The translations under genes and the position numbers were made by a program. Source: Halobellus rufus (GTDB lineage Archaea; Halobacteriota; Halobacteria; Halobacteriales; Haloferacaceae). Taken from it: a stretch of 64,000 bases of DNA. Below the pieces are notes generated by a model, which did no database searches, was not told where the DNA came from, and saw nothing but the letters and a program-made list of their open reading frames with translations. Numbering within the stretch: the stretch's first letter is position 1; every line of letters starts with the position of its first letter. The stretch covers positions 62,001 through 126,000 of the forward strand of contig NZ_BBJO01000025.1 in the NCBI RefSeq assembly GCF_000739575.1. The letters run 5' to 3'. Positions 1 through 64,000 of this stretch are shown piece after piece.

Positions 1-2
1 CC

Positions 3-983
3 GAGGAGATGGGCTACACCGTCAACGTCGCCCCCGAACCGGAGTTCTTCCTCTTCGAGGAGGACGAGGAGGGCCGCGCGACGACGAAGACCAACGACGC
101 CGGGGGCTACTTCGACCTCGCGCCGAAGGACCTCGCCAGCGACGTCCGTCGCGACATCATCTACGGCCTCGAACAGATGGGCTTCGAGATCGAGGCCAGC
201 CACCACGAGGTCGCCGAGGGCCAACACGAGATCAACTTCGAGTACGACGACGCGCTCACCACCGCCGACAACGTCGGGACGTTCCGGACGGTCGTCCGCG
301 CCATCGCGGCCCAGCACGACCTGCACGCGACGTTCATGCCCAAGCCGATCCCGAAGATCAACGGCTCGGGGATGCACACCCACGTCTCGCTGTTCGACGA
401 GGACGGCAACAACGCCTTCCACGACGACGACGACGAGTTCAACCTCTCGGACACGGCGCACTCCTTCCTCGCGGGCGTCCTCGAACACGCTCCCGCGATC
501 ACGGCCGTCGCCAACCCGACGGTGAACTCCTACAAGCGCCTCGTCCCCGGCTACGAAGCGCCGGTGTACGTCGCGTGGTCCGACCGCAACCGCTCGGCGC
601 TCATCCGCAAGCCGGCCGCCCGCGTTCCGGCCGCCTCCCGCATCGAACTCCGTTCGCCCGACCCGGCGTGTAACCCTTACCTCGCCATCGCGGCGATCGT
701 TTCCGCCGGTCTCAACGGCATCGAGGAAGGCCTCGAAGCGCCCGAGCCCGTTCGAGAGAACATCTACGAGTTCGACGAGGAGAAGCGCGAGGAGTACGGC
801 ATCGACACGCTGCCGGCGAACCTCGGCGAGGCCGTCGCCGCCCTCGAAGAGGACGAGGCGATTCAGGACGCGCTCGGCGAGCACGTCTACGAGAAGTTCG
901 TCGAGGCGAAGACGCAGGAGTACGACGAGTTCCGCATCGACGTCTCCCAGTGGGAACTCGACCGCTACCTCGAAACGTACTGA
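3..983 (+). CDS. glnA: Glutamine synthetase type I, C-terminal part (cut by window edge)
   Basis: This is the C-terminal ~326 residues of type I glutamine synthetase, the cytosolic ATP-dependent enzyme that joins ammonia to glutamate. The frame is open to the left edge, so the true start lies outside the window. Visible family signatures are PEPEFFLF, the metal-site stretch around [21 protein letters not shown], the active-site segment [10 protein letters not shown] and the arginine-rich ATP/phosphate segment [10 protein letters not shown] see no adenylylation-type tyrosine loop. The corresponding stretch reads DTLPANL, so covalent control by adenylylation is unlikely. The protein ends normally (TGA) 45 bases before the converging phosphatase gene. 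Confidence 0.97.
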
Positions 984-1028
984 ACCGCGTCTCCCGCGTC
1001 CCGACCGTTCGCTTCACCGACCGTTCTC

Positions 1029-1943
1029 TTATTTCGTCGTCGCGTCAGGAGCCGCTACGACCGGCAGCGCGAGCAGACAGACCGCGCCGACAGCACCGAC
1101 GGCGACGATCAGCAGGCCGTTCTCGGCGAACTCCGCGACCCCGCTCATCGCCGCGAGCGCGACGAGCGTCCCTCCGCCGCCGACAGCGAGCGTGCGCCCC
1201 GAGAGTTCCAGCGAGACGGCCGTCACCCGTTCACCGAATCGCCGCCACGCGAGCACGCCGCCCACGGCGGTCCCGATGCCGAGGAACAGTTCGCTCTCCC
1301 CGGGCGCGACGAGGAGCGCCGCGACGCCGAGGGCGAGCGCGAGGCCGAAGAGCGCCGTGACGTGTCGCCCCGTCGGCGTCGCCAGCGCGCCCGTGCGGTC
1401 GTCGAGGTCGAATCCGGGGCCGAGCTCGAAGACCGCCGCGAGGAACGCGGTCCCGATCGCGACGCCGGCGACGACGTCCGCGAGGTAGTGAACGCCGATG
1501 AGGACCCGAGAGAGCGCGACCGTCGCGACGACGGCGGCCGCGACGGCGAGCCGTCGCCGCCACGCGCCCCGGTGGGCGAGTACGGCGACGCCGCCCCAGA
1601 ACGTCGTCGATCCGAGCGCGTGACCGCTGGGAAAGCCGAGCCCGTCGCGGTACGAGATCGGCGGCCGCGGGAGGCCGAAGAGGTGTTTCAGCCCGATCGT
1701 CAGACCGATCGCACACAGCCCGAGTCCGAGCGCGAACGCCGCGCTGCGTCGGGAGATCCCGACGCGATCGCCGAGGAGGTACGCGAGCGCGACGCAGGCC
1801 AAGAGCAGGTACGGGTTCCCGAGGTGGGTGAGCGCCCAGAAGACGGCCGTGACCGCCTCCGGGAGGGAGTCGGCGAAGGCGACCTCGCCGATCCCGCGAG
1901 TCGCCAGCGGCGTGACTGGTGCGGTCATCGCTCGTTCGGTCAC
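1029..1943 (-). CDS. PAP2-superfamily membrane phosphatase
   Basis: 304-residue integral membrane protein of the PAP2 (type 2 phosphatidic acid phosphatase) superfamily, which hydrolyses lipid phosphates or pyrophosphates at the membrane. The three-part active site is complete: K86-x6-R93-P94, then P105-S-G-H108, then S145-R-x5-H152-x3-D156. About eight hydrophobic segments surround it, and the C-terminal third is purely hydrophobic without further motifs. The start at 1943 gives MTERAMTAP; the Met at 1928 is an alternative. The gene stands alone and converges on glnA. The substrate cannot be read from sequence; polyprenyl or archaeal lipid phosphates are the natural candidates. Confidence 0.9.
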   Translation of the reverse strand: MTERAMTAPVTPLATRGIGEVAFADSLPEAVTAVFWALTHLGNPYLLLACVALAYLLGDRVGISRRSAAFALGLGLCAIGLTIGLKHLFGLPRPPISYRDGLGFPSGHALGSTTFWGGVAVLAHRGAWRRRLAVAAAVVATVALSRVLIGVHYLADVVAGVAIGTAFLAAVFELGPGFDLDDRTGALATPTGRHVTALFGLALALGVAALLVAPGESELFLGIGTAVGGVLAWRRFGERVTAVSLELSGRTLAVGGGGTLVALAAMSGVAEFAENGLLIVAVGAVGAVCLLALPVVAAPDATTK

Positions 1944-1995
1944 CGGTCCAGCGTCAAATAGCTGCGGGAAAGCGGATCCGACCGGAGAACCGCGG

Positions 1996-2163
1996 TCACG
2001 ACCGCGACCGGTACTGGTTGACGAGCGTCGGCACGACGACGCCGACGCCGATGAGAACCGCCAAGCGGACGGCCGAACTGTCGGTGACCGACCGCGACGC
2101 GTACCAGAGCCCGACCCCGAGGACGGCGAAGGCGGTCACGATCTGCCTGTCTGTGAGAGCCAT
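1996..2163 (-). CDS. Small membrane protein, 55 residues, unknown function
   Basis: A 55-residue ORF from ATG at 2163 (MALTDRQIVTAFAVLG). It has two hydrophobic segments, about residues 7-22 and 31-48, separated by a short polar turn and ending in a basic tail (NQYRSRS). This fits a two-helix hairpin membrane protein. It lies between the PAP2 gene and the YihY-type gene, both on the same strand. I do not recognise a family. The hydrophobic pattern and the clean ATG start argue for a real gene, but its small size keeps confidence moderate. Confidence 0.6.
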   Translation of the reverse strand: MALTDRQIVTAFAVLGVGLWYASRSVTDSSAVRLAVLIGVGVVVPTLVNQYRSRS

Positions 2164-2246
2164 ACGGTCGAGAACGAAACACGGCGGTAACAGCGTTACG
2201 CCACAGCGAGCCGGGATCGGGGTGTCCCAGGTCGGTCGCCGCCGCT

Positions 2247-3593
2247 TCAGGACCGCCGGTCCCGGATCCAGTCGACGAGCCGACCCGGAACGCCGAGGGC
2301 GTTCAGGCCGACGCCGAAGACCACGAACAGGGCGTAGAGCCCGAGCGTCGAGAGGTAGATGACGACCATCGCCGCGACGGCGAGGAGGTCGTCGTCGAGC
2401 AGATAAAAGGCCGCGATGGTCGCGGCCGTCCCGTAGAGCAGCACGAGGTACGGTCCCCAGCCGCGGGCTTTGCCGCGTCGGAGTCGCCCGCGGACGTAGC
2501 GTCGCATCTCCGATTCGACGTCCGGGCGCTCGACCGTCCGGGACTGCACGTCGGACTCGAAGGCGTCGAGGTCCGCGCGCAGCTCCTCGATCCGGCGGTC
2601 GAGCTGTTCGATGTCGGGCGCGCCGCGGGGTTCTACGTCGGTTTCGGAGGGGCTGGAGTCGCCCTCGTCGGCCGTCCGGTCCCCGGGGGCGGACTCGTCG
2701 GCGGCGTCGTCGGTCGTCGCGTCGTCCGCGCTCATCGTCTGCTCGGCACGTCGCCCCGGCGGGTGTTGTAGCTGCCGGTCTACGTCGCCGACCTGCCCGG
2801 CGAGGACCGCGTTGACGGCGGCTCCGGTGAGCACGAGGATCCCCGAGAGGTAGAACCACGTGACGAGCAGCAACACCGCGCCGAGCGCGCCGGCGACGCC
2901 GCTCGACACCCGCGCGTAGATGCCGAACCCGGTGCTCAGGACGGTCCACCCGACGGCGGCGAACACCGCTCCGGGGAGCGCGCGCCGGAGTCCGACCTCG
3001 ACGTCCGGGATGACGGTGTAGAGCGGGAGGAACGAGGCGACGAGGAATCCCAAGAGGACGAGCGCGCTGAGGACCTCGACGAAGGGGACGTCGGCGATGG
3101 CCATCACTGTGGTCGTCACGATGACGCCGAGCGTCGCCGCGCCGAGCGACGCGAGCGTGACGAGCCCGTCGGTGAGCTGTTCGAGGATCGGACTGGTCGG
3201 GTAGCCGTACACCTTCGCGAACGCGACGTCGACGCCGCGGAACAGTTTCAGCGTCCCCCACACCGTCAGGAGGAGGCTGAAGATCGAGATCGTCCCGCGG
3301 CCGGTCGGGTCCGCGAGCGCGCTCGAAACGAGATCGGAGCCGGTCGGAAGGAGGTACTCCGCGGCGACCGACTGGACCGCCGCGGCGAGATCGGACCCGC
3401 CGACGACCGTCGCGACGACGACGGCCAGCGTGAGAAGCGGGATCAGCGAGACGAGGATGTAGTAGGAGATGCCCGCCGCGAGGAACGTCACCTCACGCTC
3501 GCGGACGGTCGCGACGATGAGCGCGGTACGGCGAGTCGGTCGGGTGTCGAGGCGCTCACGGTGTACGGTTCGGCGGATCGACACAAGAATCAC
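2247..3593 (-). CDS. YihY/BrkB-family membrane protein with C-terminal extension
   Basis: 448-residue membrane protein of the YihY/virulence factor BrkB family (formerly mislabelled ribonuclease BN). The first ~280 residues hold about six hydrophobic segments, starting with the family-like REREVTFLAAGISYYILVSL stretch. Then come an acidic Ser/Thr/Asp-rich linker, a short coiled-coil-like region (IEQLDRRIEELRADLDAFES) and two further membrane helices near the C-terminus that the bare family does not need. The gene starts with GTG at 3593; a second in-frame GTG at 3584 is equally possible. The family's molecular role is unsettled (a transporter or envelope role has been proposed). Confidence 0.85.
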   Translation of the reverse strand: MILVSIRRTVHRERLDTRPTRRTALIVATVREREVTFLAAGISYYILVSLIPLLTLAVVVATVVGGSDLAAAVQSVAAEYLLPTGSDLVSSALADPTGRGTISIFSLLLTVWGTLKLFRGVDVAFAKVYGYPTSPILEQLTDGLVTLASLGAATLGVIVTTTVMAIADVPFVEVLSALVLLGFLVASFLPLYTVIPDVEVGLRRALPGAVFAAVGWTVLSTGFGIYARVSSGVAGALGAVLLLVTWFYLSGILVLTGAAVNAVLAGQVGDVDRQLQHPPGRRAEQTMSADDATTDDAADESAPGDRTADEGDSSPSETDVEPRGAPDIEQLDRRIEELRADLDAFESDVQSRTVERPDVESEMRRYVRGRLRRGKARGWGPYLVLLYGTAATIAAFYLLDDDLLAVAAMVVIYLSTLGLYALFVVFGVGLNALGVPGRLVDWIRDRRS

Positions 3594-3669
3594 CCGGCGC
3601 GTCGGGGGTCCGGGGCCGGTGGTCCGCGCCCTGACGGTCCGGGTCCGGACCCGAGCCCGAGTCAGACGC

Positions 3670-4707
3670 TCACTCGGCGGTCGCGTCGCGGATCTCCGGA
3701 ACGGTGGCGTCGGTCTTGAACGCCGTCCCCGAGTAGTGCGCCCGCGTCGCCTCGAACCCGGCGTCCCGGAGGTCCTCGAGGAAGTCGTCCATCGCGGGCG
3801 CGGAGCGCGTCCACTGCTTGCACAGCCGGTGTTGGTCGTAGTGCGTCGGGCGGTCCAGTTCCCCTTCGAGGGTGTCGAGCATCCGCCGCGCGCGGGCCGC
3901 CTCGCCCATCTCGTCGGTGACGTGCTCGCGGACGGAGCGGACGAAGTCGGCGTCGCGGATCGGGCCGAGGTACAGCGGCCCGGCCGAGAGCAGGCGGTCG
4001 CTCCCGCAGGCGTCGCAGTCGTCCGGCGGGTGCGCGACGAGCCCGAACTCGTGTGTGCGGTGGAGGCAGTCCTCGCAGTGGTGGACGTAGCCCAGCCGAT
4101 CGATCAGTTCGTCCGCCTGCGTGGCCCGGGCGTCGAGTTCGAGGTACGTTCGCGCGTAGTGACGCGTGACGTGCGAGAGGATGGGCACCGCGGCCTTGTC
4201 GTAGCGCGCCGCCGTCCGGACGAGCGCCGAGAGCAGGACGCGAAGGCCCATCTCGGGGTGGTAGTCGGTGTTCTGCGGGAGCGCCGAGTACTTCCGGATG
4301 CCCGAGCGCTGGTGGGCCCCGCACAGCGGCGCGGTGTCGGTGGCGGTGACGCAGACGATGTTCCGAGTGTTCGCGACCGCGCTGTCGACGAACGGGATCG
4401 GCGTGCCGAAGGGATCGAGGTCGACGACGTCGAAGACGGACTCGTGCAGCAGGGCGTTGACGTCGCGCTCGACGGCCTCGCCCGGGAGGTCGTTGCGCGC
4501 GAGATTCTCGCGGGCCAGTTCGACCGCGTCGCCGTCGACGTCGACGCAGGTGACGTCGAAGCCCTCGACGGCGGCGCGGACCCCGCGGATGCCGCTGGCG
4601 GCCATCGCGTCGAGATACGAACTGGCGCGCGGCTCGCGCTCGCGGTACGCGCGCAGCGTCGCCACCGTCACGTCCCGGTTGAGCTCCTGGGTCGGGTTGT
4701 AGAACAC
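3670..4707 (-). CDS. trm1: tRNA (guanine26-N2)-dimethyltransferase Trm1; N-terminus appears frameshifted
   Basis: Class I SAM-dependent methyltransferase that makes m2,2G26 in tRNA. The protein as readable starts at GTG 4707 (345 residues, beginning [11 protein letters not shown]). It includes the Trm1 motif [11 protein letters not shown], the SAM acidic loop VTCVDVD, the catalytic DPFGTP and a C-terminal zinc-ribbon-like pair (C-x2-C twice, around CEDCLH and CDACGSD). Family members normally start ~25-30 residues earlier. Upstream, an ATG at 4784 opens a convincing N-terminus ([14 protein letters not shown]) in a different frame. One base missing from the C-run at 4731-4734 would join the two. 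I therefore read the gene as 3670-4784 with a one-base deletion. A true GTG start at 4707 is less likely. Confidence 0.9.
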
Positions 4708-4903
4708 GCCGTCGCCCGCGCCCTCGGAGGCCCCGTCGCGGCGTCCGGCACCGAAACCTCGACGTCGCCCTCACGAACGTCCATAGGGTGAATCGGACGG
4801 CCCGGCGCGAAAAGGGATGCGATGCGTCGCGGCCGCACCGCGGGGCTGAACCGCCGCCACGGTGACCGGTGGCGTTTTGTCGGGGCCGGGGGAAGACTCG
4901 GGC

Positions 4904-5338
4904 GTGAGTGACGGCGACGACGCCGGAGGTCGGGGCGAACGCTCGGACGCCGAGCCGAGCGACGCCTACGTCGTCCCCACCGAGACCGACGACGAGAGCG
5001 AGACAGCCTGGCGGCGGGCGCTGGCCGAGGACGGCGAGTTGACCCCCGAGGCGGTCGACACGCTGATCTCGCGGCACGACGGCCGCGGGGCGCGCGCCAT
5101 CGAGGCGGTTTCGGAGGGGCGGGTGAAGCAGTACCGCGATTTCACCGTCGTCGTCGGCCACGCCGACGAGTACGTCGTCGAGAACGGCGGCTGCACCTGC
5201 AAGGACAGCGAGTACAACCTCGATCCCGACGACCCCACGGAGCGCTGCTGGCACGTCCTCGCGGTCGCCGTCGCCGAGCGGATCGGCGAGGTCGACCACC
5301 ACGAGATGTGGTACTCGGAAGTGCGCGACTTCCTGTAG
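4904..5338 (+). CDS. SWIM zinc-finger protein, 144 residues
   Basis: Small acidic protein with a SWIM-type zinc finger, C97-x-C99 followed by C115-x-H117 (CTCKDSEY... CWH). In other proteins this fold binds zinc and mediates DNA or protein contacts. The N-terminal ~35 residues are a disordered acidic tail; residues 38-80 are helical. I chose the GTG at 4904 (VSDGDD) over the GTG at 4862 because a TATA-like GTTTTG lies about 27 bases before it, the usual leaderless spacing. The gene is divergent from trm1. No enzymatic domain accompanies the finger, so it may act as an adaptor. The function is unknown. Confidence 0.75.
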   Translation: MSDGDDAGGRGERSDAEPSDAYVVPTETDDESETAWRRALAEDGELTPEAVDTLISRHDGRGARAIEAVSEGRVKQYRDFTVVVGHADEYVVENGGCTCKDSEYNLDPDDPTERCWHVLAVAVAERIGEVDHHEMWYSEVRDFL

Positions 5339-5407
5339 CGCTCGGCCGCCCGCCACGCAGGACTCCCGTCCGCACCGTTTTTACCGCGGCTCGTCGAACC
5401 CACGACA

Positions 5408-6286
5408 ATGCCCACGATCGACGAAAAGCGGGTGTACACCGACAACTCGGGGGTCGAAACGGTCTTTCTCGCGACGGAGTTGGGCGTCGTCGCCGTCTCC
5501 GTCTCCGACGACCTGATCGGCGAGTTCGGCGTCGTCCACCGGTGCCGCGCGCGGGACGTCGCGACCGCCGGGGCGCTCGTGGCGGTCGCGACCGACGAGG
5601 ACGTGTTGCTCGCGGATCGAAGCGCGACGGGCGCTGCCGAGGGCGGTGCGGACGGGACCGATCGCGACCTCGACTTCGCGGCGACCGGGTTCGGACCGGC
5701 GACGGCCGTCGGGTTCGACGGGGACGCGCTGCTCGCGGGCGACGACGAGGGGCGAGTCGGCCGCATCGACGCCGACAGCGACGAACCGACCTGGGAAGCG
5801 GTCGGAACCGCAGCGCCGGTCCGCGGGATCGACGGACGGCTCGTCGCGGCCGCCGACGGCGTCTACCGGGTCGGAGACGCGGAGCTCGCGCACGCCGGCC
5901 TCGACGACGCGCGCGACGTCGACGCCGAACCCCTCGTCGCGACCGGTTCCGGCCTCTACAAGCTCGGAAACGGCTGGATGGACGTCATCGACGGGCCGGT
6001 CGACGCCGTCGATGCCGCCGGGGAACGCGGGCTCGCAGTTCGTAACGGGGTACTCTACAGCCGTGCCGAGACTGGCGGCGGCGAAAGCGGAAGTAACGAA
6101 GTCGGCGACGCCGATGCCTGGATCGAATCGCCGCTCCCGATCGAGGGCGACGTCGTCGCCGTGACACACGGCGTCGACGCGTCGTACGCGGTCACCGCCG
6201 AGGGAACGCTGGCGGTCCGGCTCCCCGGCGAGGACTGGCGACACCGCGAACTGGGCCTCAGAGACGTGGCCGCCGCGGCGGTCTGA
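5408..6286 (+). CDS. HVO_0234-type beta-propeller protein
   Basis: 292-residue protein made of short repeated beta-strand blades (patterns such as FGPATAVGFDGDALLAG and LVAAADGVYRVGD), predicted to form a beta-propeller. It matches my recollection of the haloarchaeal family named after HVO_0234. It has no signal peptide or membrane helix, so it should be cytosolic. It precedes the PRPP synthetase gene on the same strand with a ~90-base gap that holds a TATA-like element, so co-transcription is not certain. No catalytic residues are recognisable; a scaffold or binding role is a guess. Confidence 0.75.
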   Translation: MPTIDEKRVYTDNSGVETVFLATELGVVAVSVSDDLIGEFGVVHRCRARDVATAGALVAVATDEDVLLADRSATGAAEGGADGTDRDLDFAATGFGPATAVGFDGDALLAGDDEGRVGRIDADSDEPTWEAVGTAAPVRGIDGRLVAAADGVYRVGDAELAHAGLDDARDVDAEPLVATGSGLYKLGNGWMDVIDGPVDAVDAAGERGLAVRNGVLYSRAETGGGESGSNEVGDADAWIESPLPIEGDVVAVTHGVDASYAVTAEGTLAVRLPGEDWRHRELGLRDVAAAAV

Positions 6287-6376
6287 GTGGAACGGCGTGC
6301 GGCGTGGACTGCACGCGTGCCGCGGACCGGCGACCAGACGGAAAGGGGTTTTAGCGCGCGTCGAGACGGTTCGGAT

Positions 6377-7243
6377 ATGATCGTACCCGGCGCATCCTCG
6401 CAGGCTCTGGCGGCCGCGCTCGCGGACGAACTGGATGAACCGCTGGCGGCCGTCGAGTACGACCGCTTCCCCGACGGCGAGACGCTCGCGGCCGTCCCGG
6501 AGTTCGACGCCGACCGCGCGGTCGTCGTCGCGACGACCGACTCGAACGACGCGTGGGTCGAACTGCTCCAGTTGCAGGACGCCGTCCGCGAGGCCGGGGC
6601 CGCGGAGGTCGTCACCGTCATCCCGTATATGGGCTACGCGCGGCAGGACCGAGCGTTCGAGCCGGGGCATCCCGTCTCCGCGCGTGCGATGGCGCGAGCC
6701 GCCTCCACCGGGGCCGACCGCGTCGTGCTCGTGAACCCCCACGAGGAGGCCATCGCCGACTTCTTCGACGCCCACGTCACCGTCTGCGACGCCGCGGGCG
6801 TCCTCGCCGACCCGCTCCCGGCGGACCTCGTCGACCCGCTCTTTCTCTCGCCGGACTCGGGTGCGGTCGAACTCGCGGAGGCGACCAGAGACGCCTACGG
6901 GACCGGCGAGACCGACTACTTCGAGAAGGTTCGGCACTCCGGGACCGACGTGGAGATCACCCCGAGCGACGCCGAACCCGAGGGACGCGACGTCGTCATC
7001 GTCGACGACATCGTCGCGACCGGGTCGACGATGAGCGAGGCCGTGTCCCACCTCGACGCCGGCGGAGCCGCCCGGGTGTTCGCGACGTGCGTCCACCCGC
7101 TGCTCGCGCGAAACGCCCGGACGAAGCTCGAACGGGCCGGTATCGAGCAGATCGTCGGCACCGACACCATCGAGCGCGACGTCAGCGCCGTCTCGGTCGC
7201 GCCGATCGTCGCGGCCGCCGTCGACGCGGTGGAGTCGGTGTAA
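6377..7243 (+). CDS. prs: Ribose-phosphate diphosphokinase (PRPP synthetase)
   Basis: 288-residue cytosolic enzyme that transfers pyrophosphate from ATP to ribose 5-phosphate, giving PRPP for nucleotide, His and Trp synthesis. Diagnostic features are the N-terminal GASSQALAAALA, FPDGET (31-36), the ATP/flexible-loop segment PYMGYARQDR (83-92), NPHEEAI, and the PRPP-binding loop VVIVDDIVATGSTM (206-219). The start is set at ATG 6377 because family members begin just before GASS and a TTTTAG box lies ~25 bases upstream. The in-frame extension to 6287 is basic and unlike the family. The ribose 5-phosphate isomerase gene elsewhere in this window (39.1-39.8 kb) supplies its substrate. Confidence 0.96.
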   Translation: MIVPGASSQALAAALADELDEPLAAVEYDRFPDGETLAAVPEFDADRAVVVATTDSNDAWVELLQLQDAVREAGAAEVVTVIPYMGYARQDRAFEPGHPVSARAMARAASTGADRVVLVNPHEEAIADFFDAHVTVCDAAGVLADPLPADLVDPLFLSPDSGAVELAEATRDAYGTGETDYFEKVRHSGTDVEITPSDAEPEGRDVVIVDDIVATGSTMSEAVSHLDAGGAARVFATCVHPLLARNARTKLERAGIEQIVGTDTIERDVSAVSVAPIVAAAVDAVESV

Positions 7244-7258
7244 CAGCGGCGAAAGACG

Positions 7259-7897
7259 ATGGACGGCCCGAGATACCCCGACGAACGGCACGTTCTCGAA
7301 GCCGACTGTGCGCGCTGTCCCGCGCTCGTCGACTGCCGAACGGAGATCTCGTGGGGGACCGGCGACCTCGATTCCGACGTGATGGTCGTCGGCGAAGCGC
7401 CCGGGGCCGGGAACCCCGACGCCGAGACGTGGCGCGGCGGCAACTGGACGGGCAAAGCGTACACCGCCCGGCACTCGGGGCGTCGCGTCCGGCGGCTCCT
7501 CGCCGAGATCGAACGGCCAGACGCCTACGTCACGAACGCGGTGAAGTGCTTCCCCTGCGACGGCGAGGGGTCGAACCGCGAACCCACCGAGACGGAGCGC
7601 GCGAACTGCCGGAGCCACCTCCAGACTGAGATCGAGTCCGTCGAGCCGGCGGTTATCGTCGCGACCGGCAAGCACGCCACGACGACGATACTCGCCATCG
7701 AGAACCGGGAAATCGACGGGTTCGTCGACCGGATTCTGGATCCGATCGAACTCGCCGAACTCGAGACGACGCTGCTTCCGATCCTCCACCCCTCGTATCA
7801 AGACATCTGGCGCGCGCGATTGGGCTACAGCGCCGAGGAGTACCGGACCGCCGTTCACGACGCGATCGAAACGGCGCTCGACGACGGTTCGGCCTGA
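7259..7897 (+). CDS. Uracil-DNA glycosylase family 4/5-like protein
   Basis: 212-residue uracil-DNA glycosylase-superfamily protein, probably a base-excision repair enzyme removing uracil from DNA. Motif 1 is GEAPGAGNPD (45-54) and motif 3 is LPILHPSY (173-180). Cysteines at 17, 20, 97 or 100, and 117 are spaced much like the [4Fe-4S] ligands of family 4 enzymes. The sequence after motif 1 (WRGGNWTGKAYTARHSG) differs from the usual PF-x-G-x-x-G segment, so this is a divergent member. It starts only 15 bases after prs and is likely co-transcribed. The exact subfamily is uncertain. Confidence 0.85.
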   Translation: MDGPRYPDERHVLEADCARCPALVDCRTEISWGTGDLDSDVMVVGEAPGAGNPDAETWRGGNWTGKAYTARHSGRRVRRLLAEIERPDAYVTNAVKCFPCDGEGSNREPTETERANCRSHLQTEIESVEPAVIVATGKHATTTILAIENREIDGFVDRILDPIELAELETTLLPILHPSYQDIWRARLGYSAEEYRTAVHDAIETALDDGSA

Positions 7898-8166
7898 CAT
7901 CGAGACCGAAAAGCGGAATCCGCCACGCGATGGCGGAACGAGACTCCACAGGGCGGGAATGGAAGGGGCCGCGCGCTCGGCGACGGCGGCTGACGCAAGC
8001 ACCGCAGGAGCGAGCGAAGCGAGCGACGAGGAGCACAGCGAAGCCCCCGAGTCGAGCGCGCGGGGGCTTCCGAGGTGTTCACTGCGGGCTCGCGTGATCA
8101 TCACCTCACCGAAGAAAACGCGTATCGACCCGAACCTACTTCGGCGATCCGCCCGACACGTCGCGT
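7898..8166. other. Intergenic region with short GAGCGAAGCGAGC-type repeats
   Basis: 269 bases without a convincing gene. Near 8010-8030 it holds overlapping imperfect palindromes of the form gagcgagcgaagcgagcg, a simple motif common between haloarchaeal genes. A strong hairpin follows (separate entry). No ORF here has haloarchaeal codon or amino-acid bias. Confidence 0.6.
8040..8070 (+). terminator. Strong hairpin between UDG and HIT genes
   Basis: A perfect 9-bp inverted repeat: GAAGCCCCC at 8040-8048 pairs with GGGGGCTTC at 8062-8070 across a 13-base loop. It lies 143 bases after the UDG stop and 97 bases before the HIT start. No T-tract follows directly, so it may be an RNA-stability or insulating hairpin and not a classical terminator. 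Confidence 0.5.
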
Positions 8167-8592
8167 ATGAGCGAGCCGACCATCTTCGAGCAGATCGTCG
8201 CCGGCGACATCCCGGCGCGGATCGTCCACGAGACCGACACCGTCGCGGCGTTCCTCGACGCGAACCCGCTGGCGGCCGGGCACACCCTCGTCGTTCCCAA
8301 GGAGCCCTACGAGCGCCTCGACGAGATGCCCGCCGACGTCGCCGCCGACGTCTGGGCGGCCGTCCAGGAACTGACGCCGAAGATCGAGGCCGCCGTCGAC
8401 GCCGACGCGACGACGATCGGCGTGAACAACGGCGAAGCGGCCGGGCAGGAAGTCCCCCACGTGCACGTGCACATCGTTCCGCGGTTCGAGGGCGACGGCG
8501 GCGGCCCGATCCACGCGGTCGCCGGTCAGCGACCGTCGCTGTCGGAGGACGAACTCGACGACATCGCCGCCGCGATCGGATCGAGCGAGTGA
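8167..8592 (+). CDS. HIT-family nucleotide hydrolase
   Basis: 141-residue histidine-triad protein of the Hint/HIT branch, cytosolic nucleoside phosphoramidate or dinucleotide hydrolases. The triad H98-V-H100-V-H102 is intact (PHVHVHIVPRF), and the N-terminal strand TIFEQIVAGDIPARIV and the LAAGHTLVVPK segment are typical. Length is normal for the family. It stands as a single gene after a hairpin-containing gap. The physiological substrate is not known from sequence. Confidence 0.95.
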   Translation: MSEPTIFEQIVAGDIPARIVHETDTVAAFLDANPLAAGHTLVVPKEPYERLDEMPADVAADVWAAVQELTPKIEAAVDADATTIGVNNGEAAGQEVPHVHVHIVPRFEGDGGGPIHAVAGQRPSLSEDELDDIAAAIGSSE

Positions 8593-8666
8593 GTCGGGAG
8601 CGAACGAGCGAACGGCCCGCGAGCGGCCGACTCTTCGGTACTGGGAAGCGCGCCACCGATCGGACG

Positions 8667-8674
8667 GTTTAAAT
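8667..8674 (+). promoter_or_regulatory. TATA box of the ParA-like gene
   Basis: GTTTAAAT lies 24-31 bases before the ATG at 8698, the spacing of a leaderless haloarchaeal promoter. It supports the chosen start. Confidence 0.6.
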
Positions 8675-8697
8675 CCGAGTACGCGGCCAACTGGGGT

Positions 8698-9456
8698 ATG
8701 TCACAGTCGGAATCGACGGACGCCGTCGCGTTCGTCGGCGCAGCGGGCGGAGCGGGGACGACGCGGACGGTCGTCGAGGTGGCGGCCGCACTCGCGGCCG
8801 ACGGTCGATCGGTCGCGGTGCTGGACGCGGCGTTCGCGACGCAGGGACTCGCACAGTACGTTCCGGGAGCCATCGATCCGGATCTGACGGCGCTGCTCGT
8901 CGACGACGGGCGCGCGCTGTCGGCCGGGGTGCGGCCGCTCGAACTCGACAGTCAGGTCGACGGCGAGGTCGCGGTCTGCCCCGCCTACGCGCCGTTCGAG
9001 CGACTCGCGCGGGCGAAGAGCGTCGACGCCGCACAGCGCTTCGAGTCGCTGATCGCGAGCGCGGCCAGCCAGTTCGATCACGTCATATGCGACGTCCCGC
9101 CGATCGCGTCGAATCAGGCGGTGGCCGCGGTGAACGCCGCCGAGCGCGTCGCCGTCGTCGCACCCGCGACGGAGCGCGGCACCGAGACCGTCCAGCAGAC
9201 CCACGAGCGACTCGCGGACGTCGGAACCGACGCCGACCTGGTGGTCTCGACCCGCGGCGAGTCGGAGACGGCCGACGTGTCGATTCCGGAGACGGACGCG
9301 ACGTCGGTCGCGTCGGCTCCGACGTGTCTCGACGGCGGCGACGCCTTCACCGAGGGAATCGCACGCGTCGCCGCCGCGGTGACGGGGCGAAGTATCGAGC
9401 CGAGCGGCGAACGTGGTGGACTGCTCGACTCCGTGGGCGGCCTGATCGGGCGATAG
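8698..9456 (+). CDS. ParA/MinD-like protein with degenerate P-loop
   Basis: 252-residue protein with the fold signature of ParA/MinD ATPases: an N-terminal strand plus glycine loop, an AVLDAAFATQGL segment in the switch position, and a Walker-B-like VICDVPP. The deviant Walker A motif has lost both lysines. Where MinD has KGGxGKTT this protein reads AGGAGTT (residues 16-22), so ATP hydrolysis, and perhaps ATP binding, is doubtful. It is near TFB and a second, intact MinD-like gene at 11.2-11.9 kb. A catalytically dead partner or regulatory pseudo-ATPase is an inference. The start is supported by a well-placed TATA box. Confidence 0.75.
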   Translation: MSQSESTDAVAFVGAAGGAGTTRTVVEVAAALAADGRSVAVLDAAFATQGLAQYVPGAIDPDLTALLVDDGRALSAGVRPLELDSQVDGEVAVCPAYAPFERLARAKSVDAAQRFESLIASAASQFDHVICDVPPIASNQAVAAVNAAERVAVVAPATERGTETVQQTHERLADVGTDADLVVSTRGESETADVSIPETDATSVASAPTCLDGGDAFTEGIARVAAAVTGRSIEPSGERGGLLDSVGGLIGR

Positions 9457-9483
9457 CGCCGAACGGAACCGCCGCGAGACCGA

Positions 9484-10005
9484 CTACCGGAGGTCAGAAC
9501 CGCCGCTCATCGTCTCCGCGAGGGCGTCGCGCTTCGACACGAGCGCGTCGCCCGCAATCGGTGCGGACGCGTCGCGTCGGACGGCCTCTGCGAGTTCCGT
9601 GATCGGCTCGTGGGTCTCGACGTAGGCGGCGAGGGCGAACTCCGCCTCGTCCGCGCCGGTCAGTTCCAGTGCGTCCGCGCGCGAGAGTCGGCCGTCGATC
9701 CAGTCGCGGAGTACGCGCCGAGCCGTCGGTGATAGCGGCGTCACCCCCTCGAAGCCGCAGCGGTGCAAGAGCTTCGCGGCGGTGACCGGCGCGAGCGCCG
9801 CGGCCTCCCCGGCGTCGCCGACGCTCGCGCCCGCGTCGTAGCGTTCGAGGACCGTCGCCGCCCCCGCGGCCGTGCACGGTAACTCCGATTCGTACTCGCG
9901 AAGCCGCGCGTCGAGGTCGACGTCCGTGCCGTCGACGGTCGCGACCCCGCGCTGCACTTGCTTCGTCGTCAGTTCCAACCCCGCTGCGATCTCCGACAAA
10001 CCCAT
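9484..10005 (-). CDS. Uncharacterised haloarchaeal protein with N-terminal helix-turn-helix-like segment
   Basis: 173 residues. The first 25 (LSEIAAGLELTTKQVQRGVATV) look like a helix-turn-helix, followed by an all-helical body with repeated short-helix patterns (VLERYDAGASVGDAGEAAAL, LSRADALELTGADEAEFAL). No catalytic motif. It converges with the ParA-like gene (27-base gap) and is divergent from tfb. A perfect inverted repeat lies in the shared promoter region, so self-control or control of tfb is conceivable. A TATA-like TTCTTATC lies ~25-30 bases before the ATG at 10005. Conserved-looking, but I cannot name its function. Confidence 0.65.
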   Translation of the reverse strand: MGLSEIAAGLELTTKQVQRGVATVDGTDVDLDARLREYESELPCTAAGAATVLERYDAGASVGDAGEAAALAPVTAAKLLHRCGFEGVTPLSPTARRVLRDWIDGRLSRADALELTGADEAEFALAAYVETHEPITELAEAVRRDASAPIAGDALVSKRDALAETMSGGSDLR

Positions 10006-10067
10006 CGTGTGCGTGTGTCCACCCGATCTGATAAGAACATTCGGCTCTGTTATCGTATTTGATTTTA

Positions 10068-10092
10068 TAACCTACCGTTCACCGGTAGGTTA
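10068..10092. repeat. Perfect inverted repeat upstream of tfb (possible operator)
   Basis: TAACCTACC (10068-10076) and GGTAGGTTA (10084-10092) form a perfect 9+9 inverted repeat with a 7-base spacer, in an AT-richer stretch between the divergent HTH-like gene and tfb. It is ~40 bases upstream of the tfb TATA box. The symmetry suggests a dimeric repressor or activator site. Confidence 0.55.
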
Positions 10093-10133
10093 GATAGGGC
10101 GTTTCGTGGTCTTCTACCCCGTTTTCTCACGTC

Positions 10134-10141
10134 TTTAAATA
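10134..10141 (+). promoter_or_regulatory. TATA box of tfb
   Basis: TTTAAATA lies 28-35 bases before the ATG at 10169. It favours a very short leader and supports ATG 10169 as the start; a GTG sits directly before it at 10166. Confidence 0.6.
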
Positions 10142-10168
10142 TGGCTTCGCGACCGAGTTTCAATTGTG

Positions 10169-11008
10169 ATGAGTGGAGCACCCACCGCCGACGCCGCCAC
10201 GACGACGAACGCCTGCCCCGAGTGCGGGGGCCGCCCCGAGACCGCCCGCGGCGAGACGCTCTGCGGCGAGTGCGGGCTCGTCCTCTCGGAGTACCGCATC
10301 GACCACGGCCCCGACTGGCGCTCCTTCGCCGACTCCGACACCGATCCCAAGCGGACCGGCGCGCCGCTGACGCGCTCGCGACACGACAGGGGACTCTCGA
10401 CGAAGATCGGTCGGTCCACGCGGGTGAAAGGTCGCAAGCGTCGACGGCTCGCTCGGATGCGCCGTCAACACAACCGCGCGCGCATCTCGACGAAGCGCGA
10501 GCGCAACCAGGTGTACGCGTTCACCGAGATTCGGCGACTCACGAGCGTTCTCTCGCTCCCCGACCGGATCCGCGATCACGCCTGCTCGCTGTTCCGCTCC
10601 GCGCAGTCGGAGGACCTCCTCCCGGGCCGGTCGCTGGAGGGCTTCGCCGCGGCGTCCGTCTACGCCGCCTGCCGCGTCGCCCGCGTCTCGCGGACGGTGA
10701 GCGAGGTCGCCGACGTCGCGAAGGCGACGAAGGCCGAACAGACCGCCGCCTACGACGCGATCAACCGCGAACTCGGGCTGCCGGTCGGGCCGATCGACCC
10801 CGCGGAGTACCTCGCGCGGTTCGCGTCCCAACTCGACCTCGGCGGCGAAGTCGAACGGCTCGCCCGCGAGTACGTCGAGGAGGCCGCCGATCGGGGGATC
10901 TCCGTCGGCCGGAACCCCGGCGGCGTCGCGGCCGCCTGCCTGTACACCGCCGGTCGCGACCTCGGTGCGGGCCTCACACAGCGGGACGCCGCCGACGTCG
11001 CGACGTGA
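10169..11008 (+). CDS. tfb: Transcription initiation factor IIB (TFB); C-terminus appears frameshifted
   Basis: Archaeal TFB, which bridges TBP at the promoter and RNA polymerase. Seen here: an N-terminal zinc ribbon (CPECGG... CGECG), the B-reader/linker with DWRSF, basic residues RVKGRKRRR, and two cyclin-like repeats. The frame stops at 11008 right after GLTQRDAADVAT. TFBs normally continue with a final helix of the second repeat. The +1 frame immediately downstream supplies exactly that (DVTPVTLRSTYQRLRDDE, stop at 11056-11058). One missing base near 11002 would restore a ~296-residue protein. A natural truncation is possible, since haloarchaea have many TFBs, but an indel is the simpler reading. 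Confidence 0.92.
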   Translation: MSGAPTADAATTTNACPECGGRPETARGETLCGECGLVLSEYRIDHGPDWRSFADSDTDPKRTGAPLTRSRHDRGLSTKIGRSTRVKGRKRRRLARMRRQHNRARISTKRERNQVYAFTEIRRLTSVLSLPDRIRDHACSLFRSAQSEDLLPGRSLEGFAAASVYAACRVARVSRTVSEVADVAKATKAEQTAAYDAINRELGLPVGPIDPAEYLARFASQLDLGGEVERLAREYVEEAADRGISVGRNPGGVAAACLYTAGRDLGAGLTQRDAADVAT

Positions 11009-11183
11009 CCCCGGTGACGCTCCGCTCGACGTACCAGCGGCTCCGCGACGACGAGTAACGGCGGCGAGTTCGACGGCGGTGAGTTACGACAGTAACAGTC
11101 CTCGATTCCAGTTCTCGGTTCGCCGACGCACCGTGTGTCAACGCGACAGCGACGCGTCGAAAGAGACAGCGACGGTCAGCGGA

Positions 11184-11852
11184 TCAAACTCGCTTTGCCC
11201 GACGCACAGCGTCGGCGACGGACGTCAGCGCGCGTGCCGCTCGCGTCGACGGCGCGGATCGGACGACCGGCCGGAACGACGCCACCGTTCGACCGACCCG
11301 CGGATCGGCGGGGACGACGACCGCGGGCGCGCCCAAGACCTCCTCGAACGTCTCCGTCGGCGGGTCGTCGACAGCGCGGTTGATTACGGTCCCGACCAGC
11401 CCCGCGTCGAGTTCGCGGGCGAGTTCCCGCGAGCGGACGGCGTCCGCCAGCGCGTACGACTGCGGCGACGCCACGATCACGCAGGCGTCGGCGACGGCGA
11501 GGGGGACGCCCGCGTCGGCTTTCATTCCGGCCGGGCAGTCGACGACGACGTCGCCGTAAGCGGCCTCGACCGCCCGAAGCGTTACATCGAGCGCGGCGAC
11601 GTCGGCCGCGCGAGCGCCAGCGAGCGACCGCCCGCACGGGAGCAGACGGACGGGACCACAGCCCTCTCGGACGGCCTCGACGGGGTCGGCACGGCCGGCG
11701 AGCACGTCGTGGAGGTCCGGGCCGGGACCGGTCGGTAGATCGGCCATTCCGAGGTCGGCGTCGACGACGGTGGCGTCGAGCGCGGCACCGAGTTCGACTG
11801 AAACGGTCGACTTTCCGACGCCGCCCTTCCCGCCGGTGACGGCGACGATCAC
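11184..11852 (-). CDS. MinD/ParA-family P-loop ATPase
   Basis: 222-residue MinD-like ATPase with the complete deviant Walker A motif TGGKGGVGKST (6-16), DADLGMADL in the switch I position and VVVDCPAGM as Walker B. I see no obvious C-terminal amphipathic membrane-targeting helix beyond VADAVRRAKRV. Its start overlaps the stop of the preceding 303-residue gene by four bases (ATGA), so the two are translationally coupled. It is the last gene of a minus-strand run. The role (positioning, partition or metal insertion) cannot be told from sequence alone. Confidence 0.85.
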   Translation of the reverse strand: MIVAVTGGKGGVGKSTVSVELGAALDATVVDADLGMADLPTGPGPDLHDVLAGRADPVEAVREGCGPVRLLPCGRSLAGARAADVAALDVTLRAVEAAYGDVVVDCPAGMKADAGVPLAVADACVIVASPQSYALADAVRSRELARELDAGLVGTVINRAVDDPPTETFEEVLGAPAVVVPADPRVGRTVASFRPVVRSAPSTRAARALTSVADAVRRAKRV

Positions 11853-12760
11853 CGCTCACCACCGCGCGTCGGGTCCGCGGGTTCGCCGGACTGCGACTCG
11901 GCCGCCGCAGACAGCGACGACACGACGGGTTCTGGATCCGTCGCGGCGGCCCGGTCGGCGAGCGCGATCACCCGATCGGCGACGGCTCGCAGGGTAACCT
12001 CGTCGGCGTCGACGGTCGCCGGAAGCCCGACGAGTGCGTCGGCCCCGCCGCAGTCGGCGAGCACAGCGGTCGCGTCCGCGGCCGTGGCGTCGGTCAGGCG
12101 CTCGGCGTGGTCGATGCGGGACTCGACCGCATCGAGCCACGTCTCGACCGCGGTCGGGACGGCGGCACCGGCGGTGCCCTCGCGCGCGTTCGACGCTCCG
12201 GAGGCCGAGTCGGAGGAGCCCTCCGATCCGACCGCGTCCGCGGGCGGACGCGCCCGGCCGAGCGACCGGATCGCCGTCGTCACCGTATCAGAATCCGAAT
12301 CGGCGGATCCCGTACCCGTCGAAGCCACCGAACGCCTCTCGGTTTCAATGACGGGACCGAGCACCTCGATCGAAGCGGCGTCCGAAGACACGTCCGGCGG
12401 GGCCACCGGACAGGCGTAGCCGATCCCCAGACGACCGGAGGCCGGAACGACGCCGCGAAAGCCGTCCGCGTCCCATCCGGACGCCGGCACGCCCTCCTCC
12501 CGCGGCGGGAGGAGCGGGCCGTCGAGTTCGTTTCGAACCCGGACGCGGAGGTCGGCAGCGACGGTGCTGCGGAGTTCGATCCGAACGAGCGTGACGCCCG
12601 CGAGAGACCGCGTCGAAACCGTCGATTCGATCGGATCCGACCCCGGTGGACGGGTCCCGTCGGTCAGGTCGGCTTCGATGGGAAGGTCAGGCTCGTCGGT
12701 CAGGCCGTTCTCGTCGGCCAGACCGAGCCCGCCGGAGCCGACGTCGAGAGAGGATCGCAC
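11849..12760 (-). CDS. Uncharacterised haloarchaeal protein coupled to the MinD-like gene
   Basis: 303 residues, unknown function. The N-terminal ~135 residues contain beta-rich segments (LVRIELRSTVAADLRVRVRN, LGIGYACPVAPPDVS) resembling a globular Ig- or arrestin-like domain. The middle is a Ser/Asp-rich linker. The C-terminal ~90 residues are helical (VETWLDAVESRIDHAERLTDA) with a Cys-Gly-Gly turn. It starts with GTG at 12760, with a TATA box 23-31 bases upstream, and its stop overlaps the MinD-like start (ATGA). The tight coupling suggests that the two proteins work together. Confidence 0.65.
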   Translation of the reverse strand: MRSSLDVGSGGLGLADENGLTDEPDLPIEADLTDGTRPPGSDPIESTVSTRSLAGVTLVRIELRSTVAADLRVRVRNELDGPLLPPREEGVPASGWDADGFRGVVPASGRLGIGYACPVAPPDVSSDAASIEVLGPVIETERRSVASTGTGSADSDSDTVTTAIRSLGRARPPADAVGSEGSSDSASGASNAREGTAGAAVPTAVETWLDAVESRIDHAERLTDATAADATAVLADCGGADALVGLPATVDADEVTLRAVADRVIALADRAAATDPEPVVSSLSAAAESQSGEPADPTRGGER

Positions 12761-12782
12761 GGCCGCTCTGGCCGCCCGTTCG

Positions 12783-12791
12783 TATATAAAA
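12783..12791 (-). promoter_or_regulatory. TATA box of the 303-residue gene/MinD pair
   Basis: On the minus strand this reads TTTTATATA. It lies 23-31 bases before the GTG at 12760 and supports a separate, leaderless transcript for the two-gene unit. Confidence 0.65.
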
Positions 12792-12842
12792 CGTCGCGCC
12801 GAGCACCTCGGTCGGGCGGACTTCCGAACGCCGAACCGAACG

Positions 12843-13799
12843 CTATCGGATCAAAAGCGGTGCACCGAGCCGTTCGAACGCCGCGTCGGGCCCGCCGAGT
12901 GCGTCGGCGACGCCGGCGGCGAGGACCAGCGGAGCACGGATCGGCGCGATTCGCGCCACTGCGAGGGCATCGAGCAATTCCGGTGCGTCCGGCCCATCAG
13001 CGTCGGCGGCCGGAAGCAGCGGACGCAACGCGTCGCGCGCGGCGCGAAACTCGTCGGAGACGGCGGCAACGCGAGCGGCGCGAACCCGTCGTCGACAGTT
13101 CCCGATGCGGTCTTCGAGCCGAATCCGCGCGTTGCGCTCGTCGCGGCCGGTTCTGGCCCGGCGTTCGAGCAGGTCGAGCCGCTGTGCGGCCGCGACGCGT
13201 TCGGTGGCCGCCTCCGAAAGTTGCCGCGTCACGTCAGACAGCGCCGCTTCCGCCTCGCCCAACGCCTCGGCGGGAGCTGAAGCGTTCCCGCTATCGTCGC
13301 CTGCGGCCTCCCGCAGCGCCGTCACCCGTCCGCGGACGGTCGCGACCCGCTCGCGAAGCCGGTCGGTCTCAGCGCCCGCGGCGGCGGCCCGGCGGCGCGC
13401 TTCCCGCAGTTCGGCGTCGTCGATCGGTGCCGGCGAGAGCGACCGAAGAGAGCAGAGCGCGTCCGCGAGGTCGGCGTCGTGCGGCGTTCCGACACCGAGA
13501 TCCGCCGCGGCGGCCGCCAGTGCGGAACGCGTTCGGACGGTGGTGTCTCGACCGAGTTGCGCGACGTGCGCGTGAGCGCGGCCGGGCGGACTGGCGTGAA
13601 CGGCCAGCGCGTCTGGTCGCACCGGGCACCCGCTCTGAACCGCCCGTCGGAGTTCTGCGGCAGTGACGTCGCTGGAATCGCGCGGTTCGGTGAGATCGAC
13701 GACCGGTCCGGCTTCGACGCGGCCGCTCGGAAGTCGCAGTGTGAACTCGTGTGCGTCGGCGGCGACCGCTACACCGGAATCGAGCTCGCCGCCGCTCAC
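12843..13799 (-). CDS. Uncharacterised haloarchaeal coiled-coil protein
   Basis: 318 residues. After a beta-rich N-terminal domain (HEFTLRLPSGRVEAGPVVDL) comes a long Ala/Arg/Glu-rich helical stretch, about residues 135-245, with coiled-coil character (LREARRRAAAAGAETDRLRE, LSEAATERVAAAQRLDLLER). A hydrophobic C-terminal domain follows. GTG at 13799 is the start: it overlaps the stop of the preceding 112-residue gene as GTGA, and the upstream extension of the frame is Arg-rich shadow. No recognised enzymatic motif. It belongs to the gene run downstream of mcm. Confidence 0.65.
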   Translation of the reverse strand: MSGGELDSGVAVAADAHEFTLRLPSGRVEAGPVVDLTEPRDSSDVTAAELRRAVQSGCPVRPDALAVHASPPGRAHAHVAQLGRDTTVRTRSALAAAAADLGVGTPHDADLADALCSLRSLSPAPIDDAELREARRRAAAAGAETDRLRERVATVRGRVTALREAAGDDSGNASAPAEALGEAEAALSDVTRQLSEAATERVAAAQRLDLLERRARTGRDERNARIRLEDRIGNCRRRVRAARVAAVSDEFRAARDALRPLLPAADADGPDAPELLDALAVARIAPIRAPLVLAAGVADALGGPDAAFERLGAPLLIR

Positions 13800-14134
13800 A
13801 GCTCTCGCTCTCGCATCGCGTCGGCGGTCGGGTGGTCGGTCCCGGCGGCGAACCGGTCGTAGGGCGTGCTCGGCGACTCGCGCCGCTCGTATGCGGCCGC
13901 GGCCTCGCGGACGGCGTCGGGCGCGTCGGCGAACTCGTTGAACGGCTCGGTCCGCTCGACCTGCACGTCCGCGGCGTGTCGCTCCCGGAGGCGACACGCC
14001 AAGAACGCGCCGTACTCGGTCTCTCGCAACAGCGCGGCGCGGCCGAACCGCCTGACGACGGTCTCCTCGTGCGCCCGACAGGCATTCCGCAGCGTCTCGC
14101 GCGCCCGGCGCGAGTACGTCACCACCAACAACAC
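13796..14134 (-). CDS. Uncharacterised 112-residue protein
   Basis: 112 residues, start GTG at 14134, with a TATA-like TTTTTACG on the minus strand 26-34 bases upstream. It opens with a hydrophobic strand (VLLVVTYSRRARETLRNACR) and contains HEETVVRRFGRAALLRETEYGAFLACRLRER, a mixed alpha/beta pattern. Two cysteines (C19, C47) are not in a metal-site spacing. Its last codons overlap the start of the 318-residue gene (GTGA). Function not recognised. Confidence 0.65.
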   Translation of the reverse strand: MLLVVTYSRRARETLRNACRAHEETVVRRFGRAALLRETEYGAFLACRLRERHAADVQVERTEPFNEFADAPDAVREAAAAYERRESPSTPYDRFAAGTDHPTADAMREREL

Positions 14135-14191
14135 GACTAGGAGCCTATTTCACGGGGGTCGTAAAAATCCACCCACACCGGCGAAACCGAC

Positions 14192-14476
14192 TCACACCGG
14201 AGAGATGTCGACGTCGAGCGCGGCCGGATCCTCGTCGAGCAACTCGGCGATCCGATCGCGCGCCTCGGCGGTGCTCTCGGCGACGACGACGAGGCCGTGC
14301 GCCCGCCCCTCGCCCGCCGCCTGATAGGCCCTGAGTCCCTCCTCCCCCTCGAAATCGGTCGCGTACGTGCGGAGGATCGTCACGACGCGCTGCTCGGTCG
14401 CCGCGAGGTCCGAGTCACCGGACTCGAAGTCGCCGAGCGCCTCCTCGACGTTCCGGAGTGCGGATATTCGGTCCAT
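14192..14476 (-). CDS. Uncharacterised 94-residue protein, overlaps mcm stop
   Basis: 94 residues, strongly acidic: an N-terminal helical half (RISALRNVEEALGDFES), then an alpha/beta half (AHGLVVVAESTAEARDRIAELL). Its ATG shares a base with the mcm stop codon (TAATG arrangement), so it is almost certainly translated from the mcm transcript. The tight link to the replicative helicase suggests a replication- or repair-related role, which is inference only. Confidence 0.75.
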   Translation of the reverse strand: MDRISALRNVEEALGDFESGDSDLAATEQRVVTILRTYATDFEGEEGLRAYQAAGEGRAHGLVVVAESTAEARDRIAELLDEDPAALDVDISPV

Positions 14477-17400
14477 TACGTCGTCCTCAGGTAGTTCTGC
14501 CGCGGTTCGTAGAGCTCGCCCTTCCTCTTGAGGTTCTCGATCTCGTCTTCGGCCTTCGACTCCTCCAAGCCGAGGTCGCTGCCGGCCCGTTCGATGACCT
14601 CGTCGACCGGCGCGCCCTCCTCGTACTCGGCCTCGAGCTCCTCGATGAGGTGCTTGATGTCCTTGATCCGATCGCGCTGGTTCTTCGAGGTCCCGGTCTC
14701 GACGATGTCGGCGTCGAACTCGCCGGTCTCGGGGTCCATCCCGATGTCGCGGAGGCAGGATTCGACGATCTCGGTGACGCGGACGGCGTCCTCGCGTTCG
14801 ACGGTATCAGAGAGTCTGAGGCGCGCCGACGCCTCCGAGAGCCGGACGAGCGCTTCGAGCTTCCGCGCGGTCACCGGTACCGGCGCGTCGTCGTCGGCTC
14901 CCTTCGCCCGGAAGTCGACGTAGAAGTCCCGAATGACTTCTTTCGCTTCGTCGGTCATCGTCGGATAGCAGTTCCGCTTCGCGTAGGCGATGTACTTGCG
15001 CAGGAGTTCCGCATCGATCGCGGGCGTGACCTCCTCGGTCGCATCGGCGACCTGTTCGTCGGTGAACTCCGAACTCGGGACTTTCGTCTTCTGAGTGTGC
15101 AGTTCGCCCGCGTAGTTCGTGTTGATGATGTGCTCTGCGAGCTTGGCGTCGGACTCCGGGTCGGGGTTGTCGGTGACCGTGAAAATCAGGTCGAACCGGG
15201 AGATCAGCGCGGGTTCGAGGTCGATCTGCTCGCCGATCGGCTCGTACTGATCGAAGCGGCCGTACTTCGGATTCGCCGCGCCGAGCAGCGAACACCGGGA
15301 TTTCAGGGTCGCGTTGATGCCGGCCTTCGAGACGGAGATCGAATTGTGCAGGACGACGCCCTGACTGACGAAGGTGTTCGTCGGCTCGACCGTCACGTCG
15401 TAGACCCACTCGCAGGCGTGCTCGCCCTCGTTGGGGACGGTCTCGACGTCGGTGACGCGGTAGTAGCGCAGGTCGCATCGTGCCTCAAGGCTGTCGAGCC
15501 GACGCTCGGCCTCGTCGACTGCGGCCTCGACCGCCTCGACAGCCTCGGCGCACATCGACTCACGTTTCGGGGCCGTATAGCCTCCGCCCTCGGCGTAATG
15601 GATAGCGCTAGTCGTCGTCTCGGAGAGTCGCTCCGCGAGTTGTCGTCCGGACCAGCCGACGTGCTCTCTGACTTCCGCGAGCGTCGAGACGGAATCGACG
15701 CCGTCCCGAACCGTGTCGAGCCGATCGCGCAGCTCGTCGATCTCCGAGCGGACCGTACTGATTCGGATCCCGTATCCCTCGTCGAGGGCTTTTCGGAACC
15801 GACCGTCGAGCGGGACACCGAGTAGTCGCTTGAGCGAGCGGATCTCCCTTGCGGCGCTCGTCGGCAGAACGTCGTGGTGCCGCTCGGTAGCGTTGCTCCG
15901 CTCGACGAACCGCCGCGCCTTCTCGTATCGGTCGTCCGCGGGGTCGACGACAGCTTCGACGAACTGCTCGGTTGAATCGCCCATCACGTACGTCTTCCAC
16001 GCGTCCTCGCAACCGTCGTGGTGGATCCGCGACGCGACCCCGATCTTCGAGAGAGCATCGGCGTAGTCCTCCGCCAGCCCGTGGCACGCCGTCGAAAAGG
16101 ACATCGCCTCGCTCTCGACGCCACCATCGCCCGCGAACGCCCCCACGAGGAACCGTCGGATCTCCTCTTCGGAGGCTCCCAGAACCGCGCTCGGCATCCG
16201 TTTCTCCGGCGATTTCCGCATCACCTCGGGGAAGTTGGACTCGAACCATCGGTACAGTTTCGTCGACACCCACCGTTTCGTCGTGGTGCCGGCCCCGTTG
16301 ACCGCATCCGTGCTTTCGAGTCCGAAGACGTCTCGCATCAACCGTGCTGCCCGATCGAGCAGTCTACCGTCTTGGTTCGAGAAGCCGATCTCGTGCGTTC
16401 GCCCGCCCGAGTAGGAGTTCCCCTCGGCGGTCAGCAGTCCGAGAATCTCCGCGAGGTCCGGCGACATCTCCGTGGGGAGGTCGACGTCGCGCTCTTTCCC
16501 GCGGTGTGCCTCCTCGGCCAGCGGCATCGGTGCCGCGGAGTTCGGGAGTTTCCGCGGCGCGGGAACGAAATCGCCCACGGAAATTTCGCTGGCGTCGACA
16601 GTCCCGACTTCACCGCTCGCGTCGACGAACATCGGATGTTCCGGCGTGACCGTCACCGAGCGGCCGTTCGAGAAGGAGACGCGGACGAACTCGTCGGGCG
16701 CCTCGTGTCGACTCACGCGGTCGACGTCGGTTTTTTCGACGTCGTTGGTGTCGAGGTCGACGGTGTGGACGCCGACGTCGTCGACAGAGAGGATCTCGCA
16801 GTCGATGCCGTCGACGACGTCTTCGGTCCGTTCCTCCATCATCGAGTCCACGAACGGACCGATCTCGACGCGGCGACCGTCGGAAAGTAGAATCTCCGAA
16901 TTCGGGTGGTAGGACTGCTGTTCCAGCGCTTCGTGCATAGCGCTTCGATCCTCCGATCGCATCTTATCTAGCTCGTCGACCGCCGCGATCCCTTTGTCGG
17001 CCAGGACGAGCGCGCCGGCTTCGAGCGTCCACTGCTGGCCGTCGCCGAAGTCGTCACGTACGGCCGCCGCGGTGAGACCGGCTGAGGAGCTACCTTTCCC
17101 GGAGGTGTACACCGATCGCGGGGCGATGTTCCGGATGTACTGCAGCATCGCGGACTTACCCGTCCCGGGGTCCCCGATCAGAAGCATATGCAGGTCCCCG
17201 CGGGTCCGCGAGCCGTCGGGGAGGTGTTTCGTCACGCCCGAGAACAGTTGCAGGATCATCGCGAGTTTCTCCTGCTCGTAGCCGTAGATCGAGGGCGCGA
17301 CGGAGGCGACCATCTTCTCGTAGATGTCGGGCTCGTTCGAGAGGTCGACGATCTCGGCGACGTCCTCGTCGGTGATGTCCATATCCTCGAACTCCTCGTC

Positions 17401-18159
17401 CTCGATCTCGACTGCGACCCCGTCCATGTAGAGATCGAAGATGGGCGTCTTCTCGTTGCCCGACGTCTGCTGCTCGATGTGGAGGACGCCCGTGACAGTA
17501 ACGTGGTCGCCCGCGGTCACCCGCCCGGTGACGTCGTCTTCGAGGTCGACGTCGATGCTCTGCGGCGTCTCGCCGCCCCGCAGGCCCTCGGGGCTTTCCT
17601 GAACGCGCACCTTCTGCGCGTCGACGAACTCGGATTGATCGAAGTCGACGTGGAACGGCCCCTGACGCTCACACCCCTGACACTCGTGCGGTTCCTGGAA
17701 GCCGCTGTCGGCCTGCGGGATGTACGTCATCGTCCCGCAGCGCTGGCACTCGAAGGCGGCCTCGGTGATCTTCGGCCGAACGTCCGTCGCCTTCCGGACG
17801 ATCCCCTGGACGGCGATCATCCGCCCGATGTGGTCGTCGTGGACGCGGATTCCGCGGATGTCGACCGTCTCGGGGAGGTTCGTCAGGCGGACGTGCGCGC
17901 GGCCGAGTTTGACGTCCGCGGGGAGGTCGTAGAGCCGCAGCGCCTCCTCGGCGTACTCGCGTATCTGGTCGGGCTTCTTCCGGTAGTCCTCGGCCAACTC
18001 GGTGTCGAACGCGTAGAGGTCGTCGTAGTCGACGTAGAGCGATCGCTGTTCGTTCGGGTACTTCTGGGCGAGCGTGCCGATCTCGTCGCGGTAGTACTTG
18101 CGGTAGAACTGGATGAACCGCTCGGTGAGGTCGCGTGAGTCCTGGGGGGCCTGCGCCAT
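14476..18159 (-). CDS. mcm: Replicative helicase MCM with intein
   Basis: 1227-residue precursor of the archaeal MCM helicase, which unwinds DNA at replication forks. The extein (703 residues after splicing) has the N-terminal hexamerisation domain, a zinc finger (C138, C141, C160, C163), Walker A GDPGTGKS (329-336), Walker B AAVDELDK, the sensor segment LLGAANPK, the arginine-finger region SRFDLIF, and a C-terminal winged-helix domain. A 524-residue intein interrupts it after ALEQQ, between Walker B and sensor 1, so no active helicase can form before splicing. It heads a minus-strand run with a TAATG overlap to the next gene. A TATA-like CTCTTACC lies ~25-30 bases before the start. Confidence 0.97.
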   Translation of the reverse strand: MAQAPQDSRDLTERFIQFYRKYYRDEIGTLAQKYPNEQRSLYVDYDDLYAFDTELAEDYRKKPDQIREYAEEALRLYDLPADVKLGRAHVRLTNLPETVDIRGIRVHDDHIGRMIAVQGIVRKATDVRPKITEAAFECQRCGTMTYIPQADSGFQEPHECQGCERQGPFHVDFDQSEFVDAQKVRVQESPEGLRGGETPQSIDVDLEDDVTGRVTAGDHVTVTGVLHIEQQTSGNEKTPIFDLYMDGVAVEIEDEEFEDMDITDEDVAEIVDLSNEPDIYEKMVASVAPSIYGYEQEKLAMILQLFSGVTKHLPDGSRTRGDLHMLLIGDPGTGKSAMLQYIRNIAPRSVYTSGKGSSSAGLTAAAVRDDFGDGQQWTLEAGALVLADKGIAAVDELDKMRSEDRSAMHEALEQQSYHPNSEILLSDGRRVEIGPFVDSMMEERTEDVVDGIDCEILSVDDVGVHTVDLDTNDVEKTDVDRVSRHEAPDEFVRVSFSNGRSVTVTPEHPMFVDASGEVGTVDASEISVGDFVPAPRKLPNSAAPMPLAEEAHRGKERDVDLPTEMSPDLAEILGLLTAEGNSYSGGRTHEIGFSNQDGRLLDRAARLMRDVFGLESTDAVNGAGTTTKRWVSTKLYRWFESNFPEVMRKSPEKRMPSAVLGASEEEIRRFLVGAFAGDGGVESEAMSFSTACHGLAEDYADALSKIGVASRIHHDGCEDAWKTYVMGDSTEQFVEAVVDPADDRYEKARRFVERSNATERHHDVLPTSAAREIRSLKRLLGVPLDGRFRKALDEGYGIRISTVRSEIDELRDRLDTVRDGVDSVSTLAEVREHVGWSGRQLAERLSETTTSAIHYAEGGGYTAPKRESMCAEAVEAVEAAVDEAERRLDSLEARCDLRYYRVTDVETVPNEGEHACEWVYDVTVEPTNTFVSQGVVLHNSISVSKAGINATLKSRCSLLGAANPKYGRFDQYEPIGEQIDLEPALISRFDLIFTVTDNPDPESDAKLAEHIINTNYAGELHTQKTKVPSSEFTDEQVADATEEVTPAIDAELLRKYIAYAKRNCYPTMTDEAKEVIRDFYVDFRAKGADDDAPVPVTARKLEALVRLSEASARLRLSDTVEREDAVRVTEIVESCLRDIGMDPETGEFDADIVETGTSKNQRDRIKDIKHLIEELEAEYEEGAPVDEVIERAGSDLGLEESKAEDEIENLKRKGELYEPRQNYLRTT
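15343..16914 (-). mobile_element. Intein (524 residues) with LAGLIDADG homing endonuclease, inside mcm
   Basis: Residues 416-939 of the MCM precursor. It begins with Ser (SYHPNSEILLSDGRRV, block A). Block B is around VTVTPEHPMF. Two LAGLIDADG-type motifs, ILGLLTAEG and FLVGAFAGDGG, mark the homing endonuclease. Blocks F/G end in VTVEPTNTFVSQGVVLHN, directly followed by the +1 nucleophile Ser of SISVSKAG. The splice junctions restore the uninterrupted MCM sequence EQQ-SISVSKAG. All key splicing residues appear present (Ser1, TxxH with His, HN, Ser+1), and both endonuclease aspartate/glutamate positions look intact. It should therefore be a full-length, potentially mobile intein. Confidence 0.95.
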
Positions 18160-18252
18160 CGCACCGGAGTAGGGACCTCATCGGGTAAGAGTCTTCGCCA
18201 CGGACGGTGAAAGTGATCGGACGGCGAAATATCGGCGCGGGAGGCCGGTCAC

Positions 18253-18975
18253 TCAGAGGGAGACGTCGGTCTCGATGTCCTCGGTCGCCTCCCGGAGGCC
18301 GTCGCGGCGGGCGTCCTCGGCGAGTCGCGTCGACAGGTCCGCGTCAGTCAGGAGGTCGGCGAAGGCGTCGCGGAAGCGGTGGTTGACGCGCCGGGAGGCG
18401 AGGTCGCTCTCGGCGACGCGGCGGTACCGGCCGACAGATTCGAGAGCGACGTCGGCGTCGACCTCAGCAGCCTCCGACAGTTCGGCGGCGAGTGCCTCGT
18501 CGCCGGCGTCGGAGGGAGATTCCGAGACGAGCGTTCGGAGTCGCTCGTAGGGGAGCGGGGCGTCGCGGTCGGCGTCGCTGACGAGGTGCAAGTCCATCCG
18601 CGCGCGGAAGACGTCCTCGGCGTCCACGGATTCGCTTCCGTCGTCCACAGAACCACCCGCCGCCTCGCCCTCCGCCGAGAGCGACGCCGCCACCGCGGCG
18701 TCGGCCGCGTCCGACCACGTCCCCGAATCGGCACCCGCCGCGTCGGGATCGAAGAACGCGCGGACGACGCGGCGGAGTTCGGGGGTAGAGAGCGGCGACG
18801 AGAACGCCTCGCGCTCGCGCATCGCCTCGATGAGTTCGTCGAGGCGCTCGTCGACGGACTCCTCGTCGCGGTCGCTCGCCAGCGAGCCGCGCGGCGTCGA
18901 CTGCGACTCGGTCACGGTCTCCTCGCCCGTCGTCTCCACGAAGAGGTCCCGGAGTTCGGCGGTCTTCTCGTCCAT
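18253..18975 (-). CDS. Conditioned-medium-induced protein 4-like haloarchaeal protein
   Basis: 240 residues, acidic and largely helical, starting at ATG 18975 (MDEKTAELRDLFVETTGEET). The N-terminus matches my recollection of the haloarchaeal family labelled conditioned medium-induced protein 4, whose function is unknown. Visible parts are a conserved N-terminal helix and TVTESQ segment, a low-complexity Gly/Ser/Asp linker (~105-125), and a C-terminal helical domain (FRARMDLHLVSDADRDAPLP, VNHRFRDAFADLLTDADLS). It is divergent from bioY, and the biotin-type operator lies between them. A longer start at 19005 would read through that operator and is unlikely. Confidence 0.7.
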   Translation of the reverse strand: MDEKTAELRDLFVETTGEETVTESQSTPRGSLASDRDEESVDERLDELIEAMREREAFSSPLSTPELRRVVRAFFDPDAAGADSGTWSDAADAAVAASLSAEGEAAGGSVDDGSESVDAEDVFRARMDLHLVSDADRDAPLPYERLRTLVSESPSDAGDEALAAELSEAAEVDADVALESVGRYRRVAESDLASRRVNHRFRDAFADLLTDADLSTRLAEDARRDGLREATEDIETDVSL

Positions 18976-19016
18976 CAGGGTACCAAAGGCGGTCGCGACG
19001 TACAAACGTTTCCGTC

Positions 19017-19044
19017 GTAAACCAAAGTATTCATTTGGGTTTAC
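19017..19044. promoter_or_regulatory. BirA-type biotin operator upstream of bioY
   Basis: GTAAACC (19017-19023), 14 bases, then GGTTTAC (19038-19044): a perfect inverted repeat. It matches the core of the known BirA operator (TGTAAACC-N14-16-GGTTTACA) and ends 15 bases before the bioY start. Biotinyl-BirA binding would block the promoter when biotin is plentiful. Confidence 0.8.
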
Positions 19045-19059
19045 GAGACAGGGAGTCGT

Positions 19060-19641
19060 ATGTCAACGGAATCGCAGTCGGTCGAACTCGTCGGCGAGGA
19101 CGTCGTCGGCAACGTCGCCCGCGCGGCGCTGTTCGCGGCGCTCGTCGGCGCGTTCGCGTACGTGTCGTTTCCGAATCCCATCTCCCCGGTCCCGGTCAGC
19201 CTGCAGGTGCTCGGCGTCTTCCTCGCCGGGATCTTCCTCGGGCCCGTCTGGGGCGGCGCGTCGCTGGCGTTCTACCTCGTCGCGGGCGCGGCCGGCGCGC
19301 CGATATTCTCCGGCGGGCAAGCCGGACTCGGCCCGCTCGTCGGGTACACGGGCGGGTACCTCTGGTCGTACCCGGTCGCCGCCGCGCTGATCGGCGCGGT
19401 CGTCCACGGCGTCGACGGCATCGAAGAGCCCGAAACCGTGGGCACCGCCCGGCTGGTCGCCGGGATGCTCGCCGGGACGGTCGTCATCTACGCGCTCGGA
19501 ACGGTCGGCTTCGCGCTCGTGCAGAACGTCGGCCTCACGCAGGCGTTCGCCGTGAGCGCGCTGGCGTTCGTCCCGTTCGAGGCCGTCAAGATCGCCGCCG
19601 CGGTCGGGATCGTCCGGAGCGACGCCGCGGCGGCCGCGTAG
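19060..19641 (+). CDS. bioY: Biotin transporter substrate-binding subunit BioY
   Basis: 193-residue membrane S-component of an ECF-type biotin importer, with six hydrophobic segments. Family signatures include PNPISPVPVSLQVLGVFLAGIFLGP, the AGAAGAPIFSGGQAGLGPLVG stretch and GYTGGYLWSYP. It is followed after 33 bases by the ATPase gene and then the T-component gene, forming a complete bioY-M-N operon. A BirA-type operator overlaps the promoter region, consistent with repression by biotin. Confidence 0.96.
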   Translation: MSTESQSVELVGEDVVGNVARAALFAALVGAFAYVSFPNPISPVPVSLQVLGVFLAGIFLGPVWGGASLAFYLVAGAAGAPIFSGGQAGLGPLVGYTGGYLWSYPVAAALIGAVVHGVDGIEEPETVGTARLVAGMLAGTVVIYALGTVGFALVQNVGLTQAFAVSALAFVPFEAVKIAAAVGIVRSDAAAAA

Positions 19642-19674
19642 GGAACCGATGGACCCACTCGCGAGGTCGTCTCG

Positions 19675-20448
19675 ATGATCCGAACGGAGGGGCTCGTCCA
19701 CCGCTACGGCGACGTCGTCGCGGTCGACGGCGTCTCGATCGCGATTCCTGACGGCCAGTGCGTCGTCGTCGCGGGCGCGAACGGCTCCGGCAAGACGACG
19801 CTCGTTCGGCACTTCAACGGCCTGCTGGAGCCCGACTCGGGGACCGTCACGGTCAACGGCCGCGAGGTCGGGACGGATTTGGTCGCCGCGCGGACGGCCG
19901 TCGGGATGGTGTTTCAGGAGCCGCGCGACCAACTCGTCGCGGCGACGATCGGCGCTGACGTCGCCTTCGGCCCGGAGAACCTCGGGCTCGCGCGCGAGGA
20001 GATCGACCGCCGGGTCGACGCCGCGCTCTCGGCCGTCAACCTCGCCGGGCGTGCGGACGAGCGGGTCGACGAACTCTCCGGGGGCGAGCGCGAGCGCGTC
20101 GCCATCGCCGGCGCGCTCGCGATGGAGCCCGATCACCTCGTGCTCGACGAGCCGTTCACCGGACTCGATGACCCCGCGCGTCGAGCGGTGCTGAACCGAC
20201 TGCGGACGCTCAAATCCGACGGCACGAGCGTCGTCGTCGTCACGCACGACCTCCGCGACGTTGTCGACCTCGCCGATCGGGTGATCGCGATGGCCGACGG
20301 TCGCATCGTCGTCGACGCCGACCCGGAGACGGCCGTCGAATCGCTGCCCGAATACGACGTCCGCGTCCCGGAGCGGGTCGGTAGTTCCGAACCGGTCCAG
20401 TCCGAGAGGCCGGAGAGACGCGACGGCGACGCGAGCGCGCGATGCTGA
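19675..20448 (+). CDS. bioM: ECF biotin transporter ATPase BioM
   Basis: 257-residue ABC ATPase energising biotin uptake. Walker A GANGSGKTT (34-42), Q-loop VFQEPRDQL, signature LSGGE (134-138), Walker B LVLDEP (155-160) and the H-loop in VVVTHDLRD are all intact. The FQEPRDQL and AFGPENLGL segments are typical of ECF A-components. The last seven bases overlap the start of the T-component gene, implying coupled translation. The tail after residue ~235 is polar and variable. Confidence 0.95.
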   Translation: MIRTEGLVHRYGDVVAVDGVSIAIPDGQCVVVAGANGSGKTTLVRHFNGLLEPDSGTVTVNGREVGTDLVAARTAVGMVFQEPRDQLVAATIGADVAFGPENLGLAREEIDRRVDAALSAVNLAGRADERVDELSGGERERVAIAGALAMEPDHLVLDEPFTGLDDPARRAVLNRLRTLKSDGTSVVVVTHDLRDVVDLADRVIAMADGRIVVDADPETAVESLPEYDVRVPERVGSSEPVQSERPERRDGDASARC

Positions 20449-21158
20449 CGTATCACCCCGGCGACTCGATCGCTCACCGGCTCGACCCGCGGACGAAGCT
20501 GTTCGTCCAAGCCGCCTTCGCCGCGGCCGCCTTCGCGCACACGACGCTCTCCGGGCTCGCGTGGCTCTCGCTCGTCGCGCTCGCGTTCCTCGCCGCCGGG
20601 CGGCTCTCCCCGCTCCGAGCGGTTCGAGGCTACCTCCCGGCGCTGCCGTTTCTCGCTGCCGGGCCGCTCGTTTCGGTCTTCGCCGTGGACCCCGCGACGG
20701 TGAGCGTCGGCATCGATCCCGCGAGCGCCTTCGACCCGTTGCTGGCGAGCTACCGCGTGCTCCTCGTCCTGCTCGTGTCTGCGGTCTACCTGCACGCGAC
20801 GCCCGTCCGCGACTCCCGGGCGGCGATCCAGCGGCTCGTGCCGGGGCGCACCGGACGCCTGCTCGGCGTCGGAGTCGCGCTCGTGTTCCGCTTCCTCCCC
20901 CTGTTGCGGGCGGATCTCCGCCGCGCGCGCGAGGCGTCGGCCGCGCGGCTCGGGTCCGAGCGGTCGCTCCGGGACCGGATTCGACTCGTCGGTGCCGCGG
21001 GGATCAGGCGGGCGTTCGGCCGCGCGGACCGGCTGGCGCTGGCGCTCCGCGCGCGGTGTTTCGCGTGGAATCCGACGCTTCCCGCGCTCCGGTTCGGAAA
21101 AATCGACGCCGTCGGGCTGCTCGTCGCTGCCGCGCTGGGCGTCGCCGCGGTGGTCTAG
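20442..21158 (+). CDS. bioN: ECF biotin transporter transmembrane subunit BioN
   Basis: 238-residue EcfT/CbiQ-type protein that couples the ATPase to BioY in the membrane. It opens with the diagnostic YHPGDSIAHRLDPRTKL and has about five hydrophobic segments. The coupling-helix signature ARxLG/ARGS is present in modified form as ASAARLGS, and a second Arg-rich helix follows (RRAFGRADRLALALRARCF). Start ATG 20442 lies inside the end of bioM. It is the last gene of the operon and converges with the ferritin-like gene 39 bases further on. Confidence 0.92.
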   Translation: MLTYHPGDSIAHRLDPRTKLFVQAAFAAAAFAHTTLSGLAWLSLVALAFLAAGRLSPLRAVRGYLPALPFLAAGPLVSVFAVDPATVSVGIDPASAFDPLLASYRVLLVLLVSAVYLHATPVRDSRAAIQRLVPGRTGRLLGVGVALVFRFLPLLRADLRRAREASAARLGSERSLRDRIRLVGAAGIRRAFGRADRLALALRARCFAWNPTLPALRFGKIDAVGLLVAAALGVAAVV

Positions 21159-21197
21159 ACGGCGCGTTCGTCGCGTGGTGACGGGGCGCTCCGACCG

Positions 21198-21650
21198 CTA
21201 GTCGGCCTGGTATTCCTTCTTGAAGCCGCGAAACTCGGTCCGGTGGGCTTCCTCGTCCGCCAGAAGCGTCACCGCGAGGTCCTCGGTGACTGGGTCGCCT
21301 GCCTCCTCGGCGGCGTCGATCAGGGCCCGGTATGTCTCGATCGCACCCTCCTCGGCGTCGAGCACGCCGTTGATGACCGAGAGGACGTCCGTGGTGTCCT
21401 CGGGGGGCTGCAGACTCGTCTGCGTCGCCTCGAACGCCGCCGAGCCCGGCGGATGCTCGTCGAGTTGCTTGAGCCGGTTCCCGAGCTGCTCGGCGTGGCC
21501 GAGCTCCTCCTGAATGTCCTGCTGGAGGGACTCTTTGATCTCCTCGGCGCGGACGCCGTCGAGGACGATCGAGTTCGTCATGTAGTTCATCACCGTCTCG
21601 ATCTCGTCTTGGTACGCCTTCTGCAGCAGCCGGATTACCTCGTCAGACAT
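21198..21650 (-). CDS. Ferritin-like di-iron protein
   Basis: 150-residue four-helix protein of the ferritin-like superfamily. Helix 1 carries YQDEIETVMNYM; helix 2 carries EELGHAEQLGNRL; helix 3 carries DAEEGAIETYRAL; helix 4 carries LADEEAHRTEF. The pairing of single Glu residues with two ExxH motifs is the di-iron pattern of this superfamily. It lacks a rubredoxin domain, so it is closer to bacterioferritin/DPS-like or rubrerythrin-core proteins. Roles in iron storage or peroxide detoxification are plausible but not shown. The start is ATG 21650; upstream frame extension is Arg-rich shadow. Confidence 0.85.
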   Translation of the reverse strand: MSDEVIRLLQKAYQDEIETVMNYMTNSIVLDGVRAEEIKESLQQDIQEELGHAEQLGNRLKQLDEHPPGSAAFEATQTSLQPPEDTTDVLSVINGVLDAEEGAIETYRALIDAAEEAGDPVTEDLAVTLLADEEAHRTEFRGFKKEYQAD

Positions 21651-21802
21651 TGCGGTTAGGATTCGGACGCCGGCGACAAGATACTGTCGGCGAACCGACG
21701 GCCGCGGTGGAAGTCGACAGACCGAAACGGGTGTCCGAGGCCGTCGACGCGGGGTTCTCGATCGGTCCGAACTCGCTCCGAGCCGTTCGGAGCTGACTCG
21801 CC

Positions 21803-22744
<942 letters not shown>

Positions 22745-22802
22745 CGCGATCGGGCGGACGTTCGACGCGGTGAGCGCCGAACACCGAGCGCCGAGCGAGC
22801 CG

Positions 22803-23531
22803 CTACGCCGGAGACGCCTCGTGGTCCGCGGACGTCCGCTCGCGTCGGATCCGGCCGACGGCGTCGGTGAAGTTCTCGAACAGCCGCTTGGTGCGGCACG
22901 CCGCGTCGTAGTTCTCGTCGTTGATCCCGTCGAGGACCGCCTCGCGGCGCTCCGGTGAGAGGTCCTTCTCGTGCGTGATCGAGCGCGCGGTCTCGCGGTC
23001 GTACTCCGGGTGGAACTGCACGCCCCACGCCGTCCCGCGGCGGAAGGCGTGGACGCCGTAGTCGTTCTCGGCCAGCAGCGTCGCCCCCGGCGGAAGCTCG
23101 GTGACAGCGTCCGAGTGCGTCGTAAACGCGGTGAACGTCTCGGGGATGCCCGCCAGCAGTTCGCCGTCGGCGACCTTCGTGATCTCCCGGTAGCCGATCT
23201 CGTAGGCGCCCATATCCTCGACGCGGCCGCCGAGCGCCGTCGCGACGACCTGGTGGCCGTAACAGACGCCGAGCAGCGGCAGCCCGCGCTCGTCGGCCTC
23301 GGCGACGTACGCGACCAGCGGTCGGATCCAATCGCGGTCCCAGTACACCGACGAGCGCGACCCGGTGACGACGACGGCGTCGAAGTCGAAGCCCGCGGGC
23401 CGCTCGTTCGCCGTCACGTCGAACTCGACGAGGTCCGCGTCGAGTTCCCGCCGGAAGTTCCGGGGCGTGTGCTCGTCGCCGTGGGAGGCGTCGAGGAGCG
23501 CGATCCGCAACCGGTCGCTGGTCCGACTCAT
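22803..23531 (-). CDS. Class I glutamine amidotransferase (GMP synthase-like)
   Basis: 242-residue type 1 glutamine amidotransferase. The nucleophile elbow is GVCYGHQ, and the His-Glu pair is in GVQFHPEYD. Only the amidotransferase domain is present, without a synthetase partner domain. This resembles stand-alone family members annotated as GMP synthase-like or gamma-glutamyl hydrolase-like proteins. The N-terminus (LRIALLDASHGDEHTPRNFRR) fits that family. The start ATG 23531 is clear. No partner synthetase lies nearby, so the amide acceptor is unknown. Confidence 0.88.
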   Translation of the reverse strand: MSRTSDRLRIALLDASHGDEHTPRNFRRELDADLVEFDVTANERPAGFDFDAVVVTGSRSSVYWDRDWIRPLVAYVAEADERGLPLLGVCYGHQVVATALGGRVEDMGAYEIGYREITKVADGELLAGIPETFTAFTTHSDAVTELPPGATLLAENDYGVHAFRRGTAWGVQFHPEYDRETARSITHEKDLSPERREAVLDGINDENYDAACRTKRLFENFTDAVGRIRRERTSADHEASPA

Positions 23532-23620
23532 CGGAGTAACGGACGGGACGGGTCGAAAAATGCCTTGCGCCCGCGGGCACCCCTGCCGAGGCCTGTGACG
23601 CGCCGTCGAGATCGTCGAAC

Positions 23621-24400
23621 CTACTCGTCGTCGAGGGTCGAGAGGAACCCGAGTACGTCGTCGTTGACGCGTCTCGACGCCTCGACGTGGACGAGGTGGC
23701 CCGCCGCGTCGACCGCGCTGAACTCCCCGCGGGGCAGCCCCGACGCCAGCGCCTCGCCCCGTTCGAGCGGCCAGACCGCGTCGTCGGTCCCGTGGACGAC
23801 GAGCGCCGGAGCGGTGATCTCGTAGAGCCGGTCGGAGACGTCGAAGTCGGCGACGGCCGCCGCCTGCGCCTCCCACGCGGCCCGCTTGGCGTCCTCGGCG
23901 GCGCGCCACTCGACCATCTGGGCGACGGCGTCCGGATGGGATTCGACGAACTCGGCCGAGAGGCCGGCGCGCAGCGAGCGTTCGAGGGCGTCGGGGTCGT
24001 CGAGGCCGCCTCGGAGCGGAGCGAGATCGAGCCCGCCTCCGCTGGCGGCGGTGCCGAGGAGGACGAGGCTATCGACGCGAGCCGTCGTCCGCGCCGCCTC
24101 CAGAGCGACCATCCCGCCGAGCCCCGCGCCGACGACGTGCGCCGACCGGACGCCCGCGTCCGAGAGGACCGCGGTGAGGTCGTCGACGAGCGTCGGGACG
24201 TCGTACGGCCCCGATGGCGCGTCCGAGCGACCGCACCCCCGGAGGTCGGCCACGATGCTCCGGTACGGCCCCGCGACCGCGGCGTGCTGCCATCCCCACT
24301 GCCACGCGCCGTAGCCGACGTCGCCGACGAACGCGACGGGCTCGCCCGAGCCGTCCGTCTCGTAGTAGAGTCCGACTCCGCCGTTCTCGGTGTAGGTCAC
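23621..24400 (-). CDS. Alpha/beta-hydrolase fold protein lacking the nucleophile serine
   Basis: 259-residue alpha/beta-hydrolase fold protein. The acid residue (HGTDDAVWP) and the catalytic-type histidine (AAGHLVHVE) are in place. The nucleophile elbow, normally G-x-S-x-G, reads G91-A-G-L-G95, with Gly instead of Ser. Either the protein is not a hydrolase, acting through another mechanism or as a binding protein, or it is inactive. The oxyanion-side sequence and the cap domain look intact (LRGCGRSDAPSGPYDV). Start ATG 24400. It stands alone between the amidotransferase gene and the 200-residue gene. Confidence 0.85.
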   Translation of the reverse strand: MTYTENGGVGLYYETDGSGEPVAFVGDVGYGAWQWGWQHAAVAGPYRSIVADLRGCGRSDAPSGPYDVPTLVDDLTAVLSDAGVRSAHVVGAGLGGMVALEAARTTARVDSLVLLGTAASGGGLDLAPLRGGLDDPDALERSLRAGLSAEFVESHPDAVAQMVEWRAAEDAKRAAWEAQAAAVADFDVSDRLYEITAPALVVHGTDDAVWPLERGEALASGLPRGEFSAVDAAGHLVHVEASRRVNDDVLGFLSTLDDE

Positions 24401-24499
24401 AGGTGTGCGTCGGGCAGGAGCGACTTAGCGATCCCGACTCGGAGAAACGTCCGGCGAGCCCGACCCGCGGGGTCGCACTCGGCAGTCGTCGGTCACCGG

Positions 24500-25102
24500 T
24501 CAGACGGCGCGGATTCTGGCCGTCCACTCCACGGACTCGCCGTCGCCCGCGACGTCGCACTCGACGACCGCGTCGAACAGCGTCTTGAGTAGTTCGACGG
24601 TACGGTCGTCGACGACGGACGGATCGAGGTAGAAGTAGCCCGTCGCGTCGGCCGCGCGAAGCCGCGTCGTGAGCACGTGGAGGAAGCGGTAGACGCTCTG
24701 GGTGTCGGCGTACTGAAGCAGGACCGTGAGCGACTCCACGGTGACGGTCGCGTCGTCCCACTCGGAGAGGTACGGGGTCGACTTGACGCCGACGCCCGTG
24801 AGGTTCGACGGGCTGGCGACCGTCTCCACGTCGAGGTCTCGGTCCCCGAGGTCGCCGCTGGCGAGTTCCGGCGTCGTGATGAGCGCGGCCGCCGCGGGTT
24901 CGCCGCCGAGGATCTCACACCACGAGTCGAACCACGCTGCCGGCGGCTGTGAGAACGAGATGCCGAGCAGCGTCGTGTCGCTTCCCCCGTCGACGAACTG
25001 CCGTTTGCACTCGGCGTCGTCGACGGCGGCAGCTTGGGGACGGAGGAACAACACGGTCGCTGCGTCGTCGACCTGTGCGGCGACCTGCGCTATCGAGGAC
25101 AC
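24500..25102 (-). CDS. Haloarchaeal RecA/KaiC-like small protein, unknown function
   Basis: 200 residues. The architecture recalls haloarchaeal proteins related to the RecA/KaiC core that have lost the P-loop: LLGISFSQPPAAWFDSW, a SPSNLTGVGVKSTPYLSEW segment, then VESLTVLLQYADTQSVYRFLHVL (a KaiC-like arrangement after Walker B) and GYFYLDPSVVDDRTVELLKTLFD. No Walker A lysine is present. It starts with GTG 25102, and a TATA-like ACTTATCG lies about 25-30 bases upstream. Such proteins often accompany signalling or gene-regulation systems, but nothing nearby shows a partner. Confidence 0.65.
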   Translation of the reverse strand: MSSIAQVAAQVDDAATVLFLRPQAAAVDDAECKRQFVDGGSDTTLLGISFSQPPAAWFDSWCEILGGEPAAAALITTPELASGDLGDRDLDVETVASPSNLTGVGVKSTPYLSEWDDATVTVESLTVLLQYADTQSVYRFLHVLTTRLRAADATGYFYLDPSVVDDRTVELLKTLFDAVVECDVAGDGESVEWTARIRAV

Positions 25103-25210
25103 AGTGTTAGATTCTCAATATGTGTCGATAAGTCTTGTGTCGAACGACGCAGCTCCGTACCCCGATTCGGACGGCTGACGGCGGAAACCGACGCGTGTCT
25201 CAGGCGTCGC

Positions 25211-27978
25211 TCACGCGCTCTGGACGGCTCGGAGCACGTCCGGCGCGTCCTCCAGTGCCTCGTCGAGCGCGTCGACGTCCGGGCCGCCGCCCTGTGCGAA
25301 GTCCGGCGGGCCGCCGCCGCCGCCACCGACGGCGGCCGCGAGTCGACCGACCACCTCGCCGGCGTTGATGCCGACGCCGTCGGGAACGCCGACGACGAAC
25401 TGGGCGCTGCCGCCGGCACCGGAGCCGAGGACGGCGACTTTGCCCTCCTCGACCAGCGCGTTCGCCGTCGCGCGAAGCTCGTCCGCGTCGCCGTCGAGCC
25501 GGCGGATCACCGCGGGGGTCCCGTCGACGTCGACCTCGTCCTCGCCGGCCGCGGCGCGGGCCTCCGCGAGTTCGGTCTTCAGCCGGTCGATCGTCTTGCC
25601 GCGCTCCTTCCACTCGGTGAAGAACCGCTCGGCGGTCTCCGGGACGTCCTCGGGCGTGACGTCGAGCACGTCCGCGGCGTCGTAGAGCGCGTCCTCGGTG
25701 CGCTGGGTCGCCTCGATGGCGGCGTCGCCGGCGGCGAAGACGATCCGCTCAACGCCGTCTTGGACCGGCTCGGTCGTGAGGATCTTGATCGCGCCGATGT
25801 CGCCGGTCCGGCCGACGTGCGTCCCGCCGCAGGCCTGCACGTCGTCGTCGATGGTGATCGTCCGGATGTTCTGTCCCGGCGGGATCCCGCCTGGTAGAGG
25901 TCGAACCCGTGTTCGGCCTCCGCCTCGTGGCGGTCGGGCCAGTTCTGCTTGACCGCGCGGTTCTGCATCACGAGGTCGTTCGCGACGAGTTCGATCTGCT
26001 TGACCTCCTCGCGGGTGATCCGCGAGTAGTGTCGGACGTCGAGCCGGGAGCGCTCCGTGCCCTTCTGGGCACCGGCCTGCCGGACGTGCTCGCCGAGGAC
26101 CTGCCGGGCGGCGTAGCCGATGATGTGGGTGGCAGTGTGGTGACGCATCAGCCGACGGCGGCGCTCGACGTCGAGCTGTCCGCGGACGAACTCGCCCTTT
26201 CCGGGGTTGCCGTCGGTGCGGTGGAGCACGACGCCGTCGCGGATCTGGACGTCGGTGACCTGCACGGTCGTGTCGTCCGTCGAGAGCGTCCCGTGGTCGG
26301 CTGGCTGGCCCCCGCCCTCCGGGTAGAACATCGTCTGATCGAGGACGACGTCGTAGCCCTCCTCGCGCTCGATGACGTCGAGGACGACCGCCTCGAACTC
26401 GGTGCGCTCCTGATCGTCGTAGTAGAGCTTCTCCGTCTCGGGGAGGTCCGCGAGGCGCTCCTCGCGCGCGGTCGACGCCGTCGAGGCGTCCCCGCCGCCG
26501 TGTCGCTCCGCGACCAGCGAGTAGAAGTTGTCCGGGACATCGACGTCCGCGCCCGCGTCGGCGGCGATCTCCTCGACCATCTCCGGCTGGATGCCGTGGG
26601 AGTCGTACAGTTCGATGAGTTCCTCGACCGGGATCGCCTCCTCCTTTTCGGCGTACTCGGCCGCGAGGGCCTCGACCTTCCGCCGCCCGCGTTCGAGCGT
26701 CTCCCGGTACTTCCGCTCCTCGGTGCGGACGATGTCGCGGATCGTGTCGCGGTTCTCGTAGCCGAGGCGCTTCGCCTGCATATCGACGAGTTCGTCGAGC
26801 GGGGCGTCGACGCCGACGTCGTCGACGAGGCGCTTCGTCCGGCGCAGCACCATCCGCGCGAGGTAGCCGGTTCCCACGTTCGAGGGGACGATCTCGTCGC
26901 CGAACATATAGGCTAGCGTCCGGCAGTGGTCGGCGATCGCGTAGATCGTTTCGAGGGGGTGGAGCAGTTCGGTGAGTTCGTCGCTGTCGACGTCCAGTTC
27001 GCTCGCGACCTCGGCGCGCGCCGCCGTCAGGTCGTCGATCTCGTCGATGTCGAGATATCCCGAGAGCTTCGCCGCGCGGTGGACGAGTTCCTCCTCTTCC
27101 TCGCTCAGGGAGATCCCCGCGTTCTCCTTGAGGAACTCGATCATGTCGGGGTAGACCGCCTCGTAGACCGTCGGCGTCCCCTGCGACACCCACGTCCAGC
27201 GTTCGAGGCCGTAGCCGGTGTCGACGATGTAGGTGTCCATCGGCGAGTACCGGTTGCCGTCCTTCATCTCGTACTCGCCCTCGTCGTCCTGTTCCATCGA
27301 CATGAAGACGAGCGTCGCGAGTTCGGCTCCCCGGTAGAGGACCTCGAACGCCGGCCCGGCGTTGCCGCCGCCGACCCACGGGTCCTCGATGTAGGTGATC
27401 TCTTCGAGGTCCGCGCCCATGTGCTCGAAGAACTGATCGCAGAGCTCGACGGTCTCGTCCTTCCAGTAGACCTCTCCCGAGTAGGCGTACTGGTCGCCGG
27501 CCTCCTCGCGGGCGTTGAACGCGTGGTGGGCCATCATCTCGAAGGCCATCGTGTGCCGACCCGTCTTGCCGACGTTGTCGATGTCCTGCATCCGGATGCA
27601 GGGCTGAGAGATGCAGAGCGGGTTCGCCGGCGGCGGCGTCTGCCCGCTCGTGACCAGCGGCTGGAAGTCGTAGACAGACGCCTGCGTCAGGAGGACGTCG
27701 TCGCGCCAGCGGTTCGCCGCGACCGGGTACGGCTCGATGCGCTCGTGGCCGTGCTCCTCGAAGAAGGAGAGGAACTCCTCGCGCATCTCCTCGAGGGTGT
27801 ACTCCTCGTCGAACCCGGGGTTGTCGATGAAGGAGTAGTCGTCCGCGGGCGGCTCGCCGCACGTCTCGCGGTCGGGATCGCGCGTCCAGAAGTAGACGTC
27901 GGTCACCGGGCACTGTTTCCGGTGGAATCCCTCCTCCTCGAAGTATTCGAGACGATACTCCGCTTCGAGTTCACTCAT
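25211..27978 (-). pseudogene. alaS: Alanyl-tRNA synthetase, interrupted by an apparent one-base deletion
   Basis: Essential class II synthetase that charges tRNA-Ala. The first ~697 codons are intact: an archaeal N-terminal extension ([20 protein letters not shown]), the catalytic core and the editing-domain HHTATH motif. After GFDLYQ the frame breaks near 25887-25892. The -1 frame continues with [14 protein letters not shown], the editing-site CGGTH, and the C-terminal oligomerisation domain rich in glycine ([13 protein letters not shown]), ending at 25211. Adding one G to the CAGGCGGG stretch would give a normal ~922-residue protein. Because cells cannot live without AlaS, and no second copy is visible, a sequence error is more likely than a real pseudogene. 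Start ATG 27978. Confidence 0.93.
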
Positions 27979-28100
27979 TACCCGTCAGTTGACCCACGGC
28001 CGGGTAAAACAGTTCCGGGTGCGGGAGAGGCGGACGGGCGTTCGAGGGCCTTTAACGACTGATTAGCGGGCGACGGCGACCCACTTCCCTCGGTCGACGC

Positions 28101-29081
28101 CTACTCCTCGGCGGCGAGAGAGGCCAAGAGCGCCTCCAACTGGACCCGCTCGTTCGCCCCCGCGGTGATCCGGTAGTCGGCCTCGCCGATCCGCTCCATC
28201 AGCCGGATCGTCGTCCGCTCGTCGAGGTCGAAGTCCCACGCCGAGCGGTGCAACTGGTCGATGATGTCGCCGCCGGCCATCCCGGTGTCGACGAGCAGGT
28301 GTTCGAGTTGCGAGCGCGCGGACGCGAAGTCGCCGTCGATGGCCGCCCGCACCATCTCCTCGATCTCCTCGGGCCGCGCCGTCGACGTGATCAGATACAC
28401 CGCCTCCTCGTCGACGACGTCGCCGGTGGTGGCCGCCGCCTGCAGGGAGTTGATCGCGCGGCGCATATCGCCGCCCGCGGCGTAGACGAGCGCGTCGAGA
28501 CCGTCCTCGGTGATCTCGATCCCTTCCGCCTCGGCGATGTCTTCGACCTGCTGGCGGATCGCGTCGTCCGAGAGCGGCGAGAAGCGGAAGACGGCGCATC
28601 GAGACTGGATCGGGTCGATGATCTTCGAGGAGTAGTTACACGAGAGGATGAATCGCGTGTTGTCGGAGAACTGCTCCATCGTCCGGCGGAGCGCCGACTG
28701 GGCGTCGTCGGTGAGCGAGTCGGCCTCGTCGAGGAAGATGATCCGGTGGTCGTAGCCGCCGAACGACGACCGCGCGAAGTTCTTGATTCGGTCTCTGACG
28801 ACGTCGATCCCGCGCTCGTCGGAGGCGTTCAGTTCGAGGAAGTTGTTCCGCCAGTCGTCGCCGTAGATCGCGCGGGCGATGGCGGTGGCCGAGGTGGTCT
28901 TTCCCGTTCCTGCCGGTCCCGCAAAGAGCAGGTGCGGCAGGTCGTCGCGCTCGACGTAGGACCGAAGGCGCCCAACGATCTCCTCTTGGCCGTAGATGTC
29001 GTCGAACGTCTCCGGTCGGTACTTCTCGATCCAGATCTCGCGTCCCGCCGGGGCCCCCTCCGAGGCGTCGGCCTCACTCAT
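28101..29081 (-). CDS. rfcS: Replication factor C small subunit
   Basis: 326-residue AAA+ clamp-loader subunit that opens PCNA and places it on primed DNA. Walker [10 protein letters not shown] (55-63), Walker B FLDEAD, the SRC motif (QSRCAVFRF) and sensor 2 ([11 protein letters not shown]) are all present. The first ~15 residues are a variable haloarchaeal tail. Start ATG 29081 is preferred; an upstream in-frame alternative at 29108 gives an atypical tail. No intein interrupts it. It is divergent from the SAMP-like gene. Confidence 0.96.
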
Positions 29082-29217
29082 ACGCGAGACAGGGGGCCCG
29101 TGGCTCATAAACCACCCGCGTTTCGGTCACCGACTCGCGGTCGCCGCCGAAGCTGAACGCGAAACCCGTCCGAGATGGAAGCGAAACCGGAAAGCCCGCC
29201 GCGACCGAACCGAGCGT

Positions 29218-29430
29218 ATGCGCGTGACCGTGGACGTCGTCGGCGAGGGAGAGGAGACGGTCGAGGCCGACGAGGGCGACACCTACGCCGACGTCGTCCG
29301 CGCGGTCGGCTACTCGCCGCACGAGGTGTCCGTGATGATCGACGGCAGTCCCGTGCCGGAGGACCAGCCCGTCGAGGTCGAGCGCGTGCGAGTGCTCCGA
29401 CTCATCAAGGGCGGCTCGTCGCCGCGGTGA
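29218..29430 (+). CDS. samp2: SAMP2-like ubiquitin-fold modifier with four residues after the di-glycine
   Basis: 70-residue beta-grasp protein (MRVTVDVVGEGEETVEAD... VEVERVRVLRLIKGG). It matches the SAMP2 family, which forms isopeptide conjugates (sampylation) and donates sulfur for tRNA thiolation after adenylation of its C-terminal Gly-Gly. In the best-known SAMP2 the protein ends at Gly-Gly. Here four more residues, SSPR, follow, so the modifier would need C-terminal trimming before activation. The reading frame is clear through the stop at 29430. A short 10-base gap separates it from the GNAT gene. Confidence 0.88.
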   Translation: MRVTVDVVGEGEETVEADEGDTYADVVRAVGYSPHEVSVMIDGSPVPEDQPVEVERVRVLRLIKGGSSPR

Positions 29431-29440
29431 CTCTCAGATC

Positions 29441-29905
29441 GTGACCGTCGAAATCCGCGAGTCGACGCCCGACGACGCCGACGACGTCGTGAACCTGCTC
29501 GACGCGGCGATGCTGGAGTTCGATCGCCAGCGGGTGCGCCGACTCGTCGCCGACGGCGAGGCGCTCGTGGCAGTCGACGAGGAGGGGGCGGTCGTCGGAG
29601 CGTGCGTACTCGGCGTGGTCGACGGCGACTCCGTCGTCGCGGTCGTCGACAGCGAGGCGGACGCCGACGCCGACAGCGACCCGAGCGAGATCGAGTCGAT
29701 CGCCGTGCGCCGCTCGCGTCGCGGGCGCGGGATCGGGCGGGCGCTCGTCGACGCGGCAGCGACGCGCGCGGCGGGGCCGCTCGTCGCGCGCTTCCGCGAG
29801 CAGGTGCGGCCGTTCTACGCGGCGCTCGGCTTCGAGATCCGTCGAGTCGACGGAGAGGAACAGGAAGACGATGGCGACGACCGCCTGTGCGGAATCCTCA
29901 GATGA
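29441..29905 (+). CDS. GNAT-family N-acetyltransferase (154 residues)
   Basis: 154-residue GCN5-related acetyltransferase. The acetyl-CoA pyrophosphate-binding motif is SRRGRGIGRALV (R-x2-G-x-G/A pattern), preceded by the acidic strand IESIAVRR, and the C-terminal segment FYAALGFEIRRV is typical. It begins with GTG 29441, ten bases after the SAMP2-like gene, suggesting one transcript. The 3' end overlaps the converging phosphomutase gene by eight bases. The acceptor substrate is unknown. Confidence 0.88.
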   Translation: MTVEIRESTPDDADDVVNLLDAAMLEFDRQRVRRLVADGEALVAVDEEGAVVGACVLGVVDGDSVVAVVDSEADADADSDPSEIESIAVRRSRRGRGIGRALVDAAATRAAGPLVARFREQVRPFYAALGFEIRRVDGEEQEDDGDDRLCGILR

Positions 29906-31271
29906 GCGGCTCCACCAGTTCTCGGCCCGCTGTCAGCAACGCGTCGGCGCGTTCCTGACTCGACGCCTCGGTGTAGATCCGCATCTTCGGCTCGGTGCCG
30001 GAGGGCCGGACGAGCAGCCACGAACCGTCTTCCAAGAGGAGCTTGAACCCGTCGAGCGTCACCACCTCGGCGATGTCGCGGTCGGCGACTCGCTCGGGGA
30101 GCGCGTCGTCGAGGTCGTCGATGACGCGCGCCTTCTCCGAATCCGGACAGTCGAGGCTGACCTTGTCGGAGACGATGTCGCCGTGAGCGTCGAGCAGGCG
30201 GTCGACGCGGTCGTCCATCGGTTCCTCGGCCGCGGCGGCCGCGCCGAGCAGCCCCATCAGGACGCCGTCCTTCTCGCGGACGTGCCCGCGGATCGAGAAG
30301 CCGCCGGACTCCTCGCCGCCGATGAGCGCGTCGTGCTCGGCCATCGCGTTCGCGACCCACTTGAACCCGACCGCGGTCTCGAAGACCTCCTCGCCGTGCG
30401 CCTCCGCGATGCGGTCGATCAGGAACGTCGTCGAGACCGTCCGGATCGCGGGCCCAGAGTCGGATTCGAGGAGGTACTCGTAGGCGGCGGCGTAGAAGAG
30501 GTTCTCGTCCAGATGACCGCGCTCGGGCGTCACGAACGCCACGCGGTCGGCGTCGCCGTCGTTCGCGACCCCGAGGTCGGCGTCGTGCTCGGCGACCGCG
30601 TCGACGAGCGGTCCGAGGTTCTCCGCGCTCGGCTCGGGCGGCGTGCCGCCGAAGTCGGGATCGCGCTCGTCGCGGACGCTGACGACCTCCGCGCCCGCCG
30701 AGCGGAGGAGTTCGTCGGTGACGCCGCGGCCGGAGCCGTGCATCGCGTCGTGGACGACCGTCAGTCCCGAGAGGTCGGCGTCGACGAGGTCGCGGGCGTG
30801 CGCGAAGTGCGGCGTCACGACGTCAACCGTCTCGATCGTTCCGCGCTCGGCTTCGGGCAGGAAGTCCGGTTCGGCCAGATGCGCGGCGACCGCGTCGGTC
30901 ACCTCGGGGAGCGCGGGCGCGCCGTCGGACGGGATGAACTTCACGCCGTTGTACTCCGGCGGGTTGTGCGACGCCGTGATCATCAGCGCCCCCGAGAGTC
31001 CGCGGTCGACGATGGCGTACGCGACGAGCGGCGTCGGGCAGTCTCGCTCCGGCAGGAGGACGTCGAACCCGTTGCCCGCGAGCACCTCCGCCAGCGAGTC
31101 GGCGAAGCCCTCCGAGGTATCGCGGGCGTCGTAGCCGACGAAGACAGGGTCGTCGTACCCCTCCTCCGCGAGGTAGTCGGCGACGCCCTGACCGACGATC
31201 CGCACTCGCTCGTCGGTGAAGGTGTCGAGCGTCGCCCGCCAGCCGTCCGTCCCGAACGAAATCGCGTCCAT
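29898..31271 (-). CDS. Phosphoglucomutase/phosphomannomutase family protein
   Basis: 457-residue alpha-D-phosphohexomutase. The phosphoserine loop is ITASHNPPEYNG (Ser101), the metal-binding loop is DGDADR, the sugar-binding loop is GGEESGGFS, and the phosphate-binding loop near the C-terminus is RPSGTEPKMRIY. It interconverts hexose 1- and 6-phosphates for glycan or central metabolism. Which hexose (glucose, mannose or glucosamine) cannot be decided. Start ATG 31271; a longer frame to 31535 is Arg/Pro-rich and unlike the family. Confidence 0.95.
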   Translation of the reverse strand: MDAISFGTDGWRATLDTFTDERVRIVGQGVADYLAEEGYDDPVFVGYDARDTSEGFADSLAEVLAGNGFDVLLPERDCPTPLVAYAIVDRGLSGALMITASHNPPEYNGVKFIPSDGAPALPEVTDAVAAHLAEPDFLPEAERGTIETVDVVTPHFAHARDLVDADLSGLTVVHDAMHGSGRGVTDELLRSAGAEVVSVRDERDPDFGGTPPEPSAENLGPLVDAVAEHDADLGVANDGDADRVAFVTPERGHLDENLFYAAAYEYLLESDSGPAIRTVSTTFLIDRIAEAHGEEVFETAVGFKWVANAMAEHDALIGGEESGGFSIRGHVREKDGVLMGLLGAAAAAEEPMDDRVDRLLDAHGDIVSDKVSLDCPDSEKARVIDDLDDALPERVADRDIAEVVTLDGFKLLLEDGSWLLVRPSGTEPKMRIYTEASSQERADALLTAGRELVEPLI

Positions 31272-31339
31272 ACGGAACCCTCGCCGTCGTCGGATAAAAA
31301 TCCCCGTCGACACCACGCGGGAGAGAGGATCCGTCTCAG

Positions 31340-31360
31340 CGACGCCGGGTAGCGGCGTCG
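31340..31360. repeat. Hairpin and repeated GCCGGGTAGCGG motif in a 325-base gap
   Basis: The gap 31272-31596 holds no convincing gene. CGACGCC (31340-31346) and GGCGTCG (31354-31360) form a hairpin around GGGTAGC. The core GCCGGGTAGCGG recurs at ~31424-31435 in a different flank. These could be regulatory or an RNA structure. A leaderless promoter box for the FMN reductase (CCTTTTCG, 31566-31573) ends the gap. Confidence 0.45.
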
Positions 31361-31596
31361 ACCGTCGACGAACGTTTATCCCGGATGACGGGGCCAACCC
31401 GGCCGTGAGCTGAGTTTCGACCCGCGCCGGGTAGCGGTTGTTCGGCACGTCGGCGCGGGTGCGGGAGCGCGAGAGCGGGGCGACGGGGCGCAGTCGTCTC
31501 GCGAGCGCTCGGGGCAGGTGCCGACTGTTCGCCAATCAACGTCGCGTCGGTACCGTACCCGTGGTCCTTTTCGCCGCTCGGCCCCCAGACGGGGGT

Positions 31597-32133
31597 ATGA
31601 TCACCGTCGTCGCCGTCTCCGGCAGCCGCCGCGAGCGGAGCTACACCCGCAAGTCCCTCCAGATCGTCCTCGACGCCGTCGGGGGAGACGGCGTCGAGAC
31701 GGACCTGATCGACCTCGGCGCGGTCGATCTCCCCCTGTATCACCCCGATCGCGACGAGCAGGGAGCGTCCGCGGAACTCACACGACGGGTTCGGGACGCC
31801 GAGGCGGTGCTCCTCGGCTCGCCCGTCTACCACGACTCCTACTCCTCGACCTTCCGCAACTTCCACGATTACTGCTCGAAGGACGAGTTCGCGGACACGG
31901 CGGTCGGCCTCGTCGCGACCGCCGGCGGCGGATCCTACGGCGCGACTCTCGAGCATATGCGGAGCACGGTCAGAGGCGTCCACGGCCACACGGTGCCCGA
32001 ACAGGTCGGGATCCGCCGGGCGTCGCGGAAGTTCGACGGCAACGACCTCGCGGACGAGGACATTCGAAGCCGACTCGAAGAGCTGGGCGTCGCCGTCGTC
32101 GAGGAGGCGCGACGGCTGCATCCGAACGCGTAG
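31597..32133 (+). CDS. NADPH-dependent FMN reductase (flavodoxin fold)
   Basis: 178-residue flavoprotein of the NADPH-dependent FMN reductase family. The FMN phosphate loop SGSRRERSYT follows the first strand, and GSPVYHDSYSSTFRNFHDY and ATAGGGSYG are the other flavin-binding loops. It should be a cytosolic quinone, flavin or metal-chelate reductase. ATG 31597 has a TATA-like box 24-31 bases upstream. It converges with the ABC importer operon, and reduced flavin could serve siderophore-iron release there. That link is inference. Confidence 0.88.
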   Translation: MITVVAVSGSRRERSYTRKSLQIVLDAVGGDGVETDLIDLGAVDLPLYHPDRDEQGASAELTRRVRDAEAVLLGSPVYHDSYSSTFRNFHDYCSKDEFADTAVGLVATAGGGSYGATLEHMRSTVRGVHGHTVPEQVGIRRASRKFDGNDLADEDIRSRLEELGVAVVEEARRLHPNA

Positions 32134-32163
32134 CCGAGCCGAACGAGGGGCTCGTCGCTGCGG

Positions 32164-32997
32164 TCACAACGACGTCGGTTCGGGCGATCCGGTCGGGACG
32201 ATGATCCGCTCGCCGTCGACTTCGTGTACGGAGACGTCGATCCCGTACACCTCGGAGATGGCGTCGGCCGGGATCTCCGCGGGCGGTCCCTGCGTCCGGA
32301 CGCCGTCCTCGCCGAGCAGCACGAGCCAATCGCTGTAGCGGAACGCGAGCGTCAGGTCGTGCATCGCGTGGAGGATCGCGAGCCCGTTCGGCGCCTCCCG
32401 CCGCAGCAGCGAGAGCACCTCGACCTCGTGACGGATGTCCAGATCGCTGGTCGGTTCGTCCAGAACCAGCGCTCGCGGCTCCTGTGCGAGCGCCCGCGCG
32501 AGGACGACCTTTTGGAGTTGACCGCCACTGAGGGCGTTGACGTCCCGCATCGCGAGGTCGTCGAGCGACAACCGGTTCAGGAGCGTCGCGACGACCCGTC
32601 GGTCGCGAGCGCCCGGGCGCGCCCCGAAGTGCGGCTTCCGGCCCATCAGCACCGTCTGAAAGACGGTCCGCGGGAAGTTCGTGGGTTCGTTCTGCGGGAC
32701 GTACCCGACGGTCCGGGCCAGTTCGTCGCGGTCGAAGGTCCGGACCGGCCGCCGGTCGACGGTCACCTCGCCCGCGAGCGGGTCGAGGAGCCCGACCGCG
32801 CATTTGAGCAGCGTGCTCTTTCCCACGCCGTTTGGGCCCAGTAACCCGACGATGTCGCCCGGGTGCACCTCTAGGGAGACGTCGGCTACGACTGCGTCTC
32901 CGTCGTAGCCGCCGCTGACGCCGTCGAAGGAGATCACTGGGTCGACGGACGCCCCGTCGGACCCCCCGGCACTCCCCGCGGTGCGTCCGTCGCTCAC
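32164..32997 (-). CDS. btuD: ABC importer ATPase, iron chelate/cobalamin type
   Basis: 277-residue ATPase of a FecCD/BtuCD-type importer. Walker A GPNGVGKST (54-62), Q-loop VGYVPQNE, signature LSGGQLQKV (156-164), Walker B LVLDEPTSDLD and the H-loop HAMHDLTLAF are complete. The start GTG 32997 overlaps the permease stop as GTGA, marking translational coupling. Together with the permease and the lipoprotein just upstream it forms a full uptake system. Whether iron-siderophore, cobalamin or another metal chelate is carried cannot be settled; the symbol is provisional. Confidence 0.88.
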   Translation of the reverse strand: MSDGRTAGSAGGSDGASVDPVISFDGVSGGYDGDAVVADVSLEVHPGDIVGLLGPNGVGKSTLLKCAVGLLDPLAGEVTVDRRPVRTFDRDELARTVGYVPQNEPTNFPRTVFQTVLMGRKPHFGARPGARDRRVVATLLNRLSLDDLAMRDVNALSGGQLQKVVLARALAQEPRALVLDEPTSDLDIRHEVEVLSLLRREAPNGLAILHAMHDLTLAFRYSDWLVLLGEDGVRTQGPPAEIPADAISEVYGIDVSVHEVDGERIIVPTGSPEPTSL

Positions 32998-34160
32998 CAG
33001 TACTCCCTCCCGCGGAGGATGAGATAGAGAAAGAGCGGGACGCCGACGAACGAGGTGACGATCCCGACCGGGAGGACGATCGGCGAGATGATCGTCCGGG
33101 CGACCGTGTCCGCCGAGAGCAGCAGCGCCGCGCCGGCGACGGTCGAGGCGGGGATGAGGATCCGCTCCTCGCCGCCGATGAGCCGTCTGACGATGTGCGG
33201 GACGACGAGACCGACGAACCCGATGATGCCGAAGAGGGCGACGACGACCGCAGTCACGAACGACGCGAACACCATCCCGAACAGCCGCGTCCGTTCGACC
33301 GGGACGCCGAGGCTCCGCGCGGTCTCGTCGCCGGCGTTCAGCACGGTGTACGCCCACGCCCGCCGGGTGAAGTAGACCGTCACCGCGGCGACGACGAACC
33401 ACAGCAGCGCGTTGAACCGCCAGGTGGTGCCGCTGACGTCCCCGAACTTCCAGTACACGAGCGCCGCGAGTTCGGTGTTCGTGGCGAAGTACTCCAGGCT
33501 CGTCGTGCCCGCGGTGTAGAGCGCCGCCAACGCGATCCCGGTGAGGATGAGCGTCTCCGGCGTCGCGCGCTTGTACTTCGCGACTAAGTAGATGGCCGTA
33601 GTCGACGTGAGCGCCCCGGTGAAGGCCGACACGGAGGTGAGGTACGGATCGATAACCGAGAGGATCGGGCCGCTGCCGCTCGTCGTTCCCGTCCCGAGGA
33701 CGACGATCGAAAAGGCGGCACCGAAGGCCGCACCCTGCGAGATCCCCAGCGTGTACGGCGAGGCAAGTGGGTTCCTGAGAACGCTCTGCAGGACCGCACC
33801 GGCGACGGCAAGCCCCGCGCCCGCACCCACGGCGGCGACGATCCGCGGGAGGCGGATGTTCCAGATCACCTGGTAGGCGGTTCCGGTGTCCGTTCCGCTC
33901 AGAACCGAGACGGTTTCCGAGAGCGAGACGGGGATCGGCCCGGTGACGACGGCGTAGCCCCAGACGGCCACGAGGAGCGCCGCGATGACGACGATGACGG
34001 CGGACTTCTTCCGGGAGCGCCGTCGGTACTGCTCGAGTAGCCGGTCGTTCGACGTCCGAACGTCCGACCCGCCGTCACCGGCCGCTGTCTCCGGGACGTC
34101 GACGGACCACTCCGTCGGCGGCGTATCGCGGTCTGCGCTCGCGGTCGGGTTCTCGCGCAT
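32994..34160 (-). CDS. btuC: FecCD-family ABC permease
   Basis: 388-residue permease of the FecCD/BtuC family with about ten hydrophobic segments after a ~50-residue polar N-terminal extension. Typical stretches are IWNIRLPRIVAAVGAGAGLA, VLQSVLRNPLASPYTLGISQGAAFG, and the coupling-region GIIGFVGLVVPHIVRRLIG. It starts nine bases after the substrate-binding protein stop and overlaps the ATPase start by four bases. It forms the membrane channel for a metal-chelate or cobalamin substrate. Confidence 0.92.
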   Translation of the reverse strand: MRENPTASADRDTPPTEWSVDVPETAAGDGGSDVRTSNDRLLEQYRRRSRKKSAVIVVIAALLVAVWGYAVVTGPIPVSLSETVSVLSGTDTGTAYQVIWNIRLPRIVAAVGAGAGLAVAGAVLQSVLRNPLASPYTLGISQGAAFGAAFSIVVLGTGTTSGSGPILSVIDPYLTSVSAFTGALTSTTAIYLVAKYKRATPETLILTGIALAALYTAGTTSLEYFATNTELAALVYWKFGDVSGTTWRFNALLWFVVAAVTVYFTRRAWAYTVLNAGDETARSLGVPVERTRLFGMVFASFVTAVVVALFGIIGFVGLVVPHIVRRLIGGEERILIPASTVAGAALLLSADTVARTIISPIVLPVGIVTSFVGVPLFLYLILRGREYW

Positions 34161-34169
34161 CGCGGTGAG

Positions 34170-35342
34170 TTAGACGTCGAGGCTGCCGAACCCGCGTCTG
34201 TACGTTTCCGCGAGGTCCTCGTAGACGGGGGCCCCGACGAACGACTCCCAGATCTCGTCGGCCTTCGCCGCCGGATCGACGTCGTTGAACCGGTCGGGGT
34301 ACAGGACCGAGCCGGCGTAGTAGGCGTTAGCCAACGCGGTGCCGAAGTTGATGGAGTACTCGCGGACCGGAAAGAGCGTGTAGACGTCGCCGTTTTCGAT
34401 CGCGGTGACCGACTCGTACTGCGGCTCCGAGAGCGCCTCGTACTCGACGGTCCCCATATCGACGAAGAGGTAGCTCGGGTCCTGATCGATGATCTCCTCG
34501 GGGTCGATGTCGATGCGCGCTGCGCCCTTCGTCTCCGTGAGCGTCCCGGTGAGGTCGCTCGCGACGTTGTCCGCGTTGACGAACTCGAGCGGCGTGTACA
34601 GCGGCTGTGTCCGGGTGAGTCCGTGGTTCCCGCGCCCGAGGTACCCGACGTACGTCGACGGACGGTCGCCGCCGACGTCGCTCGTCCGCTCGTCGAGGTC
34701 GGCGATCGTCTCGTCGGTGAGCGCCTGCACCTCCTCGGCACGCTCGGTTCTGTCGGTGATCTCGCCGATGACGTCGAGCGACTCGAAGAAGAGGTGCCGG
34801 TGTTCCGCGTTGATGTCGCCCGGCTGGACGACGACGACCGGGATGTCGGTCTGGCTCTGTAAGTTGTCAGCGTCGGCGCCGTCGCCCCAGGCCCAGATGA
34901 TCACGTCGGGGTCCTGTTGCAGCAGCAGTTCCGCGTCCGGTTTGTTCCGACGGCCGATCGACGGGAGCTCCGACAGCGACGGGTTCGCGTGGACGTACGG
35001 CCGGAACGGCCGCTTCTCGTTCGTCGTCTCGAGGTCCTCGACCGCGATGACGTGGTCTTCGGCGTCCAGGTACGTGATGAGTCGGAGCGCGCCGGACCCG
35101 ACGCCGATGACGCTCTCGACGGACGCCGGGACCTCGACCGTCCGACCGGCCAGATCCTCGATCGTCCGCGTGGACGCCGATTCCGCGGTGGTCCCGGCCG
35201 CCGTCGTCGCGTCCGTGCTCGTCGATCCCGACGTCGGCGTGCCCGAGGGCTCGTCCGTGCCGCTACAGCCGGCGATCGTCGCCGCGCCCGCCGTCGCGAC
35301 GAGCGTCTGCAGGAACCGCCTCCGCGACCGTTGTTTTGACAT
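34170..35342 (-). CDS. Substrate-binding lipoprotein, helical-backbone type (Tat exported)
   Basis: 390-residue binding protein of the FepB/BtuF type. The N-terminus has a twin-arginine motif (RRRFLQ), a hydrophobic core and a lipobox AGC with Cys26. A Ser/Thr/Gly-rich linker typical of haloarchaeal cell-surface lipoproteins follows. The mature domain shows two lobes joined by a long helix, with RTIEDLAGRTVEVPASVESVIGVG at the start and DPDVIIWAWGDG in lobe one. It is the first gene of the importer operon, divergent from the TiaS-like gene. The ligand is unknown. Confidence 0.9.
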   Translation of the reverse strand: MSKQRSRRRFLQTLVATAGAATIAGCSGTDEPSGTPTSGSTSTDATTAAGTTAESASTRTIEDLAGRTVEVPASVESVIGVGSGALRLITYLDAEDHVIAVEDLETTNEKRPFRPYVHANPSLSELPSIGRRNKPDAELLLQQDPDVIIWAWGDGADADNLQSQTDIPVVVVQPGDINAEHRHLFFESLDVIGEITDRTERAEEVQALTDETIADLDERTSDVGGDRPSTYVGYLGRGNHGLTRTQPLYTPLEFVNADNVASDLTGTLTETKGAARIDIDPEEIIDQDPSYLFVDMGTVEYEALSEPQYESVTAIENGDVYTLFPVREYSINFGTALANAYYAGSVLYPDRFNDVDPAAKADEIWESFVGAPVYEDLAETYRRGFGSLDV

Positions 35343-35353
35343 AGATACAACGG

Positions 35354-35359
35354 TTTTTA
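35354..35359 (+). promoter_or_regulatory. TATA-like box between ABC operon and TiaS-like gene
   Basis: TTTTTA, 34-39 bases before ATG 35393 and only 10-15 before ATG 35369. The spacing favours 35393 as the start. The same 50-base region must also hold the divergent importer promoter. Confidence 0.45.
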
Positions 35360-35392
35360 CTCGTAGAGATGAAAGGTTCTGCGATTTCAGCT

Positions 35393-36139
35393 ATGCAGTC
35401 CGAATCGGAGTCGCTGCTCGGAGACTCGACGGTGTTGGTCGGAATCGACGACACGGACACGAAAGACAGCGAGCACGGGACGGGGAAGATCAGCCGGCTG
35501 TTGGGTGCGCACCTCTCCGAGCGGCTGCCGGACCTCGAATGGACGGGCTGCGTCCGCCAGCAGTTGCTCATCGATCCACGGGTCCCGTACACCACGCACA
35601 ACAGCTCCGCGACGCTGCTCTGTGAGGCACCTCCGACGATGGACCGCCGGGAGGTCGTCGAGCCCGCCATCGACTTCCTCGAAGCGAACGCCGCGGACGG
35701 CTCCGATCCCGGGCTCTGCGTCGGTCGTCGAGCGGACGTCGCGGACGCGGTGCGCGAGTTCGGCGTCGTCGCCGACGAGAGGCTCCTCGAAACCAGAGAG
35801 GCCTACGAGCTGGCGCGGGCCTCGGATCTGTTCCTCGCGGCGTGCGGCGGGACGGGCGAGGGCGTCATCGGCGCGCTCGCCGGCGTCGGTCGAACCGCGA
35901 GCGGGGAGTGCGGGCGGTTCATCGAGTACGGAAAGATTCGATCCTACGCCGGCACCGAACCGGTCGAACGGCTCCGCTCGGACGGGATCGACGTCGTGAC
36001 GTCCGAGGGAACGGAGGTCGAATCGGGGACGCTGGCGACCGCCGGCTGGGTGCGTCCGCTCCTCCGCGACGGGTCTCCGGTCCTCGAAGTCGAAGCGCGA
36101 GGGAACGGTCGCTACCGCGCGACGAACGCGGACGGGTGA
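35393..36139 (+). CDS. TiaS-like protein (short DDTD-motif protein)
   Basis: 248-residue protein with the N-terminal motif [19 protein letters not shown], which matches the start of TiaS, the tRNA-Ile2 2-agmatinylcytidine synthetase. It also has [23 protein letters not shown] and a glycine-rich [14 protein letters not shown] segment. True TiaS proteins are ~400 residues with an OB-fold and zinc ribbon that are absent here, so this is a shortened paralogue that probably does not modify tRNA. Its divergent placement next to a metal-chelate/cobalamin-type importer suggests a link to that pathway. The start is chosen on TATA spacing. Function open. Confidence 0.7.
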
Positions 36140-36206
36140 CGCTGTCGGAGAGGACTCTGGCCGCCTGCATCGCGGTGGCGACGTCGAGGGGGGCAGCCCC
36201 GCTCGA

Positions 36207-36472
36207 CTACGACGAATCGAGCCCGACCAGTCGCGCCTTCTTCCGGCGGGAGAGCTGTTTGATCTCGTACTCTCTGGCATCGCCGCGGACTTCGAGTCGA
36301 ACGATTCGACGTGGACCAACTCGACGGGGGTCCGCCCGCGGGTGTACTTCGCGCCCTCGCCGGCGTCGTGCTCGGCGACGCGGCGCTCGACGTCAGTCGT
36401 GTAACCCGTGTACAGCGACCCGTCGGCGCATTCGAGAACGTACACGTAGTGGTCGTACTCGGTCTCCGACAT
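36207..36472 (-). pseudogene. GIY-YIG nuclease-family protein, apparent one-base deletion
   Basis: Small UvrC/SLX1-type GIY-YIG domain. From ATG 36472 the sequence reads [20 protein letters not shown] (the GIY-YIG strands), then [23 protein letters not shown]. The frame then breaks near 36274-36278. In the next frame [20 protein letters not shown] follows, ending at 36207, which is the normal family C-terminus. Restoring one base gives an 88-residue protein of the usual length. The gene starts nine bases after surE, so both are probably co-transcribed. The biological role of these stand-alone domains is unclear. Confidence 0.85.
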
Positions 36473-36480
36473 CGCGCTGC

Positions 36481-37362
36481 TCAGTCCACGTCGACCGTCT
36501 CGACGACCTCCGCGAGCGCGGCGCTGTCGGGAGAGGCGTGGGTCACGGAGAGCGGCGAGACGCTGACCTCGGCGTCGACCATCGCGCGGCGGTCGGTGCC
36601 GACGGGGTAGCGCTCGCGGTGCTCCTCGGTCGCGGGGAAGGGGTTCTCCCAGCCGACCACGCCGGGCCACGTCCGGTCGTGGAGGTGGACGATCCGCTCG
36701 TCGTCGGCCAACTCGCCGTCGGCCGATTCGCCCCCGTCGGTGCCGAGCGCGCCATCGTCGAGTTCAGCGGGATCGGCGGGTTCGACGTGCTGCTCGTAGT
36801 CGTGGTACGGTTCGGTGAGAATGACCGGCGGCGACGGCGCGTCGACCGGGGCGTTGACGTTCAGCAGGTCGACATCGTCGTAGACGCCGGCGTCCAGCGC
36901 CCGGGAGACGAGTCGGGTGGCGATCCGGGCGGGGCGGGCGAAGTCGTACTCCTCGGGCGGCGAGAGGAAGAAGTCCGTCGAGTGGTACGCCGAGATCGCG
37001 AGCGCCGGCGTCCCGAGGAACGCCGCCTCGATTCCAGCGCCGACGGTGCCGGAGCGCCCGACGACGTAGTTGCCCGCGTTCGGACCGTTGTTGACGCCGG
37101 AGACGACGACGTCGAAGTCGGCGTCGAGTCCGCGGAGGCCGTACGCGACGCAGTCGGCGGGCGTGCCGGAGAGGCGGTACCCCCACGGGTGATCGCGGAC
37201 CCGGGCCGTGTGGGTTCGCGTCCGTCCGACGCCGCTCTGGTTCGCGTCGGGCGCGACGACGGTGACGTCGCCGAGCGCGGTGAGTTCGGTCCTGAGGGTC
37301 GCGATACCCGGCGCGTCGATGCCGTCGTCGTTCGTGAGGAGAATTCTCGGCTCCGTACTCAT
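36481..37362 (-). CDS. surE: 5'/3'-nucleotidase SurE
   Basis: 293-residue metal-dependent nucleotidase that dephosphorylates nucleoside monophosphates. The metal site begins with [12 protein letters not shown] (D-D motif), followed by [12 protein letters not shown] and the [13 protein letters not shown] loop with the conserved Asn. [26 protein letters not shown] is typical of the family. The C-terminal ~80 residues are more variable and acidic. Start ATG 37362. It is followed closely by the GIY-YIG gene. Confidence 0.95.
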
Positions 37363-37491
37363 TGCTGGATAGTTCGCGGAGAGACAGGTAGCCCTTCCGG
37401 TCGTCGGCGTCGAGGCGACCGGGCGGTGGTTCGACCGCCCGGCGAGTACAGAAGTACGGCTTCGCGTGGTGGTCTATCGCCGTTTCAGTGG

Positions 37492-37641
37492 TCACGCGGT
37501 GCGGGTGCGACGCCGTGCGACCTCCGCGATCCCCGCGTTCGCCGAGCAGTTTGGACAGGCGAGCAGTCGCCCCTCTTTGTCGGCGAACACGCGCGCGAAG
37601 TTGTCGGAGACGTGTGACCCGCAATGGTCACAGCTTGGCAT
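37492..37641 (-). CDS. Small zinc-ribbon protein (49 residues)
   Basis: 49 residues with two C-x2-C knuckles (C4, C7 and C29, C32) around a basic and aromatic middle (VSDNFARVFADKEGR), ending in a basic helix. This is a minimal zinc ribbon of a kind seen in several copies per haloarchaeal genome. ATG 37641 gives MPSCDHCG; the upstream extension is basic and unlikely. Nucleic-acid or protein binding is possible, and no specific function can be assigned. Confidence 0.75.
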   Translation of the reverse strand: MPSCDHCGSHVSDNFARVFADKEGRLLACPNCSANAGIAEVARRRTRTA

Positions 37642-37726
37642 GCGTGTTTCCGGCAGCCACCATTTGCCGGTGTCTGTCGTACGTGCGCGACGCATATATG
37701 GCTTCCCGCGCACGCGAGAGGAGCTA

Positions 37727-38536
37727 TTAATCCGTTTTGGCAGATTCGTCGCGAGCGTCGGTGTCTCCGCGGGAGTCAGCCCCCTCGCGGGCGTCGCTCA
37801 CCGCACGCGCGACGAGCCCCGCCTGGGTCCCCGCGACGAACCCGGCGTCGACGTTGACCACCGACAGCACCGTGCAGGACTGGAGCATCCCCGCCAGCGC
37901 CGCCGCGCCGTCGCCGCCGTGGCCGTAGCCGGCCGAGACCGGAACGCCGATCACGGGCGTGTCGACGAGGCCGGCGACGACCGTCGGGAGCGCGCCCTCC
38001 CGACCCGCGGCGACGACGAGGACGTCCGCCGCGCGGAGCGCGTCGAGGTGGTCGAGGATCCGGCCGAGGTGGGCGACGCCGACGTCTTCGATTCGTTCGA
38101 CGGTCGCGCCCATCGCTTCGAGAACGGTCGCGGCCTCGCCCGCGACCGCGCGGTCGGCCGTCCCGCCGGTCACGACCGCGGCCGTCGCCGAAAGCGTCGG
38201 CTCCTCGTAGTCCGCTCGGCGGGCGACGAGCGTCCGAGCGCGGGGGTCGTACTCGACGTCTACCGTCCCGTCGACGGCGTCGGCTACGGCCTCGGCGTCC
38301 GCCTCGGAGACGCGCGTGACGAGCGCCCGCCCCGTCGAGTCGAGCGCGGTCGTCGCCAAGTCAGCAACCTCCGCGGGGGTCTTGCCCTCCGCGAGGATCC
38401 CCTCGGGAGCGCCGCGTCGCTGCTCGCGGGCGGCGTCGAACCGGCCGGCCTCGGTCGTGACGTATCCGGCCAGCCGCGCCTCCGCCTCGGTCGGTGAGAG
38501 CTCGCCCGCTGCGACCGCTTCGAGCACTTCGCGCAT
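37727..38536 (-). CDS. larB: LarB, pyridinium dicarboxylate synthase for the nickel-pincer cofactor
   Basis: 269-residue LarB. It carboxylates and hydrolyses nicotinic acid adenine dinucleotide in the first step of nickel-pincer nucleotide (NPN) synthesis. The C-terminal half is PurE-like with AAVVTGGTADRAVAGEAATVLEA, VVAAGREGALPTVVAGL and VGVAH signatures, and IGVPVSAGYGHGGDGAAALAGML matches the family. LarE, which adds sulfur to the same cofactor, is encoded 6 kb away (44.2-45.1 kb). LarC is not in the window. Start ATG 38536. Confidence 0.9.
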   Translation of the reverse strand: MREVLEAVAAGELSPTEAEARLAGYVTTEAGRFDAAREQRRGAPEGILAEGKTPAEVADLATTALDSTGRALVTRVSEADAEAVADAVDGTVDVEYDPRARTLVARRADYEEPTLSATAAVVTGGTADRAVAGEAATVLEAMGATVERIEDVGVAHLGRILDHLDALRAADVLVVAAGREGALPTVVAGLVDTPVIGVPVSAGYGHGGDGAAALAGMLQSCTVLSVVNVDAGFVAGTQAGLVARAVSDAREGADSRGDTDARDESAKTD

Positions 38537-38722
38537 ACGCGGTAATCGAGACCGGGCGACACGTACCTGTCGCTTCGGGTCCCCTGCGGCGGCACCGAGC
38601 GACGTCGCTCTCGTCCACGCGCGGCCCGGTCGACCGGAGCCGCACCCGCGCGTTCCGGACGACAGGTCGCTCGAAACGGACTGAATCGGCGAAATCGGCG
38701 TGACTTTTCTACTGCTACTCCC

Positions 38723-38733
38723 GAGTATATAAA
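38723..38733. promoter_or_regulatory. TATA-like element in the larB/histone-like intergenic gap
   Basis: Inside the 293-base gap 38537-38829, GTATATAAATC could serve as a distal promoter of the histone-like gene on the plus strand, leaving a ~70-base leader. It could also, on the minus strand, lie ~190 bases before larB. No small ORF is convincing in this gap. Confidence 0.35.
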
Positions 38734-38797
38734 TCATTCCCATAGAAACTGCTACAGACGACGCGCAGGAGCGGAGAGGCCCGCGTTTTGGAAAATC

Positions 38798-38807
38798 TTT
38801 TTATATA
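38798..38807 (+). promoter_or_regulatory. Strong TATA box of the histone-like gene
   Basis: TTTTTATATA lies 23-32 bases before ATG 38830 in an unusually AT-rich stretch for this genome. It looks like a strong leaderless promoter. Confidence 0.75.
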
Positions 38808-38829
38808 GTGCCGATATAGAGGGTGGTGT

Positions 38830-38997
38830 ATGGCAGACCTTATTGTCAAAGCAGCCGTCAAGGAAGCGCTCCAGGACAAGAACGTGGCCTCTGACTTCTA
38901 CGATGCGCTCGACGAAGAAGTGAACGAACTGCTCGAAGACGCTGCCCGTCGCGCGGAGGAGAACGACCGCAAGACGGTCCAGCCCCGCGACCTGTAA
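38830..38997 (+). CDS. Histone-like DUF1931-type small protein (55 residues)
   Basis: 55-residue protein from ATG 38830 (MADLIVKAAVKEALQDKNVA), all helical and charged (DALDEEVNELLEDAARRAEENDRKTV), with the pattern of a short histone-fold helix pair. It matches my recollection of the haloarchaeal DUF1931 family. DNA binding is suggested by that family but not shown, and the protein is acidic. Strong promoter and terminator elements flank it, so it is likely a highly expressed single gene. Confidence 0.85.
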   Translation: MADLIVKAAVKEALQDKNVASDFYDALDEEVNELLEDAARRAEENDRKTVQPRDL

Positions 38998-39025
38998 GTC
39001 GGTTCACCGACCCAGGCTTTTTATT
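38998..39025 (+). terminator. Hairpin plus T-tract after the histone-like gene
   Basis: GTCGG (38998-39002), TTCA loop, CCGAC (39007-39011), followed by a T-run TTTTTATT at 39018-39025. It begins directly after the stop codon. This fits an archaeal terminator. Confidence 0.65.
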
Positions 39026-39093
39026 GGTGCTACGCCGGTCAGCGGCGGCTGTACCGTTCGACAGCGGCGTCTCGGAGACAGCGGCAGCCTCGC

Positions 39094-39786
39094 TCACTCG
39101 CGCCGACGGATGTCGACGCCGTCGTCGGTGCCCACGTAGACCGCGTCGACGAGGTCGACGAACAGTCCGTGTTCGACGACGCCCGGCGTCTCAGACAGCG
39201 ACGTCGCCAGCGACCGCGGCTCGCCGATCGCGCCGAACTCGCAGTCGAGAACGAGGTTGCCGTTGTCGGTGACGACGGGGCCGTCCTTTCGCTCGGCGCG
39301 CCGCAGCGTCGGGTCGCCGCCGAGCGCGACGAGGTCGCGTTCGACCGCGGCGCGGGCTTCCGGCAGGACTTCGATGGGTACCGCCCGCGAGAGCGTCTCG
39401 ACGGTCTTCGAGGGATCGGCGACGACGACGAAGCGGTCCGCCGCCGCGTCGACGACCTTCTCGCGGGCGTGCGCCGCGCCGCCGCCCTTGATCGCCTGGA
39501 AGTCATCGTCCAGTTGGTCCGCGCCGTCGATCGCGAGGTCGACGCCGTCGACCTCGTCGAGCGAGCGGAGCGGGATCTCCGCCTCCCGAGCGAGGGCGCG
39601 CGAGTCGAACGACGTCGGGACTCCGCGGACGTCGAGCCCCTCCGCGACCGCGCGGCCGATCGCGCGGATCGCGTGCGCGGCGGTGCTACCGGTCCCGAGG
39701 CCGACCACGTCGCCGTCCTCGACGAGGTCGGCGGCGCGTTCGCCCGCGCGTCGCTTCTGGTCGTCGCTCCCGCCGGTCGTCTTCAT
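39094..39786 (-). CDS. rpiA: Ribose-5-phosphate isomerase A
   Basis: 230-residue RpiA, interconverting ribose 5-phosphate and ribulose 5-phosphate. It has the phosphate loop GLGTGSTAAHAI, the catalytic DGADQ segment (DLAIDGADQLDDDF) and the KGGGAA motif. Length and motif order are standard. Start ATG 39786. It is downstream of the Orc1 gene on the same strand with a 67-base gap. Its product feeds the PRPP synthetase encoded at 6.4-7.2 kb. Confidence 0.95.
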   Translation of the reverse strand: MKTTGGSDDQKRRAGERAADLVEDGDVVGLGTGSTAAHAIRAIGRAVAEGLDVRGVPTSFDSRALAREAEIPLRSLDEVDGVDLAIDGADQLDDDFQAIKGGGAAHAREKVVDAAADRFVVVADPSKTVETLSRAVPIEVLPEARAAVERDLVALGGDPTLRRAERKDGPVVTDNGNLVLDCEFGAIGEPRSLATSLSETPGVVEHGLFVDLVDAVYVGTDDGVDIRRRE

Positions 39787-39853
39787 ACGCGTCGTCTCGG
39801 CGACGCGGAGCACAAAACTTCCGCTCTGGGTCGACGACCGTCCGACCGCCGCC

Positions 39854-40978
39854 TCACAGTCGCTCTAACACGGCCTCGGAGTCGTACGAAAGCGTGAGCG
39901 AACGCGACCGGCCTCGTCCCTCGATCTCGGCGTAGTCGGCGTCGACGAGGCCCAACCGGTCCAGTTTGTTGACGATCTCGGAGTAGCGCGTGTAGCCGAG
40001 GTCCGTCTCCTCGTGGAACGCCTCGTACACCTCGCCGGCCTGCGAGCCGTCGTGCTCTGCGATCACGCGGACGAGTTCGCGCTCTCGATCGGAGAGGCCG
40101 CGGAGGCTCCGCGAGAGGTGGACGTACTTGGATTTCTCGTAGGCGGCCTCGACGTCCTCGATGTTGACGGTCCTGCTCGCGCGCATCTCCGCGTGCAGCC
40201 CCGCGCGTCGCAGGAGGTCGATGCCGACCCGCAGGTCGCCGCTCTCGGCGGTCAGTTCGGCGACGCGGTCGAGTTCGGGCGCGCCGACGACGCCCTCGTG
40301 GAAGCCCCGTCGGACGCGCTCGCGGAGGATGTCTACGATCTCGTCGACGCCGTAGACGGGGAAGAACACCTCCTCGGGCCGGAAGACGCTCTGGACGCGA
40401 TCGTCGAGTTCGTCGATCACGTCGAGCGAGAGGTCCGAGGAGACGACGACGACCCCGATCTTCGCGCCGGAGTGCGCCTCGTGCGCCCGGAGCAGCGAGT
40501 ACAGCGTGTCCGACACCTCGTTCTCGTAGAAGAGGTAGTTCACGTCGTCGAGCGCGACCGCGAGCACCTGCTCCTCCTCGACGAGGCGGTCGGTGATCTG
40601 CCCGAAGAGCTTCTTGAACGAGATCCCCGACGACGGCGGCTCGTACTCGAAGATGTGCTCGAAGATCCGCGAGAAGACGGCGTAGCGCGTCGAGTCCACC
40701 TGGCAGTTCACGCGGACGGTCTGGACGCCGCCTTGGGCACCGAGTTCGCCGAAGAGCTTCTGGACGGCGGTCGTCTTGCCCGTCCCCGGCGGTCCGCGGA
40801 CCATCGTGTTGAGCGGGCGCGACCCCCGCACCGCGGGCCGGAGCGCGTACTTCAGGCTCTCCAGTTGCGTCTCGCGGTGCTCGAACGTCTCGGGGACGTA
40901 GTCGATCTCGAAGACGTGTTCGTCGCGGAAGACCGTCTCGTCCCACGACAGCATCCCCTCGTCGGGGTCGTCCCTCAT
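39854..40978 (-). CDS. orc: Orc1/Cdc6-type replication initiator
   Basis: 374-residue AAA+ protein with C-terminal winged helix, of the Orc1/Cdc6 family that recognises archaeal origins. Walker A is RGPPGTGKTT (61-70). Walker B reads AVALDDVNYL, an unusual DDVN instead of the common DE. The sensor 2 region is SGDLRVGIDLLRRAG. The winged-helix domain around LSDRERELVRVIAEHDGSQAGEVYEAF is complete. Start ATG 40978 gives the family-like MRDDPDEGM; the in-frame extension to 41050 is atypical. I found no convincing origin repeats in the short (68-base) upstream gap. Confidence 0.92.
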   Translation of the reverse strand: MRDDPDEGMLSWDETVFRDEHVFEIDYVPETFEHRETQLESLKYALRPAVRGSRPLNTMVRGPPGTGKTTAVQKLFGELGAQGGVQTVRVNCQVDSTRYAVFSRIFEHIFEYEPPSSGISFKKLFGQITDRLVEEEQVLAVALDDVNYLFYENEVSDTLYSLLRAHEAHSGAKIGVVVVSSDLSLDVIDELDDRVQSVFRPEEVFFPVYGVDEIVDILRERVRRGFHEGVVGAPELDRVAELTAESGDLRVGIDLLRRAGLHAEMRASRTVNIEDVEAAYEKSKYVHLSRSLRGLSDRERELVRVIAEHDGSQAGEVYEAFHEETDLGYTRYSEIVNKLDRLGLVDADYAEIEGRGRSRSLTLSYDSEAVLERL

Positions 40979-41046
40979 CGCTTCAATCACGACGAGGAGT
41001 CTACTTAACCGTTCCCCAGATCGCGCGTCCGAGCGGGGGAATCCGC

Positions 41047-41442
41047 TCACTCGGTCACGAGCCGGTAGACGCGGAGAGCGGCGAAGACGCCGACCGCGAG
41101 CGCGACGACGCCGACGCCCAGCGCCGCGTACGACGCCGACCCGCGGAGGAACGGGCCGATGCCGCCGACGGCGATCGAGAGAGCGATCGCGGCCAGCGCG
41201 AGGTGAAAGAGGACCAGCGTGGCCGTTCCGAGCACGTCCCAGATCGCCTCGCGAGCGGCGCGGTACATCAGGTCGTACGTCGCGTCGTCGACGGCGTTGC
41301 CGTCGCGACGGCCACCGTCGGCGGTTAGGTGGTTGACGCCGTCGGCGGGTCCGGTGGTCGATTCGTCGGCGTCGCCGCGGTCTGCGATCGGTTCGTCGGC
41401 GTCGGAACTCGCGGAGTAGCGAGACGCGTCGTCGGGGACCAT
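41047..41442 (-). CDS. Small membrane protein with acidic N-terminus, unknown
   Basis: 131 residues. The first ~60 are acidic and polar; then come a helix (YDLMYRAAREAIWDVLG) and two hydrophobic segments (TATLVLFHLALAAIALSIAVGG and SYAALGVGVVALAVGVFAALRVYRL). ATG 41442 is preferred because a GTTTTT box lies 25-30 bases upstream. It lies between the Orc1 gene and the cytochrome b-like gene on the same strand. No family recognised. Confidence 0.6.
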   Translation of the reverse strand: MVPDDASRYSASSDADEPIADRGDADESTTGPADGVNHLTADGGRRDGNAVDDATYDLMYRAAREAIWDVLGTATLVLFHLALAAIALSIAVGGIGPFLRGSASYAALGVGVVALAVGVFAALRVYRLVTE

Positions 41443-41484
41443 ACCGGGCGCTCTGTCGCCCACTGGCAAAAACCCACGAGGTGG

Positions 41485-42003
41485 TCAGTCGCGGGGCGCG
41501 TCCCCCGGATCAGCGGCAGTCAGGCGGTACCACCCTGCCCGTCCGACCGCGGCGGCGACGCCGACGAGCGAGAGCGCGACGAACGCGTAGTGGTATCTGA
41601 AGCTGATCCGCAGCGTCGCTTGCGTGAGCGTCGTCCCGCCGAACAAGACGGCCGCCAGCGAGTCGCCGACGCCCGGGACAGACAGCGCTCCCTCGATCCC
41701 GACCTGTCCGAGCGTAAAGGAAAGCTGCGTCCACGGCAGGAGGAGGCCGGTGTACGCGTACAGCGCGACGAACGGAACCGAGATGACGGCCCCGACGGCA
41801 TACCTCGCCTCGTCGACGATGCCGACCAGGAGCGCGATGAACACCGCGCCGAACGCGCCGGCCGCCAACAGGAGCCGGAGCAGTTCCGCCTGCGACGTCG
41901 TCGTCGGGACAGCGAGCAGCGCGAGGTCGACGAGCGCGACCGCGGCGACGAGGCCGATCAGGACTAACTTCAGCGTCGAACGTGGTGGGGAAGACTGGCT
42001 CAT
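41485..42003 (-). CDS. Cytochrome b-like mini membrane protein
   Basis: 172-residue membrane protein with about four or five hydrophobic segments. Residues 85-140 (TGLLLPWTQLSF... VPGVGDSLAAVLFGGTTL... ATLRISFRYHYAF) align well with helix C, the cd loop and the start of helix D of cytochrome b (GYVLPWGQMSF... IPYIGTNL... WGGFSV... ATLTRFFAFHF). One axial-type histidine is kept (His138). The helix-B histidines, the second helix-D histidine and the PEWY motif are absent. It is thus an orphan relative of the bc1/b6f core, probably binding at most one haem or none. Function unknown. Confidence 0.75.
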   Translation of the reverse strand: MSQSSPPRSTLKLVLIGLVAAVALVDLALLAVPTTTSQAELLRLLLAAGAFGAVFIALLVGIVDEARYAVGAVISVPFVALYAYTGLLLPWTQLSFTLGQVGIEGALSVPGVGDSLAAVLFGGTTLTQATLRISFRYHYAFVALSLVGVAAAVGRAGWYRLTAADPGDAPRD

Positions 42004-42066
42004 CTGCGGGGATCGTTGACGTCCTGTGCGTTCGTCGGACTATAATTTTCGGACGGGAGAGAGCGG

Positions 42067-44085
42067 TCAGAACTTCGTCAACAGCCGGTCGTAGAACCCC
42101 GATTCGTCTCCGTCGGCCAGCTTTTCGACGATGAGTTCTGGCGTCGAGCGCGCGAGGTGGTCTTTCACCGGCGAGCGGTTCACCACGAGTTCGCCGTCTT
42201 CGAGCCCCAGCGCCTCGATGCCGTCGACGGCGACCTCGAAGTCCGCCGCCGCCTCGATCTCCCGCGCCAGGTGCGAGACGAAGACCGCAGTCGCGGCCTG
42301 CTCGTCGAGCGCCTCCAGGATCCCCGCGACGATCTTCGCCGACGCGCCGGGTTCGGTGATGCTCTCCAGTTCGTCGACGAGGACGAGCCGGTTGGTCTCG
42401 CCGTCCGCCAGCGTTCGGAAGTCCCGCAGCGTGCTCTCGAACGCGCCCGCGTCCAGCGTCCCCTGCGTCTTCGCGTAGTAGTGGAGTTCCGAGAAGCGTT
42501 CGAGTTCGACGCGCTCGGCGGGGACGGGCAGCCCCATCTGCGCGAGGACGACGACCAGCGCGACGAGGTCCAGCGTCGACGTCTTCCCGCCGGAGTTGAC
42601 GCCCGAGAGCAGCGTGACGCCGGAGACTTCGTAGTCGACGGGGTCGACGTCGCCGAACGCGACGTCCAAGAGCGGCGAGCGGCCGCCCTCGATGGCGAAT
42701 CCGTGCGTCTCTCGGTTGGCACCTTCGTTCTCTGCAGGTCCGTCCCCATCGAGGTCGACGAACGTCGGCAGCGCGCAGTCGAAGTCGTCGGCGAAGCGCG
42801 CGACCGCCAGTTCGACGTCGAGTTCGAGGGCGTCGCGGACGAGTCGCTCGACAGGTTCTCGGAGCGCCGAGAGGTCCGACGCGAGTTCGCGCTTCAGCCG
42901 GGCCGCGCGGCGGTCCCGACCCGCTTTCAGCTCCGTCCGGAGCCGCGAGATCACCGACTCGTGGTGCTCGATCGGGAACGTGGGATCTTCCGGGAACGCC
43001 CGCTCGGCGAAGTCCGCCTCCTCCGGGCGGAGGTCGAGGGCGTCGACGAGGTGCTCGCGGGCGGCGGCGACGGCGTCGGCGTAGTCGTCGTCGAGTTCGC
43101 GGTCCAAGAGCGAGTCGACCCGCGCGCCCTGCTCGACGAGCGAGAGGAAGTCCGTGCCCTCGATCGTCACGTCGCGCTCGCGGATGGCGTCGCGCAGCCG
43201 GTCGTTGGCGACGGACTCGGCCGTCGAGACGGCGGCGTCGAGGTCGTCGACGGCCGTGACCAGCCGGTCGAGTTCCGCGTCGCCGACGATCGTGCCGTCG
43301 TCGTCGAGCCGATCGAGCGCGTCCCGCAGCCCGTCGAGGTCGCAGGACGGGCTCAGTCCCGCTGTCTCGTGGACTTGGGCGGCGGCGAGGATCCGCGACC
43401 GGTTCTCCGCGAAGAGGGCGAGGACGCGTTCGGGCACGATCTCGTCGGGGCGTTCCATCGCGTCGGGCCGCACGCGGACGTCGCCCTCGACGTCGACGCC
43501 CGCGAACTGCTCGTCGAGCGCGACGACCGTCGAGTACGAGCGGGCGAGTTCGGCCAGCCCGCGGGCGTCCTCGACGACCTCGACGGAGAGTTCGGGGAAC
43601 GCCTCCTCCGCGGCGGCGAACCGCTCGGCGTCCGCGGTCGCGAGGCAGCGATCGCGGACCCGGCGCGAGGCGGGTGGCGAGAGCGGTTCGACGCCGGAGA
43701 GCGCATCGAGCACCGCGGGATCAGGGTCGTGCTCGGTCGCGCGGTCGACGAACTCGCGGACCTCCCGGATCCGCGAGGCCGACCGCGTCGGGTAGAACGT
43801 GGCGATTCGCTTCGCGGCGTAGTCGGTGACGGTCCGCTCGCGGAGCAGCCCCAGCGCGTCCTCGTACACCTCTCGCGCGCGGTCGGTCGCCAGAAAGTCC
43901 CCGTCGTCGCCGTGTCGGCGGCGGATCGCCCCGCGGGCGACGACCGCCGCGCGGCCCTCCGAGAGCCCGGGCGCGCGCGCCAGCGTGGCGACGTCGCCCT
44001 CGTCGAGCGCCCGCTCTGCGTCGTCGAGTTCCGACAGGGCCGCCGCCGTCTTCTCGCCGACCCCCGGGATGGCCTCGAACTGCAT
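42067..44085 (-). CDS. MutS-family ATPase (archaeal MutS2/MutS5-like) with N-terminal helix-hairpin-helix
   Basis: 672-residue MutS-family protein. The first ~55 residues form a helix-hairpin-helix (IPGVGEKTAAAL... APGLSEGRAAVV). Core and lever domains are helical, and the C-terminal ATPase has Walker A LSGVNSGGKTST, a Walker B-like LVLVDELESITEPG and the H-loop FVSHLARE. No N-terminal mismatch-recognition domain and no Smr nuclease domain are present. A role in recombination or branched-DNA handling is more likely than canonical mismatch repair. Start ATG 44085, divergent from larE. Confidence 0.9.
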   Translation of the reverse strand: MQFEAIPGVGEKTAAALSELDDAERALDEGDVATLARAPGLSEGRAAVVARGAIRRRHGDDGDFLATDRAREVYEDALGLLRERTVTDYAAKRIATFYPTRSASRIREVREFVDRATEHDPDPAVLDALSGVEPLSPPASRRVRDRCLATADAERFAAAEEAFPELSVEVVEDARGLAELARSYSTVVALDEQFAGVDVEGDVRVRPDAMERPDEIVPERVLALFAENRSRILAAAQVHETAGLSPSCDLDGLRDALDRLDDDGTIVGDAELDRLVTAVDDLDAAVSTAESVANDRLRDAIRERDVTIEGTDFLSLVEQGARVDSLLDRELDDDYADAVAAAREHLVDALDLRPEEADFAERAFPEDPTFPIEHHESVISRLRTELKAGRDRRAARLKRELASDLSALREPVERLVRDALELDVELAVARFADDFDCALPTFVDLDGDGPAENEGANRETHGFAIEGGRSPLLDVAFGDVDPVDYEVSGVTLLSGVNSGGKTSTLDLVALVVVLAQMGLPVPAERVELERFSELHYYAKTQGTLDAGAFESTLRDFRTLADGETNRLVLVDELESITEPGASAKIVAGILEALDEQAATAVFVSHLAREIEAAADFEVAVDGIEALGLEDGELVVNRSPVKDHLARSTPELIVEKLADGDESGFYDRLLTKF

Positions 44086-44241
44086 TCGGAGTGCTTTCGC
44101 TCCCGATCCGACAAAACGTTACGGGTGCGACGGGATCGCGGTGCACCGCGCGGACGTTCCCCCGTGCCGACCCTGAGAGGCGTGTCGGACCTCCCGGCCC
44201 GGTGACAACGCGCTTTTGCCGTTGCGCGGGATAGACCGGGT

Positions 44242-45138
44242 ATGGCAACCCAGACGGATCCGGACGCGCTCCCGTCCGACGCCGCGGCGAAGGCCGAGAC
44301 CGTCCGAGACTCGCTGGCCGACTGCGACGGCGTCCTCGTCGCCTTCTCCGGCGGCGTCGACAGCGCGGTCGTCGCCGCGCTCGCTCGCGACGCCCTCGGC
44401 GACGACGCCGTCGCCTGCACGGCCAAGTCCGAGACGCTGCCGGCCGCCGAACTCGACGACGCTCGCCGGGTCGCAGAGGAGATCGGGATCCGCCACGAGA
44501 TCGTCGAGTTCTCCGAGCTCGACGACCCGAACTTCGTGCAGAACGACGGTGATCGGTGCTATCACTGCCGGACGATGCGCCTCGGCCGGATGTACGAGGC
44601 GGCCCACGAACTGGGGATCGAGACGGTCTGCGACGGCACCAACGCCTCCGATCCGGGGGAGGGGCACCGACCGGGACTCCGCGCGGTCGAGGAACTGGAG
44701 GTCCGCTCGCCGCTCTTGGCGGCCGGCATCGAGAAGGACGAGGTGCGCACGATCGCCGACGACTACGGGCTGTCGGTCGCCGACAAGCCATCGATGGCGT
44801 GTCTCTCCTCGCGCATCCCGACCGGGCTCGAAGTGACCGACGAGCGGCTCACGCGCATCGAGAAGGCCGAGCGCGTGCTCAGAGAGTGGGGCTTCTCGCA
44901 GTTCCGCGTCCGGGATCACGACGGCCTCGCGCGGATCGAGATCGCCCCCGACGAACTGGAGGCGGCGCTGAATCACGACTTCGTCGCCGCCGCGCGCGAG
45001 CACCTCGCCGACCTCGGCTTCGAGCACGTGACGCTGGATCTCCACGGCTATCAGACCGGGAGCGTCAGTCCGGGCGGAGACGACGAACCGCTCGTCGAAG
45101 ACGTGTTCGCGGCCGAGTACCCGACGCCCAGCGAGTGA
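44242..45138 (+). CDS. larE: LarE, sulfur transferase for the nickel-pincer cofactor
   Basis: 298-residue PP-loop ATPase of the LarE family, which adds sulfur to pyridinium dicarboxylate mononucleotide in NPN cofactor synthesis. The ATP-pyrophosphatase motif AFSGGVDSAVV, the RCYHCRT segment, DGTNASD and SMACLSSRIPTG (with the cysteine position of the sacrificial sulfur donor) are present. LarB is encoded 6 kb away. The presence of both suggests a functional lactate-racemase-type cofactor route. Start ATG 44242. Confidence 0.92.
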   Translation: MATQTDPDALPSDAAAKAETVRDSLADCDGVLVAFSGGVDSAVVAALARDALGDDAVACTAKSETLPAAELDDARRVAEEIGIRHEIVEFSELDDPNFVQNDGDRCYHCRTMRLGRMYEAAHELGIETVCDGTNASDPGEGHRPGLRAVEELEVRSPLLAAGIEKDEVRTIADDYGLSVADKPSMACLSSRIPTGLEVTDERLTRIEKAERVLREWGFSQFRVRDHDGLARIEIAPDELEAALNHDFVAAAREHLADLGFEHVTLDLHGYQTGSVSPGGDDEPLVEDVFAAEYPTPSE

Positions 45139-45298
45139 TTCCGACTGCTGTAGTCTCTTACTGATCACCGTACCGGGCGTGGTGAACTTCGGCAAACAGT
45201 TACAGCCGTCAGTACGAAGCCGCGTCGGCAGCCGGGGGTCGGCGCGGTGTGGTCCCAGTTCCGGCTGTCCGGAGGGGTACGAAGCTGTATCCGACAGT

Positions 45299-47182
45299 TC
45301 AGGCCGCGCGGTCTTCGCGGGACGCGAGCAGGAGGCGGAGCGCCTCGTACGCGAGCACCAGCCCGACCGCGATGCCGCCGGCCAATGCCGGGGAGAGATT
45401 CAGTTCAGTGACCCATCGGAGGGCGGCCGGGTCGGGGCTGCCGAGATAGCCCACGACGACGGCGAGTAGCCAAACCGGGCGACGAGCGGCGTCGACGGCG
45501 AGGTTGGCCCGAAGCATCCGCCGCGAGCGGCCGTAGCGGCGCAGGAGGAGCGACAGGAGTTCGAACGCTCCCACGATGCCGCCCGCGATGATCAGCGGCG
45601 TGTACACCGCGAGGCCGTTGGCCGCGAGCGTCTCGGTGACTACCGCGGGAAGGAGGTCGTAATACCCCGTCGGGGCCGGCAGGGGGCTGAGGAGGTAGCC
45701 GACGAGCGCCGCGAGCACCACGGCCTGAGGACGGCGGGCCGCCAGCCCATCGGCGGTGGGTGCCAGCGACCCTCTCCCGGTCCACCGCAGCACGAACAGC
45801 GTCCCCTCGAACAGCGCGATCATCGTCGCGCCGATGATGATCGGGGCCATCCCGGTCGGGTCGGGGCTGACGAGGAACGCCAGCCCGAGGAACGTCCCCC
45901 AGAAGAGCAGGCGGCGGTCTTCGAGCCAGCGCCGCGTGACGAGGTTCATCATAATCGCCAGCATCACGAAGAGGGGGATCTGGAAGATGATCGCGTTGTA
46001 GCCCATCAGGATGAGAATGAGGTTGAACGTCTCCTTGAGGCCGAACGCGACGATCGCCGTCCCGGTCGTGTAGGAGGTGAAGTACGCGAAGATCGCCGGC
46101 AGGACGATGAAGTGCGCGAAGGAGATCCCGACGAACGCGAGGACGAGACTCGTCGGCACCGCCGCGAGGTAGTAGCGGCGCTCTTTGGAGTACAGCCCGG
46201 GGCGCATGAACAGGTACGTCTCGTAGACGAACGCTGGGAGGCCGACGATGAGTCCACCGAGGGCGGCGACTTTCAACTCCGTCAGGAGGAGTTCGAGCGG
46301 GCCGTAGACCCGCGGACGGCGGTCGACCATCTCGGGCGCGCCCGGGATGTGCTTGTTCCAGAGGAAGTCGATGACCTCCGTGGAACTGACGAGATCGAGC
46401 CCGAACGCCGAGTTGACGAGGTCGGCACCGGGATACAGGAGGAGCGTGACGATGCCCCCGATCCCGAGCACGACCGCCAGCCGGCGGATCATCTCCTCGA
46501 TGTGGTCCGCCAGCGGCATCTCCTCGTCGCTCTCGGGGCCGTCCGAGAGGATTCCGGTGTCGTCCTCGTCGGCGACCAGCGGATCCGAACCGGGGCTCTC
46601 CGTCGCCGAGGCGTCGACCGCGTCGCCCACGGTCCCCGGCGCACCGCCGTCGGTACCGGCTACAGTCGCCGCGTCGCCCCCTGCGGAGTCGTCGGTCGCG
46701 GCCGGTTCACCGGCCTCCGTCGATACGGAATCCGTCGCGTCGTCGTCGGCGTCTGATTCTTCGTCGGCGTCCGATTCCTCGTCGGCGTCCGATTCCTCGT
46801 CGGCGTCCGATTCCTCGTCTGCATCCGAGTCGGCTCCTGCGTCTGCCTCCTCGGCTTCGTCGTCACCGTCTGCGATCCCGTCGGCTTCGGCGCTATCTTC
46901 GGCTGACGACGGGTCCCCGTCCGCATCCGGCGACGCCGCTGCGTCCGGTTCCGCAGAGTCGTCGTCGGTCTCGGCAGCGGACGCCTCGTCGGTATCCGCC
47001 GGCGGGGCGTCCCCGCTGGTGTCCGATGGCGACGCGTCTCCGTCGGTATCGGCGGACGGCGCGTCCGCAGAACCCGCGTCGGACGCGTCAGTCCCGGCGT
47101 CGGCGGCTGACTCGTCACTCCCGGACGCCTCGACGTCGTCCCCGTCGGGCGTCGGGTCGGCGTCCTCCGAATCGTCGGCCAT
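45299..47182 (-). CDS. tatC: TatC translocase component with long acidic N-terminal repeat region
   Basis: 627-residue TatC, the receptor for twin-arginine signals in the Sec-independent export of folded proteins. The TatC core starts near residue 225 (MPLADHIEEMIRRLAVVLG). It contains the conserved VYETYLFMRPGLYSKERR segment and the six-helix pattern, followed by about four further hydrophobic segments that go beyond a standard TatC. The first ~220 residues are an extremely acidic Ser/Asp/Glu-rich tail with tandem ESDADE repeats and no signal peptide. Haloarchaea typically have two TatC proteins; the second is encoded divergently right next door. Confidence 0.92.
   Translation of the reverse strand: MADDSEDADPTPDGDDVEASGSDESAADAGTDASDAGSADAPSADTDGDASPSDTSGDAPPADTDEASAAETDDDSAEPDAAASPDADGDPSSAEDSAEADGIADGDDEAEEADAGADSDADEESDADEESDADEESDADEESDADDDATDSVSTEAGEPAATDDSAGGDAATVAGTDGGAPGTVGDAVDASATESPGSDPLVADEDDTGILSDGPESDEEMPLADHIEEMIRRLAVVLGIGGIVTLLLYPGADLVNSAFGLDLVSSTEVIDFLWNKHIPGAPEMVDRRPRVYGPLELLLTELKVAALGGLIVGLPAFVYETYLFMRPGLYSKERRYYLAAVPTSLVLAFVGISFAHFIVLPAIFAYFTSYTTGTAIVAFGLKETFNLILILMGYNAIIFQIPLFVMLAIMMNLVTRRWLEDRRLLFWGTFLGLAFLVSPDPTGMAPIIIGATMIALFEGTLFVLRWTGRGSLAPTADGLAARRPQAVVLAALVGYLLSPLPAPTGYYDLLPAVVTETLAANGLAVYTPLIIAGGIVGAFELLSLLLRRYGRSRRMLRANLAVDAARRPVWLLAVVVGYLGSPDPAALRWVTELNLSPALAGGIAVGLVLAYEALRLLLASREDRAA
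46743..46832. repeat. 18-base tandem repeat in tatC
   Basis: About five copies of an 18-base unit (tcgtcggcgtccgattcc), the inner three identical and the outer two diverged. They encode the acidic SDADEE-type repeat of the TatC N-terminal tail. Slippage could change copy number without shifting the frame. Confidence 0.8.
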
Positions 47183-47293
47183 TCACCAGAGATTCGCCGC
47201 CCGGTTCTTATAGGCCTTTCCGCATCGTCTCGCGCAGGGATCCGCGCGCGCCGGTCGAAAAGATTGATAACTGCGAGTCGGTTCTCTTCGGAT

Positions 47294-49513
47294 ATGTCTA
47301 GCGCGCTCGACGAGGACACGAGGGCGACACTCGACGCCGGTCGCGAGACCGCCGGAGCGATGCTTCGAGCCGCGCAGAAGGACCTCCAGAAGGTCTTCAT
47401 CTTCTTTCTGATCGGCTTCCTCGGGACGTTCTACGCGCTCCGACTCTACATCTGGGACTTCCTGAAGCGCGTCACGAGAGCGCAGATGTCCGCGCAGATC
47501 AGCGGCGACGTCTCGATCATCGCGCAGACGCCGTTCGACGTGATCCTCCTGCAGGCGAAGATCGGCCTCGTCGTCGGCGTCGTCCTCGCGATCCCGCCGT
47601 TCCTGTACTTCTCCCGCGACGCGCTCGTCGAGCGGGGGCTGTGGCCCTCCTCGCCGGTCCCCGTCTGGCAGCTCGCGATCATCCTCCTCGGGATGGCGAC
47701 GCTCTTCGTCCTCGGCGTCGCCTACGGCTACTTCGTCTTCTTCCCGTTCACGTTCGCGTTCCTCGCGCAGAACGCCATCTCGGCCGGATTCTCGCCGACC
47801 TACTCCATCGTCAAGTGGGCGCAGTTCATCTTCCTGCTCACCGCCTCGTTCGGCCTCGCGAGCCAGTTGCCGCTCGTGATGACCGGGCTGTCCTACACCG
47901 AGATCGTCCCCTACGAGACGTTCCGCGACAAGTGGCGGCACGCCGCTGTCGGCGTCTTCGCCGTCGGGGCGCTGTTCACGCCGCCGGACCCGTTCACCCA
48001 GATTATGTGGGCGATCCCGGTGCTCGCACTCTACGGTGTCAGCCTCTATCTGGCGAAGATCGTCACGACCGCGCGCCGCGGCAGTGAGCGGATGGACGTC
48101 GGCGCGAGCGTCCGGGCGCACTGGAACGTCATCGCGGGCGTCGGCGTCGTGGGCGGCCTGTTCGTCTACGCGTTCTTCGAGCGCGGCGGCATCGGATATC
48201 TCAACGAAGGGCTGGCCGCCATCGGCAGCGACTACGTCGTGTACGCACCGTCGTCGACGGCGTTACTCGGTGCCTACGTGCTCCTCGCGGGCGTCGCCGC
48301 CGCCGTCGTCGCCGTCGGTTACTTCGTCTATCAGGACCTCGACGACCTCGCGATCGTCGAGGCGGGCGTCGGCGACCCGACCGAGATCGACCTCGGTGAA
48401 CTCGACGCGGCGGGCGTCCGCGCGGCCCCGCCAGAGGTGTTCGAGGCGCTCTCCGAGGACGAGGCGATGGCCGCCGCGGGAGACGCCGTCGACGCCGGCG
48501 ACAAAGAGAAGGCCCGGGTCATCATCGATCGCTTCGACGCGACCGACGCGAGCGAGAGCGACGCCGAAGACGCGGACGCGGCCGTCGATCCCGAGCCGAC
48601 CGAGGACGCGGGGAGAGGCGGGTCGATCGGTGACCGCTTCTCGCGCGCCAGCGACACGTTCCTCGGCGAGTTCCGCGACGACGAGGACGGAGACGAGAGC
48701 GACGAGAGCGAAGGGGAGGCCGACGAGGGCGGCGACTTCGAGGGGTACTACACCGACGTCGCGTTCATCCTCGACTCGATCACCTCGCGGGCGTTCCGCA
48801 TCGTCGGGCTGTTCATGCTCGTGCTCGCGGGCACGTTCGGCTGGCTCTACACCGGCGGGATCAAGCGCGTCTACGAGGACTTCCTCAGTCGGCTGCCCGC
48901 CCAGGTGACGCCCGACGAGGTGCTCAACGTCGTCGCGCTGCACCCGATGGAAGCGCTCGTCTTCGAGGTGAAGTTCTCGACGATCATCGCCGCCATCGTC
49001 ACGCTTCCGGTCGTTGCGTACTACGCGTGGCCCGCGCTCCGCGAGCGGAACATCATCAGACAGCGACAGAGCGCGGTCTTCCTGTGGACCGGCGCGCTGG
49101 CCGCGGGGCTGATCGGCGGCTTCGTCCTCGGCTACACGACGATCGCGCCGGCCGTCATCTCCTGGCTCGTCAACGACGCCGTGATGGCGAACATGGTGAT
49201 CGCCTACCGCATCACGAACTTCTTCTGGCTCATCTTCTTCACCACCGCCGGCATCGGCCTCCTCGCCGACGTCCCGATCCTGATGATCCTGCTCAACAGC
49301 GCGGGCATCGGCTACCGCACGATGCGCGGTCGCTGGCGCGAGGTGACCGTCGGCATCCTCGCGGTCGCGGCGGTTTTCACCCCCGCGGACGTACTCACGA
49401 TGTTCCTTGTGACCATCCCCCTGATGGTCGCCTACGGCATCGGCCTCGGCGTCCTCTTCGTGATCACCGCCGGCGGCCGACGCGACCTCGCGCCCGCCCG
49501 CGCCGACGTCTGA
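47294..49513 (+). CDS. tatC2: Double-domain TatC (TatCt type)
   Basis: 739-residue fusion of two TatC domains. The first (about residues 30-290) has AAQKDLQKVFIFFLIGFLGT. A soluble acidic linker follows (about 370-480, rich in Glu/Asp with DESDESEGEADEGG). The second TatC domain occupies the C-terminal ~250 residues (VAFILDSITSRAFRIVGLFM... GYTTIAPAVISWLV). This tandem architecture is a haloarchaeal speciality for their heavy use of the Tat pathway. Divergent from the single-domain tatC with a 111-base shared promoter region. Start ATG 47294 (MSSALDEDT). Confidence 0.93.
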   Translation: MSSALDEDTRATLDAGRETAGAMLRAAQKDLQKVFIFFLIGFLGTFYALRLYIWDFLKRVTRAQMSAQISGDVSIIAQTPFDVILLQAKIGLVVGVVLAIPPFLYFSRDALVERGLWPSSPVPVWQLAIILLGMATLFVLGVAYGYFVFFPFTFAFLAQNAISAGFSPTYSIVKWAQFIFLLTASFGLASQLPLVMTGLSYTEIVPYETFRDKWRHAAVGVFAVGALFTPPDPFTQIMWAIPVLALYGVSLYLAKIVTTARRGSERMDVGASVRAHWNVIAGVGVVGGLFVYAFFERGGIGYLNEGLAAIGSDYVVYAPSSTALLGAYVLLAGVAAAVVAVGYFVYQDLDDLAIVEAGVGDPTEIDLGELDAAGVRAAPPEVFEALSEDEAMAAAGDAVDAGDKEKARVIIDRFDATDASESDAEDADAAVDPEPTEDAGRGGSIGDRFSRASDTFLGEFRDDEDGDESDESEGEADEGGDFEGYYTDVAFILDSITSRAFRIVGLFMLVLAGTFGWLYTGGIKRVYEDFLSRLPAQVTPDEVLNVVALHPMEALVFEVKFSTIIAAIVTLPVVAYYAWPALRERNIIRQRQSAVFLWTGALAAGLIGGFVLGYTTIAPAVISWLVNDAVMANMVIAYRITNFFWLIFFTTAGIGLLADVPILMILLNSAGIGYRTMRGRWREVTVGILAVAAVFTPADVLTMFLVTIPLMVAYGIGLGVLFVITAGGRRDLAPARADV

Positions 49514-49616
49514 GGCGGGCGACCCTCGGCGGAAGCCGGTCGGGAAGAGCGAGCCGCGCGCCGCGTGAGGGCGTAACCGGTACATAACTATCCGCCGACG
49601 CGGGGCGGTTCCGCCT

Positions 49617-50717
49617 ATGAGCTCCGACGAGTCGTACGCGATCCGGCTGTACGAACCCGGCGACCGGGCGGCGTTTCTGGAACTGTTCGAGGAGGTCTTC
49701 GGCGGCGGCAGCGACGCGTGGTTCCGATGGAAGTACTTGGAGAACCCGTACGTCTCACACGTCCCGATGTTCGTGGCCGAGCACGACGGCGACCTCGTCG
49801 GCGCGCGACCGTATATGGCGTTCCGACTGCGGGTGGGCGACGAGACGCCGCTCGGGCTACAGACCGGGGACACGATGGTTCACCCCGACCACCAGCGGCG
49901 GGGGCTGTTCACGCGGATGACCGAGCGCTCGTTCGAGTACTACGGCGGCCTCGCGGAGGACGTCCTGACGTTCAGCGTGCCGAACGCGCTATCGCGGCCC
50001 GGCTATCTGAAGCTGGGCTGTCGCGAGGTGGGACAGCTCACGGCGGCCTACCGCGTGCAAAATCCGGCGGCGCTCGCCGACGGGATCGCGTCCGGAGCGG
50101 CCGCCGCGCTGTCGCCGCTCGTCGCCGCCGGGTTGGGAGTCCAGCGGCTCCGACGGTCGGTTCCGGGCGACGTGCGCGTCACCCGCCACGACGACGTCCC
50201 GTCGGCGACGCTGGCGTCGCTGTACGAACAGGCGGTTCCGGACGTCGCTCACGCCCGTCGCGACGAGCGGTTCTACGACTGGCGGTTCGACCGGCCCGAT
50301 TGGGCGTACGAGACGTATCTCGCCCGGGATCGCGGATCGGACGAGCCGGTCGCGGGCGTCGTCCTCGGACGACAGCGACAGGGCGGAACCGACGTCGTGG
50401 CGCTGGCGGACGTGGTCCCGCTCGTCGGCGGCGACAGACGGCAGCGCGGCCTGTCGGCGCTTCTCGATCGAATCGTCGACGACGAGCGGGACGCGGACCT
50501 GTTGGTCGCCCCGGCGAGCGTGATCCCGAAATCGCTCCTGTACGCCTACGGGTTCCTGCTCGACGATCGGTTGCCGCTGTCGAAGGTGACGACGCCGACG
50601 ATTCTCATCTCGCGGCGCTTCGACGGCCGCGAGGAGCCGTCGTGGCGACTGAACGGCGTCCGGATCGACGACCCCGAGAGCTGGCGGCTCACGTTCGCCG
50701 AGCACAACGGGTTCTGA
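49617..50717 (+). CDS. GNAT-family N-acetyltransferase (366 residues)
   Basis: 366-residue two-lobed acetyltransferase. The N-terminal GNAT fold carries YAIRLYEPGDRAAFLELFEEVFGG, the strand LQTGDTMVHPDHQRRGLFTRMT (acetyl-CoA loop) and FSVPNALSRPGYLKLG. The C-terminal half resembles a second GNAT-like lobe, as in FemX/Eis-like or polysaccharide-cluster acetyltransferases. It is followed by a polysaccharide deacetylase gene on the opposite strand. A role in acyl-group tailoring of glycans is suggested only by that neighbour. Confidence 0.85.
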   Translation: MSSDESYAIRLYEPGDRAAFLELFEEVFGGGSDAWFRWKYLENPYVSHVPMFVAEHDGDLVGARPYMAFRLRVGDETPLGLQTGDTMVHPDHQRRGLFTRMTERSFEYYGGLAEDVLTFSVPNALSRPGYLKLGCREVGQLTAAYRVQNPAALADGIASGAAAALSPLVAAGLGVQRLRRSVPGDVRVTRHDDVPSATLASLYEQAVPDVAHARRDERFYDWRFDRPDWAYETYLARDRGSDEPVAGVVLGRQRQGGTDVVALADVVPLVGGDRRQRGLSALLDRIVDDERDADLLVAPASVIPKSLLYAYGFLLDDRLPLSKVTTPTILISRRFDGREEPSWRLNGVRIDDPESWRLTFAEHNGF

Positions 50718-50800
50718 CACTGCCGGACGCACGTTTGTGACTGGGTTCGTCTACTCCGAGGGTACCGACGGCCCCACGTCGTCACGTCCAAAGGGAGGTC

Positions 50801-51727
50801 CTACGAACGTCCCGAAACCAGCGGCTCCGAGCGGGTGCGTGCCGCGCTCGCGACCTCGGCCATCGTCGCGACGCGGAGGCCGTGGCGCTCGCGTCGGTCC
50901 GCGATGTAGCCGAAGATCCGTCGGAGGCGCTCGACGTCGAGATCGGACGTCAGATTGTTCGGGTGGAGCCAGACGTGGAAGATGCCGTCCTCGCGGAGGG
51001 CGGCGTCGACGCCTGCGCGCGCTCGGCTGACGATCGGATCGTCCCAGACCCACTCGCAGAGCCGGCGGGCGATCCCCTCGAAGCCGAACAGATACAGCGA
51101 CGCGGGGACGTTGACGAGACCGAACTCGTCGATATAGGGCCTGACGATGGGCGGCGTGCCCATCTTCCGGAGCGCCTTCGGGCCGAAGGAACCGGTGTCC
51201 GGTCGGACGCCGCGGTAGCAAGTGAACCCGAGTTCCGCGAGGACGTCGCGGTGACCGACGCTGTTCCGCGGGAACACGACGGAGGTCATCTCGGCGGAGA
51301 CGGGCGCGTTCTCCGCGGCTTCAAGCGCCGCAACCAACTCCGCGCGGGCGACCTCGACGCTCGTCGTCCCGTCGCCGAAGAGCACGTGCGAGAAGGTGTG
51401 ACAACCGATCTCGTGGTCGACGTCGGCCGCCTCGATCTCCTGGATCAACCCGGGCGCGAACCGGAGATCCGGACGGTGCGCCCACTCGGTCCGTTCCCGT
51501 TCGAACCACGCCCCGGCGAGCGGATGCCGAGGGTGAGTCCGATCGCAGCCCTCGAGGAACAGATGGCCGACGACCGCCCACGTCGCCGGGATGCGGTAGT
51601 GATCGAAGAGGTCGAGAAGCGTTCGCCAGCCGTCGCGACCCGCTTCGAGCCGATCCGGTGGCGGTGTGGGAAGGTCGTAGAACCCCCATCCGAGCTCCGC
51701 ATCGACCGATATCACTACCGTACCCAC
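50801..51727 (-). CDS. Polysaccharide deacetylase (NodB-type)
   Basis: 308-residue carbohydrate esterase family 4-type protein. The NodB metal motif appears as SVDAELGWG (Asp) and HEIGCHTFSH (H-x3-x-H), followed by VFPRNSVGH. No signal peptide is obvious, so it probably acts in the cytosol or on the inner membrane face on lipid-linked sugars. The C-terminal HVWLHPNNL carries the conserved histidine. It converges with the GNAT gene. The glycan substrate is unknown. Confidence 0.9.
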   Translation of the reverse strand: MGTVVISVDAELGWGFYDLPTPPPDRLEAGRDGWRTLLDLFDHYRIPATWAVVGHLFLEGCDRTHPRHPLAGAWFERERTEWAHRPDLRFAPGLIQEIEAADVDHEIGCHTFSHVLFGDGTTSVEVARAELVAALEAAENAPVSAEMTSVVFPRNSVGHRDVLAELGFTCYRGVRPDTGSFGPKALRKMGTPPIVRPYIDEFGLVNVPASLYLFGFEGIARRLCEWVWDDPIVSRARAGVDAALREDGIFHVWLHPNNLTSDLDVERLRRIFGYIADRRERHGLRVATMAEVASAARTRSEPLVSGRS

Positions 51728-52216
51728 GGCCAGTCACCTCCGCCAGCGCGCGCCGGAGAATTCGAGATCGGACAGCTCACAGTGGCCACGGATTATACGA
51801 GAGGGGGCTTAGTTATGGAGAGCGCTATGACAGGTCGCTCAGCGTATAAAACCCGTAATCCGCCGAAGCTCCTGTATACGGTCCGAAAGCGCGTCTGAAG
51901 CGAGCACGGCGTGAACGCCGTCCATACACAGCCGCGACAGGTCGACCGGCGGAAGGTGAAATCGAACGACTGCAGCGTCGGCGTCGCCGAAACGACGGTC
52001 CCCTCGCATCGGTTTCGCGCGGCCGTCTCCCGCGACGAATGGGGCGAAATGAACCAATACAGACACTAAGAGGTCATTGAACGGGCCTCTCGGGAACGAC
52101 GAGACCGGGTCGGAGACGGGTCTCCACGTGGGCGTCGTGTCGGCGGTGCGGTCCCGGCGCTATCGCTGTCGCAGTCCCGGCCGACTCGTCGCGACCCCAG
52201 CGCGTTTCCGCCCCCG
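51728..52216. other. Gene-poor gap of ~490 bases
   Basis: No convincing gene. A minus-strand ORF at 51839-52066 (75 residues, MSVLVHFAPFVAGDGRAKPM) is basic and lacks the acidic bias of its neighbours, so I treat it as doubtful. A TATA-like TATAAAAC lies near 51845. The base composition is lower in GC than flanking genes, as in regulatory regions, and a short non-coding RNA cannot be excluded. Confidence 0.4.
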
Positions 52217-53053
52217 TCAGTCCATCCCGAGGATTTCGCGGGCATCGTCGGGTGTCGCGAGGTCACATTCGAGCAGATCGACGATCTTCGCGGTCCGTTC
52301 GACCAGTTGGGCGTTGCTTTCGGCCGGTTGACCCCGCCGGTAGTAGAGGTTGTCCTCCATCCCGACCCGGATGTGACCGCCGAGGATCGCCGACAGCGTC
52401 GTCAGCGGGAGCTGGTGGGGTCCGGTCGCGAGGAGGTTGAACTCGCTGTTCTCCGGGAGGTTCCGGACGAGGTTCAGCACGTTCTCCGGGGAGGGCATCG
52501 TGAACGTGCCGCTGCCGAAGATGAGGTTGATGTAGTACGGCTCCTCCAGCAGTCCGGTCTCGATCAACCGGTACACCTCGTTGAGGTGACCGTTGTTGAA
52601 CACCTCGAGTTCGGGCTTTATTCCCCTCTCTTTCATCTCGCGGGCGAGCGTCCGGATGTTGTGGCGGTTGTGCTCGGTGATGATGTGATCGCCGCGGTTG
52701 AACGGTCCCATATCGAGCGACGCCATATCGGGAGCGGGGTCGGTCCGGATTCCCTCGATCCGCGCCTCCAGCGTGCTCTGGCCGCCCGTCGTGTTCTGGA
52801 TGATGATGTCGTCGCACCGCTCGCGGATCGCGTCGTTGACCGCCTGCAGCCGACTGGCGTCGTTCTCGCCGTGTTCGTTGCGCCCGTGGACGTGGCAGAT
52901 CGCGGCCCCGAGATCCTCACAAGCGGCCACGTGTTCGGCGATCTCGTCCGGTTGTTCGGGCAGGTTCGGGTTCACGTTCTTGCCGTGGATGCCGCCCGTC
53001 GTCGCCACTGTCAGTATCACTTTCTTGTCGTCGAGGTAGTCCTGGTAGCTCAT
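52217..53053 (-). CDS. Beta-keto acid cleavage enzyme (BKACE family)
   Basis: 278-residue TIM-barrel enzyme of the BKACE family (founder: 3-keto-5-aminohexanoate cleavage enzyme), which condenses a beta-keto acid with acetyl-CoA and cleaves it. The zinc-ligand pair HVHGRNEHGENDAS and the downstream NTTGGQS and EVFNNGHL segments are typical. The specific keto acid cannot be inferred because no lysine-fermentation or carnitine genes are visible nearby. Start ATG 53053. Confidence 0.9.
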   Translation of the reverse strand: MSYQDYLDDKKVILTVATTGGIHGKNVNPNLPEQPDEIAEHVAACEDLGAAICHVHGRNEHGENDASRLQAVNDAIRERCDDIIIQNTTGGQSTLEARIEGIRTDPAPDMASLDMGPFNRGDHIITEHNRHNIRTLAREMKERGIKPELEVFNNGHLNEVYRLIETGLLEEPYYINLIFGSGTFTMPSPENVLNLVRNLPENSEFNLLATGPHQLPLTTLSAILGGHIRVGMEDNLYYRRGQPAESNAQLVERTAKIVDLLECDLATPDDAREILGMD

Positions 53054-53283
53054 GATGTCGGATCCGATCGAAGCCGGGATCGTCTGACACGTGGCGGAAC
53101 GGTCGCTTTGTATTACCCAGGATACCCGCGGTAACGGTCGTTTACCCCGCCCCACAGGCCCGATCGATCGTCGCCGATACGAGCGTGCGATCGGAGAGCC
53201 CTCGCTAGCGACTCTCGGAACACAGAGCGCGACGCGGTCACTGCCGCCGATCACGAGGCCGTTCGGAGCGGGTATCGGGGCGC

Positions 53284-53484
53284 TCAGTCGTCGTCGGCAG
53301 CGGCCGCTTCGACGGCCGCTTGAAACACCTCACAGTGATCCTCGTGATCGAAGTCGAACCGATCGTTGCAGATGTCGGCTTTCATCGGCGAGACGAACTC
53401 GTCGGTCACCGTGCAGTAGGGCCGCAGGTGGTCGAACTCGTGTTCGTCGTTCTCGGCGCGGTATTCGAGTCGTGGGCACGTCAT
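53284..53484 (-). CDS. Small Cys-containing protein (66 residues), unknown
   Basis: 66 residues, strongly acidic, with four cysteines (3, 24, 39, 51) and several histidines ([20 protein letters not shown]). The spacing (20, 14, 11) is not a classic zinc finger, but a metal site or Fe-S cluster is possible. The C-terminus is a short acidic helix. Start ATG 53484. Conserved-looking haloarchaeal composition; no family recognised. Confidence 0.65.
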
Positions 53485-53626
53485 CAGATACGGGATGACA
53501 CGAAGCGAGGCCTTTGTAACCCGACTGCTACCGCCTGGTGGGCGTACGATCGCCGCGCGCACACCCGGCGAGCGCCAGCACACGGGGTGTGTCGATGATC
53601 GACACGGACGGCTCGAATCCTGCTGG

Positions 53627-53634
53627 TATATTAA
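53627..53634 (+). promoter_or_regulatory. TATA box of the RHH/transporter pair
   Basis: TATATTAA, 23-30 bases before ATG 53657. An AGGAG at 53647-53651 resembles a Shine-Dalgarno site, but it would lie at the very edge of, or outside, a leaderless transcript. Confidence 0.6.
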
Positions 53635-53656
53635 CCCGGTATTCCTAGGAGAATAT

Positions 53657-53830
53657 ATGCCCAAGATCAGCGTAGAGATCCCCCAAGAGTTACTCGAGGA
53701 TCTCGACGACCACGTCGGCGACGACGGCAAGTTCGTCAACCGCAGCGACGCGATCCGCGCGTCGATCCGAAAGACGCTGGACGTGCTCGACGAAATCGAC
53801 TCGCGGCACGGACGGATCGACGATGAGTGA
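53657..53830 (+). CDS. Ribbon-helix-helix (CopG-type) regulator, 57 residues
   Basis: 57-residue RHH protein: [20 protein letters not shown] is the beta strand plus first helix, and [20 protein letters not shown] the second helix with the conserved NRSDAIR turn. It should bind DNA as a dimer. Its stop overlaps the start of the membrane transporter by eight bases, so the two are co-translated. This pairing suggests that it controls the transporter or its own operon. Confidence 0.88.
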
Positions 53831-54536
53831 GGCGCGTACGCAGGCCGGCCAGATCGCGCTCGTCGCGCTGTTCGTGACCGCGCTGACGACGGCGCAACTG
53901 ACGGCGTCGAAGCTTCTGTCGTTCGGGCTCCCCGTCGAACTGCCGGTCACGGGCGCGAACATCATCCTCCCGGGGGCGGCGCTGGCGTACGCGCTGACGT
54001 TCTTCGCCTCCGATTGCTACTCTGAACTGTACGGCCGCCGCGCGGCGCAGGTGATGGTCAACGTCGGCTTCGTGATGAACTTCGTGCTGCTCGCGCTCGT
54101 CTGGAGCACGATCCTGGCGCCGGCGGCGAACCCCGACGCGGCCAGCCAGTACCGCGCGGTGCTCGCGCCGGGGACGAACATCGTCCTCGGCAGCCTGCTG
54201 GCGTACGTCGTCAGCCAGAACTGGGACGTCCTCGTGTTCCACCGCATCCGCGACGCCACCGGCCCGTCGATGCTCTGGCTGCGGAACGTCGCCTCGACGG
54301 CGACGAGTCAGGCGATCGACACGGTGCTGTTCGTCGCCGTCGCGTTCTACCTCGCGCCGCAGGTGCTCGGCTTCGGCGAGCCCCTCCCGGTTCCGGTGAT
54401 CCTCTCGCTGATCGTCGGCCAGTACCTGCTGAAACTGCTGATCGCGCTGGTCGACACGCCGTTCGTCTACGCGGTCGTGGCGTTCTTCGGCGGCTCGAAG
54501 ATCGACGAGCGCGAGAACGCGTGGGCCGCTGACTGA
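53823..54536 (+). CDS. Queuosine-precursor-type transporter (YhhQ/VUT family)
   Basis: 237-residue membrane protein with about six helices, of the YhhQ/VUT family of 7-deazaguanine-precursor transporters. Family signatures are [42 protein letters not shown] and [32 protein letters not shown]. In archaea, imported preQ0 could feed archaeosine synthesis in tRNA. It overlaps the RHH gene. Start ATG 53823. Confidence 0.9.
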
Positions 54537-54550
54537 GCGCCCGCGTAAAC

Positions 54551-55327
54551 TCAGTTCTCGTCGACGACCTCGGCGAACCCGAACTTCGCCTTGACGTCGG
54601 TTACGCGAACGCTAACGGAGTCGCCAGTCTCGACGCCGGGGACGAACAGCGTGTAGCCGTCGACCTTGACGACGCCGTCCCCCTCGCTGCCGACGTCGTC
54701 GACGACGACGTCGAGTTCGTCGCCCTCGCGAACCGGCGCAGTGATGCGGTGTTTCCCGACCAGATACAGTTCCGAGGAGGAGTCCCTGGAGGCGTCCGGA
54801 CGGATCGAGCGCACGTACTCGAACTCCGCTTCGACGTCCGCGCGCAGGTCCGCGAGGTCCTGCCCGTCGAACACCTTCGCGGCGAAGTCGCCGCCGGCCG
54901 GGAGGAGTTCGAGCGCGACCTCGAAGGCCTGCCGGGCGAGGTGGACCGACCGCGCGTGATCCAGCGAGTACTCGCCGGTCATGTTCGGAGCCATGTCCGA
55001 GAGCACCACGTCGGCGCCGTCGTCGCCGATCCGCTCGCGGAGCTTCGCTTTCGTCTCCTCGTCGGTCATATCGCCGCGGATTGTCTCGACGGTGTCGTGT
55101 TCGAGGTCGCGGATGCGCTGGAAGTCGACGCCGATAACCGTTCCCTGAGCGCCGACGGCCTCGGCGGCCACTTGGAGCCAGCCGCCGGGGGCAGCGCCGA
55201 GGTCGACCACGGTGTTGCCGGGGCCGAACAGGCCCGCCTCCTCGTCGAGCTGCTTCAGCTTGTACGCCGAGCGGGCGCGGTAGTCCTCCTGTTTGGCCTT
55301 GTTGTAGTAGTGGTCCTTTCGGGTCAT
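54551..55327 (-). CDS. rlmE: 23S rRNA 2'-O-methyltransferase RlmE (FtsJ) with C-terminal TRAM domain
   Basis: 258-residue SAM-dependent rRNA 2'-O-ribose methyltransferase. The Rossmann motif VVDLGAAPGGWLQ and the catalytic K-D-K-E tetrad positions (K23, D111, K151, then Glu) are visible. The C-terminal ~60 residues form a TRAM-like beta-barrel (EGDELDVVVDDVGSEGDGVV), an RNA-binding module found in archaeal versions. Start ATG 55327 (MTRKDHYYNKAK). Divergent from ccmE. Confidence 0.95.
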   Translation of the reverse strand: MTRKDHYYNKAKQEDYRARSAYKLKQLDEEAGLFGPGNTVVDLGAAPGGWLQVAAEAVGAQGTVIGVDFQRIRDLEHDTVETIRGDMTDEETKAKLRERIGDDGADVVLSDMAPNMTGEYSLDHARSVHLARQAFEVALELLPAGGDFAAKVFDGQDLADLRADVEAEFEYVRSIRPDASRDSSSELYLVGKHRITAPVREGDELDVVVDDVGSEGDGVVKVDGYTLFVPGVETGDSVSVRVTDVKAKFGFAEVVDEN

Positions 55328-55516
55328 CGTTCACTTACCGAGTTAGTCGCTGTGTTCTGCGGGGAACCGACCGGCGAATTCGCGTTCATATCGGTAGAGA
55401 CGGGGTTGAGCCGGAAATGGATGCCGGATTCGCGGACGCTTCGAAACACGCAGCGATGGGCGTGACTACGCCCCACGTCGACGAAACCGGGGGTCCGACC
55501 GCGGTAGTCCGGTACA

Positions 55517-55927
55517 ATGAAGGGTAGCCGGGTACGAACCGCACACGTGCGCCGGAAGAACAAACTGCTCGTCACGACCGTCGGGATACTCGTCCTCCTG
55601 GCGACCCTCGGCGCGACGAGTATGAACGCCTCGGCCGCGTTCGTGTCGCCGACGAAGGTCTCCGAATCTGACGGAGCGTACCAGGGCGAGTGGGTCAACC
55701 TCGAAGGCGTCGTCACCGACCTCGAGGTCGACGGAGAGACGATCACCTTCGCGGTGACCGACGAGAACCACACCGTTCCGGTCGTGTACGAAGGGACCGT
55801 CCCCGACACCCTCCAAGACGGTCGCGTCGTCGTCGCCAAGGGGCAGTTCGAGGGCGACAGACTGGTCGCGAACAAGCTCTCGGTCCGTGCACACGAGGGC
55901 GAGGAACGGCCCGAGAGTACTCGATGA
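55517..55927 (+). CDS. ccmE: Cytochrome c maturation haem chaperone CcmE
   Basis: 136 residues: a basic N-terminus, one membrane anchor (LLVTTVGILVLLATLGATSM), then a beta-barrel OB-fold domain outside the cell (GEWVNLEGVVTDLEVDGETITFAVTD). In the C-terminal part AH126EGEE sits where CcmE's haem-binding histidine is expected, so this is the His-type, not the Cys variant known in some archaea. The usual Tyr next to it is missing. The start of ccmA overlaps its stop by four bases (ATGA). First gene of the ccmEAB group. Confidence 0.9.
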   Translation: MKGSRVRTAHVRRKNKLLVTTVGILVLLATLGATSMNASAAFVSPTKVSESDGAYQGEWVNLEGVVTDLEVDGETITFAVTDENHTVPVVYEGTVPDTLQDGRVVVAKGQFEGDRLVANKLSVRAHEGEERPESTR

Positions 55928-56691
55928 CGTCCAAGGGCGAGCGAGCGGAGGCGGCCTCGAACGCGCCGGCTATCGAGGTCGACCGCGTGACGAAGTCCTA
56001 CGGGCACTTCACCGCCGTCGACGACCTCTCGTTCGCCGTCGAACGCGGTTCGACGGTCGGGCTGTTCGGCCCGAACGGAGCGGGCAAGACGACGCTGCTT
56101 CGGATGATGGCCGGGCTCGCGCGACCGACCCGCGGAACGATCGCGGTCGACGGCGTAGAACTGGCCCCGGACGACTACACCACCTACCGGACGGTCGGCG
56201 TCGTCACTCACGAGACGATGTTGTACGACGAACTCACCGCCCGGGAGAACCTCCGCGTCCACGCGGATCTCCACGGCGTCGCAGACCCCGAAGCGCGGTG
56301 TGCGACGGTGCTCGAAACGGTCGGACTGTCTCACCGCGGGAGCGACCGGCCGGCGGCGTTCTCGCACGGCCTGCGAAAGCGGCTGTCGCTCGCCCGCGCG
56401 CTGCTCCACGACCCCGAGGTGCTGTTGCTCGACGAGCCCTACACCGGCCTCGATCAGCGCTCCGTCGCCGACCTCGAATCGATCCTCGACGGGTTCGGCG
56501 ATCGGACGGTCGTCCTGACGACCCACGACCTCGAACGCGGTGTCGACCGCTGCGACCGAGCGCTTGTCGTCGACCGCGGCCGGCTGGAGGCGGACCTGGC
56601 GCTCGACGACGAGACGGCGTTCACCGCGGAGTATCGCCGAACGATCGGCGTCGGTTCCGAGCCCGAACGATCGGGGGAGACGGCGCGATGA
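55924..56691 (+). CDS. ccmA: Cytochrome c maturation ABC ATPase CcmA
   Basis: 255-residue ATPase. Walker A GPNGAGKTT (49-57), a signature in modified form FSHGLRKRLSLA (instead of LSGGQ), Walker B LLLDEPYTGLD and the H-loop TTHDLERG. It is encoded between ccmE (4-base overlap) and ccmB (19 bases later). With CcmB, and probably CcmC/D, it drives release of holo-CcmE during haem delivery to apocytochrome. Confidence 0.92.
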   Translation: MTSKGERAEAASNAPAIEVDRVTKSYGHFTAVDDLSFAVERGSTVGLFGPNGAGKTTLLRMMAGLARPTRGTIAVDGVELAPDDYTTYRTVGVVTHETMLYDELTARENLRVHADLHGVADPEARCATVLETVGLSHRGSDRPAAFSHGLRKRLSLARALLHDPEVLLLDEPYTGLDQRSVADLESILDGFGDRTVVLTTHDLERGVDRCDRALVVDRGRLEADLALDDETAFTAEYRRTIGVGSEPERSGETAR

Positions 56692-56710
56692 CCGCCGTCG
56701 GGTCGGGGCG

Positions 56711-57385
56711 ATGAGCGGGTTTCTCCGAGCGGTCTACCGGGTGTTCAGGAAGGACCTCCGGATCGAACGGCGGACGAAGCAGGTGACGACGACCGTCGCC
56801 GTCTTCGCGCTGCTCGTCGTGCTCGCGTTCGCGTTCAGTTTCGTCCAGACGCTACAGCGGTCGGCGCTGCTCGGCCGCGGCGCGCTGTGGATCGCCTTCG
56901 TCTTCGCCGGGACGTTCGGCGTCACGAAGACGGTCGAACTCGAAGATCGAAACGGGGCGCTGGACGGCCTGCTGGTCGCCCCGGTCGACCGCTCCGCGAT
57001 CTATCTGGGGAAGGTACTCAGTACGACGGTGTTCGTATTCGCGGTGAGTCTCGTGACGCTGGGGTCGACCGCGGTCTTTCTCGGCTACAGCCCGTCGGTC
57101 TCGACGGCGGTCTCGATCGCGGCCGTGCTCTTGGTCAGCGCCGTCGGGTTCGCCGCCATCGGCGTCGTCGTCTCGATTCTGACGTTCCGGTCGGGACTGG
57201 ACGAACTCGCGCTGCCGGTCCTTCTCGTCCCGCTCGTCGTGCCGCTGCTGCTCGCCGGGGTCGAACTCACCGCGGCGCTCGAGAGCGGCGCGCCGCTCGG
57301 CGGTTGGCTCCGACTCCTCGGCCTCTACACCGGAATCGTGCTCCTCGCCGGCGTGGCGACGTTCGAGTACGTCGTCGAGACGTGA
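56711..57385 (+). CDS. ccmB: Haem exporter-type membrane protein CcmB
   Basis: 224-residue membrane protein with six predicted helices: RVFRKDLRIERRTKQVTTT as cytosolic start, ending VATFEYVVET. The segments FAGTFGVTKTVELEDRNGALDGLLVAP and KVLSTTVFVFAVSLVTLG match CcmB. It pairs with CcmA as the ABC membrane part. Start ATG 56711. The gene converges with the halocyanin gene 33 bases further on. Confidence 0.9.
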   Translation: MSGFLRAVYRVFRKDLRIERRTKQVTTTVAVFALLVVLAFAFSFVQTLQRSALLGRGALWIAFVFAGTFGVTKTVELEDRNGALDGLLVAPVDRSAIYLGKVLSTTVFVFAVSLVTLGSTAVFLGYSPSVSTAVSIAAVLLVSAVGFAAIGVVVSILTFRSGLDELALPVLLVPLVVPLLLAGVELTAALESGAPLGGWLRLLGLYTGIVLLAGVATFEYVVET

Positions 57386-57418
57386 GGCCGGTCCCGAGGC
57401 CACCAGGTCTGCCCGCGC

Positions 57419-58138
57419 TCACTCCGCGTCCGCCGGCGGTCCCGCGGCGTCGCCCTCCTGCAGCAGGAGGAAGATCCCGAAGAAGATCGGCGAGAGCAGT
57501 CCGAGCGCGAGAAGCGCGACGAACGTCGCGTTCTCGAAGGAGATCGGCGTCCCCGAGCCGCCGGATTCGTCGCCCGATCCGCCACCGGACTCGCCGCCCG
57601 ACCCGCCGCTTCCGCCCTCTCCGCCGGCTTCCAGAAGCGGCTGCTCGACCTGGCTGGAGTCGAGGCCGCCGCTGCCGCCGACGACGACGGCCCCGAGCAT
57701 ACCGAGCGACCGGTGCGGGTCGCAGTAGTACTTGTACGTCCCCTCGCTCTGGAAGGTGTGCTCGAACGTCTCGCCGGGCGCGCTGTAGAGGTCGCTCTCG
57801 AAGCTTCCGTCCTCGGCGACGACGTTGTGGCTGTTCCCCTCGCCGGTCCACTCCCAGACGACGGTCGTGCCGGGGTCGACCCGGATCGCCGCGGGGCCGA
57901 ACCCGTAGTACCCGCCGTTGGCCTCGGAGCCGACCGCGACGGTCACCTCCGATTGGCCGGTGTAGTCGTAAGTCCCCTCGTAGTTGGAGACGCCGTCGAA
58001 CCAGCCGCCGTAATCCGGTTCGGATTGGGCGGCCGCAGAGTCGCTGGCGAGGGCTATCGTCGCTGCCGCGCCGAGTCCGGTCGCGGTTCGGCGCAGAAAC
58101 GCGCGTCGGTCGGTCGAATCGTCGAGTTGCGCTGACAT
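57419..58138 (-). CDS. Halocyanin (blue copper protein) with Tat signal and C-terminal membrane anchor
   Basis: 239-residue exported blue copper protein. The N-terminus has RRAFLRR and a hydrophobic Tat signal. The plastocyanin-like domain keeps all type-1 copper ligands: H104, C139, H142, M147 (YYCDPHRSLGM). A Gly/Ser/Glu-rich linker and a C-terminal hydrophobic helix (FVALLALGLLSPIFFGIFLLL) tether it to the membrane. It is the last gene of the operon that starts with the diheme cytochrome, so electrons probably pass between the two. No lipobox is present; the anchor is the C-terminal helix. Confidence 0.93.
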   Translation of the reverse strand: MSAQLDDSTDRRAFLRRTATGLGAAATIALASDSAAAQSEPDYGGWFDGVSNYEGTYDYTGQSEVTVAVGSEANGGYYGFGPAAIRVDPGTTVVWEWTGEGNSHNVVAEDGSFESDLYSAPGETFEHTFQSEGTYKYYCDPHRSLGMLGAVVVGGSGGLDSSQVEQPLLEAGGEGGSGGSGGESGGGSGDESGGSGTPISFENATFVALLALGLLSPIFFGIFLLLQEGDAAGPPADAE

Positions 58139-58173
58139 TGTGTATCGGTCGTGAGTCGTCTGTGGGCTCGGTC

Positions 58174-58293
58174 TTACGCCTGTACGTCTTCGAGTTGTCG
58201 TTCGAGGCGGGCCATCCGGCGCTGGAGGTACGTCACGTATCCGAAGAACGCGACGAAGAGCGCGGAGTAGCCGGCCAGCAGTAGTGGTTCCAT
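58174..58293 (-). CDS. ccmD: CcmD-like small membrane protein (39 residues)
   Basis: 39 residues (MEPLLLAGYSALFVAFFGYV followed by a polar, Arg-rich helix). This is the expected size, one-helix topology and position for CcmD, the adaptor that stabilises CcmC-CcmE. It starts two bases after the ccmC stop and ends 35 bases before the halocyanin start. It is below the usual ORF size cut-off, so it is easily missed. Confidence 0.8.
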   Translation of the reverse strand: MEPLLLAGYSALFVAFFGYVTYLQRRMARLERQLEDVQA

Positions 58294-58295
58294 CG

Positions 58296-59081
58296 TTATC
58301 GCCTCCGTGAGAGCCGTGCTCTGCGAACCTTCTGTTCGAGTTCGTGGATGCGGATCCGGATGCCGACGAGGTACAGATAGAGGAACGTCGCCGCGATCAG
58401 CGTCACCACGAGCGTCAGCGGATCGATGTTCGCGCTGACGCCGCTGTTTCCGATCGTGGTCTCGTGGAACGTCGGCGTCCAGAGCCGCGTCGACGCGTAC
58501 GACAGGGGGACGGTCACGAACCCGACGACGCCGTAAACGGCCGCGTACCGGTCACCCGCCTGGGCGTCGGTCGCGGCGTACACGACGAGGTATCCGGCGT
58601 AGATGAACCAGACGATCAGGAACGTCACCAGCCTGACGTCGGTCCACTCCCACCAGGAGTTCCAGATGACGCGCCCCCACGCGCTGCCCAGCAGCAGCGT
58701 CAGCGTCGCGAACAGGAAGCCAAGTTCGCCGGAGCTGTGGGCCAGTCGGCTCCAGAACGGCCCCCGGTAGCGCAGGTACAGCGCGCTGCCGACGAACGTC
58801 GATCCGAGTGCCGCGGCCGCGACCCACGCGAGCGAGATGTGCCAGTACGCGAGCAGGTTCGCGCCGTGTTCGATCCCGTACATCGTGTCCGAAGCGACGC
58901 CGAAGATCAACACCATCGAGAGCAGTCCGAAGCCGAACGCCCCCCACGCGACGAACCGACTGCCCGTCACGCGGTGGAGCACCGCGGTCACCCTCGCGAG
59001 AATCCGGGCGAACCGAACGTCGTTGCTTCTGCTCCCGCGAGCGCGAGCGTCCCCGTCGTCAGTCGATGAGCTGCCGTTCAT
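58296..59081 (-). CDS. ccmC: Haem lyase-type protein CcmC
   Basis: 261-residue membrane protein with about six helices. The tryptophan-rich WWD domain (LLGSAWGRVIWNSWWEWTDVR) is outside the membrane and binds haem for transfer to CcmE. A conserved-type histidine follows helix 2 (LAYWHISLAW). The first ~25 residues are polar and variable. It starts four bases after the ccdA stop and is followed by ccmD. Confidence 0.93.
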   Translation of the reverse strand: MNGSSSTDDGDARARGSRSNDVRFARILARVTAVLHRVTGSRFVAWGAFGFGLLSMVLIFGVASDTMYGIEHGANLLAYWHISLAWVAAAALGSTFVGSALYLRYRGPFWSRLAHSSGELGFLFATLTLLLGSAWGRVIWNSWWEWTDVRLVTFLIVWFIYAGYLVVYAATDAQAGDRYAAVYGVVGFVTVPLSYASTRLWTPTFHETTIGNSGVSANIDPLTLVVTLIAATFLYLYLVGIRIRIHELEQKVRRARLSRRR

Positions 59082-59085
59082 ACTG

Positions 59086-59778
59086 TTAGATCCACGTCGT
59101 TACCGATGCGAGTGCAAGCTTGTCGAGCCCGAAGAGCACGGCGATTCCGAGCGCGACGAGCGCGTAGCCGGTCACCGTCCGGAACAGTTCGGGCGATCCC
59201 CCGCTCGTGACCGAGTCGAGCAGCCGACTGCTGCCGGCCTGGCCGAGGTAGGCGACGCCCAGGAGCGGGATCGAAAAGCCGGCCCCGTACGTCGCCAACA
59301 GCCGCGCGCTGCCGACGACGTCCGAGGTCGTCCCGACGTACGCCAAGACGCCGCCGAGGACGGGGCCGACGCAAGGGAGCCAGATGACGCCTAGAAGCAA
59401 CCCCACCGCGAACGCGTTTCCCAGCGGGTGGGCGTCCTCGTCGACGCGGCCGGTGAGCCGCGTCGCCCGGCCGGCGAGGCGAGAGGCGTACCGCGAGTAG
59501 ATCTCGTTGAGGTCGTCGTCGGCCATCACGGCCCCGAACGCCAACATCAGGATGGCGAATGGCGCGCGGACGGAATCGGGCGTCACGGAGCCGACCATCC
59601 CGGTCAAGACCCCGAGAGCCGTGAACGTCACCGTGCTCCCGACGACGATTGCGACCGGCCGAAGCCGGTGCCCGTTCGCGCCGACGACGAGGACGGGGAT
59701 CATCGGGAGACAGCACGGGGTCAGGATCGTCAAAACCCCCGCGAGAAACACGGTGGCGGCGGTCGGGTCGGTTATCAT
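59086..59778 (-). CDS. ccdA: CcdA/DsbD-type thiol-transfer membrane protein
   Basis: 230-residue membrane protein that passes electrons from cytosolic thiols across the membrane to keep apocytochrome CXXCH cysteines reduced. The paired cysteines are in LTPCCLPMIP (helix 1) and WLPCVGPVLGG (helix 4), the DsbD/CcdA arrangement. Six helices in a 3+3 repeat. It lies 24 bases after the diheme cytochrome stop and four bases before ccmC, so it is a member of the same operon. The extracellular partner is probably the thioredoxin encoded at 61.4 kb. Confidence 0.93.
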   Translation of the reverse strand: MITDPTAATVFLAGVLTILTPCCLPMIPVLVVGANGHRLRPVAIVVGSTVTFTALGVLTGMVGSVTPDSVRAPFAILMLAFGAVMADDDLNEIYSRYASRLAGRATRLTGRVDEDAHPLGNAFAVGLLLGVIWLPCVGPVLGGVLAYVGTTSDVVGSARLLATYGAGFSIPLLGVAYLGQAGSSRLLDSVTSGGSPELFRTVTGYALVALGIAVLFGLDKLALASVTTWI

Positions 59779-59802
59779 TCGATGCTGGTCGTTGTGGGTT
59801 CG

Positions 59803-61155
59803 TTAGCTCGCCGTCTGTCCGGACTGCTCTGCCGCCAAGGCGGTCGTGACCGCGTCCTGAGCGGTCACCGACGACTGGTTCGCGGCGTCGTCGCTCGTCG
59901 AGTTGTCGACGTTCTCGTAGGTCCGGATCCACGTCGTCTCCCAGGAGCCGTCGACGGACTCGTTCCGGAGCGGCTGGTCGTACCGCTCGACGTTGTCGGG
60001 GATCACGCTCTCGTTGATCTCCGAGTCGTCGATCGGGATGTCCGCGAGCATGAGCTTCTTCGTCATCGGGTTCATATCGTACCCGAGGCGCTGCTGCGTG
60101 CGGTTGTAGTAGACCGCCTCGTCGGGCGCGCCCGCGGCGGCCCAGTCCTTGGGCTGTCGCGGCAGGTGCGGCCGCTTGTGGGCGTTCATGAACCCGGCGA
60201 CGTCCTGGACGTCCTCCCAGTCGGAGAACGTGTGCGCCGCGCCGTACGGCATCGCCTCGCGGGTGAAGCCGGCGGACGTGTAGACGCGACCCATTCCGGC
60301 CCCGTCGTTGTACGAACCTTCACCCCAAAGCGGCGGGTACTGTCCCTCGGCGCCCTGTCCGTCTGCACCGTGACAGGACGCGCAGTTCTCGAGGTACAAC
60401 TCGGCCCCGCGGACCGGGTTGATCTCCGAGACGGGAACCTTCTCGTCACCCTCCGGCTTCTCGATGTGTCGCCAGTAGGGGACGGTCTCGCTCGGCGTGC
60501 CCTTGTTCAGCCAGACCATGTACGACTCCATCGCCTGGATCTCGCGGCTGTCGTAGGCGGGGACGCCCTCCTCGGAGCCCGGCGCGTTCATACTCCGGAG
60601 GAAGCACCCCATAATCCGCTGACGCATGTCCCGCATCCGCTGGGTGCGGCCGGTCCACTCGGGGTAGCCCGCCGCGGTCCCGACGAGCGGGATCATGTCG
60701 ATGTCCTGCCCGACCATTCCGGTCGTCGTGGGGAGGTCGCCTCCGCCGTGGCAGTTCGCACACGAGAGGTCGTTCCCGACGTGCTCGGGCATCTCGTTGG
60801 ACGTGTTCGCGAATATCGCGCGCCCCTCACGGATGAGCTCCGCGCGGTTCTCGTTCTCCGGGAGCGTCGAGTTGTTCATCTCCTTGGGGACGAAGTTGAC
60901 CTCCTCGCCCGCGGTCGCGTTCTTGTACTCGAACCCCTGCTCGCGCAGGTCTTCGCTGTACCACTTGCTGCCGTTCCAGGTGCCAGGGAGTTCGCGGACC
61001 TCGCCACCGCCGGCGCTGGCTGCCGGCGCGTCCCCCGGGCCGCCGAGGAACGCGACCGCGCCGTTGATGGCGAACACGACGACGATCGCCGCGAACACCG
61101 TCCCGAAGACGAGCAGGACGGGCTTGAGCAAGAGCGTCGAGTCGCCCTGACTCAT
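59803..61155 (-). CDS. Membrane-anchored diheme cytochrome c, TsdA-like
   Basis: 450 residues: an N-terminal membrane anchor (~9-38), then a two-haem extracellular part with C132-x2-C135-H136 and C258-x2-C261-H262. The first domain has RIMGC184FLRSMNAPG and ESYMVWLNKG. These match the thiosulfate dehydrogenase (TsdA) pattern GCFERSMNG, including the cysteine that ligates haem 1 there; His136-Cys184 spacing is 48 here and ~43 in TsdA. Met302 (AMPYG) is a candidate haem 2 ligand. The C-terminal ~90 residues (LADIPIDDSEINESVIPDN) are extra. First gene of an operon with ccdA, ccmC, ccmD and halocyanin. Start ATG 61155. Thiosulfate oxidation is inferred, not shown. Confidence 0.85.
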   Translation of the reverse strand: MSQGDSTLLLKPVLLVFGTVFAAIVVVFAINGAVAFLGGPGDAPAASAGGGEVRELPGTWNGSKWYSEDLREQGFEYKNATAGEEVNFVPKEMNNSTLPENENRAELIREGRAIFANTSNEMPEHVGNDLSCANCHGGGDLPTTTGMVGQDIDMIPLVGTAAGYPEWTGRTQRMRDMRQRIMGCFLRSMNAPGSEEGVPAYDSREIQAMESYMVWLNKGTPSETVPYWRHIEKPEGDEKVPVSEINPVRGAELYLENCASCHGADGQGAEGQYPPLWGEGSYNDGAGMGRVYTSAGFTREAMPYGAAHTFSDWEDVQDVAGFMNAHKRPHLPRQPKDWAAAGAPDEAVYYNRTQQRLGYDMNPMTKKLMLADIPIDDSEINESVIPDNVERYDQPLRNESVDGSWETTWIRTYENVDNSTSDDAANQSSVTAQDAVTTALAAEQSGQTAS

Positions 61156-61394
61156 GTATCTGCCCACCTGGCAGTTAGATAGTCTGTCATTTCTCGTATC
61201 CCTCTACGGAGTCGTGTTTGCGAATCGAAATAGACGGACAATAAAGTTTACCCTCGACACGACTGTGAAGGGTGAATCCGGAATTTCGATAGACAGATCT
61301 CGTAATGTCGTGAGCAGTAGATCCACGACTGCACTCGACCGTCGGGACGACGACGGTAGATTTTACTATCGCAGTCTAATAGCCGAGGACATCG
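61156..61394. promoter_or_regulatory. Divergent control region of the diheme cytochrome and CcmG/CcmF genes
   Basis: 239 bases without a gene, AT-richer than the surroundings. CTGCC-CACCT-GGCAG (61160-61174) is a short inverted repeat next to the cytochrome start, and a minus-strand ACTATCTAAC lies ~22-31 bases before that start. GTCGTG-N11-CACGAC and, overlapping it, GCAGT-N9-ACTGC lie near 61307-61335 and are possible operator sites. GATTTTACTATC lies ~25-35 bases before the CcmG-like start. Confidence 0.5.
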
Positions 61395-61958
61395 ATGAAC
61401 CCACGAAAGGCGATGACGATCGCCTTCTTCGCCGCACTGCTCGGGATCGGGTACGTTTCGATGAACGCGGCACCCGTACTCTCCGGGGAAGGGTACTCCT
61501 ACCACGGGGAGACGCGGTGGCAGACCGACTACGCCGACGCCGTCGAGACGGCCGCCGCCGAGGACGAACCGGTCGTGATCTACTTCTGGACGACCTGGTG
61601 TACCTACTGTGAGGACTACAACCAGAACCACTACAGCGACCCGGCGGTGCGATCGGAGCTCGATGACTTCACGAAGGTAGCGGTGAACTTAGACAGCGAC
61701 GCCGAGGCCGACGCGCGGCTGCAGCAGCGGTACAACGTCAACTACCCGCCGCAGCACGTCGTCGTGACGCCCGAGGGGGAGGTGCTCACGCGGATCCCCG
61801 GCTACGCCCCGCCCGAGGACTTCCTCGCGTACCTGGAGACGGCCGAGGAGCGCTACCAGTCCGGCGAGACGGCCGATGACGGGTCCTCGACAGCGGCCGC
61901 CGGACCGACGTCGACGCCCAGACCCGAGTCGGGAGCGACGACGGAGGCCGCACAGTGA
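61395..61958 (+). CDS. Thioredoxin-fold protein, CcmG/ResA-like
   Basis: 187-residue protein: an N-terminal membrane segment (MTIAFFAALLGIGYVSMNAA), then a thioredoxin domain with active site W68-C69-T-Y-C72 and cis-Pro segment YNVNYPPQHVVVTPEG. The C-terminal ~30 residues are a Ser/Thr/Gly/Glu-rich tail. It is likely to reduce apocytochrome disulfides outside the cell before haem attachment, using electrons from CcdA. Its stop overlaps the ccmF start by four bases (GTGA), so translation is coupled. Start ATG 61395. Confidence 0.88.
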   Translation: MNPRKAMTIAFFAALLGIGYVSMNAAPVLSGEGYSYHGETRWQTDYADAVETAAAEDEPVVIYFWTTWCTYCEDYNQNHYSDPAVRSELDDFTKVAVNLDSDAEADARLQQRYNVNYPPQHVVVTPEGEVLTRIPGYAPPEDFLAYLETAEERYQSGETADDGSSTAAAGPTSTPRPESGATTEAAQ

Positions 61959-64000
61959 ACCCCGGGACGGTCCTGCTGGCGCTGGCGTTTCTCGCTGGAC
62001 TGGCGAGCACGTCGCTCCTCACGCGGGCGTACCTCCTCGACGACGATCGGTACCTCTCGTACGTCCCGAAACTGACCGCGGCGACGGCGGTGCTCTTGGT
62101 CGGGGCGCTCTCGCATCTCACCTACCAGTTCGTGAGCCTCGACTACTCGAACGCCTACGTGTGGGAGAACACCGCCGCGTACCTCTCGGTGCTCTACCGT
62201 GTGACGGGCGTGTACGCGGCCAACGAGGGGTCGGTACTCCTGTGGGCGGCGATCGTCGCCGTCGTCGCGCTGACTGCCGGCGTGACGCGGGGGTTCCCGA
62301 CGCGGCGCGGAAAGCTCGTCCACGCGCTCACCGTCGGCGTCGTGACGTACTTCACGGCGATGCTGTTGCTGCAGAGCCCGTTCGCCTCGGTTCGGACCGC
62401 GTTCCCCAACGCGCCCCCGGGGTTCACGCCGACGAGCGGACAGGGACTGAACCCCCTCCTCGTCGATCCGTATATGGCGATCCACCCGCCGGTGATGTTC
62501 GTCTCCTACGCGCTGCTGACGATGCCGTTCGCGATCGGGGCCGTCCACTTCATCGCGCTGTTCCGCGGCGACGACGGTCTCTTCTCGGCGTGGGTCGGGA
62601 GCGTGACCCGCTGGCTCCGACTCGGATGGCTGTTTCTCACCGCCGCCGTCGCGCTCGGGGGCCTCTGGTCGTACACGGTGCTCGGCTGGGGCGGGATCTG
62701 GGCGTGGGACCCCGTCGAGACCGCCATCCTGATCCCGTGGCTGTTCCTGACCGCGACGCTGCACGCGGTCACGAACTACCGGCCCGGCGGTCGGTACCGG
62801 GTCCTCGCGCCCGCGATGACCGCCAGCGTGTTCGCGCTCGCGGTGTACACGACGTCGGTGGTCAGAAGCGGCGTCTTCCGGAGCATCCACTCGTTCGCCG
62901 ACGGCGGGATCGGGGCGTCGTTCCTCGTGCTGATGGGCGTGACGACCCTCCTCGGCGTCGTGCTCCCGTTCACCTACTGGCTCCTGACAGAGGAGGACGA
63001 GGTCGACGCGTCCGACTCCGAGCCGAGCGGCGAGGGGCGACTCGCGGGATGGGTCACCCGCTCGAATCTGCTTCACCTCGCCGTCCTCCTCTTCGGACTG
63101 CTCACGTTCGTTTCCCTGTGGGGGCTCTCGTTCCCGGTGCTCCGGAGCGCGATGACCGGCCTCGAAGTGTCCGTCGAATCGCGCTACTACAACCTGTGGA
63201 GCTACCCGCTCGTACTCGCTGCCTTGCTCCTTCTGGGGTTCTACATGGACTTCGATCGGGAGGGCCTCCGCCGGAGCCTCGTTGGAGTGGCGGTGTTCGG
63301 CCTCGCGACGCTCGTCGGTGCCGCCGTCGCGCCGTCGGAGACGTGGCGGCTGGCGTCGGTGCGCCCGGACGACGCCCTCGTCTATCAGGTGATCGGCAAC
63401 GCGAGCGCGCTTTCGGTGTTACCGCCGGTTGCGTACGCGATCCTCGGGACGGTCAAGCGGACGTGGGGGCGGATCGCCGCGACGTCCAGTCGCGACGCGC
63501 GACTGAAGGAGTCCGGGATCACGCTGATCCACGTCGGGGCGGCGCTGCTCGTGCTCTCGCTGCCGTTTATGTACCTCTTCGCCGGACAGGCGTCGGTGAT
63601 GGCGACCGGCGTCGCGGCCGGCGCGGTCGATACCTCCCAGCGCGACGTCGGGACGTCCGCCTACGACGTCCGGGTGCTCGGCTACGAGCGGACCGAGTTC
63701 CCGACAGACCCCGAACCGGAGACGTACGCGCTCTCCTCATCGCAGGTTCTCACCCGCGGACAGTCGCTGAACACGTCGGTGCAGACCGTCCACGGGACGG
63801 TGACCGCGATACGCGAGGGGCCGCAGGCGACGGTGGTGCAACTCGACGACTCGCAGGTGTGGATCGGCGTCGCGGGCAACGGGTCGGTGGGCCTCGAAAC
63901 CGGCCAAGAAGTCGTCGCGCGCGGGCAGGTGATGTGGGAGTTCGTCCCGACGGCCGACGCGATCGTCCTCGCCGGTCCCGAGACCGTCGGTCCCGCTGAC
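61955..64000 (+). CDS. ccmF: Cytochrome c haem lyase CcmF (cut by window edge)
   Basis: Frame open from GTG 61955 to the right edge: 682 residues without a stop. This is the haem lyase core of system I cytochrome c maturation. The WWD haem-binding domain lies around residues 240-257 (LGWGGIWAWDPVETAILIPW), with NEGSVLLWA before it and HPPVMFVSYALL as another conserved segment. About a dozen membrane helices are visible, with a soluble domain starting near residue 560. The C-terminus lies outside the window, so the partner CcmH/CcmI cannot be judged. Confidence 0.95.
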   Translation, partial: MNPGTVLLALAFLAGLASTSLLTRAYLLDDDRYLSYVPKLTAATAVLLVGALSHLTYQFVSLDYSNAYVWENTAAYLSVLYRVTGVYAANEGSVLLWAAIVAVVALTAGVTRGFPTRRGKLVHALTVGVVTYFTAMLLLQSPFASVRTAFPNAPPGFTPTSGQGLNPLLVDPYMAIHPPVMFVSYALLTMPFAIGAVHFIALFRGDDGLFSAWVGSVTRWLRLGWLFLTAAVALGGLWSYTVLGWGGIWAWDPVETAILIPWLFLTATLHAVTNYRPGGRYRVLAPAMTASVFALAVYTTSVVRSGVFRSIHSFADGGIGASFLVLMGVTTLLGVVLPFTYWLLTEEDEVDASDSEPSGEGRLAGWVTRSNLLHLAVLLFGLLTFVSLWGLSFPVLRSAMTGLEVSVESRYYNLWSYPLVLAALLLLGFYMDFDREGLRRSLVGVAVFGLATLVGAAVAPSETWRLASVRPDDALVYQVIGNASALSVLPPVAYAILGTVKRTWGRIAATSSRDARLKESGITLIHVGAALLVLSLPFMYLFAGQASVMATGVAAGAVDTSQRDVGTSAYDVRVLGYERTEFPTDPEPETYALSSSQVLTRGQSLNTSVQTVHGTVTAIREGPQATVVQLDDSQVWIGVAGNGSVGLETGQEVVARGQVMWEFVPTADAIVLAGPETVGPAD

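What the first reader, a model, noticed from the sequence alone, without database searches (positions are those of the whole stretch)
55517..64000. Self-contained cytochrome c maturation and TsdA-like electron-transfer locus in a haloarchaeon
A membrane-anchored diheme c-type cytochrome with a TsdA-like core, ccdA, ccmC, ccmD and a membrane-anchored halocyanin form one minus-strand operon (gaps of 24, 4, 2 and 35 bases). ccmE-A-B and a CcmG-like thioredoxin plus ccmF flank it on the plus strand. The machinery that makes cytochrome c is thus packed around one cytochrome and one blue copper protein. I infer a redox module in which the diheme protein oxidises a small sulfur compound outside the cell and halocyanin carries the electrons on. 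Haloarchaea are generally poor in c-type cytochromes, so this would be a new pathway variant if confirmed.
Basis: partly seen in the sequence, partly recalled or inferred. Interest (0 to 1): 0.9.

Follow-up and report, generated by a model that had tools for sequence, protein, structure and literature searches.

The report
Haloarchaeal thiosulfate enzyme with private maturation
A salt-loving archaeon carries, in one gene block, a haem enzyme that very probably joins two thiosulfate molecules into tetrathionate, together with its own private machinery for attaching the haem; the block itself is known, but one of its parts breaks a published rule for archaea and another has no known function.

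Summary
The dihaem protein is TsdA-type by sequence (solved thiosulfate dehydrogenase, E=1e-38; catalytic Cys, both substrate Arg and the haem-2 Met invariant in 19 haloarchaeal rows). The cassette also lies in "Natronorubrum thiooxidans" HArc, a name tied in print to thiosulfate-to-tetrathionate oxidation. The block is not new: Kletzin et al. 2015 reported TDH homologues in operon-like order with ccm genes in five haloarchaea. Halocyanin is optional (8 of 29 loci).

New here, from 391 sampled Halobacteria genomes: (1) a ~405-aa protein ("P405", apparently secreted and membrane-anchored, just beyond the window) starts at the ccmF stop and was found in exactly the 27 genomes with TsdA, 29 copies for 29, and in none of the 14 ccm genomes without TsdA. 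(2) CcmF-sized frames equal client loci (44 for 44); one genome has one CcmC and one CcmE but two CcmF, one beside each client. (3) CcmE has neither CxxxY nor HxxxY (27 of 27 in 25 genomes: His present, no Cys, no Tyr at +4), against the published statement that archaeal CcmE is universally CxxxY. Roles are inferred; nothing was tested at the bench.

The parts
59803..61155 (-). tsdA: membrane-anchored dihaem thiosulfate dehydrogenase (open frame starts at GTG 61167; likely start ATG 61155)
   Evidence: phmmer to 4v2k E=1.1e-38; invariant C136xxC139H140, C188, C262xxC265H266, M306 in 19 haloarchaeal rows (numbering from the GTG at 61167)
59086..59778 (-). ccdA: thiol-reductant membrane transporter
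   Evidence: DsbD_TM 1.1e-18
58296..59081 (-). ccmC: haem handling / loading of CcmE
   Evidence: Cytochrom_C_asm 2.8e-20, TIGR01191 5.1e-23, below its cut-off
58174..58293 (-). ccmD-like, 39 aa, one membrane helix
   Evidence: place and size; orthologue annotated 'CcmD family protein' in a Halobacterium noricense plasmid record; window copy itself matches no Pfam profile
57419..58138 (-). halocyanin with Tat-like signal and C-terminal helix (read by eye); probable electron acceptor, optional in relatives
   Evidence: TIGR03102 4.8e-42, over cut-off; beside tsdA in 8 of 29 loci
55517..55927 (+). ccmE: haem chaperone with His-only motif (VRAH, no Cys, no Tyr at +4)
   Evidence: PF03100 1e-15; motif survey 27 of 27
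55924..56691 (+). ccmA: ABC ATPase
   Evidence: ABC_tran 3.9e-33; CcmA model 128.8 of 131.6 bits
56711..57385 (+). ccmB: ABC permease
   Evidence: CcmB 3.7e-22
61395..61958 (+). CcmG-like thioredoxin (WCTYC motif), overlaps ccmF by 4 bases
   Evidence: Thioredoxin_2 1.1e-14; gap -4
61955..64000 (+). ccmF: haem lyase; runs on past the window to L003:10406 (window equivalent 64405)
   Evidence: Cytochrom_C_asm 1.8e-25, CcmF_C 3.6e-7; full ORF 816 aa in L003. P405, the ~405-aa TsdA-linked protein, follows at L003:10403-11620 (+) (window equivalent 64402-65619), 4-base overlap

Best explanation
The block is a self-sufficient thiosulfate dehydrogenase (tetrathionate-forming) cassette. TsdA sits outside the cell on an N-terminal membrane anchor (a lipobox in other lineages). 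Haem is loaded on CcmE by CcmABC(D); CcdA and the CcmG-like thioredoxin keep the two CxxCH motifs of apo-TsdA reduced; CcmF attaches both haems, helped by P405, which I infer to be a TsdA-specific apocytochrome chaperone or synthetase subunit standing where bacteria use CcmH/CcmI. Holo-TsdA joins two thiosulfates at Cys188/haem 1, passes two electrons through haem 2 (predicted His/Met) and, in this lineage, to the halocyanin encoded in the same gene row and so to a terminal oxidase. Shown by sequence: gene identities, conserved catalytic residues, co-inheritance, one CcmF per client locus. Inferred: activity, direction, electron route, co-transcription, role of P405.
For: TsdA: nearest solved structures are thiosulfate dehydrogenases (4v2k, 4wq series) and 5lo9 at about 1e-38, next best 2e-6, none of the 25 entries up to 0.01 named SoxA; about 1e-44 with the family profile. 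Catalytic Cys96 equivalent (C188), Arg82/92 equivalents (R174, R184) and Met209 equivalent (M306) invariant in 19 sequences (roles in PMC6879331, passages). Phenotype link: 'Natronorubrum thiooxidans' HArc, whose name PMC8530250 (passages) cites to Sorokin 2005, 'Oxidation of thiosulfate to tetrathionate by an haloarchaeon...', carries the full cassette (L085); in that genome (G330) there is no DoxA, SoxB or MauG match, and TsdA is its only PF00034 and PF13442 protein. Sulfur genes (DsrE, TusA, MBL fold, YeeE-type) adjoin the cassette in Halorussus halophilus and in a genome of the Halococcus genus. Private maturation: all 27 TsdA genomes have ccm; 44 CcmF-sized frames for 44 client loci. P405 in exactly the 27 TsdA genomes of 391, overlapping or within 31 bases of the ccmF stop in 28 of 28 loci that hold both.
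Against: No activity, haem staining or expression data. TsdA enzymes work both ways; the residue before the haem-2 Met is Ala or Ser in 29 of 29, not Lys as in A. vinosum, nearer to C. jejuni TsdA (Asn), so tetrathionate reduction is possible. The sulfur-gene neighbours are found at 2 of 29 loci only, and not in this window. In one genome (G021) P405 sits with tsdA on a contig without ccmF, and its CcmF groups beside the MauG type, so P405 may serve TsdA itself and not CcmF. eLife 2022 (PMC9084895, passages) argues that a CcmH/I replacement in archaea is unlikely. DoxD was not searched; PMC7393216 (passages) reports DoxD without DoxA in four Halobacteria MAGs. I did not read Sorokin 2005 itself (not held).
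Confidence: 0.8

Rival explanations
1. Same enzyme, opposite direction: a tetrathionate reductase used in anaerobic respiration, taking electrons from the quinone pool or halocyanin.
For: TsdA enzymes are bidirectional, and C. jejuni TsdA, which like this protein lacks the Lys next to the haem-2 Met, catalyses both directions (PMC6879331, passages; A305-M306). That C. jejuni uses it as a reductase is recalled.
Against: The one haloarchaeon with a reported phenotype and this cassette is reported to oxidise thiosulfate; a halocyanin beside tsdA in 8 of 29 loci fits an electron exit toward an oxidase.
Confidence: 0.15
2. A SoxA-like cytochrome that conjugates thiosulfate to a carrier protein, or a dihaem electron carrier without sulfur chemistry.
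For: NCBIfam SoxA model scores it weakly (6.5e-11, 41.9 bits against a cut-off of 110); Kletzin 2015 notes structural likeness of the TDH homologues to SoxA.
Against: Thiosulfate dehydrogenase structures match at 1e-38 to 1e-44 and no entry named SoxA appears; the SoxB model gives one sub-cut-off partial match in G000 (66.8 of 550 bits) and none in N. thiooxidans; SoxYZ was not searched; Cys, Arg and Met pattern is that of TsdA.
Confidence: 0.04
3. P405 is not a maturation factor but a structural or cell-surface partner of mature TsdA (docking to the S-layer or to an electron acceptor), encoded after ccmF only by operon habit.
For: In G021 P405 stays with tsdA and not with ccmF (L064, L065); it holds a beta-sandwich-type domain (CarboxypepD_reg 2.2e-7, just below cut-off) and no Cys in its last 360 residues in 29 of 29, unlike CcmH; no TPR match, unlike CcmI.
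Against: In 28 of 28 loci with both genes P405 overlaps or starts within 31 bases of the ccmF stop, also where trx-ccmF-P405 has moved as a block (L080, L082); halocyanin, one plausible docking partner, is absent from 20 of 29 loci.
Confidence: 0.4

Closest known systems
Thiosulfate dehydrogenase TsdA (Allochromatium vinosum, Campylobacter jejuni)
   Same: Two CxxCH haems, Cys and two Arg at haem 1, haem-2 Met; bacterial TsdA-type proteins in plasmid records are 33-40% identical over the core
   Different: Membrane or lipid anchor, conserved N- and C-terminal extensions, Ala/Ser before the Met; own ccm set beside it; P405 in all 27 genomes
Haloarchaeal TDH homologues, cluster 28 of Kletzin et al. 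2015
   Different: Nothing for the enzyme; P405, CcmE motif and one-client CcmF are not mentioned in the passages seen
Archaeal streamlined Ccm System I (Methanosarcina acetivorans, Gupta et al. 2022, PMC9084895)
   Same: CcmABCEF core; no CcmH or CcmI seen in the cassette
   Different: CcmE has His and neither Cys nor Tyr at +4; CcmD-like, CcmG-like and CcdA genes present; unsplit CcmF; P405
Dedicated haem lyases (NrfEFG for NrfA; recalled)
   Same: A CcmF relative kept for one client
   Different: There the client motif is unusual (CxxCK, recalled); here both motifs are ordinary CxxCH
TsdC of Wolinella succinogenes (only its title seen, in a reference list)
   Same: A TsdA-linked accessory membrane protein
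   Different: By its title TsdC is a lipoprotein that raises tetrathionate reductase activity of TsdA; homology with P405 was not tested

Membership tests
TsdA thiosulfate dehydrogenase | Two class-I CxxCH haem sites | tested here: met
   C136xxC139H140 and C262xxC265H266 invariant in 19 of 19
TsdA thiosulfate dehydrogenase | Catalytic Cys ligand of haem 1 between the haem sites, with two nearby Arg | tested here: met
   C188, R174, R184 invariant and aligned with Cys96, Arg82, Arg92 of the solved enzyme (roles; the mature numbering of the Arg is my conversion)
TsdA thiosulfate dehydrogenase | Met distal ligand of haem 2 | tested here: met
   M306 invariant
TsdA thiosulfate dehydrogenase | Groups with TsdA and not with SoxA | tested here: met
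   Profile search: TsdA 1e-44, no SoxA-named entry up to 1e-5. A tree with 8 bacterial TsdA-type rows was built, but no SoxA row was in it, so this rests on scores, not on a tree
TsdA thiosulfate dehydrogenase | Thiosulfate/tetrathionate turnover | not testable with these tools
   Only the phenotype tied to N. thiooxidans, through a citing paper
SoxA | Match to the SoxA equivalog and a sox gene context | tested here: not met
   41.9 of 110 bits; SoxB not over cut-off in G000, no match in G330; SoxXYZ not searched
Ccm System I | CcmA, B, C, E, F and thiol-reduction genes | tested here: met
Ccm System I | CcmE haem motif HxxxY (bacteria) or CxxxY (archaea) | tested here: not met
   27 of 27 CcmE in 25 ccm genomes: His, no Cys, no Tyr at +4; the His lies one column after the His of the solved bacterial CcmE 8ce8
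Ccm System I | CcmH (and CcmI) | tested here: inconclusive
   No match among the cassette proteins; genome-wide search for CcmH not run
CcmD | Match to CcmD profiles | tested here: inconclusive
   Window copy no match; of three relatives one hits CcmD_alt at 0.012 and one CcmD at 0.041 (with better chance hits to other families), none over cut-off

The most novel reading that the evidence does not exclude
Haloarchaea run a third form of Ccm System I: CcmE holds haem through a lone conserved His without the Tyr (or Cys) described so far, and the haem-attaching step is done by client-matched synthetases, CcmF plus P405 for TsdA and CcmF alone for the MauG-type peroxidase, so that each cytochrome travels with its own lyase and P405 is the archaeal stand-in for CcmH/CcmI.
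Probability: 0.35. Interest if true: 0.75.

Novelty: new variant of a known kind. Interest (0 to 1): 0.56.

Why it matters
It gives a gene candidate for the reported oxidation of thiosulfate to tetrathionate by a haloarchaeon, and it turns a vague problem (how archaea attach haem without CcmH) into a testable one: a protein of unknown function that follows ccmF and is inherited only with one client. The CcmE result contradicts a published universal (archaeal CcmE 'universally' CxxxY, PMC9084895) and questions the need for the Tyr that is held to ligate haem when holo-CcmE is released.

Tried and rejected
Structure prediction for P405 and TsdA: tool switched off, so no fold search. Other conserved neighbours: clustering of unassigned ORFs in 36 TsdA loci gave no family in more than 6 of them, mostly within one lineage. 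SoxA, DoxA and SoxB as alternatives: tested, not supported; DoxD and SoxYZ not searched. P405 against NCBIfam and PDB: no useful match (best a NOMO2 domain, 5.5e-5). Halophilic bacterial relatives (L089 Salinivenus iranica, Rhodothermota; L091 a Bacteroidetes MAG): nested among haloarchaea in the tree, but one haloarchaeal clade is not rejected (p-AU 0.218), so I claim no direction of transfer. CcmD as a novelty: dropped, since mBio 2025 (PMC12077264, passages) names Halobacteria in the legend of a CcmC and CcmD alignment. P405 was not found in two bacterial genomes with close TsdA, a search without a positive control of its own. PMC12175516 (passages) was of no use for CcmE.

Limits: the 'class' searches hold 391 genomes drawn evenly from a larger group; only the best few candidates per genome were scored (at most 4 in the protein searches), so weak distant relatives could be missed. 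The CcmE motif was read in 25 of the 41 ccm genomes (genome budget); one search reads 53 rows with the same result, but its genomes repeat. Neighbourhoods (L003, L034-L073) cover all 27 TsdA genomes, G347, and 9 of the 14 MauG genomes (L052, L066-L073). In the TsdA tree I used 28 haloarchaeal rows of those held; the A. vinosum plasmid copy L095 was left out because it matched in two pieces. That tree has long-branch warnings among the bacterial rows. The CcmF tree is a quick one on 34 chosen rows. The organism names behind PDB entries 4v2k, 5lo9 and 8ce8 are recalled or taken from PMC6879331, not given by the calls. Signal peptides, lipobox and membrane helices were read by eye.


Full report
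What is there. The unit is longer than the window: ccmF ends at L003:10406 and is followed, with a 4-base overlap, by a 405-aa protein with an apparent signal sequence and C-terminal helix (here P405), then PCNA and a sulfite-oxidase-like gene at the contig end.

The cytochrome. phmmer against solved structures finds thiosulfate dehydrogenases (4v2k, 4wq series) and 5lo9 at about 1e-38, everything else at 2e-6 or worse; the profile of 19 haloarchaeal relatives raises this to about 1e-44, with no SoxA-named entry up to 1e-5. Over those 19 rows both CxxCH motifs, Cys188, Arg174, Arg184 and Met306 are invariant. In A. vinosum the matching Cys is required for activity, the two Arg are important, and the Met ligates haem 2 in the reduced crystal (PMC6879331, passages). 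The residue before that Met is Ala or Ser in 29 of 29 copies, not Lys, so haem 2 should be plain His/Met. Two anchor types occur: an N-terminal helix (as here) or a lipobox LAGC. In the tree the haloarchaeal rows and two halophilic bacterial rows are split from eight other bacterial TsdA-type rows by a 100/100 branch (the bacterial rows have long branches).

Distribution. The same 391 Halobacteria-class genomes were searched five times. TsdA: 27 (29 copies). Cytochrom_C_asm, i.e. CcmF and CcmC: 41 (87 matches, 44 of them in CcmF-sized frames). CCP_MauG over cut-off: 14, with one further match below cut-off in G348. Cytochrom_C PF00034: 27, the same genomes, all 32 matches in TsdA frames. P405: 27, the same genomes (29 copies). 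Every TsdA and every MauG genome has ccm; one genome (G037) has both clients; the only ccm genome with neither (G347) has an eight-CxxCH and a four-CxxCH frame beside its ccm genes. So each of the 41 ccm genomes has a cytochrome client near a CcmF, except that in G021 tsdA and ccmF lie on different contigs and their distance is unknown.

One CcmF per client. 44 CcmF face 29 TsdA + 14 MauG + 1 multihaem locus. MauG and CcmF matches lie within about 2.2 kb in 14 of 14 (coordinates). G037 has one CcmC and one CcmE but two CcmF, one beside TsdA and one beside MauG; its TsdA locus keeps ccdA, trx, ccmF and P405 but no ccmABCDE. In the CcmF tree of 34 rows its two CcmF fall with TsdA-locus and MauG-locus CcmF respectively; the 9 MauG-locus rows are one group (SH-aLRT 100), while the CcmF of G021 (a TsdA genome) sits beside that group, against a clean rule (quick tree). 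In G099 CcmC and CcmE lie more than 1 Mb from MauG and its CcmF. Haem delivery can thus be shared or distant, but CcmF stays with its client.

P405. It was found in exactly the 27 TsdA genomes (Fisher p 3e-42 over genomes; 3e-6 over ccm-bearing genera, with two mixed genera counted on both sides; relatedness of genomes makes the first figure too small). In the two mixed genera it follows TsdA. It overlaps or starts within 31 bases of the ccmF stop in 28 of 28 loci that hold both genes (starts are those of the longest frame, and in L035 the frame runs far upstream, so the start is not fixed), and in L080 and L082 trx-ccmF-P405 has moved as a block. At MauG loci ccmF is followed at once by convergent ccmB (0-103 bases in 7 of 9 loci seen). 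P405 has a beta-sandwich-type domain (CarboxypepD_reg 2.2e-7, 31.6 of 32.3 bits), no NCBIfam family over cut-off, no Cys in its last 360 residues in 29 of 29, and among 17 named relatives 31 invariant positions, including His88 and His202. My reading is a TsdA-specific partner of CcmF, a stand-in for CcmH/CcmI; the rival is a partner of mature TsdA, which G021 (P405 beside tsdA, away from ccmF) favours.

CcmE. PF03100 finds one CcmE per genome, two in G320 and G326, which have two cassettes. Three MAFFT settings put the His one column after the haem-binding His of 8ce8. PMC9084895 (passages and section 11) states that archaeal CcmE universally has CxxxY and that CcmD, CcmH and CcmI are absent; PMC3884852 and PMC12077264 (passages) give the Tyr the role of haem-iron ligand on release. 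The haloarchaeal proteins fit neither form.

Function and direction. PMC8530250 (passages) cites that name to Sorokin et al. [quoted passage not shown] G330 has no DoxA, SoxB or MauG match, and TsdA is its only PF00034 and PF13442 protein. In Halorussus halophilus the cassette is on a plasmid, and DsrE, TusA, MBL-fold and YeeE-type thiosulfate transporter genes lie 3-6 kb beyond its halocyanin gene; among the fetched loci the same genes recur only in L041 (a genome of the Halococcus genus) and in part in L077 (Halococcus morrhuae), and none is in this window. Oxidation is the likelier direction; reduction is not excluded. Halocyanin is beside tsdA on the same strand in 8 of 29 loci (Halobellus, Halobacterium noricense, Halorussus halophilus; a ninth, in G037, lies 5.9 kb off on the other strand), and G000 has ten halocyanin-like matches in all, so it is a plausible but replaceable acceptor.

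What is known. Kletzin et al. 2015 (PMC4429474, passages) already list haloarchaeal thiosulfate dehydrogenase homologues with ccm genes in operon-like order in five species. The plasmid records name the genes, P405 as 'carboxypeptidase(-like) regulatory'. I found no print mention of P405, of one-client CcmF in haloarchaea or of the His-only CcmE in searches and the passages read; subscription papers, Allen et al. 2006 and Sorokin et al. 2005 among them, were not readable, so Allen 2006 may already show the haloarchaeal CcmE.

Noticed in passing
L053:2329-4116 (+) and L053:6646-7533 (+), genome G347: A haloarchaeon with an eight-CxxCH and a four-CxxCH frame beside its ccm genes, though Kletzin 2015 states that haloarchaea hold no multihaem cytochromes as far as known; its CcmE ends three residues into the motif (HEQ) and its CcmF is very divergent.
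   Followed up: partly
L052, L066-L071, L073: 8 of 9 MauG-type ccm loci seen hold a sulfite-oxidase-like (Oxidored_molyb) gene, suggesting a molybdenum enzyme plus dihaem cytochrome module.
   Followed up: partly
L003:12454-13554 (-), just past the window: A sulfite-oxidase-like protein (Oxidored_molyb 1.9e-39; SorA model 1.3e-31, far below cut-off) near the cassette in several but not all Halobellus.
   Followed up: partly
L089:8986-10137 and L091:8899-10050: Salinivenus iranica (Rhodothermota) and a Bacteroidetes MAG carry a TsdA 56-59% identical to the haloarchaeal one, with no ccm genes or P405 seen beside it: a transfer between extreme halophiles of two domains, direction not settled.
   Followed up: partly
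L038 and L039 (Halobacterium noricense plasmid NZ_CP089469.1): Two copies of the cassette (TsdA nearly identical) about 166 kb apart on one 369-kb plasmid; Halorussus halophilus also has it on a plasmid.
   Followed up: no
L104:16179-19369: DsrE, TusA, MBL-fold and YeeE/YedE-type genes near the cassette, a possible haloarchaeal thiosulfate uptake and sulfane-sulfur unit.
   Followed up: no
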